DNA of 37,015 bases, from assembly GCA_945877855.1 (NCBI GenBank), contig CAMDWA010000027.1:1-37015 (forward strand), given 5' to 3'. Origin of the DNA: Thermoflexus hugenholtzii JAD2. Lineage in GTDB: Bacteria > Chloroflexota > Anaerolineae > J036 > Brachytrichaceae. The position numbers and the translations under genes are program-made. Below, piece after piece: positions 1 through 37,015 of this stretch; position 1 is the first letter of the stretch, and each line of letters opens with the position of its first letter. Under the pieces are notes generated by a model that had not been told where the DNA came from, made no database searches, and worked only from the letters and a program-made list of their open reading frames with translations.

Positions 1-25
1 CTTCGACTGTTTTGTATACTGCGGG

Positions 26-86
26 GGGATGTTGTTCTTCTTTTTTTTCATACCCTCTGTTTTACTACAGGTTTGAACAACATCCC
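26..86. repeat. 12-bp inverted repeat downstream of the beta-helix gene
   Basis: GGGATGTTGTTC at 26-37 is the exact reverse complement of 75-86, with a 37-base spacer that includes a T-rich run. It lies just past the stop of the minus-strand gene ending at 102. It may be a weak terminator or the ends of a small element that truncated that gene. Nothing else is recognisable in 1-101. Confidence 0.5.
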
Positions 87-101
87 TACTTTTAGACTAA
101 A

Positions 102-704
102 CTACTGGACATAAGCATCTATCAGCGTAATTTCGCCACCTGCATATATGGCAGCACCATTCGTATCATGATAACCATTGGTGATGGTTAAGCCTTGGAT
201 GGTGGCCGAAAATGGGTTGCTAATATTAAGCACCCGCCCAGCCCCTTGCGCATCCAAAACAGTGGGGTTGGCAGCCGGGTTATAGGTTGTCCAGTTGGTT
301 GAGGTATAGCCACCTTTTAGGGTCAATTCTTGATTGATTTCTGCAACTGAAATCACGCTGACACCTGCACAATAGCCTGCTACTTTCACCGTGCCGCCGC
401 TGCTTGCCGCTGCAATTGCATCACGCACGGCTTGGGCGTCGGCGCTGCTAAACATGGTGGTGCCGTCATTATGGGTCGCAAAACACAGGTTGGCATAAAC
501 CACACTCATCTTGGCCTGTGGTGGGGCAGTTACCTTATCAGCCAATACCATGTTGATTGGCGCAGCAATATATTCTGACAACGCGCTTACACTGGGTGCA
601 TAAGCCAGACCACTTAGCCCAAGCGCAATGCTGAGGCATGTTCTGAGTGCGGTTGCAATCCTTGAGTGGCAGTAATATATGGCTGCAATAAAGTTAAATG
701 ACAT
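102..704 (-). CDS. Exported beta-helix-type surface protein, apparently truncated
   Basis: The 200-residue product has an N-terminal hydrophobic stretch ending near A-P-S-V-S-A (about residues 20-43), read as a signal peptide. A pectin-lyase-like start follows: a segment on amino acids spread over many columns (ADAQAVRDAIAAAS), a GGYTS motif, then the rungs TVLDAQGAGRVLNIS, ATIQGLTITNGY and GAAIYAGGEITL. In choice-of-anchor or polymorphic outer-membrane-type beta-helix proteins this leads into several hundred residues of repeats. Here the reading frame stops after about one rung, and the bases beyond the stop encode no further rungs in any frame I checked. It is either a decayed remnant or a short relative. 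No operon partner is visible; the EVE gene ends about 370 bp upstream on the same strand. Confidence 0.6.
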   Translation of the reverse strand: MSFNFIAAIYYCHSRIATALRTCLSIALGLSGLAYAPSVSALSEYIAAPINMVLADKVTAPPQAKMSVVYANLCFATHNDGTTMFSSADAQAVRDAIAAASSGGTVKVAGYCAGVSVISVAEINQELTLKGGYTSTNWTTYNPAANPTVLDAQGAGRVLNISNPFSATIQGLTITNGYHDTNGAAIYAGGEITLIDAYVQ

Positions 705-877
705 AGCCTTCCATTTTATCCTAAGCGGGTCAACTGCATATTAATAAATGTCGTAAATGTTGCAGGATTGCAAAAATAATATTAAATATTTCTCAACCAA
801 TCAATACTTTCGCCAAATTTTATTTTTTGCCCCAAAAATATAGTTTGTGTGCTTAATTTCGATAGGCAAGAGAATCC

Positions 878-975
878 GGAGGTTGAGGCTTTAGCCGGTT
901 ACTAACTCGGTCAAAGCCTATATTTATAGCCTTAAGCCTGAATTGGAGCATTAACCGGCTAAAGCCTCGGCCTCC
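878..975. repeat. 98-bp inverted-repeat element
   Basis: Arms of 24 bases at 878-901 and 952-975 match in 22 of 24 positions. The left arm begins GGAGGTTGAGGCTTTAGCC. The roughly 50-bp centre also carries GGTCAAAGCC and TAGCCTTAAGCC, variants of the same GGCTTTAGCC word. The element sits in the 368-bp gap between the beta-helix and EVE genes, which is otherwise AT-rich and holds no gene that I can support. It may be a small palindromic mobile or REP-like unit. Confidence 0.6.
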
Positions 976-1072
976 CAACGCTTTTCGTAAATTTAGGGGC
1001 ATTCCCAATTTCAAAATATATTGTCGAAGGTGTTGACCAATAAGAGCAATTTAAAAAAACACAATGCCAAAA

Positions 1073-1522
1073 TCACGCCATCTCTAGCAATCGCAATGCC
1101 GTTGCCTCGCTGACCGGCGTAACTGACAAGCGGTTGCCTTTGCGTATGATGATGAGGTCATCGGGTTGAAATTGTTGGCGCAAGGTTTCGAGGCTGATGA
1201 CATTGGCGAATTTTTCGACAAATTGCACCTTTACTGTCCACCAGCGTGGGGCGGCGAGGTTGCTTTTGGGGTCGTAATAGGTTGATCGCGGGTCAAATTG
1301 AGATGGGTCGGCGATATTGGCCTCGACGATTTTGCATAGCCCGGCAATGCCGATTGGTTCAACATTCGAGTGATAGAAAAATGCCAAGTCGCCAACACGG
1401 GCCGTTTGCAAAAAGTTGCGGGCTTGGTAATTTCGCACCCCATCCCAAATGGTTTCGTTAAAGCGTTGTAAATGGTCGATGCCAAAGACATCGGGTTCAG
1501 ATTTGAGTAGCCAATAATTCAT
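1073..1522 (-). CDS. EVE domain-containing protein
   Basis: The 149-residue protein is a complete stand-alone EVE domain (PUA-like fold, COG2947, Thyn1 family). It opens with the family signature M-N-Y-W-L-L-K-S-E-P and continues with W-D-G-V-R-N-Y-Q-A-R-N, F-F-Y-H-S-N and P-R-W-W-T-V-K-V. Members bind modified bases in DNA or RNA; the aromatic residues listed form the pocket in characterised relatives. The length is normal for the family. It follows the one-carbon enzyme gene on the same strand, separated by a word-repeat hairpin, so it may be transcribed separately. Its exact substrate cannot be read from sequence. Confidence 0.92.
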   Translation of the reverse strand: MNYWLLKSEPDVFGIDHLQRFNETIWDGVRNYQARNFLQTARVGDLAFFYHSNVEPIGIAGLCKIVEANIADPSQFDPRSTYYDPKSNLAAPRWWTVKVQFVEKFANVISLETLRQQFQPDDLIIIRKGNRLSVTPVSEATALRLLEMA

Positions 1523-1524
1523 AG

Positions 1525-1605
1525 AAGGATAAAGGATGAAGGATGAAGGATGAGGGATGAGGGATGTTTAAGATTCATCCTTCATCCTTCATCCTTCATC
1601 CTTTT
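1525..1605. repeat. Heptamer-word hairpin (GGATGAA)n
   Basis: The left arm (1525-1566) is about six tandem copies of GGATGAA/GGATGAG. After a 9-base loop, the right arm (1576-1605) is four tandem copies of the complement TTCATCC. It forms a stem of about 30 bp with a few G-T pairs. The right arm includes the TAA stop of the one-carbon enzyme gene. It may act as a transcription terminator between that gene and the EVE gene. Confidence 0.8.
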
Positions 1606-3487
1606 ACACGACACTTGTAATCAATTGCGCAACCACATCATAACGCCCAAATGCTGGGATGATATAGATGCCTTGAATGAGGTTGCGCAACTCGCCGATA
1701 ATCTCTTGAGCGATGAGGCGGCCCTCGGTGCGGGTTTTGTTGCCAGCGCGGCGCAGACGCTCGATGATGGCATCACCCATCACCACGCCCGGCACCTCGT
1801 TGCGAAAAAACTCGGCGTGATTGATGCTGGCTAAGGGCAAGATACCGGCGATGATGGGCAAGGTCAATTTGCCATATTGACGTTCATAAAAGGTTAAAAA
1901 TCGCTGGGCTTGCGCGGGATCAAACACCGGTTGGGTGAGCGCAAAATCGGCCCCGCTGTCGATTTTCTTTTTTAGCAATTTGGCCTCTTTCGCCATCGCT
2001 TCGTCGTCGGGTGGGGTTAAGTTCATGGCTACGCCCACATAAAACGAACACGGCGCACCAATGGCCGCGCCCGAACTTTCTTGCCCGTGATTAAATCGCT
2101 CTTTGACCAATTGCACCAAGCCAGTTGGCACAATATCGTGATGGTCGCTGGCTTCGGGGTAATCGCCGATACGGTTAGGGTCGCCCATGGTTACAAACAG
2201 GTTGCGAATGCTCAGCCCATGAGCGCCGAGCAGATCGGATTGCACTCGCAGCAAATTTCGCCCGCGCACCGGAAAATGTAGCACCGTTTCGATCCCGACA
2301 TGGTCTTGCACCCGCGCCGCCAAGGCCATGCCCGCCATCCGCATTCGCGCCATCGGGGCATCGGCAATGTCGAGCACGGTGGCTCCGGCATCTTTCAGCA
2401 CCCGCGCCGTTTGTTCAACTTCGCTGGTGTCGTAGCCCTTGGGTGGCTCAATTTCAATCGTAACCACAAATTTGCGTTGGGCCAGCGCTTGTGCCAATTG
2501 GGTTTGGGGCAGGGTTGAATGTTGAGCGTTGAGCGTTGAGAGTTGAGAGTGAACAACTTCCTCAACCCTTAACTCTGAACTCTTAACCCGAATATCGAGG
2601 GCGCGGCGCATGGCGGCGATGTGTTCGGGCGTGGTGCCACAGCAGCCGCCGACAAGGGCGCAACCAGCATCGATAAAGCGGTTGGCGTAGTCGCCAAAAT
2701 AAGTGGGGGTGGCCGGATACATTAAGCGGCTGCCGCGTTGTTCGGGGAAGCCTGCGTTGGGCATGGCTGACAAAAGCGGCAATTTTTCGCCCGCCGGCAC
2801 TTTGGCCTGAAATGCCAAGGCCATGTGTTCGATCACATCTAACATGCGTTGTGGGCCGGTTGAGCAATTGGCCCCTACCGCATCGGCCCCCAATTCACGC
2901 AGCCGCAGCGCCACATCGGCGGGTGAATGGCCGGTCCAGGTGCGGTTGTCGCGCCCAAAGGTCATGTGGGCCAGAATGGGCAAATTGCACACGTCACGGG
3001 CGGCGCGAAAAGCTTGCTCGATTTCGCCCAGGTCAACCATCGTTTCAAGCACAATCACATCGACCCCAGCTTGGGCCAAGGCTGCAATTTGCTCGCGAAA
3101 AGCGTCGTAGGCTTCGGCGGGTTTGACTGAACCCAGCGGCGCAAGGCTGATCCCCAGTGGCCCAACCGATCCCGCCACAAAGGCTTGCCGCCCAGCCCGA
3201 TGAATGGCCTCACGTGCCAAGCGCACCCCAGCCGCATTGACGGCGGCAATGTCGGCATTGTGGCCGAGTTGTTGCAGCCGGTAACGATTGGCCCCAAAGG
3301 TGTTGGTTTCGATGACATCGGCCCCAGCCACTGCATAGGCATGATGAATATCGCTGATGAGTTGTGGGCGCGACAGGTTGAGCAGGTCAAAAGGCTCATC
3401 AAAACTTACGCCACGCGCGTGGATTTGGGTGCCCATTGCGCCATCTAACAATAACGGGCGGGTGCGAAGATGCGATAAGAAGTCCAT
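1604..3487 (-). CDS. Bifunctional homocysteine S-methyltransferase / methylenetetrahydrofolate reductase
   Basis: The 627-residue protein has two catalytic halves. Residues 1 to about 295 are a homocysteine S-methyltransferase domain: LLLDGAMGTQ at the start, an early N-T-F-G-A-N motif, GANCSTGP, and the zinc-binding GGCCGTTPEHI near residue 282. Residues from about 335 to the end are a MetF-type TIM barrel (VTIEIEPPKGYD, NLFVTMGDPNRIGDYP, FALTQPVFD, PIIAGILP). The fusion resembles Bacillus YitJ and couples methyl-THF production to methionine synthesis without cobalamin; the methyl donor is inferred. The linker at about residues 300-325 (rich in S, L, V, E) is encoded by a word-repeat hairpin. 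The start is at the first Met before FLSHLRTRP. An SbcD-like gene lies upstream. Confidence 0.93.
   Translation of the reverse strand: MDFLSHLRTRPLLLDGAMGTQIHARGVSFDEPFDLLNLSRPQLISDIHHAYAVAGADVIETNTFGANRYRLQQLGHNADIAAVNAAGVRLAREAIHRAGRQAFVAGSVGPLGISLAPLGSVKPAEAYDAFREQIAALAQAGVDVIVLETMVDLGEIEQAFRAARDVCNLPILAHMTFGRDNRTWTGHSPADVALRLRELGADAVGANCSTGPQRMLDVIEHMALAFQAKVPAGEKLPLLSAMPNAGFPEQRGSRLMYPATPTYFGDYANRFIDAGCALVGGCCGTTPEHIAAMRRALDIRVKSSELRVEEVVHSQLSTLNAQHSTLPQTQLAQALAQRKFVVTIEIEPPKGYDTSEVEQTARVLKDAGATVLDIADAPMARMRMAGMALAARVQDHVGIETVLHFPVRGRNLLRVQSDLLGAHGLSIRNLFVTMGDPNRIGDYPEASDHHDIVPTGLVQLVKERFNHGQESSGAAIGAPCSFYVGVAMNLTPPDDEAMAKEAKLLKKKIDSGADFALTQPVFDPAQAQRFLTFYERQYGKLTLPIIAGILPLASINHAEFFRNEVPGVVMGDAIIERLRRAGNKTRTEGRLIAQEIIGELRNLIQGIYIIPAFGRYDVVAQLITSVV
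2514..2588. repeat. In-frame word-repeat hairpin inside the one-carbon enzyme gene
   Basis: The left side has tandem heptamers of the form GTTGAGC/GTTGAGA. The right side (from about 2558) carries complementary heptamers (TTAACCC, TCTGAAC). It is the same construction as the intergenic word hairpins of this window. It adds about 25 codons without a stop at the junction of the two catalytic domains, where an insertion is least harmful. Confidence 0.7.
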
Positions 3488-3500
3488 ACGTTTATTTTAA

Positions 3501-3595
3501 TGACAAGGTTGAGAGGATGAGGGGGTGAGTGGGTGAGTGGGTGACAGGGTGACGAGGTGATTTAATTCACCCTGTCACCCCCTCACCTTGTCACA
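3501..3595. repeat. Octamer-word hairpin (GGTGAGTG)n
   Basis: The left side carries tandem octamers GGTGAGTG, GGTGAGTG, GGTGACAG, GGTGACGA. After TTTAAT, the right side (3567-3595) carries the complementary octamers with the same period of 8. The right arm contains the last codons (Val-Thr-Arg) and TGA stop of the SbcD-like gene. It lies between that gene and the one-carbon enzyme gene. Confidence 0.75.
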
Positions 3596-4827
3596 TCTTC
3601 GCCCAACACCTCTTTTGCCAATTGCAAAAGCTCATTGGCGCGGTCTTGGGGAATGTTTTTGCTGATGAAATAGGCATCAAGCAATTCGATGGGGGATTTG
3701 GCTTCGGGGTTGGCGATGCCGATGCGGGTGCGGTTATCACGTTGCACCTCACGCGCAATGCCAGCCACAAATTTGGCCGCACTCAGGGCATTTTCGACAT
3801 CTTTGGGTTTAAAATGAATTTCTTGTGGCCCATTGAGTTTGACCCGCACTCGCACCACCGCATCAGCGACATCATGGCGCTCAATCGCCCTCAACACGGC
3901 TTCGGTCGGCGATTCGCCGTCTGCGGTGGCATCGACATCAATGGTGAGAAAACGCCGCACCTTGACCGGTATAAATTGCCAAGTGGTGTTGCCACGTTGT
4001 AAATTGATCCAACAAAAGCCTTTGTGTTCGCGTTCTTCGCCAAAATCGATGCGCTCAAGGCTGCCCGCATACACAATCGGCGGTTTTTGCTCGGCGTTTA
4101 GGCTTTGGTGTTTGTGAATGTGGCCGAGGGCGACATAATCGATATTGGGATGCGACAACGCGGCAATGCTAATCACTGCGTCACGGCCCACCATCACCCC
4201 GCGCTCAGAGCCAAAGGTGGCCCCGCTGACGGTGAAGTGCCCGGTTAAGATGAGTGGCAAAGTCGGATCGGCCTCTTTTGCCAAGCGCTGAATTTCTTCT
4301 TCGACCAGTTTCTCAAGTTCGCGGTCAAGTTGCTCAACATTCATACGCCGATAATTGCCATCTTCATCGAGTTGTATCAGGCGTGAGCGCAGCGGCCAAG
4401 GCACGGTTGCTACTTGCACTACCCCGCGTTTGGTTTGAATGCGGTGTAGCTGCTCGCGTGAGCCGACGATGACGTTTGGCACATCGAGCGTGCGAAAGAC
4501 ATCGAGACTATTGGCGCGTTTGTCCATCAGCGGCATGTCGTGGTTGCCCACCAGTGCCACCATTGGTAAATTGGCCCGTGATAATCGCATAATTTGCCGA
4601 CCAAATTCACGCAAGTAGGTTGGGTTGGGGTCGCGGGTTTTAAAAGCATCGCCCGCAAAAACAACCAAATCTGCGTCATTTTCCAAGGCATAATCCACAA
4701 TCTCTTTAAGCCGCCTAATAAAATCGAGCACCCGTTCATTCACCCCGGTTTTGGGGTCAATCTGCCCATAGTTCTCCATCCCGATATGTAAATCGGCAAA
4801 ATGTAATACTCGTATCGCTTCAGCCAT
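3583..4827 (-). CDS. sbcD: SbcD/Mre11-like DNA repair exonuclease
   Basis: The 414-residue protein has the calcineurin-like metallophosphoesterase motifs in order: HFADLHIG (metal Asp/His), VVFAGDAFKTRDP, LVGNHDMPL, TGHFTVSG and ALGHIHKHQ. A C-terminal cap-like region follows. Relatives are the nuclease subunit of the SbcCD/Mre11-Rad50 complex, which opens DNA hairpins and processes ends. The ATPase partner SbcC is not in this window. The C-terminal five codons run into the octamer hairpin. The start ATG is the first in frame and precedes the conserved IRVLHFADLH strand. The name sbcD is by family; it could also be a YhaO-like paralogue. Confidence 0.85.
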   Translation of the reverse strand: MAEAIRVLHFADLHIGMENYGQIDPKTGVNERVLDFIRRLKEIVDYALENDADLVVFAGDAFKTRDPNPTYLREFGRQIMRLSRANLPMVALVGNHDMPLMDKRANSLDVFRTLDVPNVIVGSREQLHRIQTKRGVVQVATVPWPLRSRLIQLDEDGNYRRMNVEQLDRELEKLVEEEIQRLAKEADPTLPLILTGHFTVSGATFGSERGVMVGRDAVISIAALSHPNIDYVALGHIHKHQSLNAEQKPPIVYAGSLERIDFGEEREHKGFCWINLQRGNTTWQFIPVKVRRFLTIDVDATADGESPTEAVLRAIERHDVADAVVRVRVKLNGPQEIHFKPKDVENALSAAKFVAGIAREVQRDNRTRIGIANPEAKSPIELLDAYFISKNIPQDRANELLQLAKEVLGEDVTR

Positions 4828-4840
4828 CGCTATGCATTTT

Positions 4841-4966
4841 AGTGGAAAGTGGAAAGTGGAAAGTGGAAAGTGGCGGGGAGGGGCAGGGGGCAGGTGGAAA
4901 GTTTTTCACTTAGGACTTAGCACTTTTTACTTTCCACTTTTCACTTGCCACTTGCCCTTGCCCCTT
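4841..4966. repeat. Heptamer-word hairpin (GTGGAAA)n
   Basis: From 4841 there are five tandem copies of the heptamer AGTGGAA, then a G-rich spacer. From about 4906 there are complementary heptamers (CACTTAG, GACTTAG, CACTTTT, CACTTGC) ending at a C-rich stretch. It fills most of the 217-bp gap between the divergent SbcD-like gene and cytochrome oxidase subunit III, so promoters of both genes must lie next to it. Confidence 0.75.
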
Positions 4967-5044
4967 CTTTGTGACATTCCTCCGGCTAATGCCTGCTCAT
5001 CTTCATAGGCATACAATCAAATATTGATACAATTGGCTTGATTT

Positions 5045-5662
5045 ATGAATACTCCCTCATCCTTGCATAATGACTCGCATGACTCGGTTCACGGTGAGTT
5101 ATCGCTTTCAGAAGGCAATCGCAAATTTGGTATTTGGTTGTTTCTTAGCTCCGAACTGCTCATATTTATGGGTTTGATCGCTGGGTTGCTATTGGTAAAA
5201 CGTGGTGCTGAAGAATGGCCGCATTTTGAAGGCCCGACGTTTTATTTGGTCAGTATCAACACCTTGGTGTTGCTGTTCAGCAGCTTGACGGTGGTGCTTG
5301 GTATCGATGCTATTAAACTTGGCAATGTCAAAAAATTATCTTTATATATTGGGATCAGCGCGCTTTTGGGGCTGGTGTTTTTAGGTGGGCAAGCGGTTGA
5401 ATATACCAATTTGATTGTTGGCGAAGGGCATGGTTATGCCGATGACCCATTTGGCGCGGCATTTTTTACATTGACCGGTTTTCACGGTTTGCACGTGTTG
5501 GTTGGGGTCATTTGGGCGTTGGCAATTTTGAATCGTGCTAACGCTGGGGTATTTAAGTCTAACAATTACACTACCATCGAGATGTTTGGTTTGTTTTGGC
5601 ACTTTGTTGACCTCGTGTGGATTGTAATTTTTACCGTTGTATATCTCCTTAACTTTAAATAG
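5045..5662 (+). CDS. ctaE: Cytochrome c oxidase subunit III (heme-copper oxidase)
   Basis: The 205-residue integral membrane protein has five predicted helices: about 28-50, 65-90, 97-117, 135-160 and 180-203. It carries the COX3 signatures KFGIWLFLSSELLIFMGLI near the N-terminus, AFFTLTGFHGLHVLVG and a C-terminal FWHFVDLVWIVIF. It is the short five-helix form common in bacteria. The subunit IV gene follows after 2 bases, so the pair is co-transcribed. No subunit I or II is adjacent; those in this window lie 23 kb away and are of ba3 type, which normally lacks subunit III. No strong ribosome-binding site precedes the ATG. Confidence 0.93.
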   Translation: MNTPSSLHNDSHDSVHGELSLSEGNRKFGIWLFLSSELLIFMGLIAGLLLVKRGAEEWPHFEGPTFYLVSINTLVLLFSSLTVVLGIDAIKLGNVKKLSLYIGISALLGLVFLGGQAVEYTNLIVGEGHGYADDPFGAAFFTLTGFHGLHVLVGVIWALAILNRANAGVFKSNNYTTIEMFGLFWHFVDLVWIVIFTVVYLLNFK

Positions 5663-5664
5663 AC

Positions 5665-5955
5665 ATGTCATCATCAACTGAAACCACCCCCGGCCACGCC
5701 GAGCACAAACACGTTGACCCAAAGCGGGTTTTTGTTATTTTGTTGGTTGCGACAATTATCGAAATTTTATTGGCCTTGTTTAAGGTCACGCCAGCCGTTT
5801 CGATGCCGTTGTTGTTGGCATTGAGCTTTGTCAAAGCCGCATTGGTTGCGCTTTATTTTATGCATTTGCGCTACGAAAAACTAATCTATGGCATTGCGTT
5901 TATTGCCCCATCGCTTTTTGCCTTGATGTTAATTGTATTGATTTCGCTGGCATAA
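5665..5955 (+). CDS. Cytochrome c oxidase subunit IV (prokaryotic COX4/CyoD type)
   Basis: The 96-residue protein has a polar N-terminus with His-rich GHAEHKHVDPKRVF, then three hydrophobic helices (about 22-40, 45-65, 72-95) with FVKAALVALYFMHLRYE between the second and third. That F-M-H-L segment is typical of prokaryotic subunit IV. The gene starts 2 bases after subunit III ends, which implies coupled translation. It helps assemble or stabilise the oxidase; it carries no cofactor ligands. A terminator follows directly. Confidence 0.88.
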   Translation: MSSSTETTPGHAEHKHVDPKRVFVILLVATIIEILLALFKVTPAVSMPLLLALSFVKAALVALYFMHLRYEKLIYGIAFIAPSLFALMLIVLISLA

Positions 5956-5961
5956 TAAATT

Positions 5962-6010
5962 TACAACAAAAAAGCCCGCCGCATGTCATGCGGCGGGCTT
6001 TTTTGTTGTA
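5962..6010. terminator. Bidirectional rho-independent terminator
   Basis: A perfect 24-bp inverted repeat has core AAGCCCGCCGCATG and its complement, flanked by A and T runs on either side. It lies between the convergent subunit IV gene and lepA, 6 bp after the subunit IV stop. The stem is GC-rich and followed by a T run on both strands, so it should stop transcription from either side. Confidence 0.92.
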
Positions 6011-6017
6011 ACTAAAC

Positions 6018-6043
6018 AATAGCGATTTCGGCGAAAACCTCTT
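6018..6043 (-). repeat. Single-arm copy of the GCCGAwwTC tip motif
   Basis: Read on the minus strand this is GAGGTTTTCGCCGAAATCGC followed by TATTG. It matches the tip of the hairpins at 16733, 28232 and 32398 (AGGTTTT-GCCGAwwTCaCTAT). The complementary arm is absent; the terminator hairpin follows instead. It lies just downstream of the lepA stop. Confidence 0.5.
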
Positions 6044-6055
6044 TGCTTTTAGCTT

Positions 6056-7858
6056 TTAGTCCTCTAATTTCAACATCGCCATAAAGGCTTCTTGCGGAAT
6101 TTCGACGCTGCCGACCATCTTCATCCGCTTTTTGCCTTCTTTTTGTTTTTCGAGCAATTTGCGTTTGCGGGTGATGTCGCCACCGTAACACTTGGCCAAC
6201 ACGTCTTTACGCATGGCACGCACCGTTTCACGTGCAATCACCTTTGCGCCAATGGCGGCCTGAATCGGCACTTCGAACATTTGGCGCGGGATGACATCCT
6301 TCATCTTCTTGGTCAATTGTGAGCCTTTGTGTTGGGCGGCATCACGATGCACAATCATGGCGAGCGAGTCGAGCGGGTCGCCGTTAATCAAAATATCCAT
6401 CTTGACCAATTCACCAGTGCGATAGTTGTCGAATTGATAATCGAGCGAGGCATAGCCCTTTGAAATGCTCTTGAGCTTGTCATAAAAATCGACGATCAAC
6501 TCAGCCAATGGCAACTGATAGCTCAACACTACCCGCTCGGTGTCGAGATATTCCATGTTGACACTGATCCCGCGTCGCTTGATGACCAAATCCATAATCG
6601 CGCCAATATGCTCTTTGGGGGTAAAAATTTGAATTTTCATCCAAGGCTCGCGCATTTCCTCAAGCTTTGATGGGTCGGGCATGTCGGACGGGCGGTCGAG
6701 TGTGATGACTTCACCATTTGACAATACCGCTTCATATTCTACGCTGGGGGCCGTTACCACCACATCAAGGTCATACTCACGCTCAAGCCGCTCTTGAATG
6801 ATTTCCATGTGAAACATTCCCAAAAATCCGACGCGATAGCCGAAGCCGAGCGCGGTTGAGCTTTCAGGCGAGAATGTCAATGCGGCATCGTTCAGTTGTA
6901 GCTTGTCGAGGGCATCGCGTAATAGCGGGTAATCGTCGGTATAGGTGGGGTAAATGCCTGCAAATACCATCGGTTTGGCCGGTTTATAGCCGACTAATGG
7001 TTCCACTGGGTTCATGGCATCGATCAGGGTATCACCAACCCGACATTCACGCACACTTTTAAACCCAGTTGCAATATAGCCTACTTGGCCCGCCAAGATT
7101 TCGCTGGTTGCAAACATGCGCGGGTTAAACGCCCCAATTTCAATCGAACCAAATGTGGCCCCAGTTGCCGACATTTTTAGCTTGGTTTTGGCAGTGATGG
7201 CCCCATTAATGACACGGGCGTAGGCAATAACACCCTTATAAGCGTCATAATGTGAGTCAAATACTAAGGCTTGCAATGGTGCGGCTACACTGCCTTTTGG
7301 GGGGGGCACATCACGCACCACCCGCTCTAATACATCTCGAATCCCGATACCGGCTTTGGCCGAGATACACAAAATTTCTTCTGGCACATCGCCCAGCAAA
7401 TTGCTTACTTCTTTGGCCACCTCTTCGGGGCGGGCGTGTGGCAGGTCTATTTTGTTGATGACGGGGATGACGTGCAAGTTGGCTTCGAGCGCCAAATATA
7501 GGTTAGCCAAGGTTTGCGCCTCGACACCTTGCGAGGCATCGACGACCAATAATGCGCCTTCGCAGGCATTTAAAGCGCGGCTGACCTCATAGGTAAAATC
7601 GACATGACCGGGGGTGTCGATGAGGTTGATCTCGTATTCGAGGCCATCTTTGGCTGTGTAGTTCATGCGCACAGCCGATGCCTTGATGGTAACGCCTTTT
7701 TCGCGCTCCAAGTCCATCGAATCGAGCAATTGTTCTTGCATTTCGCGGCGGGTGACTGTGCCGGTTGCCTCAAGCAAACGGTCGGCCAAGGTCGATTTGC
7801 CATGATCTACGTGCGCAATAATGCAAAAGTTTCGTATACGTTCAAGCGAATGTGTCAT
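6056..7858 (-). CDS. lepA: Elongation factor 4 (LepA)
   Basis: The 600-residue translational GTPase has normal LepA length. The G-domain motifs are AHVDHGKST (P-loop), [12 protein letters not shown] (switch I), DTPGHVDF (switch II) and NKIDLP. Beta-barrel domain II and EF-G-like domains follow, then the LepA-specific C-terminal domain with [33 protein letters not shown] and [17 protein letters not shown]. It binds the ribosome and promotes back-translocation or rescue under stress. It is monocistronic here. The start ATG before [10 protein letters not shown] matches other LepA proteins. The 184-bp gap to the divergent cupin gene holds both promoters, but I could not fix them. Confidence 0.98.
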
Positions 7859-8042
7859 TAAGTTTGTCCAGTAATTTCGTTAAGTGCGTAAAAATCGCGG
7901 CGGACATTATAAGTTGATTGGCTGACACGTTGCTTAGGACTTGTAAAATGCTCATTGTCATCGGCCTGCAAAGATTAATAATCACCCACATGACGGGGGG
8001 AATTTATGCAAGAAAGTGTTAAATTTTTGGTGCAACTAAATA

Positions 8043-8366
8043 ATGAATACTTACAATCTACTCGAAAATATTATTTTTAACGAAACCCAACCCCATGCTG
8101 AACCATTGCAAGTGGATAAACATGGGCGGGTATTGCGTTTTGCGCTAGAGCCGCAACAAGAAGTAAAACGTCACAACTCGCCTCATTCGCCTGTCAATAT
8201 TGTTGTGCTAAAGGGGCAAGGCATGTTTGCAGGGGGTGATGGCGTTGAGCATTTGCTTGGCCCCAATCAATTGCTCGTCATTGCGCCGGGTGAAATGCAT
8301 CACATTCGTTCGCTCGACGAAGATTTGGTGTTTTTGGTGATATTGCACGGTGTGTTGCCCCATTAA
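8043..8366 (+). CDS. Small cupin domain protein
   Basis: The 107-residue protein is a single cupin barrel. Motif 1 is degenerate (QEVKRHNSPHSPVNIVVLKGQGMF). Motif 2 is NQLLVIAPGEMHHIRS, with the P-G-x-x-H turn. Two His in HNSPHS and the late His can bind a metal. Substrate and reaction are unknown; similar proteins sense or bind small ligands. The ATG has no evident Shine-Dalgarno sequence. The next gene starts about 95 bp downstream on the same strand, after a stretch with a CACAAAG repeat, so co-transcription is possible. Confidence 0.75.
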   Translation: MNTYNLLENIIFNETQPHAEPLQVDKHGRVLRFALEPQQEVKRHNSPHSPVNIVVLKGQGMFAGGDGVEHLLGPNQLLVIAPGEMHHIRSLDEDLVFLVILHGVLPH

Positions 8367-8460
8367 AATTAAATAGATGCAAACCTTTCACCCCGAAGCA
8401 CACAAAGCACTCAAAGATTTGCGCCAAAAAACTGAACCTCGGTTAACATCAGCTTTTAAA

Positions 8461-9138
8461 ATGAATCAGTTACTAAGCAAAACGATTACAGGTTTTTTTA
8501 CATTAATGATTGCTTTGGCTTTGGTGCTATTTGTTTCGGCGGGCACTTTGGCTTATTGGCAAGCGTGGGTTTATTTGGCGGTGTTTGCTTTATGCGTTAT
8601 TATCATTACCGCCTATTTATTTAAATATGACCAACGGTTATTAGCCAGCCGTGTCAGCGCCGGGCCGACTGCCGAAGTTGAAAAAAGCCAAAAAGTGATT
8701 CAAAGTTTAGCCAGCTTGTTTTTTATAGGGTTATTTGTGGTGGCTGGGCTAGATTTCCGCTTTCATTGGTCAACGGTGTCGCTTGGGTTAGTGGTGCTCG
8801 CTAATGGCTTCGTCATCATTTCTTTTGTCATTATTTTTTTGGTTTTTAAAGAAAATAGCTATACCAGCGCTATTATTGAAATTGCCGATGAGCAACGGGT
8901 GATCACGACAGGCCCTTATCGCATCGTTCGTCATCCTATGTATGCTGGGGCTTTTCTGTTGCTCATCTTTTCGGCCTTAGCCTTGGGGTCTTGGGTTGCG
9001 GTGCCTTGCGCTGTGTGTTTAATGTTGTCGATTGTGCTACGGTTGATCGAAGAAGAGAAATTTTTATCGTCTCATCTCGCAGGCTATGATGCCTATCGCG
9101 CCCAAGTTCGCTATCGGCTTATTCCTTATCTTTGGTAA
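8461..9138 (+). CDS. Isoprenylcysteine carboxyl methyltransferase-family membrane protein
   Basis: Five or so hydrophobic helices are followed by the SAM-binding family signature ITTGPYRIVRHPMYAGAF and a C-terminal EEEKFL. This is the ICMT/PEMT (NnrU-like) fold, in which bacterial members methylate membrane-embedded substrates; the substrate here is unknown. An in-frame ATG exists at 8377. I chose 8461 because the intervening bases carry a GAAGCACACAAAG-CACTCAAAG repeat related to the hairpin at 10497 and encode a charged, atypical lead, while MNQLLSKTITGFFTLM begins directly with the first helix. The 3' end overlaps the convergent acetyltransferase gene by 20 bp. Confidence 0.82.
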   Translation: MNQLLSKTITGFFTLMIALALVLFVSAGTLAYWQAWVYLAVFALCVIIITAYLFKYDQRLLASRVSAGPTAEVEKSQKVIQSLASLFFIGLFVVAGLDFRFHWSTVSLGLVVLANGFVIISFVIIFLVFKENSYTSAIIEIADEQRVITTGPYRIVRHPMYAGAFLLLIFSALALGSWVAVPCAVCLMLSIVLRLIEEEKFLSSHLAGYDAYRAQVRYRLIPYLW

Positions 9139-9640
9139 CGCTAGGCGCTAGACGTAGCTCCATAAATACAATTTGCATCTTATCTGATACGGCATGATAG
9201 GGCGGTATTTCGCAAAAACCCAAGCTGCGATATAGCGCTTGGGCTGCTATTTGTCGCCCGCCCGTGCTTAGGCGCATTTCGCGATAGCCCAATAGACGCG
9301 CTGTGTTGATGGCGGTAACGGCTAAGGCCCGCCCCAGCCCTTGCCCACGAAATGGCGCATCGACAAACATCAACTTCATCTCGCCAATTTCTTGACTGTG
9401 CTTGCGTAAGGCCACCATGCCTGCGATCTCGTTATGCTGATAAGCCACGAATAGTTTTTCGGATGGCGATTGATGTGGGCTGAAAAACGGCGCGATATCG
9501 TCTTCGATGGTTTGCGCATCTTGTGCTAAAAGGTTATGTGCTTCTGGGTAGGTTTGCTGTAGCCAAGCCACCAATGAATGCGCCAGACGATAGGTCGTGC
9601 GGTGTTCTTTGGGGGTCTTGGCTTCTTTGATGTCGATCAT
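9119..9640 (-). CDS. GNAT-family N-acetyltransferase
   Basis: The 173-residue protein has the GNAT core. EIAGMVALRKHSQEIGEMKLMFVD forms strands 2-4. RGQGLGRALAVTAINTARLLGYREMRLSTG is motif A, with the acetyl-CoA-binding R-G-Q-G-L-G loop. ALYRSLGFCEIPPYH is motif B. The N-terminal 60 residues are a helical lead typical of the family. The acceptor is unknown. The gene ends by overlapping the convergent ICMT-family gene. The Met before IDIKEAKTPKEH is the only sensible start. Confidence 0.87.
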   Translation of the reverse strand: MIDIKEAKTPKEHRTTYRLAHSLVAWLQQTYPEAHNLLAQDAQTIEDDIAPFFSPHQSPSEKLFVAYQHNEIAGMVALRKHSQEIGEMKLMFVDAPFRGQGLGRALAVTAINTARLLGYREMRLSTGGRQIAAQALYRSLGFCEIPPYHAVSDKMQIVFMELRLAPSVTKDKE

Positions 9641-9693
9641 GCAAGGTTATTATTCATTTTATTGAGTATGGGTGCATGTTTTAAAGTATGACC

Positions 9694-10470
9694 TTAACTC
9701 GCAATCATGCCACCATCCACTACCAGCGCCGAGCCGGTCATAAATGAAGATTCGGCGCTGGCGAGGAAGGCGACGGTGGCGGCGATTTCGGCGGGGTCGC
9801 CATAGCGCCCAAGCGGAATGCTGGCAAAGAGGCGTTTGCGGGTGAGTTCGGGGTTATCGGGCGAAAGTGTATTTTCTAGCGTTTGCACCATTTGAGTGTC
9901 GGTGGGGGCCGGGCAGACGGCATTGACGCGAATTTTGTGGGCGGCAAATTCGAGCGCCGCGACCTTGGTCATGCCGATCACGGCATGTTTGCTGGCGGTA
10001 TAGGCCAGAATGCCGCGGCTGCCGCTCAGGCCAGACACCGAGGCGATGTTGACGATGGCCCCGCCGCGTGTTTGCATTTGTTTGGCCGCATATTTCATGC
10101 CCAGAAAAACACTGCGGGCGTTTACCGCCATGACACGGTCAAAGGTCTCATCTGGGTAATTCATAATCGGGCTAATCGGGCCTGAGATGCCAGCATTGTT
10201 GACCAGAATATCGAGTTGCCCAAAGTGCTCGATGATCTGTTGCAGCGCATTTTCCCAATCGGCGCTCACGGTTACATCACCCGAAATGGGCAAGGCGCGT
10301 TGCCCATTGGCTTTGATTGCCTGCATACAAGCCTCTAAATTCATGCTGGGCAGGTCGAGGGCGGCGACATCGGCCCCATCTTCAGCCAAGCGTTTGGCAA
10401 TGGCTAACCCAATCCCCCGCGCCGCGCCTGTGACCAGGGCGATTTTGTCTTGTAATGGTTTTTGTTTCAT
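9694..10470 (-). CDS. Short-chain dehydrogenase/reductase (SDR)
   Basis: The 258-residue protein is a classical SDR. It has the nucleotide-binding TGAARGIG near residue 15, an acidic D-L-P after strand 2 that suggests NAD preference, LVNNAGISGP, catalytic Ser in NIASVSGLSG, and Y-T-A-S-K (catalytic Tyr/Lys) near residue 160. The C-terminal FMTGSALVVDGGM is also typical. The start is placed at MKQKPLQDKIALVTG. A longer frame begins 13 codons upstream, but those codons run into the 10497-10568 hairpin. Relatives include 3-oxoacyl-ACP reductase-like and sugar or alcohol dehydrogenases; the substrate is not readable. Confidence 0.92.
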   Translation of the reverse strand: MKQKPLQDKIALVTGAARGIGLAIAKRLAEDGADVAALDLPSMNLEACMQAIKANGQRALPISGDVTVSADWENALQQIIEHFGQLDILVNNAGISGPISPIMNYPDETFDRVMAVNARSVFLGMKYAAKQMQTRGGAIVNIASVSGLSGSRGILAYTASKHAVIGMTKVAALEFAAHKIRVNAVCPAPTDTQMVQTLENTLSPDNPELTRKRLFASIPLGRYGDPAEIAATVAFLASAESSFMTGSALVVDGGMIAS

Positions 10471-10496
10471 ATTGGGGTTTATTATGATGCAAAACC

Positions 10497-10568
10497 TCTC
10501 ATGAAGCACACAAAGAACACAAAGAGAATTTATAAACCCTCTTTGTGTTCTTTGTGTGCTTCGTGAGA
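10497..10568. repeat. 30-bp-stem hairpin built from CACAAAG words
   Basis: Arms 10497-10526 and 10539-10568 match in 29 of 30 positions around a 12-base AT-rich loop. Each arm contains the repeated word ACACAAAG (period 9). It lies between the VOC gene and the SDR gene, both on the minus strand. A related single arm is present at about 8388-8415. Confidence 0.85.
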
Positions 10569-10624
10569 GATAAATTATGATGTTTTATACAACCGCTAAG
10601 GTTTACATCTTTGCAAAAATTTTG

Positions 10625-11542
10625 TTATGAATTGCGTAATGCCGCCACACGCGCCACAATATCGTGATTTGGCAATTGCTGGATGGCGAGATTGGCGCAT
10701 TGTGGCGATAGCTCGATCAATTCGATGACGTTGCCATCGGGATCATAGAGATAGGCCGTGTTGATGCCATTTTGCGCATCGGGCGATGTAATTTGTTGCG
10801 CCCCAGCGTGAATACAAGCTGCCAAAGTATTTGGCAGGTCGTTGACCTCAAAACACAGATGGTTGTAGCCAAGCGCTGTGAAGGGCTGCGGTCGTGTGTT
10901 TAAGGCTGTGGGTGATACATATTGTGCCAACTCTAGCGTTAGGTTTGCGCCCACCAGCCAAGTGAGGATGACCTCGACCTTGGGCAACGCGGCAATGAGA
11001 TCGAGATTGGGGTTGGGGCCAATTTTTCGCCCGCCCACCCGCGCCCCGCCCAGCAATTGATGATAAAAGGCCGCCAGCCGCTCGATATTGGGCGTGACGA
11101 TGGCGACATGGGCCGCCCAAGGCGATTGACCCAGTGGGGCTAGGGGTGATGCCTCTAACTCAATGACGTTGCCCTCTGGATCGCGGGCATAACAATAGCG
11201 CCAACCTGTGCCGAGATCGACCGGAGCCGAATGAAACTGCGCCCCAGCCGCAGCGCAATCATCATAAAGCCGCGCCATTTGTTGATGTTGAACACAAAAA
11301 TGGCTGATGCCAGCTTCGTTGACAGGTCGCCAACGGTTGGGTTGGGGTTGGGCTGGGGCAAAGGTTTGTAATTCGAGATAGCAATTGGGGGCGCGTAAAA
11401 GTAGGGACACAGCATGCTGTGCTCCTACTGGGCTGGGCATCGTCAAGGCTGTGTGATTAAACGCAAAGGCGCGGTGTAAAAAGGCACTCGATTGTGCTAG
11501 ATCGCCAACGGAGAGGCCGATGTGATGTAGGGCTTGGATCAT
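10625..11542 (-). CDS. VOC (glyoxalase/dioxygenase) family protein, two domains
   Basis: The 305-residue protein has two VOC modules. The first (about 1-130) opens with IQALHHIGLSVGDL and ends with RDPEGNVIELEA. The second (about 143-280) opens with WAAHVAIVTPNIERLAAFY and ends with LYDPDGNVIELIE. The paired beta-alpha-beta-beta-beta units, with His and Glu at the metal positions, fit glyoxalase or ring-cleavage dioxygenase relatives; the reaction is unknown. A 28-bp repeat palindrome is read through in frame at about residues 39-47. The neighbouring SDR on the same strand lies beyond a hairpin, so a shared operon is uncertain. Confidence 0.87.
   Translation of the reverse strand: MIQALHHIGLSVGDLAQSSAFLHRAFAFNHTALTMPSPVGAQHAVSLLLRAPNCYLELQTFAPAQPQPNRWRPVNEAGISHFCVQHQQMARLYDDCAAAGAQFHSAPVDLGTGWRYCYARDPEGNVIELEASPLAPLGQSPWAAHVAIVTPNIERLAAFYHQLLGGARVGGRKIGPNPNLDLIAALPKVEVILTWLVGANLTLELAQYVSPTALNTRPQPFTALGYNHLCFEVNDLPNTLAACIHAGAQQITSPDAQNGINTAYLYDPDGNVIELIELSPQCANLAIQQLPNHDIVARVAALRNS
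11401..11428. repeat. 28-bp palindrome inside the VOC gene
   Basis: The half-site GTAGGGACACAGCA is followed directly by its near-perfect complement (two mismatched pairs, centre GCATGC). In frame it encodes V-G-A-Q-H-A-V-S-L. It resembles the stand-alone palindromes of the intergenic regions and looks like a repeat taken into the coding sequence. Confidence 0.65.
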
Positions 11543-11674
11543 GGGAAATGCTTGTGAGGGGTTTATATTAACATGTCGCCCCTAAGCCAGCGCATTGCCG
11601 CCGCGTGCATAAAAAAACTTTTTGGTGATTTCGATCACGACCACATGATCCCCACTGCCAGCACAATAATGATT

Positions 11675-12223
11675 TCATGGCGACATTACATAACAGCCCG
11701 CTCGGGTTGGGTGATCTTCGACCTGTGAGCCATGACGCACTTTGCGAATGAGCCATAGCACTTGCCAATCTCCACTCGCTGCAATGGTGTGAATGATCCC
11801 AAACCAGAGCAGATTGCCATCGCCTAGTATAAGACTGAAAATGTAAGGGATGATGCCTAAAACCAGCCCGGGCATCAACCCACCCATGCGGTAAGCGCTA
11901 ATATCAACCGTCTCTTTTAAATGGGCAAAAGGGGTGAGCATTTTCCATTGAATGCCATATTCGACACTTGAAAATGGTTTTTTTGCCGCAATTGCCCATG
12001 TAAGCCCGTGAATTAACTCGTGAATAAAGATGCTGGCGATTAAAAGCAACACAAAAAGCAGAAAAGGCCAGGTGGGCGACATCGCTTCTGCGCCGTGTAT
12101 GCGATAAACCCCCCCGATTTGCAAAATGGCAATCGGCAAGGCGATGATAAATGCAATCATGTTGGCGCGTAACATCGAGATTGAAAGGTCTTCTTTGGGT
12201 TGGTTGGGCATGTTTGTTTCCAT
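11675..12223 (-). CDS. DUF3267-family membrane zincin (putative metalloprotease)
   Basis: The 182-residue protein has four hydrophobic helices. The zinc motif H-E-L-I-H-G-L-T-W lies at about residue 68, in the second helix. The family feature G-I-Q-W-K-M-L-T-P-F-A-H follows, then a second helix pair (GLMPGLVLGIIPYIFSLI). The C-terminus E-D-H-P-T-R-A-G-C-Y-V is usual for DUF3267. The zinc ligands and membrane setting suggest intramembrane proteolysis, but no substrate is known for the family. The first Met is at 12223; a second at 12211 is also possible. An open 32-codon stretch continues in frame past the TGA stop. Confidence 0.82.
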   Translation of the reverse strand: METNMPNQPKEDLSISMLRANMIAFIIALPIAILQIGGVYRIHGAEAMSPTWPFLLFVLLLIASIFIHELIHGLTWAIAAKKPFSSVEYGIQWKMLTPFAHLKETVDISAYRMGGLMPGLVLGIIPYIFSLILGDGNLLWFGIIHTIAASGDWQVLWLIRKVRHGSQVEDHPTRAGCYVMSP

Positions 12224-12250
12224 TGCGATTCAGAAAAGTTATGCGATAGC

Positions 12251-13273
12251 CTATTCGCCAAAAGCCAAGCGCGCGGATAGATGCGCCAAGGTTGATTCGG
12301 CCCCTTGGTTTTGGTTGACCCCCTCGGCAATGAGTGCATCAAAACAACCGCCAGTGACAGCGTTATAAAGTGGCAATGCATGACAATTGCGCCCATAAAA
12401 CCATTCTAAGGCCGATTGCGCCAGCGTATGATAACGTGGTTGTTCTAAGATTGAGGCGGCGGTTAACAATGCCTCGGTCATACAAGCCGCATCAATGGGC
12501 TGTTGATCAAACGTTGCGGCGGGGCTGCCTTGTTGATACCAACCATTTTGACCGATCAGGTTGAGTTGATCATTCACAAAGGTGGTCTTGATCAAAAATT
12601 CAAGGCTGCGTTGCCCGACCTCTAAATAGCGTTTTGAGCCGGTTAATTTGCCCGCCACAAGCATGGCTTGGGACAAAGTGGCATTGCCATAAGTCAATGA
12701 GCGCTCAAACCATTGCCATTGGTCATCGGCCACTTGCTGAAAAAGCCCGGCCAAATAGGCGGCATATTGGTCGATGTGGGCTAACATCACGGCAGCGTTT
12801 TGGTTGGCAGCATACACCTCGGCGCAACCAAGCATGGCCGATGCCACCGCACGCGGTGAGGTTAGCCACTCGATCGAGGTTTTGGCGCGGTTAAACATCC
12901 ATAATGCGGCATCGCACATGCCTTTTTCGGGGGCATGGTTTACGCCATACCCTAGCGCCCACAACGCCCGCCCATTTGAATCGGGCGAACCTTCAGATTC
13001 TAGCCATTGTCGGTCATAACCGGCAAAATTGCGAAATAGGCCGTCTTCACGCTGGGCATAAAGCATAAAGGCCAAGTAGCGCCGCGCCAAGATGAGTAAA
13101 TCGGTGCGATTGGTGATGGCATAAGCCTGTAAAGCCACCACAAAGGCCCGTGCATTGTCATCTAAGGTATAGCCGTGATTGGGGTCGCCAATACTCCAAC
13201 GGGCATGTTGCAATAGACCGGTGTCATCGCTCATATGCACCAAATGATCAAAACGCAGAGATGGGTATATCAT
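12251..13273 (-). CDS. (alpha/alpha)6-barrel glycosidase-like protein paired with GT4
   Basis: The 340-residue, helix-rich protein has no signal peptide. Repeated helix pairs and W-, Y- and D-rich loops (YTLDDNARAFVVAL, LFRNFAGYDRQWLES, SPDSNGRALWALGYG, FERSLTYGNATLSQAML, AACMTEALL) fit the six-hairpin glycosidase superfamily. Such proteins occur next to GT4 transferases and GH130 phosphorylases in many genomes. Catalytic residues are not certain. The ATG lies 26 bases inside the GT4 gene and has a near-perfect TAAGGAGGT with 8-base spacing, so the two are translationally coupled. The DUF3267 gene follows after 27 bases. The exact activity is unknown. Confidence 0.75.
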   Translation of the reverse strand: MIYPSLRFDHLVHMSDDTGLLQHARWSIGDPNHGYTLDDNARAFVVALQAYAITNRTDLLILARRYLAFMLYAQREDGLFRNFAGYDRQWLESEGSPDSNGRALWALGYGVNHAPEKGMCDAALWMFNRAKTSIEWLTSPRAVASAMLGCAEVYAANQNAAVMLAHIDQYAAYLAGLFQQVADDQWQWFERSLTYGNATLSQAMLVAGKLTGSKRYLEVGQRSLEFLIKTTFVNDQLNLIGQNGWYQQGSPAATFDQQPIDAACMTEALLTAASILEQPRYHTLAQSALEWFYGRNCHALPLYNAVTGGCFDALIAEGVNQNQGAESTLAHLSARLAFGE

Positions 13274-14471
13274 GCGAAATTACCTCCTTATAAGTATTCA
13301 CATATTGCTCGGCTACGGCAGGCCAAGTCCAACTTCGGCTAAAGGCATAGGCGCGTTGTTCCATGGTGTGCCGCAGGTTGGGGTGATCGAGCAAATTGTT
13401 GATGGCATGGGTCATGGCAGCGCTATCGCGGAATGGCACAAGGGTGCCATTGCCATTGTCCAAGACCTCGCGGGCATGAATAAAGGGGGTCGAGATGATG
13501 GCCTTGCCGCTGCCCATTGCATAGGCCAAAGTGCCACTGACGATTTGGGTGGGGTTGAGGTAAGGAATAAGATAGGTATCGGTGGCCAATAAATAATTGA
13601 TGAGCTGGGTTAACGAGAGATAGCGATCGATAAAGGCCACATTGTTTTGTAAATGCAAGTCGTTTACCAGCGTTTGTAATTGGGCGCGATAAGCCTCGCC
13701 TTCATGGGCACGCACCCCGGGGTGGGTTTGCCCAATGATGAGATAAAGCACTTCTGGGTGTGTGCGCACCACTTCGGGCAATGCGCGTATGGCAAATTCG
13801 ATGCCCTTATTGGGGCTAATGAGGCCAAAAGTAGACAAGAGTGTGCGGTCTTTATAGCCCAAATTTAGCTTGCTGGCAAAGTGGGCGCGTATGGGTTGGG
13901 TGACGGTGGGAATGCCATGCGGGATCATTTTGATTTTATTACGTGGAATACCGTAATCTTGGGTCAAAATGTCGGTGGCGGCATTGGCGAGCACAATGAG
14001 GCGAGCGCTGTGTTGAGCTAGATCGCCAGTGACCCGCCGCAATACTGGATCGGGATTAGGGATGACAGAGTGCAGGGTCGTGACAATGGGCTTGTTGGCC
14101 CGTTTATACAGCTCAAGCAAATATTCACCGCGTTCACCCCCAAAGAGACCATATTCATGTTGAATATTAATCGCATCAATCGGCATTTGGGCCAGTTTTT
14201 GGCTGGCGGCGATATAGCTGCGTATGTCGTTGCGCTCAATTTTGATCTGCACTTGTTTATCATAGGCATAGCCTTCAGGGCGGTCATTCATTGCCATAAC
14301 GACCGATGGTTGGTTGGTTGCCGTTTCGACCGCTGTCATGACATCGTAGGTAAATGTGGCAATGCCGCATTGGCGTGGCGGAAAACTGCCCAAGAAGGCC
14401 ACTCTGGGCGGTGTTTGGAGCGTGGCGAAATTGTTGAGGGGACGTTGCAAGGAAACAGTTGGAAAATACAT
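13248..14471 (-). CDS. GT4-family glycosyltransferase
   Basis: The 407-residue GT-B enzyme has an N-terminal Rossmann half with PPRVAFLGSFPPRQCGIATF and NIQHEYGLFGGERGEYL. The C-terminal half has STFGLISPNKGIEFAIRALP, YLIIGQTHP, LIPYLNPTQIVSGTLAYAMGSGKAIISTPF and a late E in the usual E-x7-E region. It transfers a sugar from a nucleotide donor in the cytosol; GT4 members of this clade act on mannose or glucose, but the donor cannot be read. The ATG follows GGAGGTAGC with good spacing. The glycosidase-like gene overlaps its 3' end, which argues for a joint role in one glycan. Confidence 0.9.
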   Translation of the reverse strand: MYFPTVSLQRPLNNFATLQTPPRVAFLGSFPPRQCGIATFTYDVMTAVETATNQPSVVMAMNDRPEGYAYDKQVQIKIERNDIRSYIAASQKLAQMPIDAINIQHEYGLFGGERGEYLLELYKRANKPIVTTLHSVIPNPDPVLRRVTGDLAQHSARLIVLANAATDILTQDYGIPRNKIKMIPHGIPTVTQPIRAHFASKLNLGYKDRTLLSTFGLISPNKGIEFAIRALPEVVRTHPEVLYLIIGQTHPGVRAHEGEAYRAQLQTLVNDLHLQNNVAFIDRYLSLTQLINYLLATDTYLIPYLNPTQIVSGTLAYAMGSGKAIISTPFIHAREVLDNGNGTLVPFRDSAAMTHAINNLLDHPNLRHTMEQRAYAFSRSWTWPAVAEQYVNTYKEVISHDIPISAF

Positions 14472-14671
14472 AATGAGCTACCTCCGGTATCTCAGATTAG
14501 GGCCGGTTTGCGATGCCGGTGTATGGCTTTGGGTAGAAATAAAGAGCAATTCTCGATGTTTTGGGGTGATCGAGCGATGTGCTTTTTATTGGGATGGTGT
14601 TTAAATATGCGTTATAAATGCATCTTATAACCCATCAGCCCTTATGGCATCTGGAGAGTGGGGAGTATTTG

Positions 14672-14692
14672 TCACCCCCAGTTGGGGAGGGG
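14672..14692. repeat. CACCCCCAGTTGGGG palindrome, copy 1
   Basis: TCACCCCCAGTTGGGGAGGG forms a small C/G hairpin in the 237-bp gap between GT4 and the MliC-META gene. The same 16-base core recurs at 21420. The rest of this gap shows no gene. Confidence 0.55.
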
Positions 14693-14708
14693 AAAGCCAT
14701 ACGAGGTT

Positions 14709-15473
14709 TTACGTTGAAATCACTTTTTTGACAAAGGTTAAAAAAGGGGTGCCATTGTCAAAATAAATGCGCAAGGTGTCGCCACTGACCTCATAGCGCA
14801 TGGCTGTTTGTAGCGATTTGAGATACCACGCCTCTTGTTGCATTGCGACAGGTTGACAAGCCATTAATGTGCTAACCAATGCGCCAAATTTTAGTTTATC
14901 GCCATCAATACGATACGTCCCACCGAGGCTATTGCAACCGCCGTCGCCATTAACACGCCCAACTGTGTCAAATGTAATGGATGAAAAAACAGCCGCAGCC
15001 ACTTTGCCATCGAGGCTGCTTTCTTGCAATTGCCAAGTGCTGCCGGCCAAACTTGAGGTTGGGGTGGTGACAATTTGTGAATTGGCGGTGCAATCATTGG
15101 CAATGATGTTGCCTTTTGTATCTTCAATTCGCGCATCATCGCCTTTGCCAAACATCAAGGTATTTTCATTGCCATATCGGATGCCACTGCCGCTGATTAA
15201 TTGGGTCAACACTTGGGTTTTGCCATTGATGGTTAAGCTGGCTTGGTTATTGCTAAAGACGATGTGAAATTTCTGACCATCAAGACAAGTGAAGTCGACA
15301 TTGTAGACCGCAGTCGGGCCTGTTGTTGGGTTAGGGCTTTGAGGCATCACGGGTGTTTTTTCGATAATGATCGTTGGCGGTGGGTTGCTCAAGGGGGTGG
15401 TCGGGGCGACACAGGCCATAAGCAATATGCACTGAAAAAATATGATGGGTAGGTGTTGATGATTGGGTTTCAA
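14709..15473 (-). CDS. MliC-META domain lipoprotein
   Basis: The 254-residue protein has a lipoprotein signal (hydrophobic stretch ending L-M-A-C, Cys about 21) and a Pro/Thr-rich linker. An MliC-like barrel follows (about 57-130: YNVDFTCLDGQKFHIVF, SGSGIRYGNENTLMFGKGDDA), then a META/HslJ domain (about 143-252: GSTWQLQES, GGCNSLGGTYRIDGDKLKF, STLMAC). MliC proteins inhibit C-type lysozyme at the cell surface; META domains occur in heat-shock HslJ and in proteins of novobiocin and stress response. The start is TTG with AAAGGA 8 bases upstream. It lies downstream of the disrupted META gene on the same strand. Confidence 0.83.
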   Translation of the reverse strand: MKPNHQHLPIIFFQCILLMACVAPTTPLSNPPPTIIIEKTPVMPQSPNPTTGPTAVYNVDFTCLDGQKFHIVFSNNQASLTINGKTQVLTQLISGSGIRYGNENTLMFGKGDDARIEDTKGNIIANDCTANSQIVTTPTSSLAGSTWQLQESSLDGKVAAAVFSSITFDTVGRVNGDGGCNSLGGTYRIDGDKLKFGALVSTLMACQPVAMQQEAWYLKSLQTAMRYEVSGDTLRIYFDNGTPFLTFVKKVIST

Positions 15474-16703
15474 GGTGTTTTCCTTTATGGTTCAGCAAAT
15501 AAATTAATGCGTGTAAGCGCCAAGCTGATGATTTTGTGCTTTCACTATTTCACTATTTCTATTAATTTGTTGTTTTGTAATTTAAAGGCGCGGGTCACAA
15601 TTGGGATTGAGGCTGTTGCAGTGGGCATATTGGGCTGATAAGGTAATATGACCGCAACAATAGTGCCAGAACGAATGGTAATCGATTGAACCAAAATATG
15701 ATCGCCCAACAAAATAGAATACATGGGGGTTGCAACCCCATTCTTGTTAATCACGCCGGTAAGATTGGTAAGCGTGTCATTGCCATCAGATGTAATCATC
15801 AACAAGACCACTGCGTCTTCGATCCCATCGCCATTGATATCGCCAAATGCTTGCTCTTTACCCAATTGGACTTTAATTTTTGCTGCCGATCCAAACGTGA
15901 CAGTGCCTTCATAGCTGCCGTCTTTTAATTGCACTATGCCGGTTTTTGTTTGTTTAATCGGATATTCAGCATTGCGCAAGGTTTCTAAAACAGAAAGGCT
16001 TGGCTGTGGGGGGCGTATGGGCAGTATCTCTGTCGCATTATCGACATGGGTCAATGACATCGCCATTGGCTGGTTAATTGCCATCCCCATACGGATAAAG
16101 GTGGCCGCGATTGCACCACTACTTGTATGCAATTCTAATTGGTCACCCTCGAGACGATAGGTCGTCGTCATTTCAAGGGCTTTGATGTAATTTGCCTCTT
16201 GTGCCATCACCCCGGCTGGCTCGGCACAGGTGCTGTGGGTCGTTGTGATGGCGCTGATGTTTATTTTTTTACCAGCCAATTCGTAATTGGCAGTATAGGT
16301 ATTGCAACCAGCCAAGCCCCCCAATTTGCCATCGTTGCTAAAGTTTATTGAGATATTTGAACCAATCAAAATACTCATGACCGCAAATTTGCTGTTGTTA
16401 TAACCAGTTGTGTGCCAAGTGATCCCATTTAGATCGCTGCTTTGCTTGATAAACGAAGCCAAGGCTTTGTCATTCTCATCAAATAAGGTTAATTGTTGAC
16501 CAACAATCTGGTAACGTGCCGTTGTTGTAATCGTCGCCAGATAGCTGTTGCCTGTTTTTTTGAGTGGGTCTGAACATGCAATCAAGGTTGAGGCGATATT
16601 CTTGCTGATGGTGAGTTTATCGCCTTTTATCATGTAGGCACTGCCATAATTGTTGCAACCATTTGTTGCATTTATATTGTTATTGGCAAAATTAAGGGTA
16701 ATT

Positions 16704-16900
16704 AAGACAGTGTTTCTTAAAACAATTTTTCGCCGAAATCACTATCTCAGCGTTGTTATGGGGCGGCAACGCCGCCCCATAACAACGCTGAGATAGTGAT
16801 TTCGGCATTCGTTTTGTCTAAATATGCTCTCTGATTTGATAAAACCACGTAATTACAGCTGACAAAAAAGTGAAATTTGATTTAAGAAACACTCTCTAAG
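16704..16900. mobile_element. 197-bp MITE-like element with TIRs and 7-bp target duplication
   Basis: The element ends match over 20 bases with 3 mismatches: TAAGACAGTGTTTCTTAAAA at the left and the reverse complement TTAGAGAGTGTTTCTTAAAT at the right. It is flanked by the direct repeat GGGTAAT at 16697-16703 and 16901-16907 (the repeat reads TAAGGGTAAT if the outer 3 bases are assigned to the target). It carries no coding sequence. Inside is a perfect 36-bp stem. It interrupts the META lipoprotein gene. The family of the source transposase is not known from this window. Confidence 0.87.
16733..16807. repeat. Perfect 36-bp-stem hairpin with GCCGAAATCACTAT tip
   Basis: Arms 16733-16768 and 16772-16807 are exact complements with a 3-base loop AAC. 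The outer 14 bases resemble the tips of the hairpins at 28232 and 32398; the inner stem is different. It forms the centre of the 197-bp element. Confidence 0.92.
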
Positions 16901-17102
16901 GGTAATGGGTGCTATCGCCGCTGATAGGCCATTGAGATACAGCAAATCCCAATGGCTGTCAATAATTTCGTTCGTGGCTGTTGTGCAGGCACCTAAGGTT
17001 GAGACGGCAAGCATAGCCAAGGCGAGGATGATTTTTGGTGTTTTCATAATTGCTTATCCTGACAATCTTCGATTGGCTATGTCTTGTCGGCAAGTTTTTA
17101 TA

Positions 17103-17360
17103 CTAACTCTTGGTGATGATGTTGTTGTTTGACAAGTCTTTCACTGCAATTGATTCTTGCTTGTTACGTTTGAAAATATATTCTTGGGCGTTATTGTCAG
17201 CTGCAATCAATTCCCAACCTTCGCTGCCTTTTTGATTGGCAAATTCTGAAATATTGGCTTTCTTTTTCCAATCATCAATTTCTTCGCCGTTAATATAACG
17301 CGGCATTGAGGCGTGTTTGCGATAGTCGCAAATCACAAATAAATATTCTAAATTTTTCAT
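17103..17360 (-). CDS. Small DUF4177-like protein
   Basis: The 85-residue soluble protein starts MKNLEYLFVICDY and contains G-S-E-G-W-E-L-I-A-A near residue 50, then Y-I-F-K-R. This strand pattern with a G-W-E-L turn occurs in DUF4177 and similar small proteins of unknown role. The ATG is preceded by AGGAG with 7-base spacing. The gene lies about 55 bp upstream of the disrupted META gene on the same strand. The family match is tentative. Confidence 0.6.
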   Translation of the reverse strand: MKNLEYLFVICDYRKHASMPRYINGEEIDDWKKKANISEFANQKGSEGWELIAADNNAQEYIFKRNKQESIAVKDLSNNNIITKS

Positions 17361-17577
17361 TTTATTCTCCTAAAGTAAATTTCAAGTTTGTATGCTGGGC
17401 GTGGTAAATCAGAGCTTGGCTAAAAGCCGTAATGAGGCATTTAATCGCCAATCGCTTGGTGATAACTTGTCACAGTTAGCAAAATGCATGTTTCATCGAC
17501 AATTGGGCGGATGCTATCAGACGCTAATGATGAGCGCTGGCATCGTCGTTTGTCACATCAAAATGAGAGGCCAATTA

Positions 17578-17754
17578 CTACACCCGCCAAAATGCTTCTA
17601 GCGTAATATCTTGGCTTTGATTATGTCCATTTAATAATGTTGTCACCATGCCCAGCACCTGAACAACATGGCGTGTATACATTGCCTCAAGTGCATTTCG
17701 GTCTCGACAAAGCAATTTTGGCAACCAAGGTGGAATCTTTGAGTAAGCTGTAAT
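17578..17754 (-). other. Open 58-codon frame, possible gene remnant
   Basis: The 405-bp gap between 17361 and 17765 has one frame that looks protein-like: S-K-I-P-P-W-L-P-K-L-L-C-R-D, then A-L-E-A-M-Y-T-R-H and a Q-D-I-T-L-E-A-F-W end. It has no ATG with a ribosome-binding site. It could be a decayed small gene or chance. I see nothing else in the gap. Confidence 0.25.
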
Positions 17755-17765
17755 TCATTTTTTGC

Positions 17766-17978
17766 TCATTTGCCAATACCTACAGGTGCGCGACAAATCT
17801 GCATGTGTAAGTCATCGCTAAACAGATTGCAACTTTGGGCGCACAGGTCTTGTTTTATCGTCTTAGCTTGATCAGGAATCAGTCTGAATAAACCTATTCG
17901 CTGTTCATTTGTGATACCATGCGCAGCAAGATTATGATGGCTTTGTTGATGATTTGTTGCCGTATTTTTAATTTTCAT
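17766..17978 (-). CDS. Small hypothetical protein
   Basis: The 70-residue product starts MKIKNTATNHQQSHHN and has a C-x3-C pair and a later Cys (LCAQSCNLF, MQICRAP). No family is recognised. The main support is a clear GGGAGAAGAAAA before the ATG. The spacing to the upstream membrane-protein gene is 168 bp. The frame stays free of long hydrophobic stretches. It could be a short Cys-containing peptide gene or a remnant. Confidence 0.45.
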   Translation of the reverse strand: MKIKNTATNHQQSHHNLAAHGITNEQRIGLFRLIPDQAKTIKQDLCAQSCNLFSDDLHMQICRAPVGIGK

Positions 17979-18146
17979 TTTTCTTCTCCCAAATTGCTCA
18001 GCCAAATAAGCCACCTAACTCGATGGTGATTTGACATTACTTTTCTGTAAAAAATACAAAATTCGCAAAAATTAAGCTGATTTAATATTTTCTTTTGCGA
18101 TTTTTGTGTTCTTTCTCGTGAATTTTTTTGATTCGTGTAAGCCCTA

Positions 18147-18404
18147 TCATTTCATTTTGCGCAAAGAGGTCAGACCGATGACAAAACCGAGGATGACAGT
18201 CAGAAAGGCTGGAATCCACATTCGACTAAAGCTGTTTAGAATGCTGTCATCAAATATGCCGATCTTGCTCACCGCGCCTTCCATCATGCCGCCTTCCATC
18301 GCAATGCGCGACATCGCCCAACTGCCAAAAAAGACAAACAGCACGGCGACAATGACAAAATCGACAATAAACATAAAGATGGGTGTTTTTTTTAATAGAT
18401 TCAT
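18147..18404 (-). CDS. Small two-helix membrane protein
   Basis: The 85-residue product (start MNLLKKTPIF) has a helix at about 8-30 (FMFIVDFVIVAVLFVFFGSW) and a second at about 62-80 (IPAFLTVILGFVIGLTSL), with a Met/Gly-rich loop between. The start is placed at 18404 because GGAG lies 9 bases upstream, rather than at a longer frame beginning 7 codons before. It belongs to the run of small envelope proteins on this strand, with YtxH 63 bp upstream. The function is unknown. Confidence 0.65.
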   Translation of the reverse strand: MNLLKKTPIFMFIVDFVIVAVLFVFFGSWAMSRIAMEGGMMEGAVSKIGIFDDSILNSFSRMWIPAFLTVILGFVIGLTSLRKMK

Positions 18405-18467
18405 TGGGTTAATCTCCATGCACATTGCCTCATTCCAAGCGTCATAAAGTCACACATTCAAGGCAAC

Positions 18468-18830
18468 TTAGTGCCCTAAAATGACCGCTTTGCCTGCATC
18501 AATGACAGCCGATAAATGCTCTTTTTGTTCTTTTAGCATCTCTTTCCCGCTACGCTTTATTTTTTTAGCTTTTTGGCGAATGTCAGAGGTCATATGGTTG
18601 GCTGTGAGGCGGGTTTGATCCATTGCCTCTTCTAAATCTTCATTGGCTTGTGCTTGGATGTCATTGCCTTTTAACTGAAGTTGGGCGCGTAGATGTTTGC
18701 CCGATAATGGCGCCATCAGTAGCATGGCCCCAGCACCTGCAAGCCCGCCAAATAGCATCCCTGCGATAAACCCTTTGGGGCTGTCAATATTTAGGCTGGG
18801 TGACTTAGGTTCATTATTGTTGTTATTCAT
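18468..18830 (-). CDS. YtxH domain-containing protein
   Basis: The 120-residue protein has an Asn-rich lead, then the YtxH signature GFIAGMLFGGLAGAGAMLLMAPLSGKHLR (about 20-50): a glycine-rich single helix followed by the A-P-x-S-G-x-x-x-R turn. A long charged helical tail (LEEAMDQTRLTANHM, KKIKRSGKEMLKEQKEHL) follows. YtxH proteins are general-stress envelope proteins of unknown mechanism. Its ATG overlaps the TGA of the preceding small membrane gene (ATGA), so translation is coupled. Confidence 0.85.
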   Translation of the reverse strand: MNNNNNEPKSPSLNIDSPKGFIAGMLFGGLAGAGAMLLMAPLSGKHLRAQLQLKGNDIQAQANEDLEEAMDQTRLTANHMTSDIRQKAKKIKRSGKEMLKEQKEHLSAVIDAGKAVILGH

Positions 18831-19024
18831 ATTATTTTCTCGGTAGATTCGTTTTCAGATGTAGGATAAATGGTGGATACGTTGATGGGTGCGCTGGGCT
18901 TTTGTTTATGTGATGCGTAATTGGTATGGTTTGAAATAAACCAACTGATCGCTAAAACAAAAAATACGACAGTAACCAATAAAAATACGACAATGACACT
19001 AAGGATGAATATATTTGCATTCAT
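18827..19024 (-). CDS. Small single-pass membrane protein
   Basis: The 65-residue product starts MNANIFILSVIVVF. It has one hydrophobic helix (about 5-32) and a polar Ser/Pro/Thr tail. It begins 4 bases after the YGGT gene stops and ends in an ATGA overlap with YtxH, so it sits in a coupled three-gene block. A much longer frame in the same phase extends antisense-like over the YGGT gene and is not used. No family is recognised. Confidence 0.68.
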   Translation of the reverse strand: MNANIFILSVIVVFLLVTVVFFVLAISWFISNHTNYASHKQKPSAPINVSTIYPTSENESTEKII

Positions 19025-19028
19025 CAGG

Positions 19029-19529
19029 TTAATCTTTGGTAATAGTGCTGATGCTGCGTTCATTGCCTTGCCCACCGGGGGTTTGCTCGCGTGATGTGCG
19101 GGTAAATGTGCGGGCGCTGGGGCGATTGGTAAAGATGGGAATAATACGCATAATGCCCCAGAAGATGAGCGCATATACCAGCATGGCAACGATGGTGGTG
19201 GTTTCAAACACACTGCCGCCAGCCGCTGGGGTGGCAAACAAACCGCTAAAGGGGGCCGTAAATGCGCCAGTAATCCCATAAATAAACACGGCAAAGCCAC
19301 TATTGGGGTTGGCAGCCAACAATTTCAACATTAAGCGCAAGACAAGCAAGACCTCTAACCCACCTAATAGGGTCCAGAGAATTTGATTGAATAAAAGTAC
19401 ACCCTGCCGACGTTCAGATGCGACATCGTGGGTTACTTGCTCACTGGCGACATAACCCGGCTGTTGCGTCACCACTGTTTCTTGGCGGCGGTCTATGCTT
19501 GCATCATGGGTTGTTTGATAATCAGACAT
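19029..19529 (-). CDS. YGGT-family membrane protein (paralogue 1)
   Basis: The 166-residue protein has a polar 50-residue N-terminus with Q-Q-P-G-Y-V-A-S-E-Q and R-R-Q-E-T-V/R-R-Q-G-V repeats. A helix LWTLLGGLEVLLVLRLMLKLL with the family L-R-L-x-L-K-L-L motif follows, then GFAVFIYGITGAFTAPFSGLF and a last helix TIVAMLVYALIFWGIMRII. YGGT proteins (YlmG relatives) are linked to envelope and osmotic stress. The start at 19529 is supported by AGGAG with 6-base spacing; a longer frame runs 23 codons upstream. It heads the coupled block with the small membrane protein and YtxH. Confidence 0.85.
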   Translation of the reverse strand: MSDYQTTHDASIDRRQETVVTQQPGYVASEQVTHDVASERRQGVLLFNQILWTLLGGLEVLLVLRLMLKLLAANPNSGFAVFIYGITGAFTAPFSGLFATPAAGGSVFETTTIVAMLVYALIFWGIMRIIPIFTNRPSARTFTRTSREQTPGGQGNERSISTITKD

Positions 19530-19651
19530 ATTAGTCTCCTTGTTTATATTGAGCACCGTTTCAGACTGAGGTTTTCGCCGATTTCTGCCCGTGCGCAATA
19601 AAATTGTGTAATTGGGGAATTGTTAACGTGAAGATCGCATATTTAAGAGAG

Positions 19652-19672
19652 GGGCGGGTCTGGGATCCGCCC
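19652..19672. repeat. GGGCGG-GTC hairpin
   Basis: GGGCGGGTC and GATCCGCCC form a 9-bp arm pair around a 3-base loop in the 336-bp gap 19530-19865. The left half recurs at 26402 (GGGCGGGTCACAGATCC). No gene is seen in this gap. Confidence 0.6.
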
Positions 19673-19724
19673 TTTTGCGATAATATTGATGCGTTATTCT
19701 GTAAGGGTCAAGACGATAGTGGAA

Positions 19725-19755
19725 CTGTCATATCGAGCGGAGCGAGAAATGACAG
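19725..19755. repeat. GAGCGGAGCGAG palindromic repeat
   Basis: CTGTCATATCGAGC, then GGA, then GCGAGAAATGACAG form an imperfect hairpin. Elements of this kind (TGTCATTTCGAGCG-AGCGAGAAATGACA) occur as dispersed intergenic repeats in many bacterial genomes. Only one copy was noted here. Confidence 0.6.
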
Positions 19756-19865
19756 ATGTTAATCGGATGTCTTAACACAGTTTGATGTTGTCGCCACATT
19801 TTGAGATCACGACAAGCGTTGTGGCTTTTAAACGGGGGAGGCAAAGGGCGAGTGCTGCCGTGCCC

Positions 19866-20279
19866 TTATTTGCGTAATAGGGTAGATTTTGCAGCGGGGG
19901 TGTAAAAAATGATGCGAATCACTTTTTCAAACATCAAACCGAGTAAGGCATACACTAACATAGCGGCGATAGATGGGATTTCGAGCACACCTGTGCCGAT
20001 GATTGGGTTAATGCCTATATCTGCAAACAAAGCGGTAAATAGGCTGCTAACACTGTAGATGAAGTGCGTAACCACGCTAGTGGGGTCAGCGCCAATCAAT
20101 TTCAGCCCTACTCGTAATGCAATTAAGATTTCGAGCATGCCAACCATAAACCAGATGACGTAGATTTCGAGCAGGCCAAACAATGACCAGAGGGAATAGC
20201 TAGAACCCAATGTAAAAACACGTTGTTCCAGATCTAATTCTTGCGAGGGGATTGATGGTTGTGTTTTAGGTGTGGTCAT
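19866..20279 (-). CDS. YGGT-family membrane protein (paralogue 2)
   Basis: The 137-residue protein starts MTTPKTQPSIPSQELDLEQR; a GTT-AGC-ATG context also allows a start 9 bases upstream. Hydrophobic helices VIWFMVGMLEILIALRVGLKLI, THFIYSVSSLFTALF and IAAMLVYALLGLMFEKVIRII match the YGGT pattern. It aligns with paralogue 1 in the L-x-L-K-L-I-G-A-D-P/N-P core. AAGG lies 9 bases upstream of the chosen ATG. It lies between GlsB and paralogue 1 on the same strand. Confidence 0.83.
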   Translation of the reverse strand: MTTPKTQPSIPSQELDLEQRVFTLGSSYSLWSLFGLLEIYVIWFMVGMLEILIALRVGLKLIGADPTSVVTHFIYSVSSLFTALFADIGINPIIGTGVLEIPSIAAMLVYALLGLMFEKVIRIIFYTPAAKSTLLRK

Positions 20280-20386
20280 GCTAACCATCCTTATATTACC
20301 GTTTTATCAACTGTAACACGTTTGACAAAACCTCATCAGTGGCGCAGTCACTGTGTTATTGCACCACTGGGGAATGCATCAATAAC

Positions 20387-20655
20387 TTATGCCAAGCCAC
20401 GACGAAAGAATTTAATCACTGCTAATAGGATGATGGCACCTAGGAGTGATACCAGCAAGGCTGGCAAACTAAAGTTATTTTCGTTAATGGTGCTGATGCC
20501 AAAGAAGGGGGTTAACACCAAACCAGCAACAAATGCGCCCACGCACCCAACCACAATATCGATAATCGTGCTTTGGCGGCCATCTGTGCTCATAATCATA
20601 CTGGCCACCCATCCGATGATGCCGCCAACGATAATCCAAATTAAAAAGTAATCAT
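20387..20655 (-). pseudogene. GlsB/YeaQ/YmgE-family membrane protein, apparent frameshift near the start
   Basis: The body encodes IIVGGIIGWVASMIMSTDG, DIVVGCVGAFVAGLVLTPFFG and LLVSLLGAIILLAVIKFF, the three-helix transglycosylase-associated family. The ATG that has a good AAAGGAACAAA site is at 20655, but reading from it gives M-I-T-F and a stop. One more base in the run of five T (plus-strand A at 20643-20647) would give M-I-T-F-L-I-W-I-I-V-G-G-I-I-G-W, the family's usual start. So either a one-base deletion or a sequence error is present. The downstream part is intact, with an internal Met at 20608. Its neighbours CsbD and YGGT are typical partners. Confidence 0.8.
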
Positions 20656-20669
20656 TTTGTTCCTTTTAT

Positions 20670-20888
20670 TTAGTCATGCTTTAAACTGGCTTCAAATTGC
20701 GCCACACGCTTGTTAAATTCGTTTTGGGCGGCCTCACGGTTAAAGCCATATTTTTCTTGCATCACACCGGCAAATTCTTCAAATTTACCGCCGACGCGCT
20801 CAAGATCATCATTGGTGAGCAAGGCCCACCATTGGCGGGCTTGGCCGCGTACTTGCTTCCATTTGCCTTCAAATTCGTCTTTATTCAT
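20670..20888 (-). CDS. CsbD family stress protein
   Basis: The 72-residue protein is a full CsbD domain: M-N-K-D-E-F-E-G-K-W-K-Q-V-R-G-Q-A, then W-W-A-L-L-T-N-D-D-L and G-K-F-E-E-F-A-G-V-M-Q-E-K-Y-G. CsbD proteins are small helical general-stress proteins induced by salt or heat; the mechanism is unknown. The ATG has GGAGGG 8 bases upstream. The frameshifted GlsB gene begins 14 bases after the stop, so the two are co-transcribed. The first Met is well placed. Confidence 0.93.
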   Translation of the reverse strand: MNKDEFEGKWKQVRGQARQWWALLTNDDLERVGGKFEEFAGVMQEKYGFNREAAQNEFNKRVAQFEASLKHD

Positions 20889-20994
20889 ATTAATAACCCT
20901 CCCGGATTATTTTTATAAGCTACCCTTATTTTTTCACAACGGATGAGGTAGAGACAGGCGTTGTGTTCGCACCGTTTTATTAATTTGCGAATGT

Positions 20995-21363
20995 TTATTC
21001 GCGAAAGCTTTGCGCCACAGTGTGTAAGCGTTCCGCTACGCGCTCAGGTGTTTCGCCTTTGCTGATAAATACATCGGCTCCCGCCGAAAGTGCGGCCTGC
21101 TGACGTGCATCTAAATGGCTAATAAGAATGACGATGATGGCAGCGGGGCACGATGCACGCAAGGTTTCTAAGGCATTGCTTGGTTGTGTCGATAACAAAC
21201 CCCAATCGATTAATAACACGTTTAAGTGCATTTCAGGCACATCATCAATCGTGGTTTGCCAATCAGCCGCCTCGCCGATCACTTGCATATTAAGCTCTTC
21301 GAGCACCAATCGTAGCGCTGCGCGTTCTTCAGGGTTGCCATCGGCTAAGTAGATGCGAGTCAT
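20995..21363 (-). CDS. Receiver-only response regulator
   Basis: The 122-residue protein is a single receiver domain without an output domain. It has an acidic D8 in YLADGNPEE, the phosphorylated Asp at D53 in LLIDWG, Ser82 in ILISH, and Lys102 in FISKGETPERV. The usual second acidic residue is G here, so metal binding may be altered. It lies 106 bp upstream of CsbD on the same strand and 77 bp downstream of the NarL gene. It may act as a phosphate sink or interact with a partner. Confidence 0.87.
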   Translation of the reverse strand: MTRIYLADGNPEERAALRLVLEELNMQVIGEAADWQTTIDDVPEMHLNVLLIDWGLLSTQPSNALETLRASCPAAIIVILISHLDARQQAALSAGADVFISKGETPERVAERLHTVAQSFRE

Positions 21364-21419
21364 GAATTTATATTAAGGCATAACCTTAGCATCCGCATCT
21401 ATTGTTTGAGGGGGATGGC

Positions 21420-21440
21420 TCACCCCCAGTTGGGGGGGGA
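21420..21440. repeat. CACCCCCAGTTGGGG palindrome, copy 2
   Basis: TCACCCCCAGTTGGGGGGGG lies in the 77-bp gap between the NarL and receiver-only genes. It matches copy 1 at 14672 over 16 bases. It could form a terminator-like hairpin without a T run. Confidence 0.55.
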
Positions 21441-22079
21441 TTATGGGATGAGGTGCAGCCGCACAGCAAGGGCGGCGGCTTCGGTGCGGCTGGTTACGCC
21501 CAATTTGGCAAGAATATTGCTAACATGGAATTTGATGGTGGAGGTCCCGACGATTAAGCGCTCGCCGATTTGGCGGTTATTTAACCCTTCGACGATCAAG
21601 GCCAATACGGCCCACTCTTGCGTGGTGAGGTTGTGGCCTGGGGGGGGCTGGGCGATTGTGCTTTGTATTAATATGTCGGCAACATCGGGTGAGAAGGTGG
21701 CGTGCCCAAAATGGGCGGTCCGAATTGCTTGGGCAATTTCATCTGCCGACATATCTTTGAGCAAATAGCTGATGGCCCCAGCTTGCAGGGCTTTTTTTAT
21801 CAACCCTTCGTCTTTAAAGCTGGTTAAGGCAATAATTTTGATCCGAGGAAATTGTTCATGGACGGCTTGCGTAGCGGCGATGCCATCCATACCGGGCATC
21901 ACCAGATCCATTAAGATGACATCGGGCAACACTTTGGCACACAGTTCAAGCGCTGTCTCGCCGTTAATGGCCTCACCAACGAGATCAAAGTCATCAAACG
22001 CATTTAAAAAAGTGATTATCCCATGACGTACCATTGGGTGATCATCAACGATTAAAATACGGATTGGGGCATTTAACAT
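21441..22079 (-). CDS. NarL/FixJ-family response regulator
   Basis: The 212-residue protein has a receiver domain (acid pair D12-D13 in LIVDDHP, phosphorylated Asp near 58 in VILMDLVMPG, T in IALTS, K in SFKDEG). A LuxR-type helix-turn-helix follows (TTQEWAVLALIVEGLNNRQIGERL, then TIKFHVSNILAKLGVTSRTEAAALAV). It regulates transcription upon phosphorylation. The start MLNAPIRI (22079) lies inside the last codons of the kinase gene (7-base overlap) with GAGGAG upstream, so it is coupled to the kinase. A longer frame begins 12 codons upstream inside that gene. The targets are unknown. Confidence 0.93.
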   Translation of the reverse strand: MLNAPIRILIVDDHPMVRHGIITFLNAFDDFDLVGEAINGETALELCAKVLPDVILMDLVMPGMDGIAATQAVHEQFPRIKIIALTSFKDEGLIKKALQAGAISYLLKDMSADEIAQAIRTAHFGHATFSPDVADILIQSTIAQPPPGHNLTTQEWAVLALIVEGLNNRQIGERLIVGTSTIKFHVSNILAKLGVTSRTEAAALAVRLHLIP

Positions 22080-23353
22080 TTCATCTCCTCTTCTCGTGTT
22101 GTATTCGGCCAACATAAGATAATACTGCTCCCTTGCCCTGGTTGGCTGGTAATGGTTAACAACGCCTTTACTGCGGTGGCGCGTTCATACATAATGCTGA
22201 GGCCATAATGACCCGAAGGAATATGGCTGGGGTCGAACCCACGTCCATTATCGCATATATGCATTTCGACCGTTTTATTTTTTGCATCATAGCGCAGATG
22301 GATATCTACTTGGGTGGCTGCTGCATGTTTACTAATATTATTTAATGCTTCTTGGTACAAGCGGTAAAAAATAATTTTTACCTCATCGGGTAAATCAATT
22401 GGCCCATCGACCATAATATTGACAGGCACATTGTTGCGTCCGGTGAGGGCTTTGCCCAATAAATGCAAAAGTTCACTTAAATCGTTGTTGGTCAAAGCCG
22501 ATGGGCGTAACTCAACCAATAACATCCGCATTTCTGCCAAGGCCCCGCGAATTAAGCGCCGCAAATCTTCTAACGAGCGTTTGCCGCTGTTAATATCACG
22601 CTCCCATAGCCTAGGCAAAACCTCGGCAATAAGCCCAGCCGAAAAAAGCGATTGATTGACGGCATCGTGTAGCTCTTGCGCCAGCCGCTGCCGTTCATGT
22701 TGTATTGCCAGGGCTTGGGCGTTTTCATAGAGTTTTGCGTTAACCATCGTAATAGCGGCTTGGTTTGCTACGGTCAGGGCGAGGTCTGCATGATGCGCCG
22801 TAAAGTAATTAGGCAATTGATGGGCTAAGCCAATCATGCCGATGACCTGCCCTTTTACTGCAACCGGAATCCACATCCACGACTGTATCCCCTGCAAAAA
22901 TAATGTGTTGTGTTTGATGAATAAGGTATGTAAAAATTGGGCTGCGGGTGCTTTGCTGTTAATATTCGCAATACGAATAACTTTATTTTCGTTAAATAGT
23001 TTAATAATTGTGGATGGGCTATTGAGATGAATATTCGTGTAACTTGTTTGTTGTAGCCTCTTAGAACTGCGTAGTGCAAGCGGCACTAATAATGAATCAT
23101 CGAGAATAAAAAGCCCAGCTTGGTCATAATCGACAATCAGCCGTAATTGATCGAGAATAAGGCTGGGTTGAAGCTCTAAGGCCGAGGCCAACGTTTGCAA
23201 AACTTTTAATAAGATCAGTTGCTCGCGTTCTTTGGTTTTTAGTTCTTGGTAGAGTTGCCGCTCAAGCTGAGATCGATAAACATGATCATCCTGATCTGAG
23301 ATAAGGTTATCTTGATTGTCTAATGGGAGAGGTGCTGTTGGTTGCAGCGTCAT
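22073..23353 (-). CDS. GAF-domain sensor histidine kinase (HisKA_3 type)
   Basis: The 426-residue protein has an N-terminal coiled segment (EEL/QLYQELKTKEREQ), a GAF-like sensor (about 50-205: LRLIVDYDQAGLFIL, IQSWMWIPVAVKGQVIGMIGLAH), a HisKA_3 dimerisation domain with the phospho-His in RLAQELHDAVNQSLFS (about 228), and a HATPase_c domain with QEALNNISKHAAA (N box), CDNGRGFDPS (G1) and GHYGLSIMYERA. No transmembrane helix is seen, so it senses a cytosolic signal. The ligand is unknown. It overlaps its NarL partner and starts 33 bp after the upstream hypothetical gene ends. Confidence 0.93.
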   Translation of the reverse strand: MTLQPTAPLPLDNQDNLISDQDDHVYRSQLERQLYQELKTKEREQLILLKVLQTLASALELQPSLILDQLRLIVDYDQAGLFILDDSLLVPLALRSSKRLQQTSYTNIHLNSPSTIIKLFNENKVIRIANINSKAPAAQFLHTLFIKHNTLFLQGIQSWMWIPVAVKGQVIGMIGLAHQLPNYFTAHHADLALTVANQAAITMVNAKLYENAQALAIQHERQRLAQELHDAVNQSLFSAGLIAEVLPRLWERDINSGKRSLEDLRRLIRGALAEMRMLLVELRPSALTNNDLSELLHLLGKALTGRNNVPVNIMVDGPIDLPDEVKIIFYRLYQEALNNISKHAAATQVDIHLRYDAKNKTVEMHICDNGRGFDPSHIPSGHYGLSIMYERATAVKALLTITSQPGQGSSIILCWPNTTREEEMKC

Positions 23354-23386
23354 AGATACTGCATAGTGCTGATCATCGGGCCGCCG

Positions 23387-23698
23387 CTATAAGGTGCGGG
23401 TAGTGCGGCCCTCAGTATTACTCACAATTTCGTTAATACTCACATCCACCGTGCGATTATTCACGTCTTTAATTTGCAGTTTGAGCATATCGCCAGAAAT
23501 GGCCAATACGACGGCACGGCTCGTGATGATAATGCTGTTTTGCATATAGCGCCACATCACCGATGACCCAATCCCAATTCCTCGTTGGGCTGGGGTGCGC
23601 AAATCCAATAATTGCTTGGTTTGCCAATCTGCAAAAGTGCTATAAACGCGCTGGCCTGAACCGTTTTTAATAATAATGGATTTGGGTGTATTACTCAT
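23387..23698 (-). CDS. Conserved-looking hypothetical protein
   Basis: The 103-residue product starts MSNTPKSIIIKNGSGQRVYS and is beta-rich (SSVMWRYMQNSIIITSRAVVLAI, MLKLQIKDVNNRTVDVSINEI). It has no signal peptide or helix that could cross a membrane. It lies 5 bases after the GH130 stop and 33 bp before the kinase, so it sits inside the same transcript. No family is recognised; a small beta-barrel adaptor is possible. Confidence 0.55.
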   Translation of the reverse strand: MSNTPKSIIIKNGSGQRVYSTFADWQTKQLLDLRTPAQRGIGIGSSVMWRYMQNSIIITSRAVVLAISGDMLKLQIKDVNNRTVDVSINEIVSNTEGRTTRTL

Positions 23699-23703
23699 GA
23701 ATA

Positions 23704-24840
23704 CTATACTTTAAGCGATGGGGGTGATAGTGGTATGAGTTCTGAGTTAGGAAGGTGCATACGGGCGGCCCCAATACACGTATCGGCCATGCCATAATAC
23801 ACATCTAGGTCAAAGCTGCCATCGGCCTGCTTCCTTAAATCCACCCCAGTCGGGAAAACAACATTAGGAACCAAGCCTTCGCGTTCTTCTTTTACCGTTG
23901 CCGATAAAATTGGGTTAACCGAGCGGTAGCAGATTTTTCTAGGGTCATTTACATCTAAAATCATTAACCCAGCGGCATAATGCACTTGTGATTGGTGAAG
24001 CTCGTTGTGTTGCATATGCCCAGATACGCCATGATAGAGCGTCAGCCAGCCATAGGGCGTTAAGATGGGCGGTGCGCCGCCCCCAATTTTGAGATGTTCC
24101 CACGCTTCACAAGGTGACGCTAAGATACAGTGGTCACGCCACACTAACAAGGCACTTGGGTTGTGTTGGGCTGGCTCAATTGAACAATATGAGATCCACA
24201 TACTGGCGCGGGTCTCTGTAATGCCATGCGGCAAAATTTGCATCTGATGCCCACGCCCCTGCATATTGGATGGGCGGTGAATCATTGCCAAAGCTGGCTT
24301 GCCGTGCGGGTCTAAGACTGGTTTCGGAAAGAGATACGCATCTTTATTGTCATATAAATCAAAATCGACCCGATATTTTGGCATAAAACTAAACTTAACA
24401 GGGCCAACCCGTTGCCATGTGAATAGGTCTTTTGAGATCGCCAAGGCCACACGCGGGCCAACTGGCCCATAGGCGGTATAAGTCATCACATAGCAGCCTA
24501 ATGGCTCGACAAAGGTTATACGTGGGTCTTCACATCCGGCGGTATGTTCATTTTGCTCATAAGGTTCGGTTGGCTCAAGCGCATAGCCCATGCGTTGTAC
24601 CGCAATCGGGTCGCCATCTGAATCAAATATCACTTCACCAATGCCAATGCGTGAATAATTACCTTTTGCGACAATTCTGGCAAATAAATAGAGCTTGCCA
24701 TCGGGGCCACGCGCCGTGGCTGGGTTAAGCACCCCCATCGCTTCGTCGGGGTTTTTATCATCGCTGCACATCACCACCCCCATTCGCTTAAGTTCAAAAA
24801 GGGGCGTTGTTGGCGGCGCTTCGGTCTGAAATATATTCAT
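23704..24840 (-). CDS. GH130-family glycoside phosphorylase/hydrolase-like protein
   Basis: The 378-residue protein looks like a five-bladed propeller. It has N-P-A-T-A-R-G-P-D-G-K-L-Y-L-F-A-R near residue 40, NEHTAGCEDPRITFVEPLG (the E-D-P-R motif with the general-acid region) near 100, TYTAYGPVGPRVALAIS, and YHGVSGHM later. GH130 enzymes phosphorolyse beta-mannosides such as Man-GlcNAc or mannobiose; the specific substrate is not readable. The ATG has no strong ribosome-binding site. It heads the run leading to the kinase. GT4 and the glycosidase-like gene lie 9 kb downstream on the same strand. Confidence 0.88.
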   Translation of the reverse strand: MNIFQTEAPPTTPLFELKRMGVVMCSDDKNPDEAMGVLNPATARGPDGKLYLFARIVAKGNYSRIGIGEVIFDSDGDPIAVQRMGYALEPTEPYEQNEHTAGCEDPRITFVEPLGCYVMTYTAYGPVGPRVALAISKDLFTWQRVGPVKFSFMPKYRVDFDLYDNKDAYLFPKPVLDPHGKPALAMIHRPSNMQGRGHQMQILPHGITETRASMWISYCSIEPAQHNPSALLVWRDHCILASPCEAWEHLKIGGGAPPILTPYGWLTLYHGVSGHMQHNELHQSQVHYAAGLMILDVNDPRKICYRSVNPILSATVKEEREGLVPNVVFPTGVDLRKQADGSFDLDVYYGMADTCIGAARMHLPNSELIPLSPPSLKV

Positions 24841-24950
24841 AATCGTTGCATAATAGTGTGTGTTGCTGAGTAAGTGTTTTTATCTGGGGGTGGGTAGCGA
24901 TGCTATAAACAAATTTGCGCTATTGTGAAATCGGCATTTCATCACTTTAG

Positions 24951-24987
24951 GTGATCATATATCAATCTATAATTGATATATGATCAC
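24951..24987 (+). promoter_or_regulatory. Inverted repeat overlapping the M24 peptidase start codon
   Basis: GTGATCATATATCAAT (24951-24966) and its exact complement (24972-24987) enclose the loop CTATA. The ATG at 24980 is inside the right arm. In RNA the stem would hide the start codon; in DNA it could be a dimeric repressor site. There is no separate Shine-Dalgarno sequence, and the transcript may begin inside the repeat. Confidence 0.7.
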
Positions 24988-26101
24988 ACGTGAAATCGCC
25001 CTTGCACGGGCGCAACAGATTATCGCCAGCCAAAAACTTGATGCGTTGGTCGTGGCTTCGCCTTGGAATGTGCGTTATTTGGCAGGCACTTACTTCCTCA
25101 CCCAAAAAGTCATTCCAGACCGATTAGCACTGGTGGTGGTAACGCCCAATGCCGAGCCGAGCTTCATTTATTGCAGCATCGAAGATGCCAGCGCCCAAGA
25201 TGAAAGCTGGCTTGATGATTTGCGCGGGTATACCGAATTTGTCGATCGCCCGATGCATGTATTGGCCGATCAGTTACGCGTACGTGGCATCGCTACTGGG
25301 CGCATTGGTATCGAAACCGATTATTTGGTCAGCACCCATTCGGCAGAATTGCGGGCCGAATTGCCGCAGGCCGATTTTGTGGCAGCCCAAGGCTGGGTCG
25401 ATAAGGCCCGTATGATCAAAACCCCCGAAGAAATTGCATGGCTGGGCAAAACCACCTTGGCGACCGATGCTGCCATTCGCGCCGCCTTTGCCGCCACCCA
25501 AATTGGCGAGCCGCAATTTAATGTGGGTGATCGCATGGTGGCCCATGCCCGGCGCAGTGGGGCCGATGGCTTGCAGCATTTGGTTTTGGCAACCGGCGAT
25601 ACCGCTTTTAAAGTTCATGCTGTGCCCGACATCACCCCATTAAAAGCCGGTGTGCCGCTGCGGGTTGATTTTGGTATGACTTGGCACGGCTATCTGAGTG
25701 ACATCGCCCGCACTGCATTTTTAGCCCCCCTGCAACCACGTCAAGCTGATACGTATCGGCGGTTAGAGGCGGTGCAACAAACTGTGATTGCATCACTGCG
25801 GGCTGGTACCCGGGCGTGTGATGCCTATGCTTTGTGTGCCAAAGCCTACGCCCGCCAAGGTTTGCCCTTCGGTATGCCCCATATTGGGCATAGCATCGGT
25901 TTGGTGTTGCACGAAAAACCCATGTTGCACCCGCGTGATGAGACTGTGTTGATGCCGGGCATGGTATTTATGGTCGAACCGGCGGTGGTGGCGCATGATG
26001 GCGTGTATCACACCGAAGATATGGTCGAGATCACGGAGGGTGATCCACGTGTATTGTCACGCTCGGCAGATTGGGCCGAACCGATGGAGATTGGCGGCTA
26101 A
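24980..26101 (+). CDS. M24-family Xaa-Pro peptidase
   Basis: The 373-residue protein has an N-terminal creatinase-like domain (about 1-130: ALVVASPWNVRYLAGTYF) and a pita-bread catalytic domain. Metal-ligand positions are visible: VDFGMTWHGYLSDIART (two Asp, about 229 and 240), HIGHSIGLVLHEKP (His about 304), GMVFMVEPAVV (Glu about 336) and TEDMVEIT (Glu about 352). It removes N-terminal residues before proline or hydrolyses X-Pro dipeptides in the cytosol. Length and order match prolidases. An inverted repeat overlaps the start. The pentapeptide-repeat gene begins 8 bp downstream. Confidence 0.93.
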   Translation: MITREIALARAQQIIASQKLDALVVASPWNVRYLAGTYFLTQKVIPDRLALVVVTPNAEPSFIYCSIEDASAQDESWLDDLRGYTEFVDRPMHVLADQLRVRGIATGRIGIETDYLVSTHSAELRAELPQADFVAAQGWVDKARMIKTPEEIAWLGKTTLATDAAIRAAFAATQIGEPQFNVGDRMVAHARRSGADGLQHLVLATGDTAFKVHAVPDITPLKAGVPLRVDFGMTWHGYLSDIARTAFLAPLQPRQADTYRRLEAVQQTVIASLRAGTRACDAYALCAKAYARQGLPFGMPHIGHSIGLVLHEKPMLHPRDETVLMPGMVFMVEPAVVAHDGVYHTEDMVEITEGDPRVLSRSADWAEPMEIGG

Positions 26102-26108
26102 GGCATGT

Positions 26109-26402
26109 ATGTCAAATAAATATCCCAAAAAAATATCAATGAGCGGTTTGGCTGTGGGGGGCGAGGCGATTGGCGCACAAGCCACTGGCACCCAAGCCAT
26201 CGGTTTGCATGTTATTGTGGGGCAAGCGCTTGGCGCACTTGCAGTTGGGGCGCTGGCGTTTGGCGCATTGGCGATCGGGGCGCTGGCAATTGGGCGTTTA
26301 TCGGTGCGGCGAATGCGGGTCGATAAATTGTCAATCGGCGAGCTTGAAGTTGATGTGTTGCGTGTGCGCAAGTTGGACGTGCTGCAAAAAGCTGAATTGT
26401 AG
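26109..26402 (+). CDS. Pentapeptide-repeat protein of the A-x-G-A-L type
   Basis: The 97-residue protein begins MSNKYPKKISMSGL and then has about 15 consecutive units of five residues, starting AVGGE, AIGAQ, ATGTQ and AIGLH. The core is ALGAL, AVGAL, AFGAL, AIGAL, AIGRL. Later units become charged: SVRRM, RVDKL, SIGEL, EVDVL, RVRKL, DVLQK. The period is exact. It implies a right-handed beta-helix; the hydrophobic first half may insert in a membrane. It differs from the common A-D/N-L-x-x type. It is likely co-transcribed with the M24 gene. The function is unknown. Confidence 0.7.
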   Translation: MSNKYPKKISMSGLAVGGEAIGAQATGTQAIGLHVIVGQALGALAVGALAFGALAIGALAIGRLSVRRMRVDKLSIGELEVDVLRVRKLDVLQKAEL

Positions 26403-26428
26403 GGGCGGGTCACAGATCCACACTTGCC
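26402..26428. repeat. GGGCGGGTCACAGATCC repeat, copy 2
   Basis: It shares GGGCGGGTC and GATCC with the hairpin at 19652; the right arm has changed to CACACTTGCCC. It follows the stop of the pentapeptide-repeat gene. Confidence 0.5.
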
Positions 26429-26432
26429 CTAT

Positions 26433-26800
26433 TTAAGGCTTGTTTGATCCACATTCGTGCAAGGCGTGTTGTGATTGATAAGCCCGCCACACGTCACTGA
26501 TCCAATTCTGCACAGTGTCGGCTTTATGCTCAGGTGGCGCATCACGCACATTGGCTATCGTTAATTTGCCTAAAAAAGCGAGTGGGGTGGGCTTAACAAT
26601 GTCAACTTTGCCATTTAACCAAGTTTGAATGGCTTTGTATACTTTTTCGTCGCCGTTGTATTCGATACCACAACACAAACGTGTTAAATGCGCCGCATAT
26701 GATTTGGCCGATTTGCAATAAACCAGCCTTCGCGCCCTGCGATGTCGTTTGCGCCACAATCTGGGCAGTGGGGCAGAATAGATATGGTATTTGTTTGCAT
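26433..26800 (-). pseudogene. DUF5946-like protein, apparent frameshift
   Basis: The 5' frame (26800 to 26684) gives MQTNTISILPHCPDCGAND and then loses sense. The 3' frame (to 26433) gives S-Y-A-A-H-L-T-R-L-C-C-G, LGKLTIANVRDAPPEHKADTVQNWISDVWRAY and an H-A-L-H-E-C tail, a pattern like DUF5946 (zinc C-P-x-C-G, then H-L-x-V-x-C, then L-T-I-A-D-V...W-A). The two parts are in different frames, with the shift in the GC-rich stretch at about 26700-26760. Sequencing error or decay cannot be separated here. The family assignment is tentative. Confidence 0.5.
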
Positions 26801-26968
26801 GATTGCATTACCAATTTTATTTTTTAAACTGACCACTTAGCGGTTGATTTTAGACCGTATCCCAATTAATATAACTCTAGTGAATGTGTAAATGTGTAAT
26901 CGGTGCAGTGGTTTTGCAAAATTGCCGCACTATGTTTGGTGTGAACCTAAAACACCAAGGAGTATGCC

Positions 26969-28189
26969 ATGCGTGGTGTCACTATAATGAAGTTTGGGAT
27001 CGGAGTTGGGTTTGTTTTTGCGCTTAGCGCAGTTCACTCGGTGCGTCCGTTTTTGTCGCAGCAATCCGAGGCTTTTAAAAGCTATTTGCCGCATCTATTG
27101 AACAATCGCTTGATGCCATTGCCATTGCAATGGCGACTGGCATTTTTATCTATTTACCCAGCCGACGATCGTGATTCTGGGGGAGATGTTGCCGAAATTT
27201 ATCAGATGAATGGTGAAGGGGCTGGGCTTAAGGCATTGACGCATTTAAATAGCACGATCTTAGAATTTAAATGGTCACCCGATGGCAAAAAGATTGCCTA
27301 TTCACACCATGTGGCGATGGAGGGCGGCACCCAACTGGCTATTTCAGTATTAGATACGATAAGCGGTGTGAGCAAGACCATCATGTCAAACCGCGAATTT
27401 AGCGATCAGGTGATGTGGTCGCCCAAGGGCGATGCGGTGGCTTTTGTTCATCATCCATTTGGTTATCACGCCTCAGATAAAAGTGATGAACATATCATTA
27501 TGATTCATGATTTGGCGAGCGGGCAAACCCTTTCATTGACCAGCACCATTACATTGTTTCGCGGCAACTCACCGGGTAGTATTAGTTTTGTGCCCGATTA
27601 TTTAAGACCGGGTGAAACCATGTTTAGCTATGTTACCTATTCGTCTGAGAATAGCACGCAAATTGGGATGATCCGTAACGATGACACCCTATTTCAAAAT
27701 GGGATTGAGGGGTGGTTGCCAACCTGGTCCCCCACCTATGGCAAGATGGCCTATGTGCATACGCAGTGTACGCCACAATCTTGCGATCCGGTTTTAGGCA
27801 TCCTTACATTTTTAGACCCAAGTGCCCCTATTTCAATCCTGATCCCGTCAAATTTGATGCTATTTCCCATTTCAATTTTAAATGGCTATGAGATTCGACA
27901 ATTGGCGTGGTCTCCGACCGGTAGCGATTTGTTGATTGAAGTGTATCGTCACACTGATGTGATGATTTATCGGATAAAAACGGATGGCTCAGAGGCCAAG
28001 CCGCAATATGTTGCTTCTGGGCAAGAGCCGGTCTGGATGCCAGACTCGCAAGGGCTATTTTTTGCTGGGTTTTCTGCTGGGAACACCGCTAATCAAATCT
28101 ACGCCCAGCGTTTTATATCGGGTAGTTCCCCGATTCAACTGACGCATTTTACCAACCACTTGAATATTGGGCTGCAAGTTGCGCCCTAA
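26969..28189 (+). CDS. TolB-like (PD40) beta-propeller protein, exported or membrane-anchored
   Basis: The 406-residue protein has an N-terminal hydrophobic segment (IGVGFVFALSAVHSV), read as a signal or anchor. PD40 blades follow: ILEFKWSPDGKKIAYSH, SDQVMWSPKGDAVAFVH, EGWLPTWSPTYGKMAYVH, IRQLAWSPTGSDLLIEV and GQEPVWMPDSQGLFFAG. Each ends the W-S-P-x-G-x-x-[ILV]-[AL] strand. Such propellers bind proteins or ligands outside the cytoplasm. The ATG has AAGGAG with about 7-base spacing. It stands alone, with a 154-bp gap upstream (nothing found) and hairpins downstream. Confidence 0.83.
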   Translation: MRGVTIMKFGIGVGFVFALSAVHSVRPFLSQQSEAFKSYLPHLLNNRLMPLPLQWRLAFLSIYPADDRDSGGDVAEIYQMNGEGAGLKALTHLNSTILEFKWSPDGKKIAYSHHVAMEGGTQLAISVLDTISGVSKTIMSNREFSDQVMWSPKGDAVAFVHHPFGYHASDKSDEHIIMIHDLASGQTLSLTSTITLFRGNSPGSISFVPDYLRPGETMFSYVTYSSENSTQIGMIRNDDTLFQNGIEGWLPTWSPTYGKMAYVHTQCTPQSCDPVLGILTFLDPSAPISILIPSNLMLFPISILNGYEIRQLAWSPTGSDLLIEVYRHTDVMIYRIKTDGSEAKPQYVASGQEPVWMPDSQGLFFAGFSAGNTANQIYAQRFISGSSPIQLTHFTNHLNIGLQVAP

Positions 28190-28231
28190 GCAATACTGAA
28201 TAGCGCAGATGCCGAGTAGGTGAAAGGTTTG

Positions 28232-28289
28232 GCCGATTTTACGATCTATCCCCCAAAGTGTTGCTTTGGGGATAGATCATAAAATCGGC
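28232..28289. repeat. Hairpin with GCCGATTTTACGAT tip
   Basis: Arms 28232-28258 and 28264-28289 pair over 26 positions with one mismatch and one bulged C, around a 5-base loop. The outer part GCCGATTT matches the hairpins at 32398 and 16733; the inner stem (CTATCCCC-AAAG) is private. It follows the PD40 gene. Confidence 0.88.
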
Positions 28290-28313
28290 ACTTCATCTTT
28301 GGTACGAAACTCT

Positions 28314-28340
28314 CCCTCTGCCAACAAAGCTGGCAGAGGG
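28314..28340. repeat. CCCTCTGCCA hairpin
   Basis: A perfect 10-bp stem with a 7-base loop lies 24 bp after the previous hairpin. The remaining 190 bp up to the ba3 oxidase operon hold no gene; they should contain its promoter, which I could not place. Confidence 0.75.
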
Positions 28341-28528
28341 GGGAATGGGTTGGTACTACGCTATTTGGAATCGCCCCCAATTATTTAAAAGATACTAAGA
28401 ACTAGCCACTTGGCTAGGTGCTTCTACCCACCTGATTGTTTATCGTTTGCCCATTTCTTTGTAATCTGCTTCTCAGTCTGTAAATTTTTTGCAACAATCG
28501 TAAAAAAATAAGAAGGAGAACAATTCAA

Positions 28529-28711
28529 ATGGCAGAACCCAAAAACACAGTTACGGTTTCCGAAGAATGGGGCGAGCATGTCCTTGATTCTGGTGAGCAT
28601 TTTGCGCCACGTGGCACATTTGCGTTTCTCATGCTCATGTTTATCGGCTTTGCCCTGTATTGGGGTTATATGTGGTACCTCGCTGTTATTGTGCGTGGGG
28701 TGGGAGCATAA
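28529..28711 (+). CDS. cbaD: Cytochrome c oxidase subunit IIa (ba3 type)
   Basis: The 60-residue protein has a polar N-terminus and one helix (AFLMLMFIGFALYWGYMWYLAVIV) preceded by P-R-G-T-F and followed by R-G-V-G-A. That is the size and shape of subunit IIa of ba3 oxidases, which replaces the missing first helix of subunit II. Position directly before subunit II supports this. The ATG has GAAGGAGAA upstream. The subunit II ATG follows 3 bases after its stop. Confidence 0.78.
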   Translation: MAEPKNTVTVSEEWGEHVLDSGEHFAPRGTFAFLMLMFIGFALYWGYMWYLAVIVRGVGA

Positions 28712-28714
28712 AAC

Positions 28715-29209
28715 ATGACGCTAGATAAATACGAGAGAGTATGGTTGACCGCAGTTGGCGGTTTAATTGGTTCATTTATGGCCGCCCTTATGGTGGCTTA
28801 TTTGATTTTTGATATTCGCTTGCCAACGTTTGAGGCGCGGGTAGACCCAGCAAATTTGAGCAGCACCATGTTTGCCAATTTGGGTGTAAAAAAGCGTGCC
28901 GAAAATGCCTATGATGTGGTGATGTTGGCTAAGATGTGGGTGTTTGATGCAGGCAAAGACGGCGGCAGCGCTGGCGCCCCACCCGTCATTCGCATTCCCC
29001 GAGGCTCACGGGTGACTTTTTATGTCACCAGTTTAGATATAACGCATGGCGTTTATGTCGAAGATCATAGCATCAACCTTGAAATTGTGCCGGGCCAAAT
29101 CGCTCGCCAATCTATTCCATTTAACCGACCGGGCGAGTTCCGCATTATTTGCAACCAATATTGTGGCGCGGCGCATCAGGGTATGTATGGAACCATTGTT
29201 GTTGAATAG
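28715..29209 (+). CDS. cbaB: Cytochrome c oxidase subunit II (CuA, ba3 type)
   Basis: The 164-residue protein has one N-terminal helix (VGGLIGSFMAALMVAYLIF) and a periplasm-facing cupredoxin domain with all CuA ligands: His in DITHGVYV and C-N-Q-Y-C-G-A-A-H-Q-G-M (two Cys about 146 and 150, His, Met). It takes electrons from cytochrome c. The short size and single helix fit the ba3/B family. It is translated right after IIa. Confidence 0.94.
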   Translation: MTLDKYERVWLTAVGGLIGSFMAALMVAYLIFDIRLPTFEARVDPANLSSTMFANLGVKKRAENAYDVVMLAKMWVFDAGKDGGSAGAPPVIRIPRGSRVTFYVTSLDITHGVYVEDHSINLEIVPGQIARQSIPFNRPGEFRIICNQYCGAAHQGMYGTIVVE

Positions 29210-29257
29210 TTGCGATGATTGATCTGTCCTAGTTCAGTGATCGCTCTTCCAAAAAAA

Positions 29258-30976
29258 ATGCAACTTACTCAATCACAACCTAAACCTTTTCCAATAAATA
29301 CCACTAGCGTGACTATGCTAAAAAATGAGCGTTGGCTGGTGGGTTTACACATTCTCAGCGCATTTTTTGCGCTATTTTGGGGTGCGTTGATGGGACCATT
29401 CCAAACTTTTCATCGCTCGCCTGCTTTTGTGGCGGCATTCCCCAATTCCACCATCCCCATTTTTAGCTATTATTATCAAGCCTTAACCGCACATGGGGTG
29501 TTAAATGCCTTGTTTTTTACTACCATGTTCATCACCGGCATCAGCTACTATGTGGCTTGGCGCTCATTTGATCGCCCGTTGGTGGGTATTCCATTGGCTT
29601 GGGTCGCTTATGTGCTTGAACTTGTTGGCCTAATAGCGATCTTTGTGGTGCTGTTAAATGACCCACAACGTTCAGCCGTGCTCTTTACTTTCTATCCACC
29701 ACTCGTTGCACCGCCGCTGTTTTATATCGGGTTGGTGTTATTAGTCGTTGGCAGCTGGCTTGGCTTGTTGGTGGTCTTTCTAACTTATAGCGCTTGGCGC
29801 AAAGAGAACAAGACCGCTCGCATTCCGCTTGCGCCATTTGGCGTGATGGCAAACTACATCATGTATTTCTTGGCGAGCTTGGGCGTGGCAGTCGAAGTTT
29901 TGGTTTTGTTACTGCCCGCATCACTCGGCCTGATTCAAAACACTGACCCACAACTATCGCGTGCTTTGTTCTGGTTCTTTGGTCATCCGGTTGTTTACTT
30001 TTGGCTTATTCCGGCCTATGTGTCTTGGTATACCATGTTGCCAATGCAATCGGGGGCCAAGCGCGTGTTTAGCGAGCCATTGGCCAAAGTTGCTTTCTTG
30101 ATGTTGATGATTTTCTCGGTGCCCACTGGTATTCATCACATGTTTGCCGACCCCGGTATTAGCAGCACTTGGAAAGCCATTCACACTGTCTTCACCCTGA
30201 TGGTGGCTGTGCCTAGCTTTATGACTGCCTTTAACATTGGCGCAACGCTCGAAATTGCGGGCCGCAATCGTGGCGGCAAAGGCTTGTTTGGCTGGATGTT
30301 TACCCAAAAATGGAGCGACCCAGTCGTGGCGGCCCAATTGATGGGTATGTTGCAGTTTATTACTGGTGGCATCACGGGTCTTATTAATGCTTCAGCTCAA
30401 ATCAACACAGTGGTGCATAATACGTCGTGGGTTCCGGCGCACTTTCATCAAACTGTCGGTGGTGCTGTCGCGTTGACTTATATCGGCATCTTATATTGGA
30501 TCTTACCGATGATTCGTGGCCGTGCCTTGTATAGCAAGAAAATGGCCTTGGCCCAAGTGTATACATGGGGTTTTGGCATGACCATGTTTGGGCATACGTT
30601 GGGTGAAGCTGGTTTGGCCGGTGTGCCACGCCGCACCTTGTCGGGGTTATCGCCCTACTTGTCTGAAGCGGCTACCTATTGGCTGAATGCCAACGCCATA
30701 AGTGGTGTCATTTTGTTGGTTAGTGTGATTTTGTTGTATGCCAACATTGTGCTTACCTTGTTTGCGTCGAAGGAACCCGTGACTGAAGGCGGCTATACCG
30801 TGACCAAAGGCGACCCCACTACGCCCGCTATTCTTGAACGCTGGGGATTGTGGATTGGCGTTGCGGTCTTTCTTGCCTTTTTGGTTTGGACGATTCCGTT
30901 TATTGACGCGATTAACCTGACCGAAGGTTTCCAGATTTTACGTTATTCACCTGCTGGCCCTGCGCCACTGAAGTAA
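29258..30976 (+). CDS. cbaA: Cytochrome c oxidase subunit I (ba3/B family)
   Basis: The 572-residue protein has about 13 helices. Heme and CuB ligands are visible: His near 79 in ALTAHGVLNALFF, GHPVVYFWLIPAY near 242 (CuB His and the cross-linked Tyr), His-His near 293 in HHMFADPG, and HFHQTVGG near 395-397 (heme ligands). It reduces oxygen to water and pumps protons. I use ATG at 29258; a TTG-initiated frame begins 13 codons earlier and reads through a poor lead. It follows subunit II by 48 bp. Confidence 0.95.
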   Translation: MQLTQSQPKPFPINTTSVTMLKNERWLVGLHILSAFFALFWGALMGPFQTFHRSPAFVAAFPNSTIPIFSYYYQALTAHGVLNALFFTTMFITGISYYVAWRSFDRPLVGIPLAWVAYVLELVGLIAIFVVLLNDPQRSAVLFTFYPPLVAPPLFYIGLVLLVVGSWLGLLVVFLTYSAWRKENKTARIPLAPFGVMANYIMYFLASLGVAVEVLVLLLPASLGLIQNTDPQLSRALFWFFGHPVVYFWLIPAYVSWYTMLPMQSGAKRVFSEPLAKVAFLMLMIFSVPTGIHHMFADPGISSTWKAIHTVFTLMVAVPSFMTAFNIGATLEIAGRNRGGKGLFGWMFTQKWSDPVVAAQLMGMLQFITGGITGLINASAQINTVVHNTSWVPAHFHQTVGGAVALTYIGILYWILPMIRGRALYSKKMALAQVYTWGFGMTMFGHTLGEAGLAGVPRRTLSGLSPYLSEAATYWLNANAISGVILLVSVILLYANIVLTLFASKEPVTEGGYTVTKGDPTTPAILERWGLWIGVAVFLAFLVWTIPFIDAINLTEGFQILRYSPAGPAPLK

Positions 30977-30982
30977 CCCGTA

Positions 30983-31033
30983 AGTTACGATTGGGGATTT
31001 ACGATTAAAAATCGTAAATCCCCAATCGTAACT
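30983..31033. repeat. Perfect 24-bp-stem hairpin after subunit I
   Basis: Arms 30983-31006 and 31010-31033 are exact complements with a 3-A loop. The word TTACGATT occurs twice in each arm. It lies between subunit I and the next gene of the operon, so it may lower downstream expression. Confidence 0.9.
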
Positions 31034-31052
31034 ATTAAACTTCTTAATCCTT

Positions 31053-31334
31053 ATGTCAACTACTAAACCCGATACCTTTGTATGGACAATAGTGACAGCC
31101 TTGTTTATTGGTATGGGTATTACCTTTATCTTGTTTAGCCTGATTTATGCCCAAGATGTGGCTGAGGTGCTAAGCACCCCTGAACGATTGTGGAATGCAA
31201 TTTGTGGGTTGCCAATGGCGGTGAATGAACTGAACATGCCAATCTTGCGGGCATTAGGTGCTGCCGCCATTACATTGGGGATTGCGTTGCAGTGGATTAA
31301 GAATCGCATGTTAAGTCTTCGGTTAATTTCGTAG
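31053..31334 (+). CDS. Small membrane protein in the ba3 oxidase operon
   Basis: The 93-residue product (start MSTTKPDTFVWT) has a helix at about 11-30 (VTALFIGMGITFILFSLIYA) and another at about 68-82 (RALGAAAITLGIALQWI), with a polar loop between. No family is recognised. Its place between subunit I and the cytochrome c gene suggests an accessory of the oxidase. Confidence 0.6.
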   Translation: MSTTKPDTFVWTIVTALFIGMGITFILFSLIYAQDVAEVLSTPERLWNAICGLPMAVNELNMPILRALGAAAITLGIALQWIKNRMLSLRLIS

Positions 31335-31389
31335 CTTGGTGTGGTATTAACGTATTTTACGATTTAATACAACACCTTTTACATAAACA

Positions 31390-32349
31390 ATGGATGTTCC
31401 TTATTTATTATTCCTTTGTCTTGGCACGCCCTTAGCCTTTTTTCTGGTGGCTTTGTTGGGTATCGTCTTGGCGAGTATGGCAACCTCGTTTAGCCAAACC
31501 CGCCGCCAATATGCCAGCGCGGGTCAATTTGTTGATAAATATGACGAAAGATTGATTAAAGAGATGCAAGCAAAAGATGGTTTGTCACGCGCAGCGGCAA
31601 TGGCACGTTTGGCCGCACGACCCATCTACGCCACAGACCGTGCGATGTTTACGTGGTTTACGGTGATCACATTCGCGGTGACATTGTGGTTGTTGCTCAA
31701 TGCGCCCGGCCAAAAGAATGCTTTTTTCTTGTTTCTATTTCTTTCGGTGATCGGAGGGGCGTTCATCGCCTATATCTTGCAACGCTATAACGGTTTGGTC
31801 GATTTAGACATTATCGAAACTGCCTTATCTAAAAACCCACGTGTTGCTAGTATCGCCGATATCACCATCTTTGGCTTTTTTGCCGCCGCCGTGTTGGTGG
31901 GCATGACAGCCGCATTGATAGGCGCACCGCCTGCTCGTAATGGTCGCCCAGTTGAGGTGGCCCAAGCCGATGTTGGCAAGAAATCGTTAGTGCCCAAAGC
32001 GACCGCAACGCCGGCAGCCGCAGCCGCAGTTGGGGCCGATGGCTTGCCTGTGGGTAGCCCAGCCAAAGGTAAAGCGGTATTTAACGGCCCGGGCACATGC
32101 AATGCTTGCCATAGTATCGTCAAAGATCAAAAACTGGTTGGGCCGTCATTATCTGGGGTATGGGCTGCCGCAGCTACCCGTAAACCCGGCATGAGCGCCA
32201 AAGATTATATGCGTGAAAGCATTGTCAACCCGGGTGCGTTTGTTGTTGATGGTTACCCCGCAGGCGTAATGCCAGCCGCATTTGGCGAATCGCTGAGCAA
32301 ACAACAATTGGCCGACCTCTTGGCGTATCTTGAAAATGACTTGAAATAG
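31390..32349 (+). CDS. Membrane-anchored cytochrome c
   Basis: The 319-residue protein has four hydrophobic helices (about 3-25, 85-103, 109-128, 158-178), then an Ala/Pro-rich linker and one C-terminal class I cytochrome c domain. The heme motif is C-N-A-C-H near 237-241 and the likely axial Met is in A-G-V-M-P-A-A-F near 293. Subunit II of the oxidase is a likely electron acceptor. The operon position after subunit I and the small membrane protein supports that. The four-helix anchor is unusual in length; single-helix anchors are usual. Confidence 0.88.
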   Translation: MDVPYLLFLCLGTPLAFFLVALLGIVLASMATSFSQTRRQYASAGQFVDKYDERLIKEMQAKDGLSRAAAMARLAARPIYATDRAMFTWFTVITFAVTLWLLLNAPGQKNAFFLFLFLSVIGGAFIAYILQRYNGLVDLDIIETALSKNPRVASIADITIFGFFAAAVLVGMTAALIGAPPARNGRPVEVAQADVGKKSLVPKATATPAAAAAVGADGLPVGSPAKGKAVFNGPGTCNACHSIVKDQKLVGPSLSGVWAAAATRKPGMSAKDYMRESIVNPGAFVVDGYPAGVMPAAFGESLSKQQLADLLAYLENDLK

Positions 32350-32397
32350 CGTCGATTTAGCTTGACAATGTCACATTAGCCAATGTGAACAGGTTTT

Positions 32398-32454
32398 GCC
32401 GATTTCACTATATCCTCATCTGCCGTAGATAGATGAGGATATAGTGAAATCGGC
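32398..32454. repeat. Perfect 24-bp-stem hairpin with GCCGATTTCACTAT tip
   Basis: Arms 32398-32421 and 32431-32454 are exact complements with a 9-base loop. The outer 14 bases are shared with the 28232 and 16733 hairpins; the inner ATCCTCATCT is private. It lies between the cytochrome c gene and glcD. Confidence 0.92.
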
Positions 32455-32498
32455 ATTACGTTTTTAAAAAGCTAAAAAATACGATAAACTTATAACTA

Positions 32499-34055
32499 AT
32501 GAATCGCATTGCCTTTATTCAAGCCCTCGAAAAGATTGTTGGTAAAAAATATGTAGTGCAAGACAAAGCGGCTTTAATGCTGTATGAAGCTGATGGCTGC
32601 ATCATGGAGACGCATGCCCCTGATGTTGTCATTATGCCAACAAGTACAGAGGAAGTCGCCGCCGCCATTAAACTCGCCCGTGAGTATGATGTGCCAGTGA
32701 CGGCACGTGGTAGTGGCACAGGGCTGTCGGGTGGGAGTACCCCAGTCTTTGGCGGATTGGTGATCACCACCACTCGTATGAACCGCGTGCTTGAGCTTGA
32801 TACTCGTAATAATCGGGTGCGGGTGCAGCCGGGTGTGATTAATTTTGAGCTATCGCAATATTTGATGACGCACGGCTATCATTTTGCGGCAGACCCATCT
32901 TCACAAAAAGCCTGTAGCATTGGCGGCAACATTGCCATGAATAGTGGCGGCCCGCATTGTGTGAAATATGGCGTAACGGGTAGCCATGTGCTTGGCCTGA
33001 AATTGGTGCTTGAAGATGGCTCGATCATGTGGACGGGCGACGGCACGCCCGATGGTATTGGCTACGATTTGACTGGTGTGAACGTGGGCGCTGCGGGCGG
33101 TTTTGGTTTTGTCAGCGAGACATGGTTGCGTATTATGCGTATGCCCGAAAGTGTGCGGGTGGTTTTGGCTTTGTTCCCCGAAATTCGTGGGGCTGCCGAG
33201 GCCGTGTCCGAAGTCATCGCCAGCGGCTTTTTGCCAACCGCGATGGAAATGATGGACAAATGGGTGATTAAGGCGGTGAATAAGTCGTATAACCTCGGTA
33301 TTCCCGATGCTGCCAAAGCCGCATTGATTATTGAGGTGGATGGTGTTGACGAAGGGTTAGACAAGCTGTTGGCCGAAATCGTCAGCATTTGCGAAAAACG
33401 CGGCGCACTCGAAATCCGTCCCGCCAAAACCCCCGAAGAACAAATAAACGCTTGGGCCGCTCGCAAAAATGCCTTTGGTGCGATGGGGCGGGTCGCGCGA
33501 TCTTATTATTTGGTCGATACGGTGGTGCCGCGCACCAAATTGCCCGATGTGCTTGAGCAAGTGCAGCGTATTTCTGAAAAATATGACCTACCCGTGGCGA
33601 ATGTGTTTCACGCTGGCGATGGCAATTTGCACCCCTTGGTGCTTTACGATCGCACCCGCGGCGATGAAGACGAACGCGCCCATAAAATTGCCACCGAAGT
33701 GATGGAATTATGTGTATCGGTGGGCGGGGTGATTAGCGGCGAGCATGGCGTGGCGCTCGAAAAGAAAAACTATATGCCAGCTTTGTTTAATGACGACGAT
33801 CTTGGGGCGATGGCAGCCTTGCATGAGTGTTTTAACGCCTCAAAGATGTTTAACCCGGGCAAAACCTTCCCCGATAGTTGCCCGCCGGGCGCATTGGTGG
33901 CGCGGCGGCGGCGTATATTGGGTGACAAAGCCGGTGCCGATGCGGTGCATATTGGGCGGGCGGCGGCCTTGGCAAATGGTGGGCCGGCCCGTCATGGGCA
34001 TCATGATCAACAGCAGGCGCTCGATCGGGTGGTGAAGCAGGGGGCGTGGGTTTAA
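32499..34055 (+). CDS. glcD: Glycolate oxidase FAD subunit GlcD
   Basis: The 518-residue protein has a PCMH FAD-binding domain (about 35-215: VTARGSGTGLSGGSTPVFGG, RVQPGVINFEL, NSGGPHCVKYGVTGSHVLGL) and a C-terminal FAD-linked oxidase domain (about 220-480: ANVFHAGDGNLHPL, ISGEHGVALEKKNYM). The Cys-x4 iron-sulphur region of two-domain forms is absent. It oxidises glycolate or D-lactate; electrons may enter the respiratory chain. The last 45 residues form a Gly/His-rich tail. GlcE follows after 18 bases. A GlcF iron-sulphur subunit was not found. Confidence 0.88.
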   Translation: MNRIAFIQALEKIVGKKYVVQDKAALMLYEADGCIMETHAPDVVIMPTSTEEVAAAIKLAREYDVPVTARGSGTGLSGGSTPVFGGLVITTTRMNRVLELDTRNNRVRVQPGVINFELSQYLMTHGYHFAADPSSQKACSIGGNIAMNSGGPHCVKYGVTGSHVLGLKLVLEDGSIMWTGDGTPDGIGYDLTGVNVGAAGGFGFVSETWLRIMRMPESVRVVLALFPEIRGAAEAVSEVIASGFLPTAMEMMDKWVIKAVNKSYNLGIPDAAKAALIIEVDGVDEGLDKLLAEIVSICEKRGALEIRPAKTPEEQINAWAARKNAFGAMGRVARSYYLVDTVVPRTKLPDVLEQVQRISEKYDLPVANVFHAGDGNLHPLVLYDRTRGDEDERAHKIATEVMELCVSVGGVISGEHGVALEKKNYMPALFNDDDLGAMAALHECFNASKMFNPGKTFPDSCPPGALVARRRRILGDKAGADAVHIGRAAALANGGPARHGHHDQQQALDRVVKQGAWV

Positions 34056-34073
34056 GATAATAGAAGAAAACAA

Positions 34074-35279
34074 GTGACTACTCTAACCCCTAAAACCCCC
34101 GCCGAACTCGCAGAAATTGTGCAACATGCACATGAGACCAATGCCGTGATTGTGCTGCAAGGCGGCGGTACCCATCAAAGTATCGGCAACCCCATCGCCG
34201 CCAATGGCCGTGAAATCATCACCATCAATATGCGCGGCCTAAACCGCGTGATTGAATATGAGCCAAATGACATGGTGATTGGGGTCGAGGCCGGCATGAC
34301 TTTTGCCGAACTCGATGCAATTGTGCGCCCAAATGGGCAGATGTTGCCGCTCGATGTGCCTTTGCCCGAACGTTGCACGATTGGCGGTGCACTGGCGGTG
34401 GCTGCCGATGGCCCGCGCCGTTTGGGGTATGGCACCTTGCGCGACCTGATTTTGGGGGCGCAGGTGGTCGAGGCCAGCGGGCGCATCAGCAAGGCAGGCG
34501 GTATGACGGTAAAAAATGTGAGTGGCTATGACATGATGAAGCTGTATCACGGAAGTTATGGCACACTTAGCATCATCACCAGCGCCAATTTCAAATTATT
34601 GCCGCGGCCACGCGCCGCGGCCACTTTGCGCATGGGCTTTGAGTCGCTTGCGGCGGCGTTTAAACTGGTCGATGCCTTGCAAGCCAGCCAATTTACCCCC
34701 GCCGCCGTTGAGCTGATTTGTGATGCGAAACACAATGGGGTATCGCTGACCACTCAAATTGAGGTGGCGGTGTTAACCGATGGCTTGCCTGATGCCGTTG
34801 CGCGTCACGAGCGTGATATTCCGGCCTTGGCAAAAGGGTTAGGCAGCACGACCTTGACGGTGCTGCATGGCAATCAGCATGATACATTTTGGGCCTATGT
34901 GGCTGATTTAAATCAAGTTGCTGATTTGCAGCCCGACAAATTGGCGCTTAAATTGGCATGTTTGCCCAGCCAATTGGGTGATGCCTTAGCCTTGGCGCAA
35001 AAATTGGCGGCCCAACATGCCTTAACCCTCACGCTGAATGCCCGCGCCATCAATGGGGTGGCCTATTTGCGGGCGCGTGGGGCAAATGCCAATTTGCAGG
35101 CCTTTCACACTGCGCTTTTGGCGCAACACCCGCGTCTTGTGGTTATGGGCGCGCCCGAGGCTTTGCGTGGCAAACTCGCAATTTGGGGCAATGATGTGCG
35201 GGGCCGCGACATTATGCAACGCATCAAACACGAATTTGACCCGCAGGGCTTGCTCAACCCCGGGCGGTTTGTGGTTTAG
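34074..35279 (+). CDS. glcE: Glycolate oxidase FAD-binding subunit GlcE
   Basis: The 401-residue protein starts at GTG (Met-T-T-L-T-P). It has the PCMH domain signs IVLQGGGTHQSIGNPIAANG, MVIGVEAGMTFAELDAIV, CTIGGALAVAADGPRRLGYG and TVKNVSGYDMMKLYHGSYG. The C-terminus is LNPGRFVV. It is the second FAD-domain subunit of the GlcDEF complex. It is in one operon with glcD. The start codon has only a weak purine stretch upstream. Confidence 0.85.
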   Translation: MTTLTPKTPAELAEIVQHAHETNAVIVLQGGGTHQSIGNPIAANGREIITINMRGLNRVIEYEPNDMVIGVEAGMTFAELDAIVRPNGQMLPLDVPLPERCTIGGALAVAADGPRRLGYGTLRDLILGAQVVEASGRISKAGGMTVKNVSGYDMMKLYHGSYGTLSIITSANFKLLPRPRAAATLRMGFESLAAAFKLVDALQASQFTPAAVELICDAKHNGVSLTTQIEVAVLTDGLPDAVARHERDIPALAKGLGSTTLTVLHGNQHDTFWAYVADLNQVADLQPDKLALKLACLPSQLGDALALAQKLAAQHALTLTLNARAINGVAYLRARGANANLQAFHTALLAQHPRLVVMGAPEALRGKLAIWGNDVRGRDIMQRIKHEFDPQGLLNPGRFVV

Positions 35280-35283
35280 CTTT

Positions 35284-35432
35284 GAGCCGTGAGCCATGAG
35301 TCGTGAGCCATGAGTCGTGAGCCATGAGTCGTGAGCCATGAGCCATGAGTCGTGAGCCATGAGCCATGAGCCGTGAGCCATGAGCCTTAGTCAAAGCTCA
35401 CGGCTCACGGCTTATGGCTCAAAGCTCATGGC
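35284..35432. repeat. Heptamer-word hairpin (GAGCCAT/GAGTCGT)n
   Basis: Fifteen consecutive heptamers (35284-35388), all variants of GAGCCAT, GAGTCGT or GAGCCGT, are followed after 4 bases by five complementary heptamers (35393-35432). The units alternate in places to a period of 14. It lies between convergent glcE and the P450 gene. Confidence 0.88.
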
Positions 35433-35439
35433 GGCTTCC

Positions 35440-36834
35440 CTACCGCTTCTCAAACCTCACCCACAGCCCACCTTTGGGGCGCATGGTGATAGCGACTTGG
35501 CGTTGCACGGTTTGGTTAGGCACTTCACGCACATGGTAGCGTTGGGCCATCATTGCCAATAACAATTGACCTTCCATCAACGCAAAATTATTGCCGATGC
35601 ACATATGCGGGCCAGTTAGGAAAGGCATATAGGCGTTGCGATTGAGTTTGGCCTTGTTTTCGGGCAAAAAGCGCTCTGGTTTAAATTCATTGGCATCCGG
35701 CCAAAATTCGGGGTGGCGATGAATGTTGTGAATAGCGATCAATGCGCCCATGCGTCGAGGCACAGGAATGCCGTCAATTTCAGTGTCCTCATACGCCGCC
35801 CGCACAGTTAATGGCACAGGTGGGTAGAGCCGCATGGTTTCTTCAAAACAGGCCAGGGCATAAGGTAAATTGGGCAGGTCGGCTAGGGTGGGGGCACGGC
35901 TAGCCGCACCTGCACCAAGCACACGGTCGGCTTCGGCTTGCAATTTTTGCAGCGCCTCTGGGTGTTGGTTGAGTGCGTGCCATGCCCAGGTGAGGGCAAT
36001 GGCGGTTGTTTCGTGGCCTGCGCCATAAATGCCAGCCACTTCATTGCGCACTTGTTCATCATTCATGCCCAAATGCGTATCTTCATCACGTGCAGCCAGC
36101 AACATATCGAGCAAATCGCCCTTGGTTTGGGCTTCGCCTGCGGCGCGGCGATCAAGAATAATGCGATAGAGAAATTCGTCCATCTGGGCGCGATTCGACC
36201 AAAACTTGCGGTTGGCTGGGGTGGGCCAGCGGGCGGGCAATTGCAGCGGGTTGCTAATACGCCCCGCAATCCAAGTTAGGCTGTTGTCAATGGTGTGCCC
36301 AATTCTGTCGATTTCGGGCAAGACATTGGTGCTAAACATGGTTTGGTTAATGATGTCGAGCGTCACCACTTTCATTTCTTCGCTTAGGTTTACTTCGTTT
36401 GCCGCAGCCGCATGTTGATCTAAGCGGGCCAACATACTTGTGCCTGCTGCCACCATTTTGTCGCTCATGTTTGCAATGCGTTGGCGATGAAAAACCGGTT
36501 GCATTAGCCGTCGCTTGGCTAACCAGCCATCGCCATCGGTGGTGATGAGGCTAAGGCCGAGCACATAGGTTAATGGGGTGCCGCCTTCAAAAATGTTTGA
36601 GCGTTTAAAAACATTTTTTCGCTCAATCAATACCTCGGTTGCTAATTTAGGGTGCGATAACACTACAAATTTGCGCGGGCCAATATTGGCCGTGAAGGCA
36701 TCGCCATGTTGTTTCCATGCCCGTTGCAATAACGCCACTGGGTCATTTCTAAAATCCAACATTGAACCGATGATCGGGTGTCCTTTATGATTAGGGAAGG
36801 TGCGTGTGGCACCGAGAGTGGCTGAAGTGTTCAT
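35440..36834 (-). CDS. Cytochrome P450
   Basis: The 464-residue monooxygenase has I-helix A-G-H-E-T-T near 272, K-helix E-T-M-R-L-Y-P-P, PERF in F-K-P-E-R-F-L, and the heme loop F-L-T-G-P-H-M-C-I-G with axial Cys near 411. The loop has T-G-P-H-M where many have G-x-R, a mild deviation. It needs a reductase, not found here. The start MNTSATLGA (36834) is chosen because the bases upstream hold the promoter and two operators; a longer frame would translate these. A TetR gene is divergent at 36934. The substrate is unknown; relatives hydroxylate fatty acids or terpenes. Confidence 0.93.
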   Translation of the reverse strand: MNTSATLGATRTFPNHKGHPIIGSMLDFRNDPVALLQRAWKQHGDAFTANIGPRKFVVLSHPKLATEVLIERKNVFKRSNIFEGGTPLTYVLGLSLITTDGDGWLAKRRLMQPVFHRQRIANMSDKMVAAGTSMLARLDQHAAAANEVNLSEEMKVVTLDIINQTMFSTNVLPEIDRIGHTIDNSLTWIAGRISNPLQLPARWPTPANRKFWSNRAQMDEFLYRIILDRRAAGEAQTKGDLLDMLLAARDEDTHLGMNDEQVRNEVAGIYGAGHETTAIALTWAWHALNQHPEALQKLQAEADRVLGAGAASRAPTLADLPNLPYALACFEETMRLYPPVPLTVRAAYEDTEIDGIPVPRRMGALIAIHNIHRHPEFWPDANEFKPERFLPENKAKLNRNAYMPFLTGPHMCIGNNFALMEGQLLLAMMAQRYHVREVPNQTVQRQVAITMRPKGGLWVRFEKR

Positions 36835-36840
36835 AATTTG

Positions 36841-36854
36841 TGAGCAATTGCTCA
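36841..36854. promoter_or_regulatory. Operator 1 of the P450 gene
   Basis: TGAGCAATTGCTCA is a perfect 14-bp palindrome just downstream of the -10 box, across the likely transcription start. A repressor bound here would block the P450 promoter. Confidence 0.75.
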
Positions 36855-36858
36855 TGTT

Positions 36859-36887
36859 ATAATATGAGCAATTACTCGCTTTGTCAA
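36859..36887 (-). promoter_or_regulatory. Sigma-70 promoter of the P450 gene
   Basis: On the minus strand TTGACA (36882-36887) and TATTAT (36859-36864) are 17 bases apart, the consensus spacing. Operator 2 fills the spacer. The distance to the ATG at 36834 is about 25 bases. Confidence 0.82.
36865..36878. promoter_or_regulatory. Operator 2 of the P450 gene
   Basis: TGAGCAATTACTCG is the same palindrome with 2 changes, lying in the -35/-10 spacer. Its centre is 24 bp from that of operator 1, so two dimers could bind near the same DNA face. Confidence 0.72.
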
Positions 36888-36933
36888 GGGGGTTCGCCAT
36901 TTTCATTGCAAACACTCAGTTTTGTTTCATTTT

Positions 36934-37015
36934 ATGGAAAAAGATGTTTTACCCCAATCGCGCCGTGTGCCAGTGCAATCACGTGGGCAACAACGGGTTG
37001 CCGAGATTTTAGATG
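36934..37015 (+). CDS. TetR-family regulator, start only
   Basis: The visible 27 codons start MEKDVLPQSRRVPVQSRGQQ and continue RVAEILD, the usual lead and first helix of a TetR DNA-binding domain (RGQQRVAEIL). The gene runs out of the window. It is divergent from the P450 gene, with the two operators between, so it is the likely repressor of both. Confidence 0.72.
   Translation, partial: MEKDVLPQSRRVPVQSRGQQRVAEILD

Follow-up and report, generated by a model that had tools for sequence, protein, structure and literature searches.

Within the IS5 family of insertion sequences, the IS1031 and ISL2 groups follow TNA/ANT group rules. Tourist-like MITEs of PIF/Harbinger elements carry a 5'-TWA-3' duplication (PMC4482050) and are moved in trans (PMC2836001), and 7-9 bp direct repeats are described for QMITE2 of Coxiella (reviewed in PMC10969869). 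The known hallmark that template switching leaves at inverted repeats is homogenisation of the arms together with inversion of the spacer (PMC8604942).

The element described here is located in the window, i.e., the whole stretch of 37,015 nucleotides analysed, which is the whole of contig C27 in the draft genome G000 (4.43 Mb in 246 contigs, completeness 78.7%). Comparison was mainly with the draft genome of a sister species of the same genus (G003; MAG Chloroflexi bacterium isolate REEB501). With a probability of roughly 85%, the locus reflects a MITE that was mobilised in trans and inserted at a TAA next to a likely older repeat, the disrupted allele being passed between species by recombination. 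Coordinates are compiled in Table 1.

Table 1 Features of the insertion site and related elements (positions refer to the window unless a genome and contig are given)
Feature	Position	Strand	Basis
Tract with 2 differences from G003, enclosing the insertion	16449-18171	.	window alignment
Lipoprotein gene, 5' part: signal peptide (LGAC lipobox) and beginning of META domain 1	16907-17047	-	translation
Downstream ORF after the split, 362 aa: remainder of META 1, META 2, C-terminal part	15545-16633	-	ORF and Pfam
MITE proper, 191 bp, GACAGTGTTTCTTAA...TTAAGAAACACTCTC	16706-16896	.	borders from 27 complete copies including the 854-bp IS
Left terminal inverted repeat	16706-16729	.	repeat search
Right terminal inverted repeat	16873-16896	.	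repeat search
TAA, left copy of the target duplication, 3 bp	16703-16705	.	TWA rule: 27 copies and 2 empty sites
TAA, right copy of the target duplication, 3 bp	16897-16899	.	TWA rule: 27 copies and 2 empty sites
GGGTAAT, left copy, within TAAGGGTAAT (16693-16702)	16696-16702	.	repeat search
GGGTAAT, right copy, within TAAGGGTAAT (16897-16906)	16900-16906	.	repeat search
75-bp hairpin, 36-bp perfect arms, loop AAC (16768-16770)	16732-16806	.	repeat search, fold; absent from the original prediction
Elements of about 222 bp	G000:C100:3585-3806, C45:17498-17720, C196:889-1110, C233:177-398; G003:C278 (L193:610-831)

The inverted ends of the MITE (16705-16729/16873-16897) extend over 25 nt with 88% complementarity, as determined by repeat search and direct reading, and comparison of complete copies places the element borders at GAC/GAG...CTC/GTC. 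With 191 bp, in-frame stop codons and no transposase ORF, the element has the size (< ~500 bp) and the non-coding nature of MITEs. The original prediction of a non-autonomous, IS-derived element with imperfect terminal inverted repeats is borne out by these ends, by further copies and by an IS with the same ends (see below). The strand folds with -100.5 kcal/mol (z -14.8), which is far beyond chance. An Rfam search of the window yielded no match, and no outward promoter was found in the 191-bp element.

The other copies that the original prediction proposed to search for in the genome were retrieved: a sequence search of G000 detected 65 matching pieces, many of them at contig ends, where a repeat on which assemblies break would be expected to lie. 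In G003, a scan with the end pattern gave 146 matches, compared to 2 with the reversed control pattern. Shorter copies of the MITE measure 119-171 bp. A second non-coding set (about 222 bp) combines the same IS5-type ends with a different interior; its copy on contig C233 of G000 abuts a degraded fragment of a related transposase. The MITE represents a new IS5-type family of well-supported anatomy, which is ordinary in kind.

An 854-bp IS in G003 (G003:C88:7745-8598) has the same 15-bp ends as the MITE, with GASRGTGTTTCTTAA present at both ends of either element, is flanked by TTA/TTA and contains an intact ORF of 266 aa. The encoded transposase scores 194 bits against NCBIfam NF033580 (IS5; cut-off 110) and lies above the cut-offs for Pfam PF13340 (DUF4096) and PF01609 (DDE_Tnp_1); additional fragments of the transposase end of this IS occur at contig ends of G003. 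Since the IS and the MITE have just their ends in common, its role as the likely helper is deduced from these. The IS5-family transposase would mobilise the MITE in trans, with insertion at the TAA of the lipoprotein gene and duplication of this triplet. A full-length transposase of this type was not found in G000, which harbours just a 58%-identical degraded fragment with a stop codon, and the four DDE_Tnp_1 transposases of G000 checked for matching ends provided no convincing pair. As this genome is 78.7% complete, the missing intact source is weak evidence. The predicted source transposase has a counterpart in the IS of the sister species, whereas no intact one was found in the assembly of the window's own genome.

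The lipoprotein gene runs on the minus strand from position 17047, and its META domain is cut by the element. Against Pfam META (PF03724), the downstream ORF shows two matching stretches (E 5e-28), META 1 being divided such that the predicted domain halves indeed lie on both sides. Joining the flanks without 16696-16899 (204 bp) produces a single 432-aa frame (...AIAPITLNFANNNINATNGCNNYG...), confirming the proposed split of one gene and its restoration upon excision. The insertion contributes in-frame stop codons and a hairpin of -100 kcal/mol to the gene, which on this account now yields no more than a 64-residue truncated lipoprotein and an orphan downstream ORF; the function of the gene is presumably lost. 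Retained function of the downstream ORF after insertion, as might be read from a dN/dS of 0.28, was rejected, since the substitutions behind this value do not fall within the recombined tract and were probably in place before one lineage acquired the disrupted allele. The neighbouring gene (14709-15473, minus strand) is also lipoprotein-like and encodes MliC and META domains.

The original prediction regarded GGGTAAT as a 7-bp target duplication, which is not supported by the family. The site in the window reads TAAGGGTAAT-TAA-element-TAA-GGGTAAT, so that the 7-bp repeat is located outside the duplication typical of the MITE family. Among 27 complete copies (the MITEs of G000 and G003 plus one IS), the flanking triplets are TAA or TTA in 50 of 54 cases and are identical on both sides in 19 copies (permutation p 0.0018), the remaining 8 lacking an identical flanking triplet. 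Two insertions of G003 could be traced to empty orthologous sites in G000, one of which (L140/L221) contains exactly one TAA, while the other (L138/L219) fits a single TAA in length with one substitution. Together, empty sites and triplet counts define the target duplication of the family as 3 bp (TAA/TTA).

TAAGGGTAAT forms an exact 10-bp direct repeat; when the element and one TAA are excised, two of its units stand in tandem and a stop codon remains. More probably than not, the repeat arose by tandem duplication at the target before insertion. Given such a target, the gene would already have been frameshifted when the element landed; the tandem duplication would accordingly be the first and the insertion the second of two mutations. 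At the copy on contig C177 of G003, the flanking match is smaller and the left flank contains a further unit of a local repeat (TTAGGGC), favouring pre-existing repeats; a search of G000 for the empty site of this copy gave no match, and no empty allele of the lipoprotein site in the window was found. Alternatively, the insertion itself may have produced a duplication of 7 bp (GGGTAAT) or 10 bp (TAAGGGTAAT), with the old TAA flank or flanks carried along. One event would then cover both gene break and repeat, removal of 204 bp restores the exact frame, and a 7-bp match beside TAA is improbable by chance (about 6e-5). However, every other complete copy tested lacks a repeat of at least 5 bp beyond the triplet, cleavage would be required outside the IS5-type ends, and both empty sites of the family obey the 3-bp rule. 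An atypical duplication is a serious possibility to which we assign less than even odds, and a tandem duplication preceding a regular 3-bp insertion is preferred.

The insertion is shared with the sister species. Two contigs of G003 match the left (C403) and right flank (C461), respectively; both end inside the element, from opposite sides, so that the G003 assembly is broken at it. The 7-bp repeat is present there as well, and the insertion is at the same base as in the window. Divergence between the two genomes amounts to 3-4% around the locus and to 0.1% in a tract of about 1.7 kb. For a near-identical tract in a background of this divergence, homologous recombination of the disrupted allele between species is the simplest reading, and this allele was probably passed between the two Chloroflexota species in this manner. 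The insertion was originally considered recent, which is plausible; however, it is not private to G000, being common to G003 base for base within the near-identical tract. The closest full-length MITE copy found is at another site in G003 (contig C38; 99.5% identity) and has the same rare AAC loop, which suggests an origin in the G003 lineage, if only tentatively given that G000 is a draft. The small copy tree includes some copies on differing strands and was used just for the placement of the window copy beside that on C38. Two further segments of the window (20000-22750 and 24000-26900) are near-identical to G003 in a background of 3-4% divergence, suggesting a recombination mosaic.

An old insertion that both species received by vertical descent from a shared ancestor would likewise explain the identical site, repeat and element, and some other copies are apparently common at orthologous sites. 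It is nevertheless improbable in view of the local drop in divergence (0.1% at the insertion, 3-4% in the surroundings) and of the purifying selection (dN/dS 0.28) on the gene outside the tract, which would be expected of a gene that stayed intact during most of the time since the species diverged. That the shared insertion is a binning artefact, with the window contig derived from the sister population, would agree with the high identity of parts of the window to G003 but is highly unlikely, since identity of the window to G003 is about 94-98%, some segments diverging by up to 7%, and aligned orthologous stretches of other contigs are similar (mostly 93-97% identity, a divergence of roughly 3-7%).

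The least explained part of the case is the set of hairpins to which the inner palindrome of the MITE belongs. In the MITE hairpin, 985 of the 1008 pair cells compared over 28 copies are Watson-Crick and several positions are changed on both sides, e.g., pair 20 with C-G (14), G-C (13) and T-A (1); the loop is AAA in 14, TTT in 13 and AAC in one copy. Since this matches the signature described for inverted repeats (PMC8604942), template switching is preferred over selection at the RNA level. A pattern with the outer 14 bp fixed and 20-50 bases free was found at 19 places in G000, 25 in G003 and one in G001, and searches of the remaining 146 genomes gave no match; exact-pattern hits are thus limited to three genomes, all from a genus represented here by four. 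Inner stems differ among many of these places. Among the places listed, which were the first of each genome, the middle is paired, sometimes imperfectly (one or two mismatches at G003:C168:15007, G000:C19:38574 and G000:C65:11620), and at G000:C36:12849 the free middle pairs poorly.

A looser motif detected 59 hairpins in about 800 kb sampled. The non-MITE hairpins (n=46) are mainly located between ORFs (39); 2 fall within an ORF and 5 close to the edge of the examined stretch. Some hairpins form part of another repeat, whose ends resemble GTATCTTCTCAATAATT. Long hairpins at three positions of the window (16732-16806, 28232-28289, 32397-32455) and at many other loci have outer arms GCCGAAATCACTAT or GCCGATTTCACTAT in common, differ in their inner stems and are mostly intergenic. 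A role as dedicated terminators would fit the intergenic location, yet was rejected as no orientation is preferred (11 convergent, 20 tandem, 8 divergent). Integron-like cassette arrays were discarded as well, the hairpins on contig C36 of G000 being located between ordinary genes such as those for malate dehydrogenase and seryl-tRNA synthetase (names by inspection). One may speculate that the hairpin is an exchangeable module of several unrelated short repeats of the genus, with 14 fixed outer bp and an inner stem repeatedly rewritten by template switching and kept nearly perfectly paired, and that it is maybe mobile or regulatory itself, although we consider this doubtful.

A hairpin repeat at G003:C301:10500-10760 replaces about 2 kb of G000:C4:18660-20730 (ATPase-like and HNH-like frames, by inspection), and similar replacements were observed at G003:C301:15280-15470 and in G003:C403 versus positions 11917-12109 of the window. 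Tandem short units (GGATGAA, GAGCCAT and similar) occur as inverted intergenic pairs at 1539-1603 and 35360-35421 of the window and at many other loci.

While the insertion event itself is ordinary, family data corrected a target-duplication rule guessed from one copy, and a disrupted allele apparently moves between species by recombination. The hairpin set, with its two-sided stem changes and an AAA:TTT loop ratio of 14:13, provides natural data for measuring the maintenance of palindromes by template switching and is the part worth following.

Among known systems, the putative helper resembles the 3-bp-duplication groups of the IS5 family (NF033580; DUF4096 and DDE_Tnp_1) in transposase family, length (about 850 bp), single ORF and an AT-rich 3-bp duplication; the MITE differs by having no ORF, and the helper transposase is <46% identical to its best plasmid-borne relatives. 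Tourist-like MITEs of PIF/Harbinger, the eukaryotic relatives of IS5, are also short and non-coding with a TWA duplication, but the present host is bacterial and the putative helper is an IS5 element, so that the likeness is one of mechanism only. QMITE2 of Coxiella likewise has AT-rich ends, a strong foldback, high copy number and no coding capacity, whereas the present MITE has a 3-bp duplication and, in addition, an inner hairpin common to other repeats. REP/REPIN-type palindromes (PMC3116915, PMC3733652) are dispersed and intergenic like the hairpins of the present genus; the latter are set apart by the form of their stems, which are near-perfect over roughly 20-38 bp, constant at the outer ends and variable further in.
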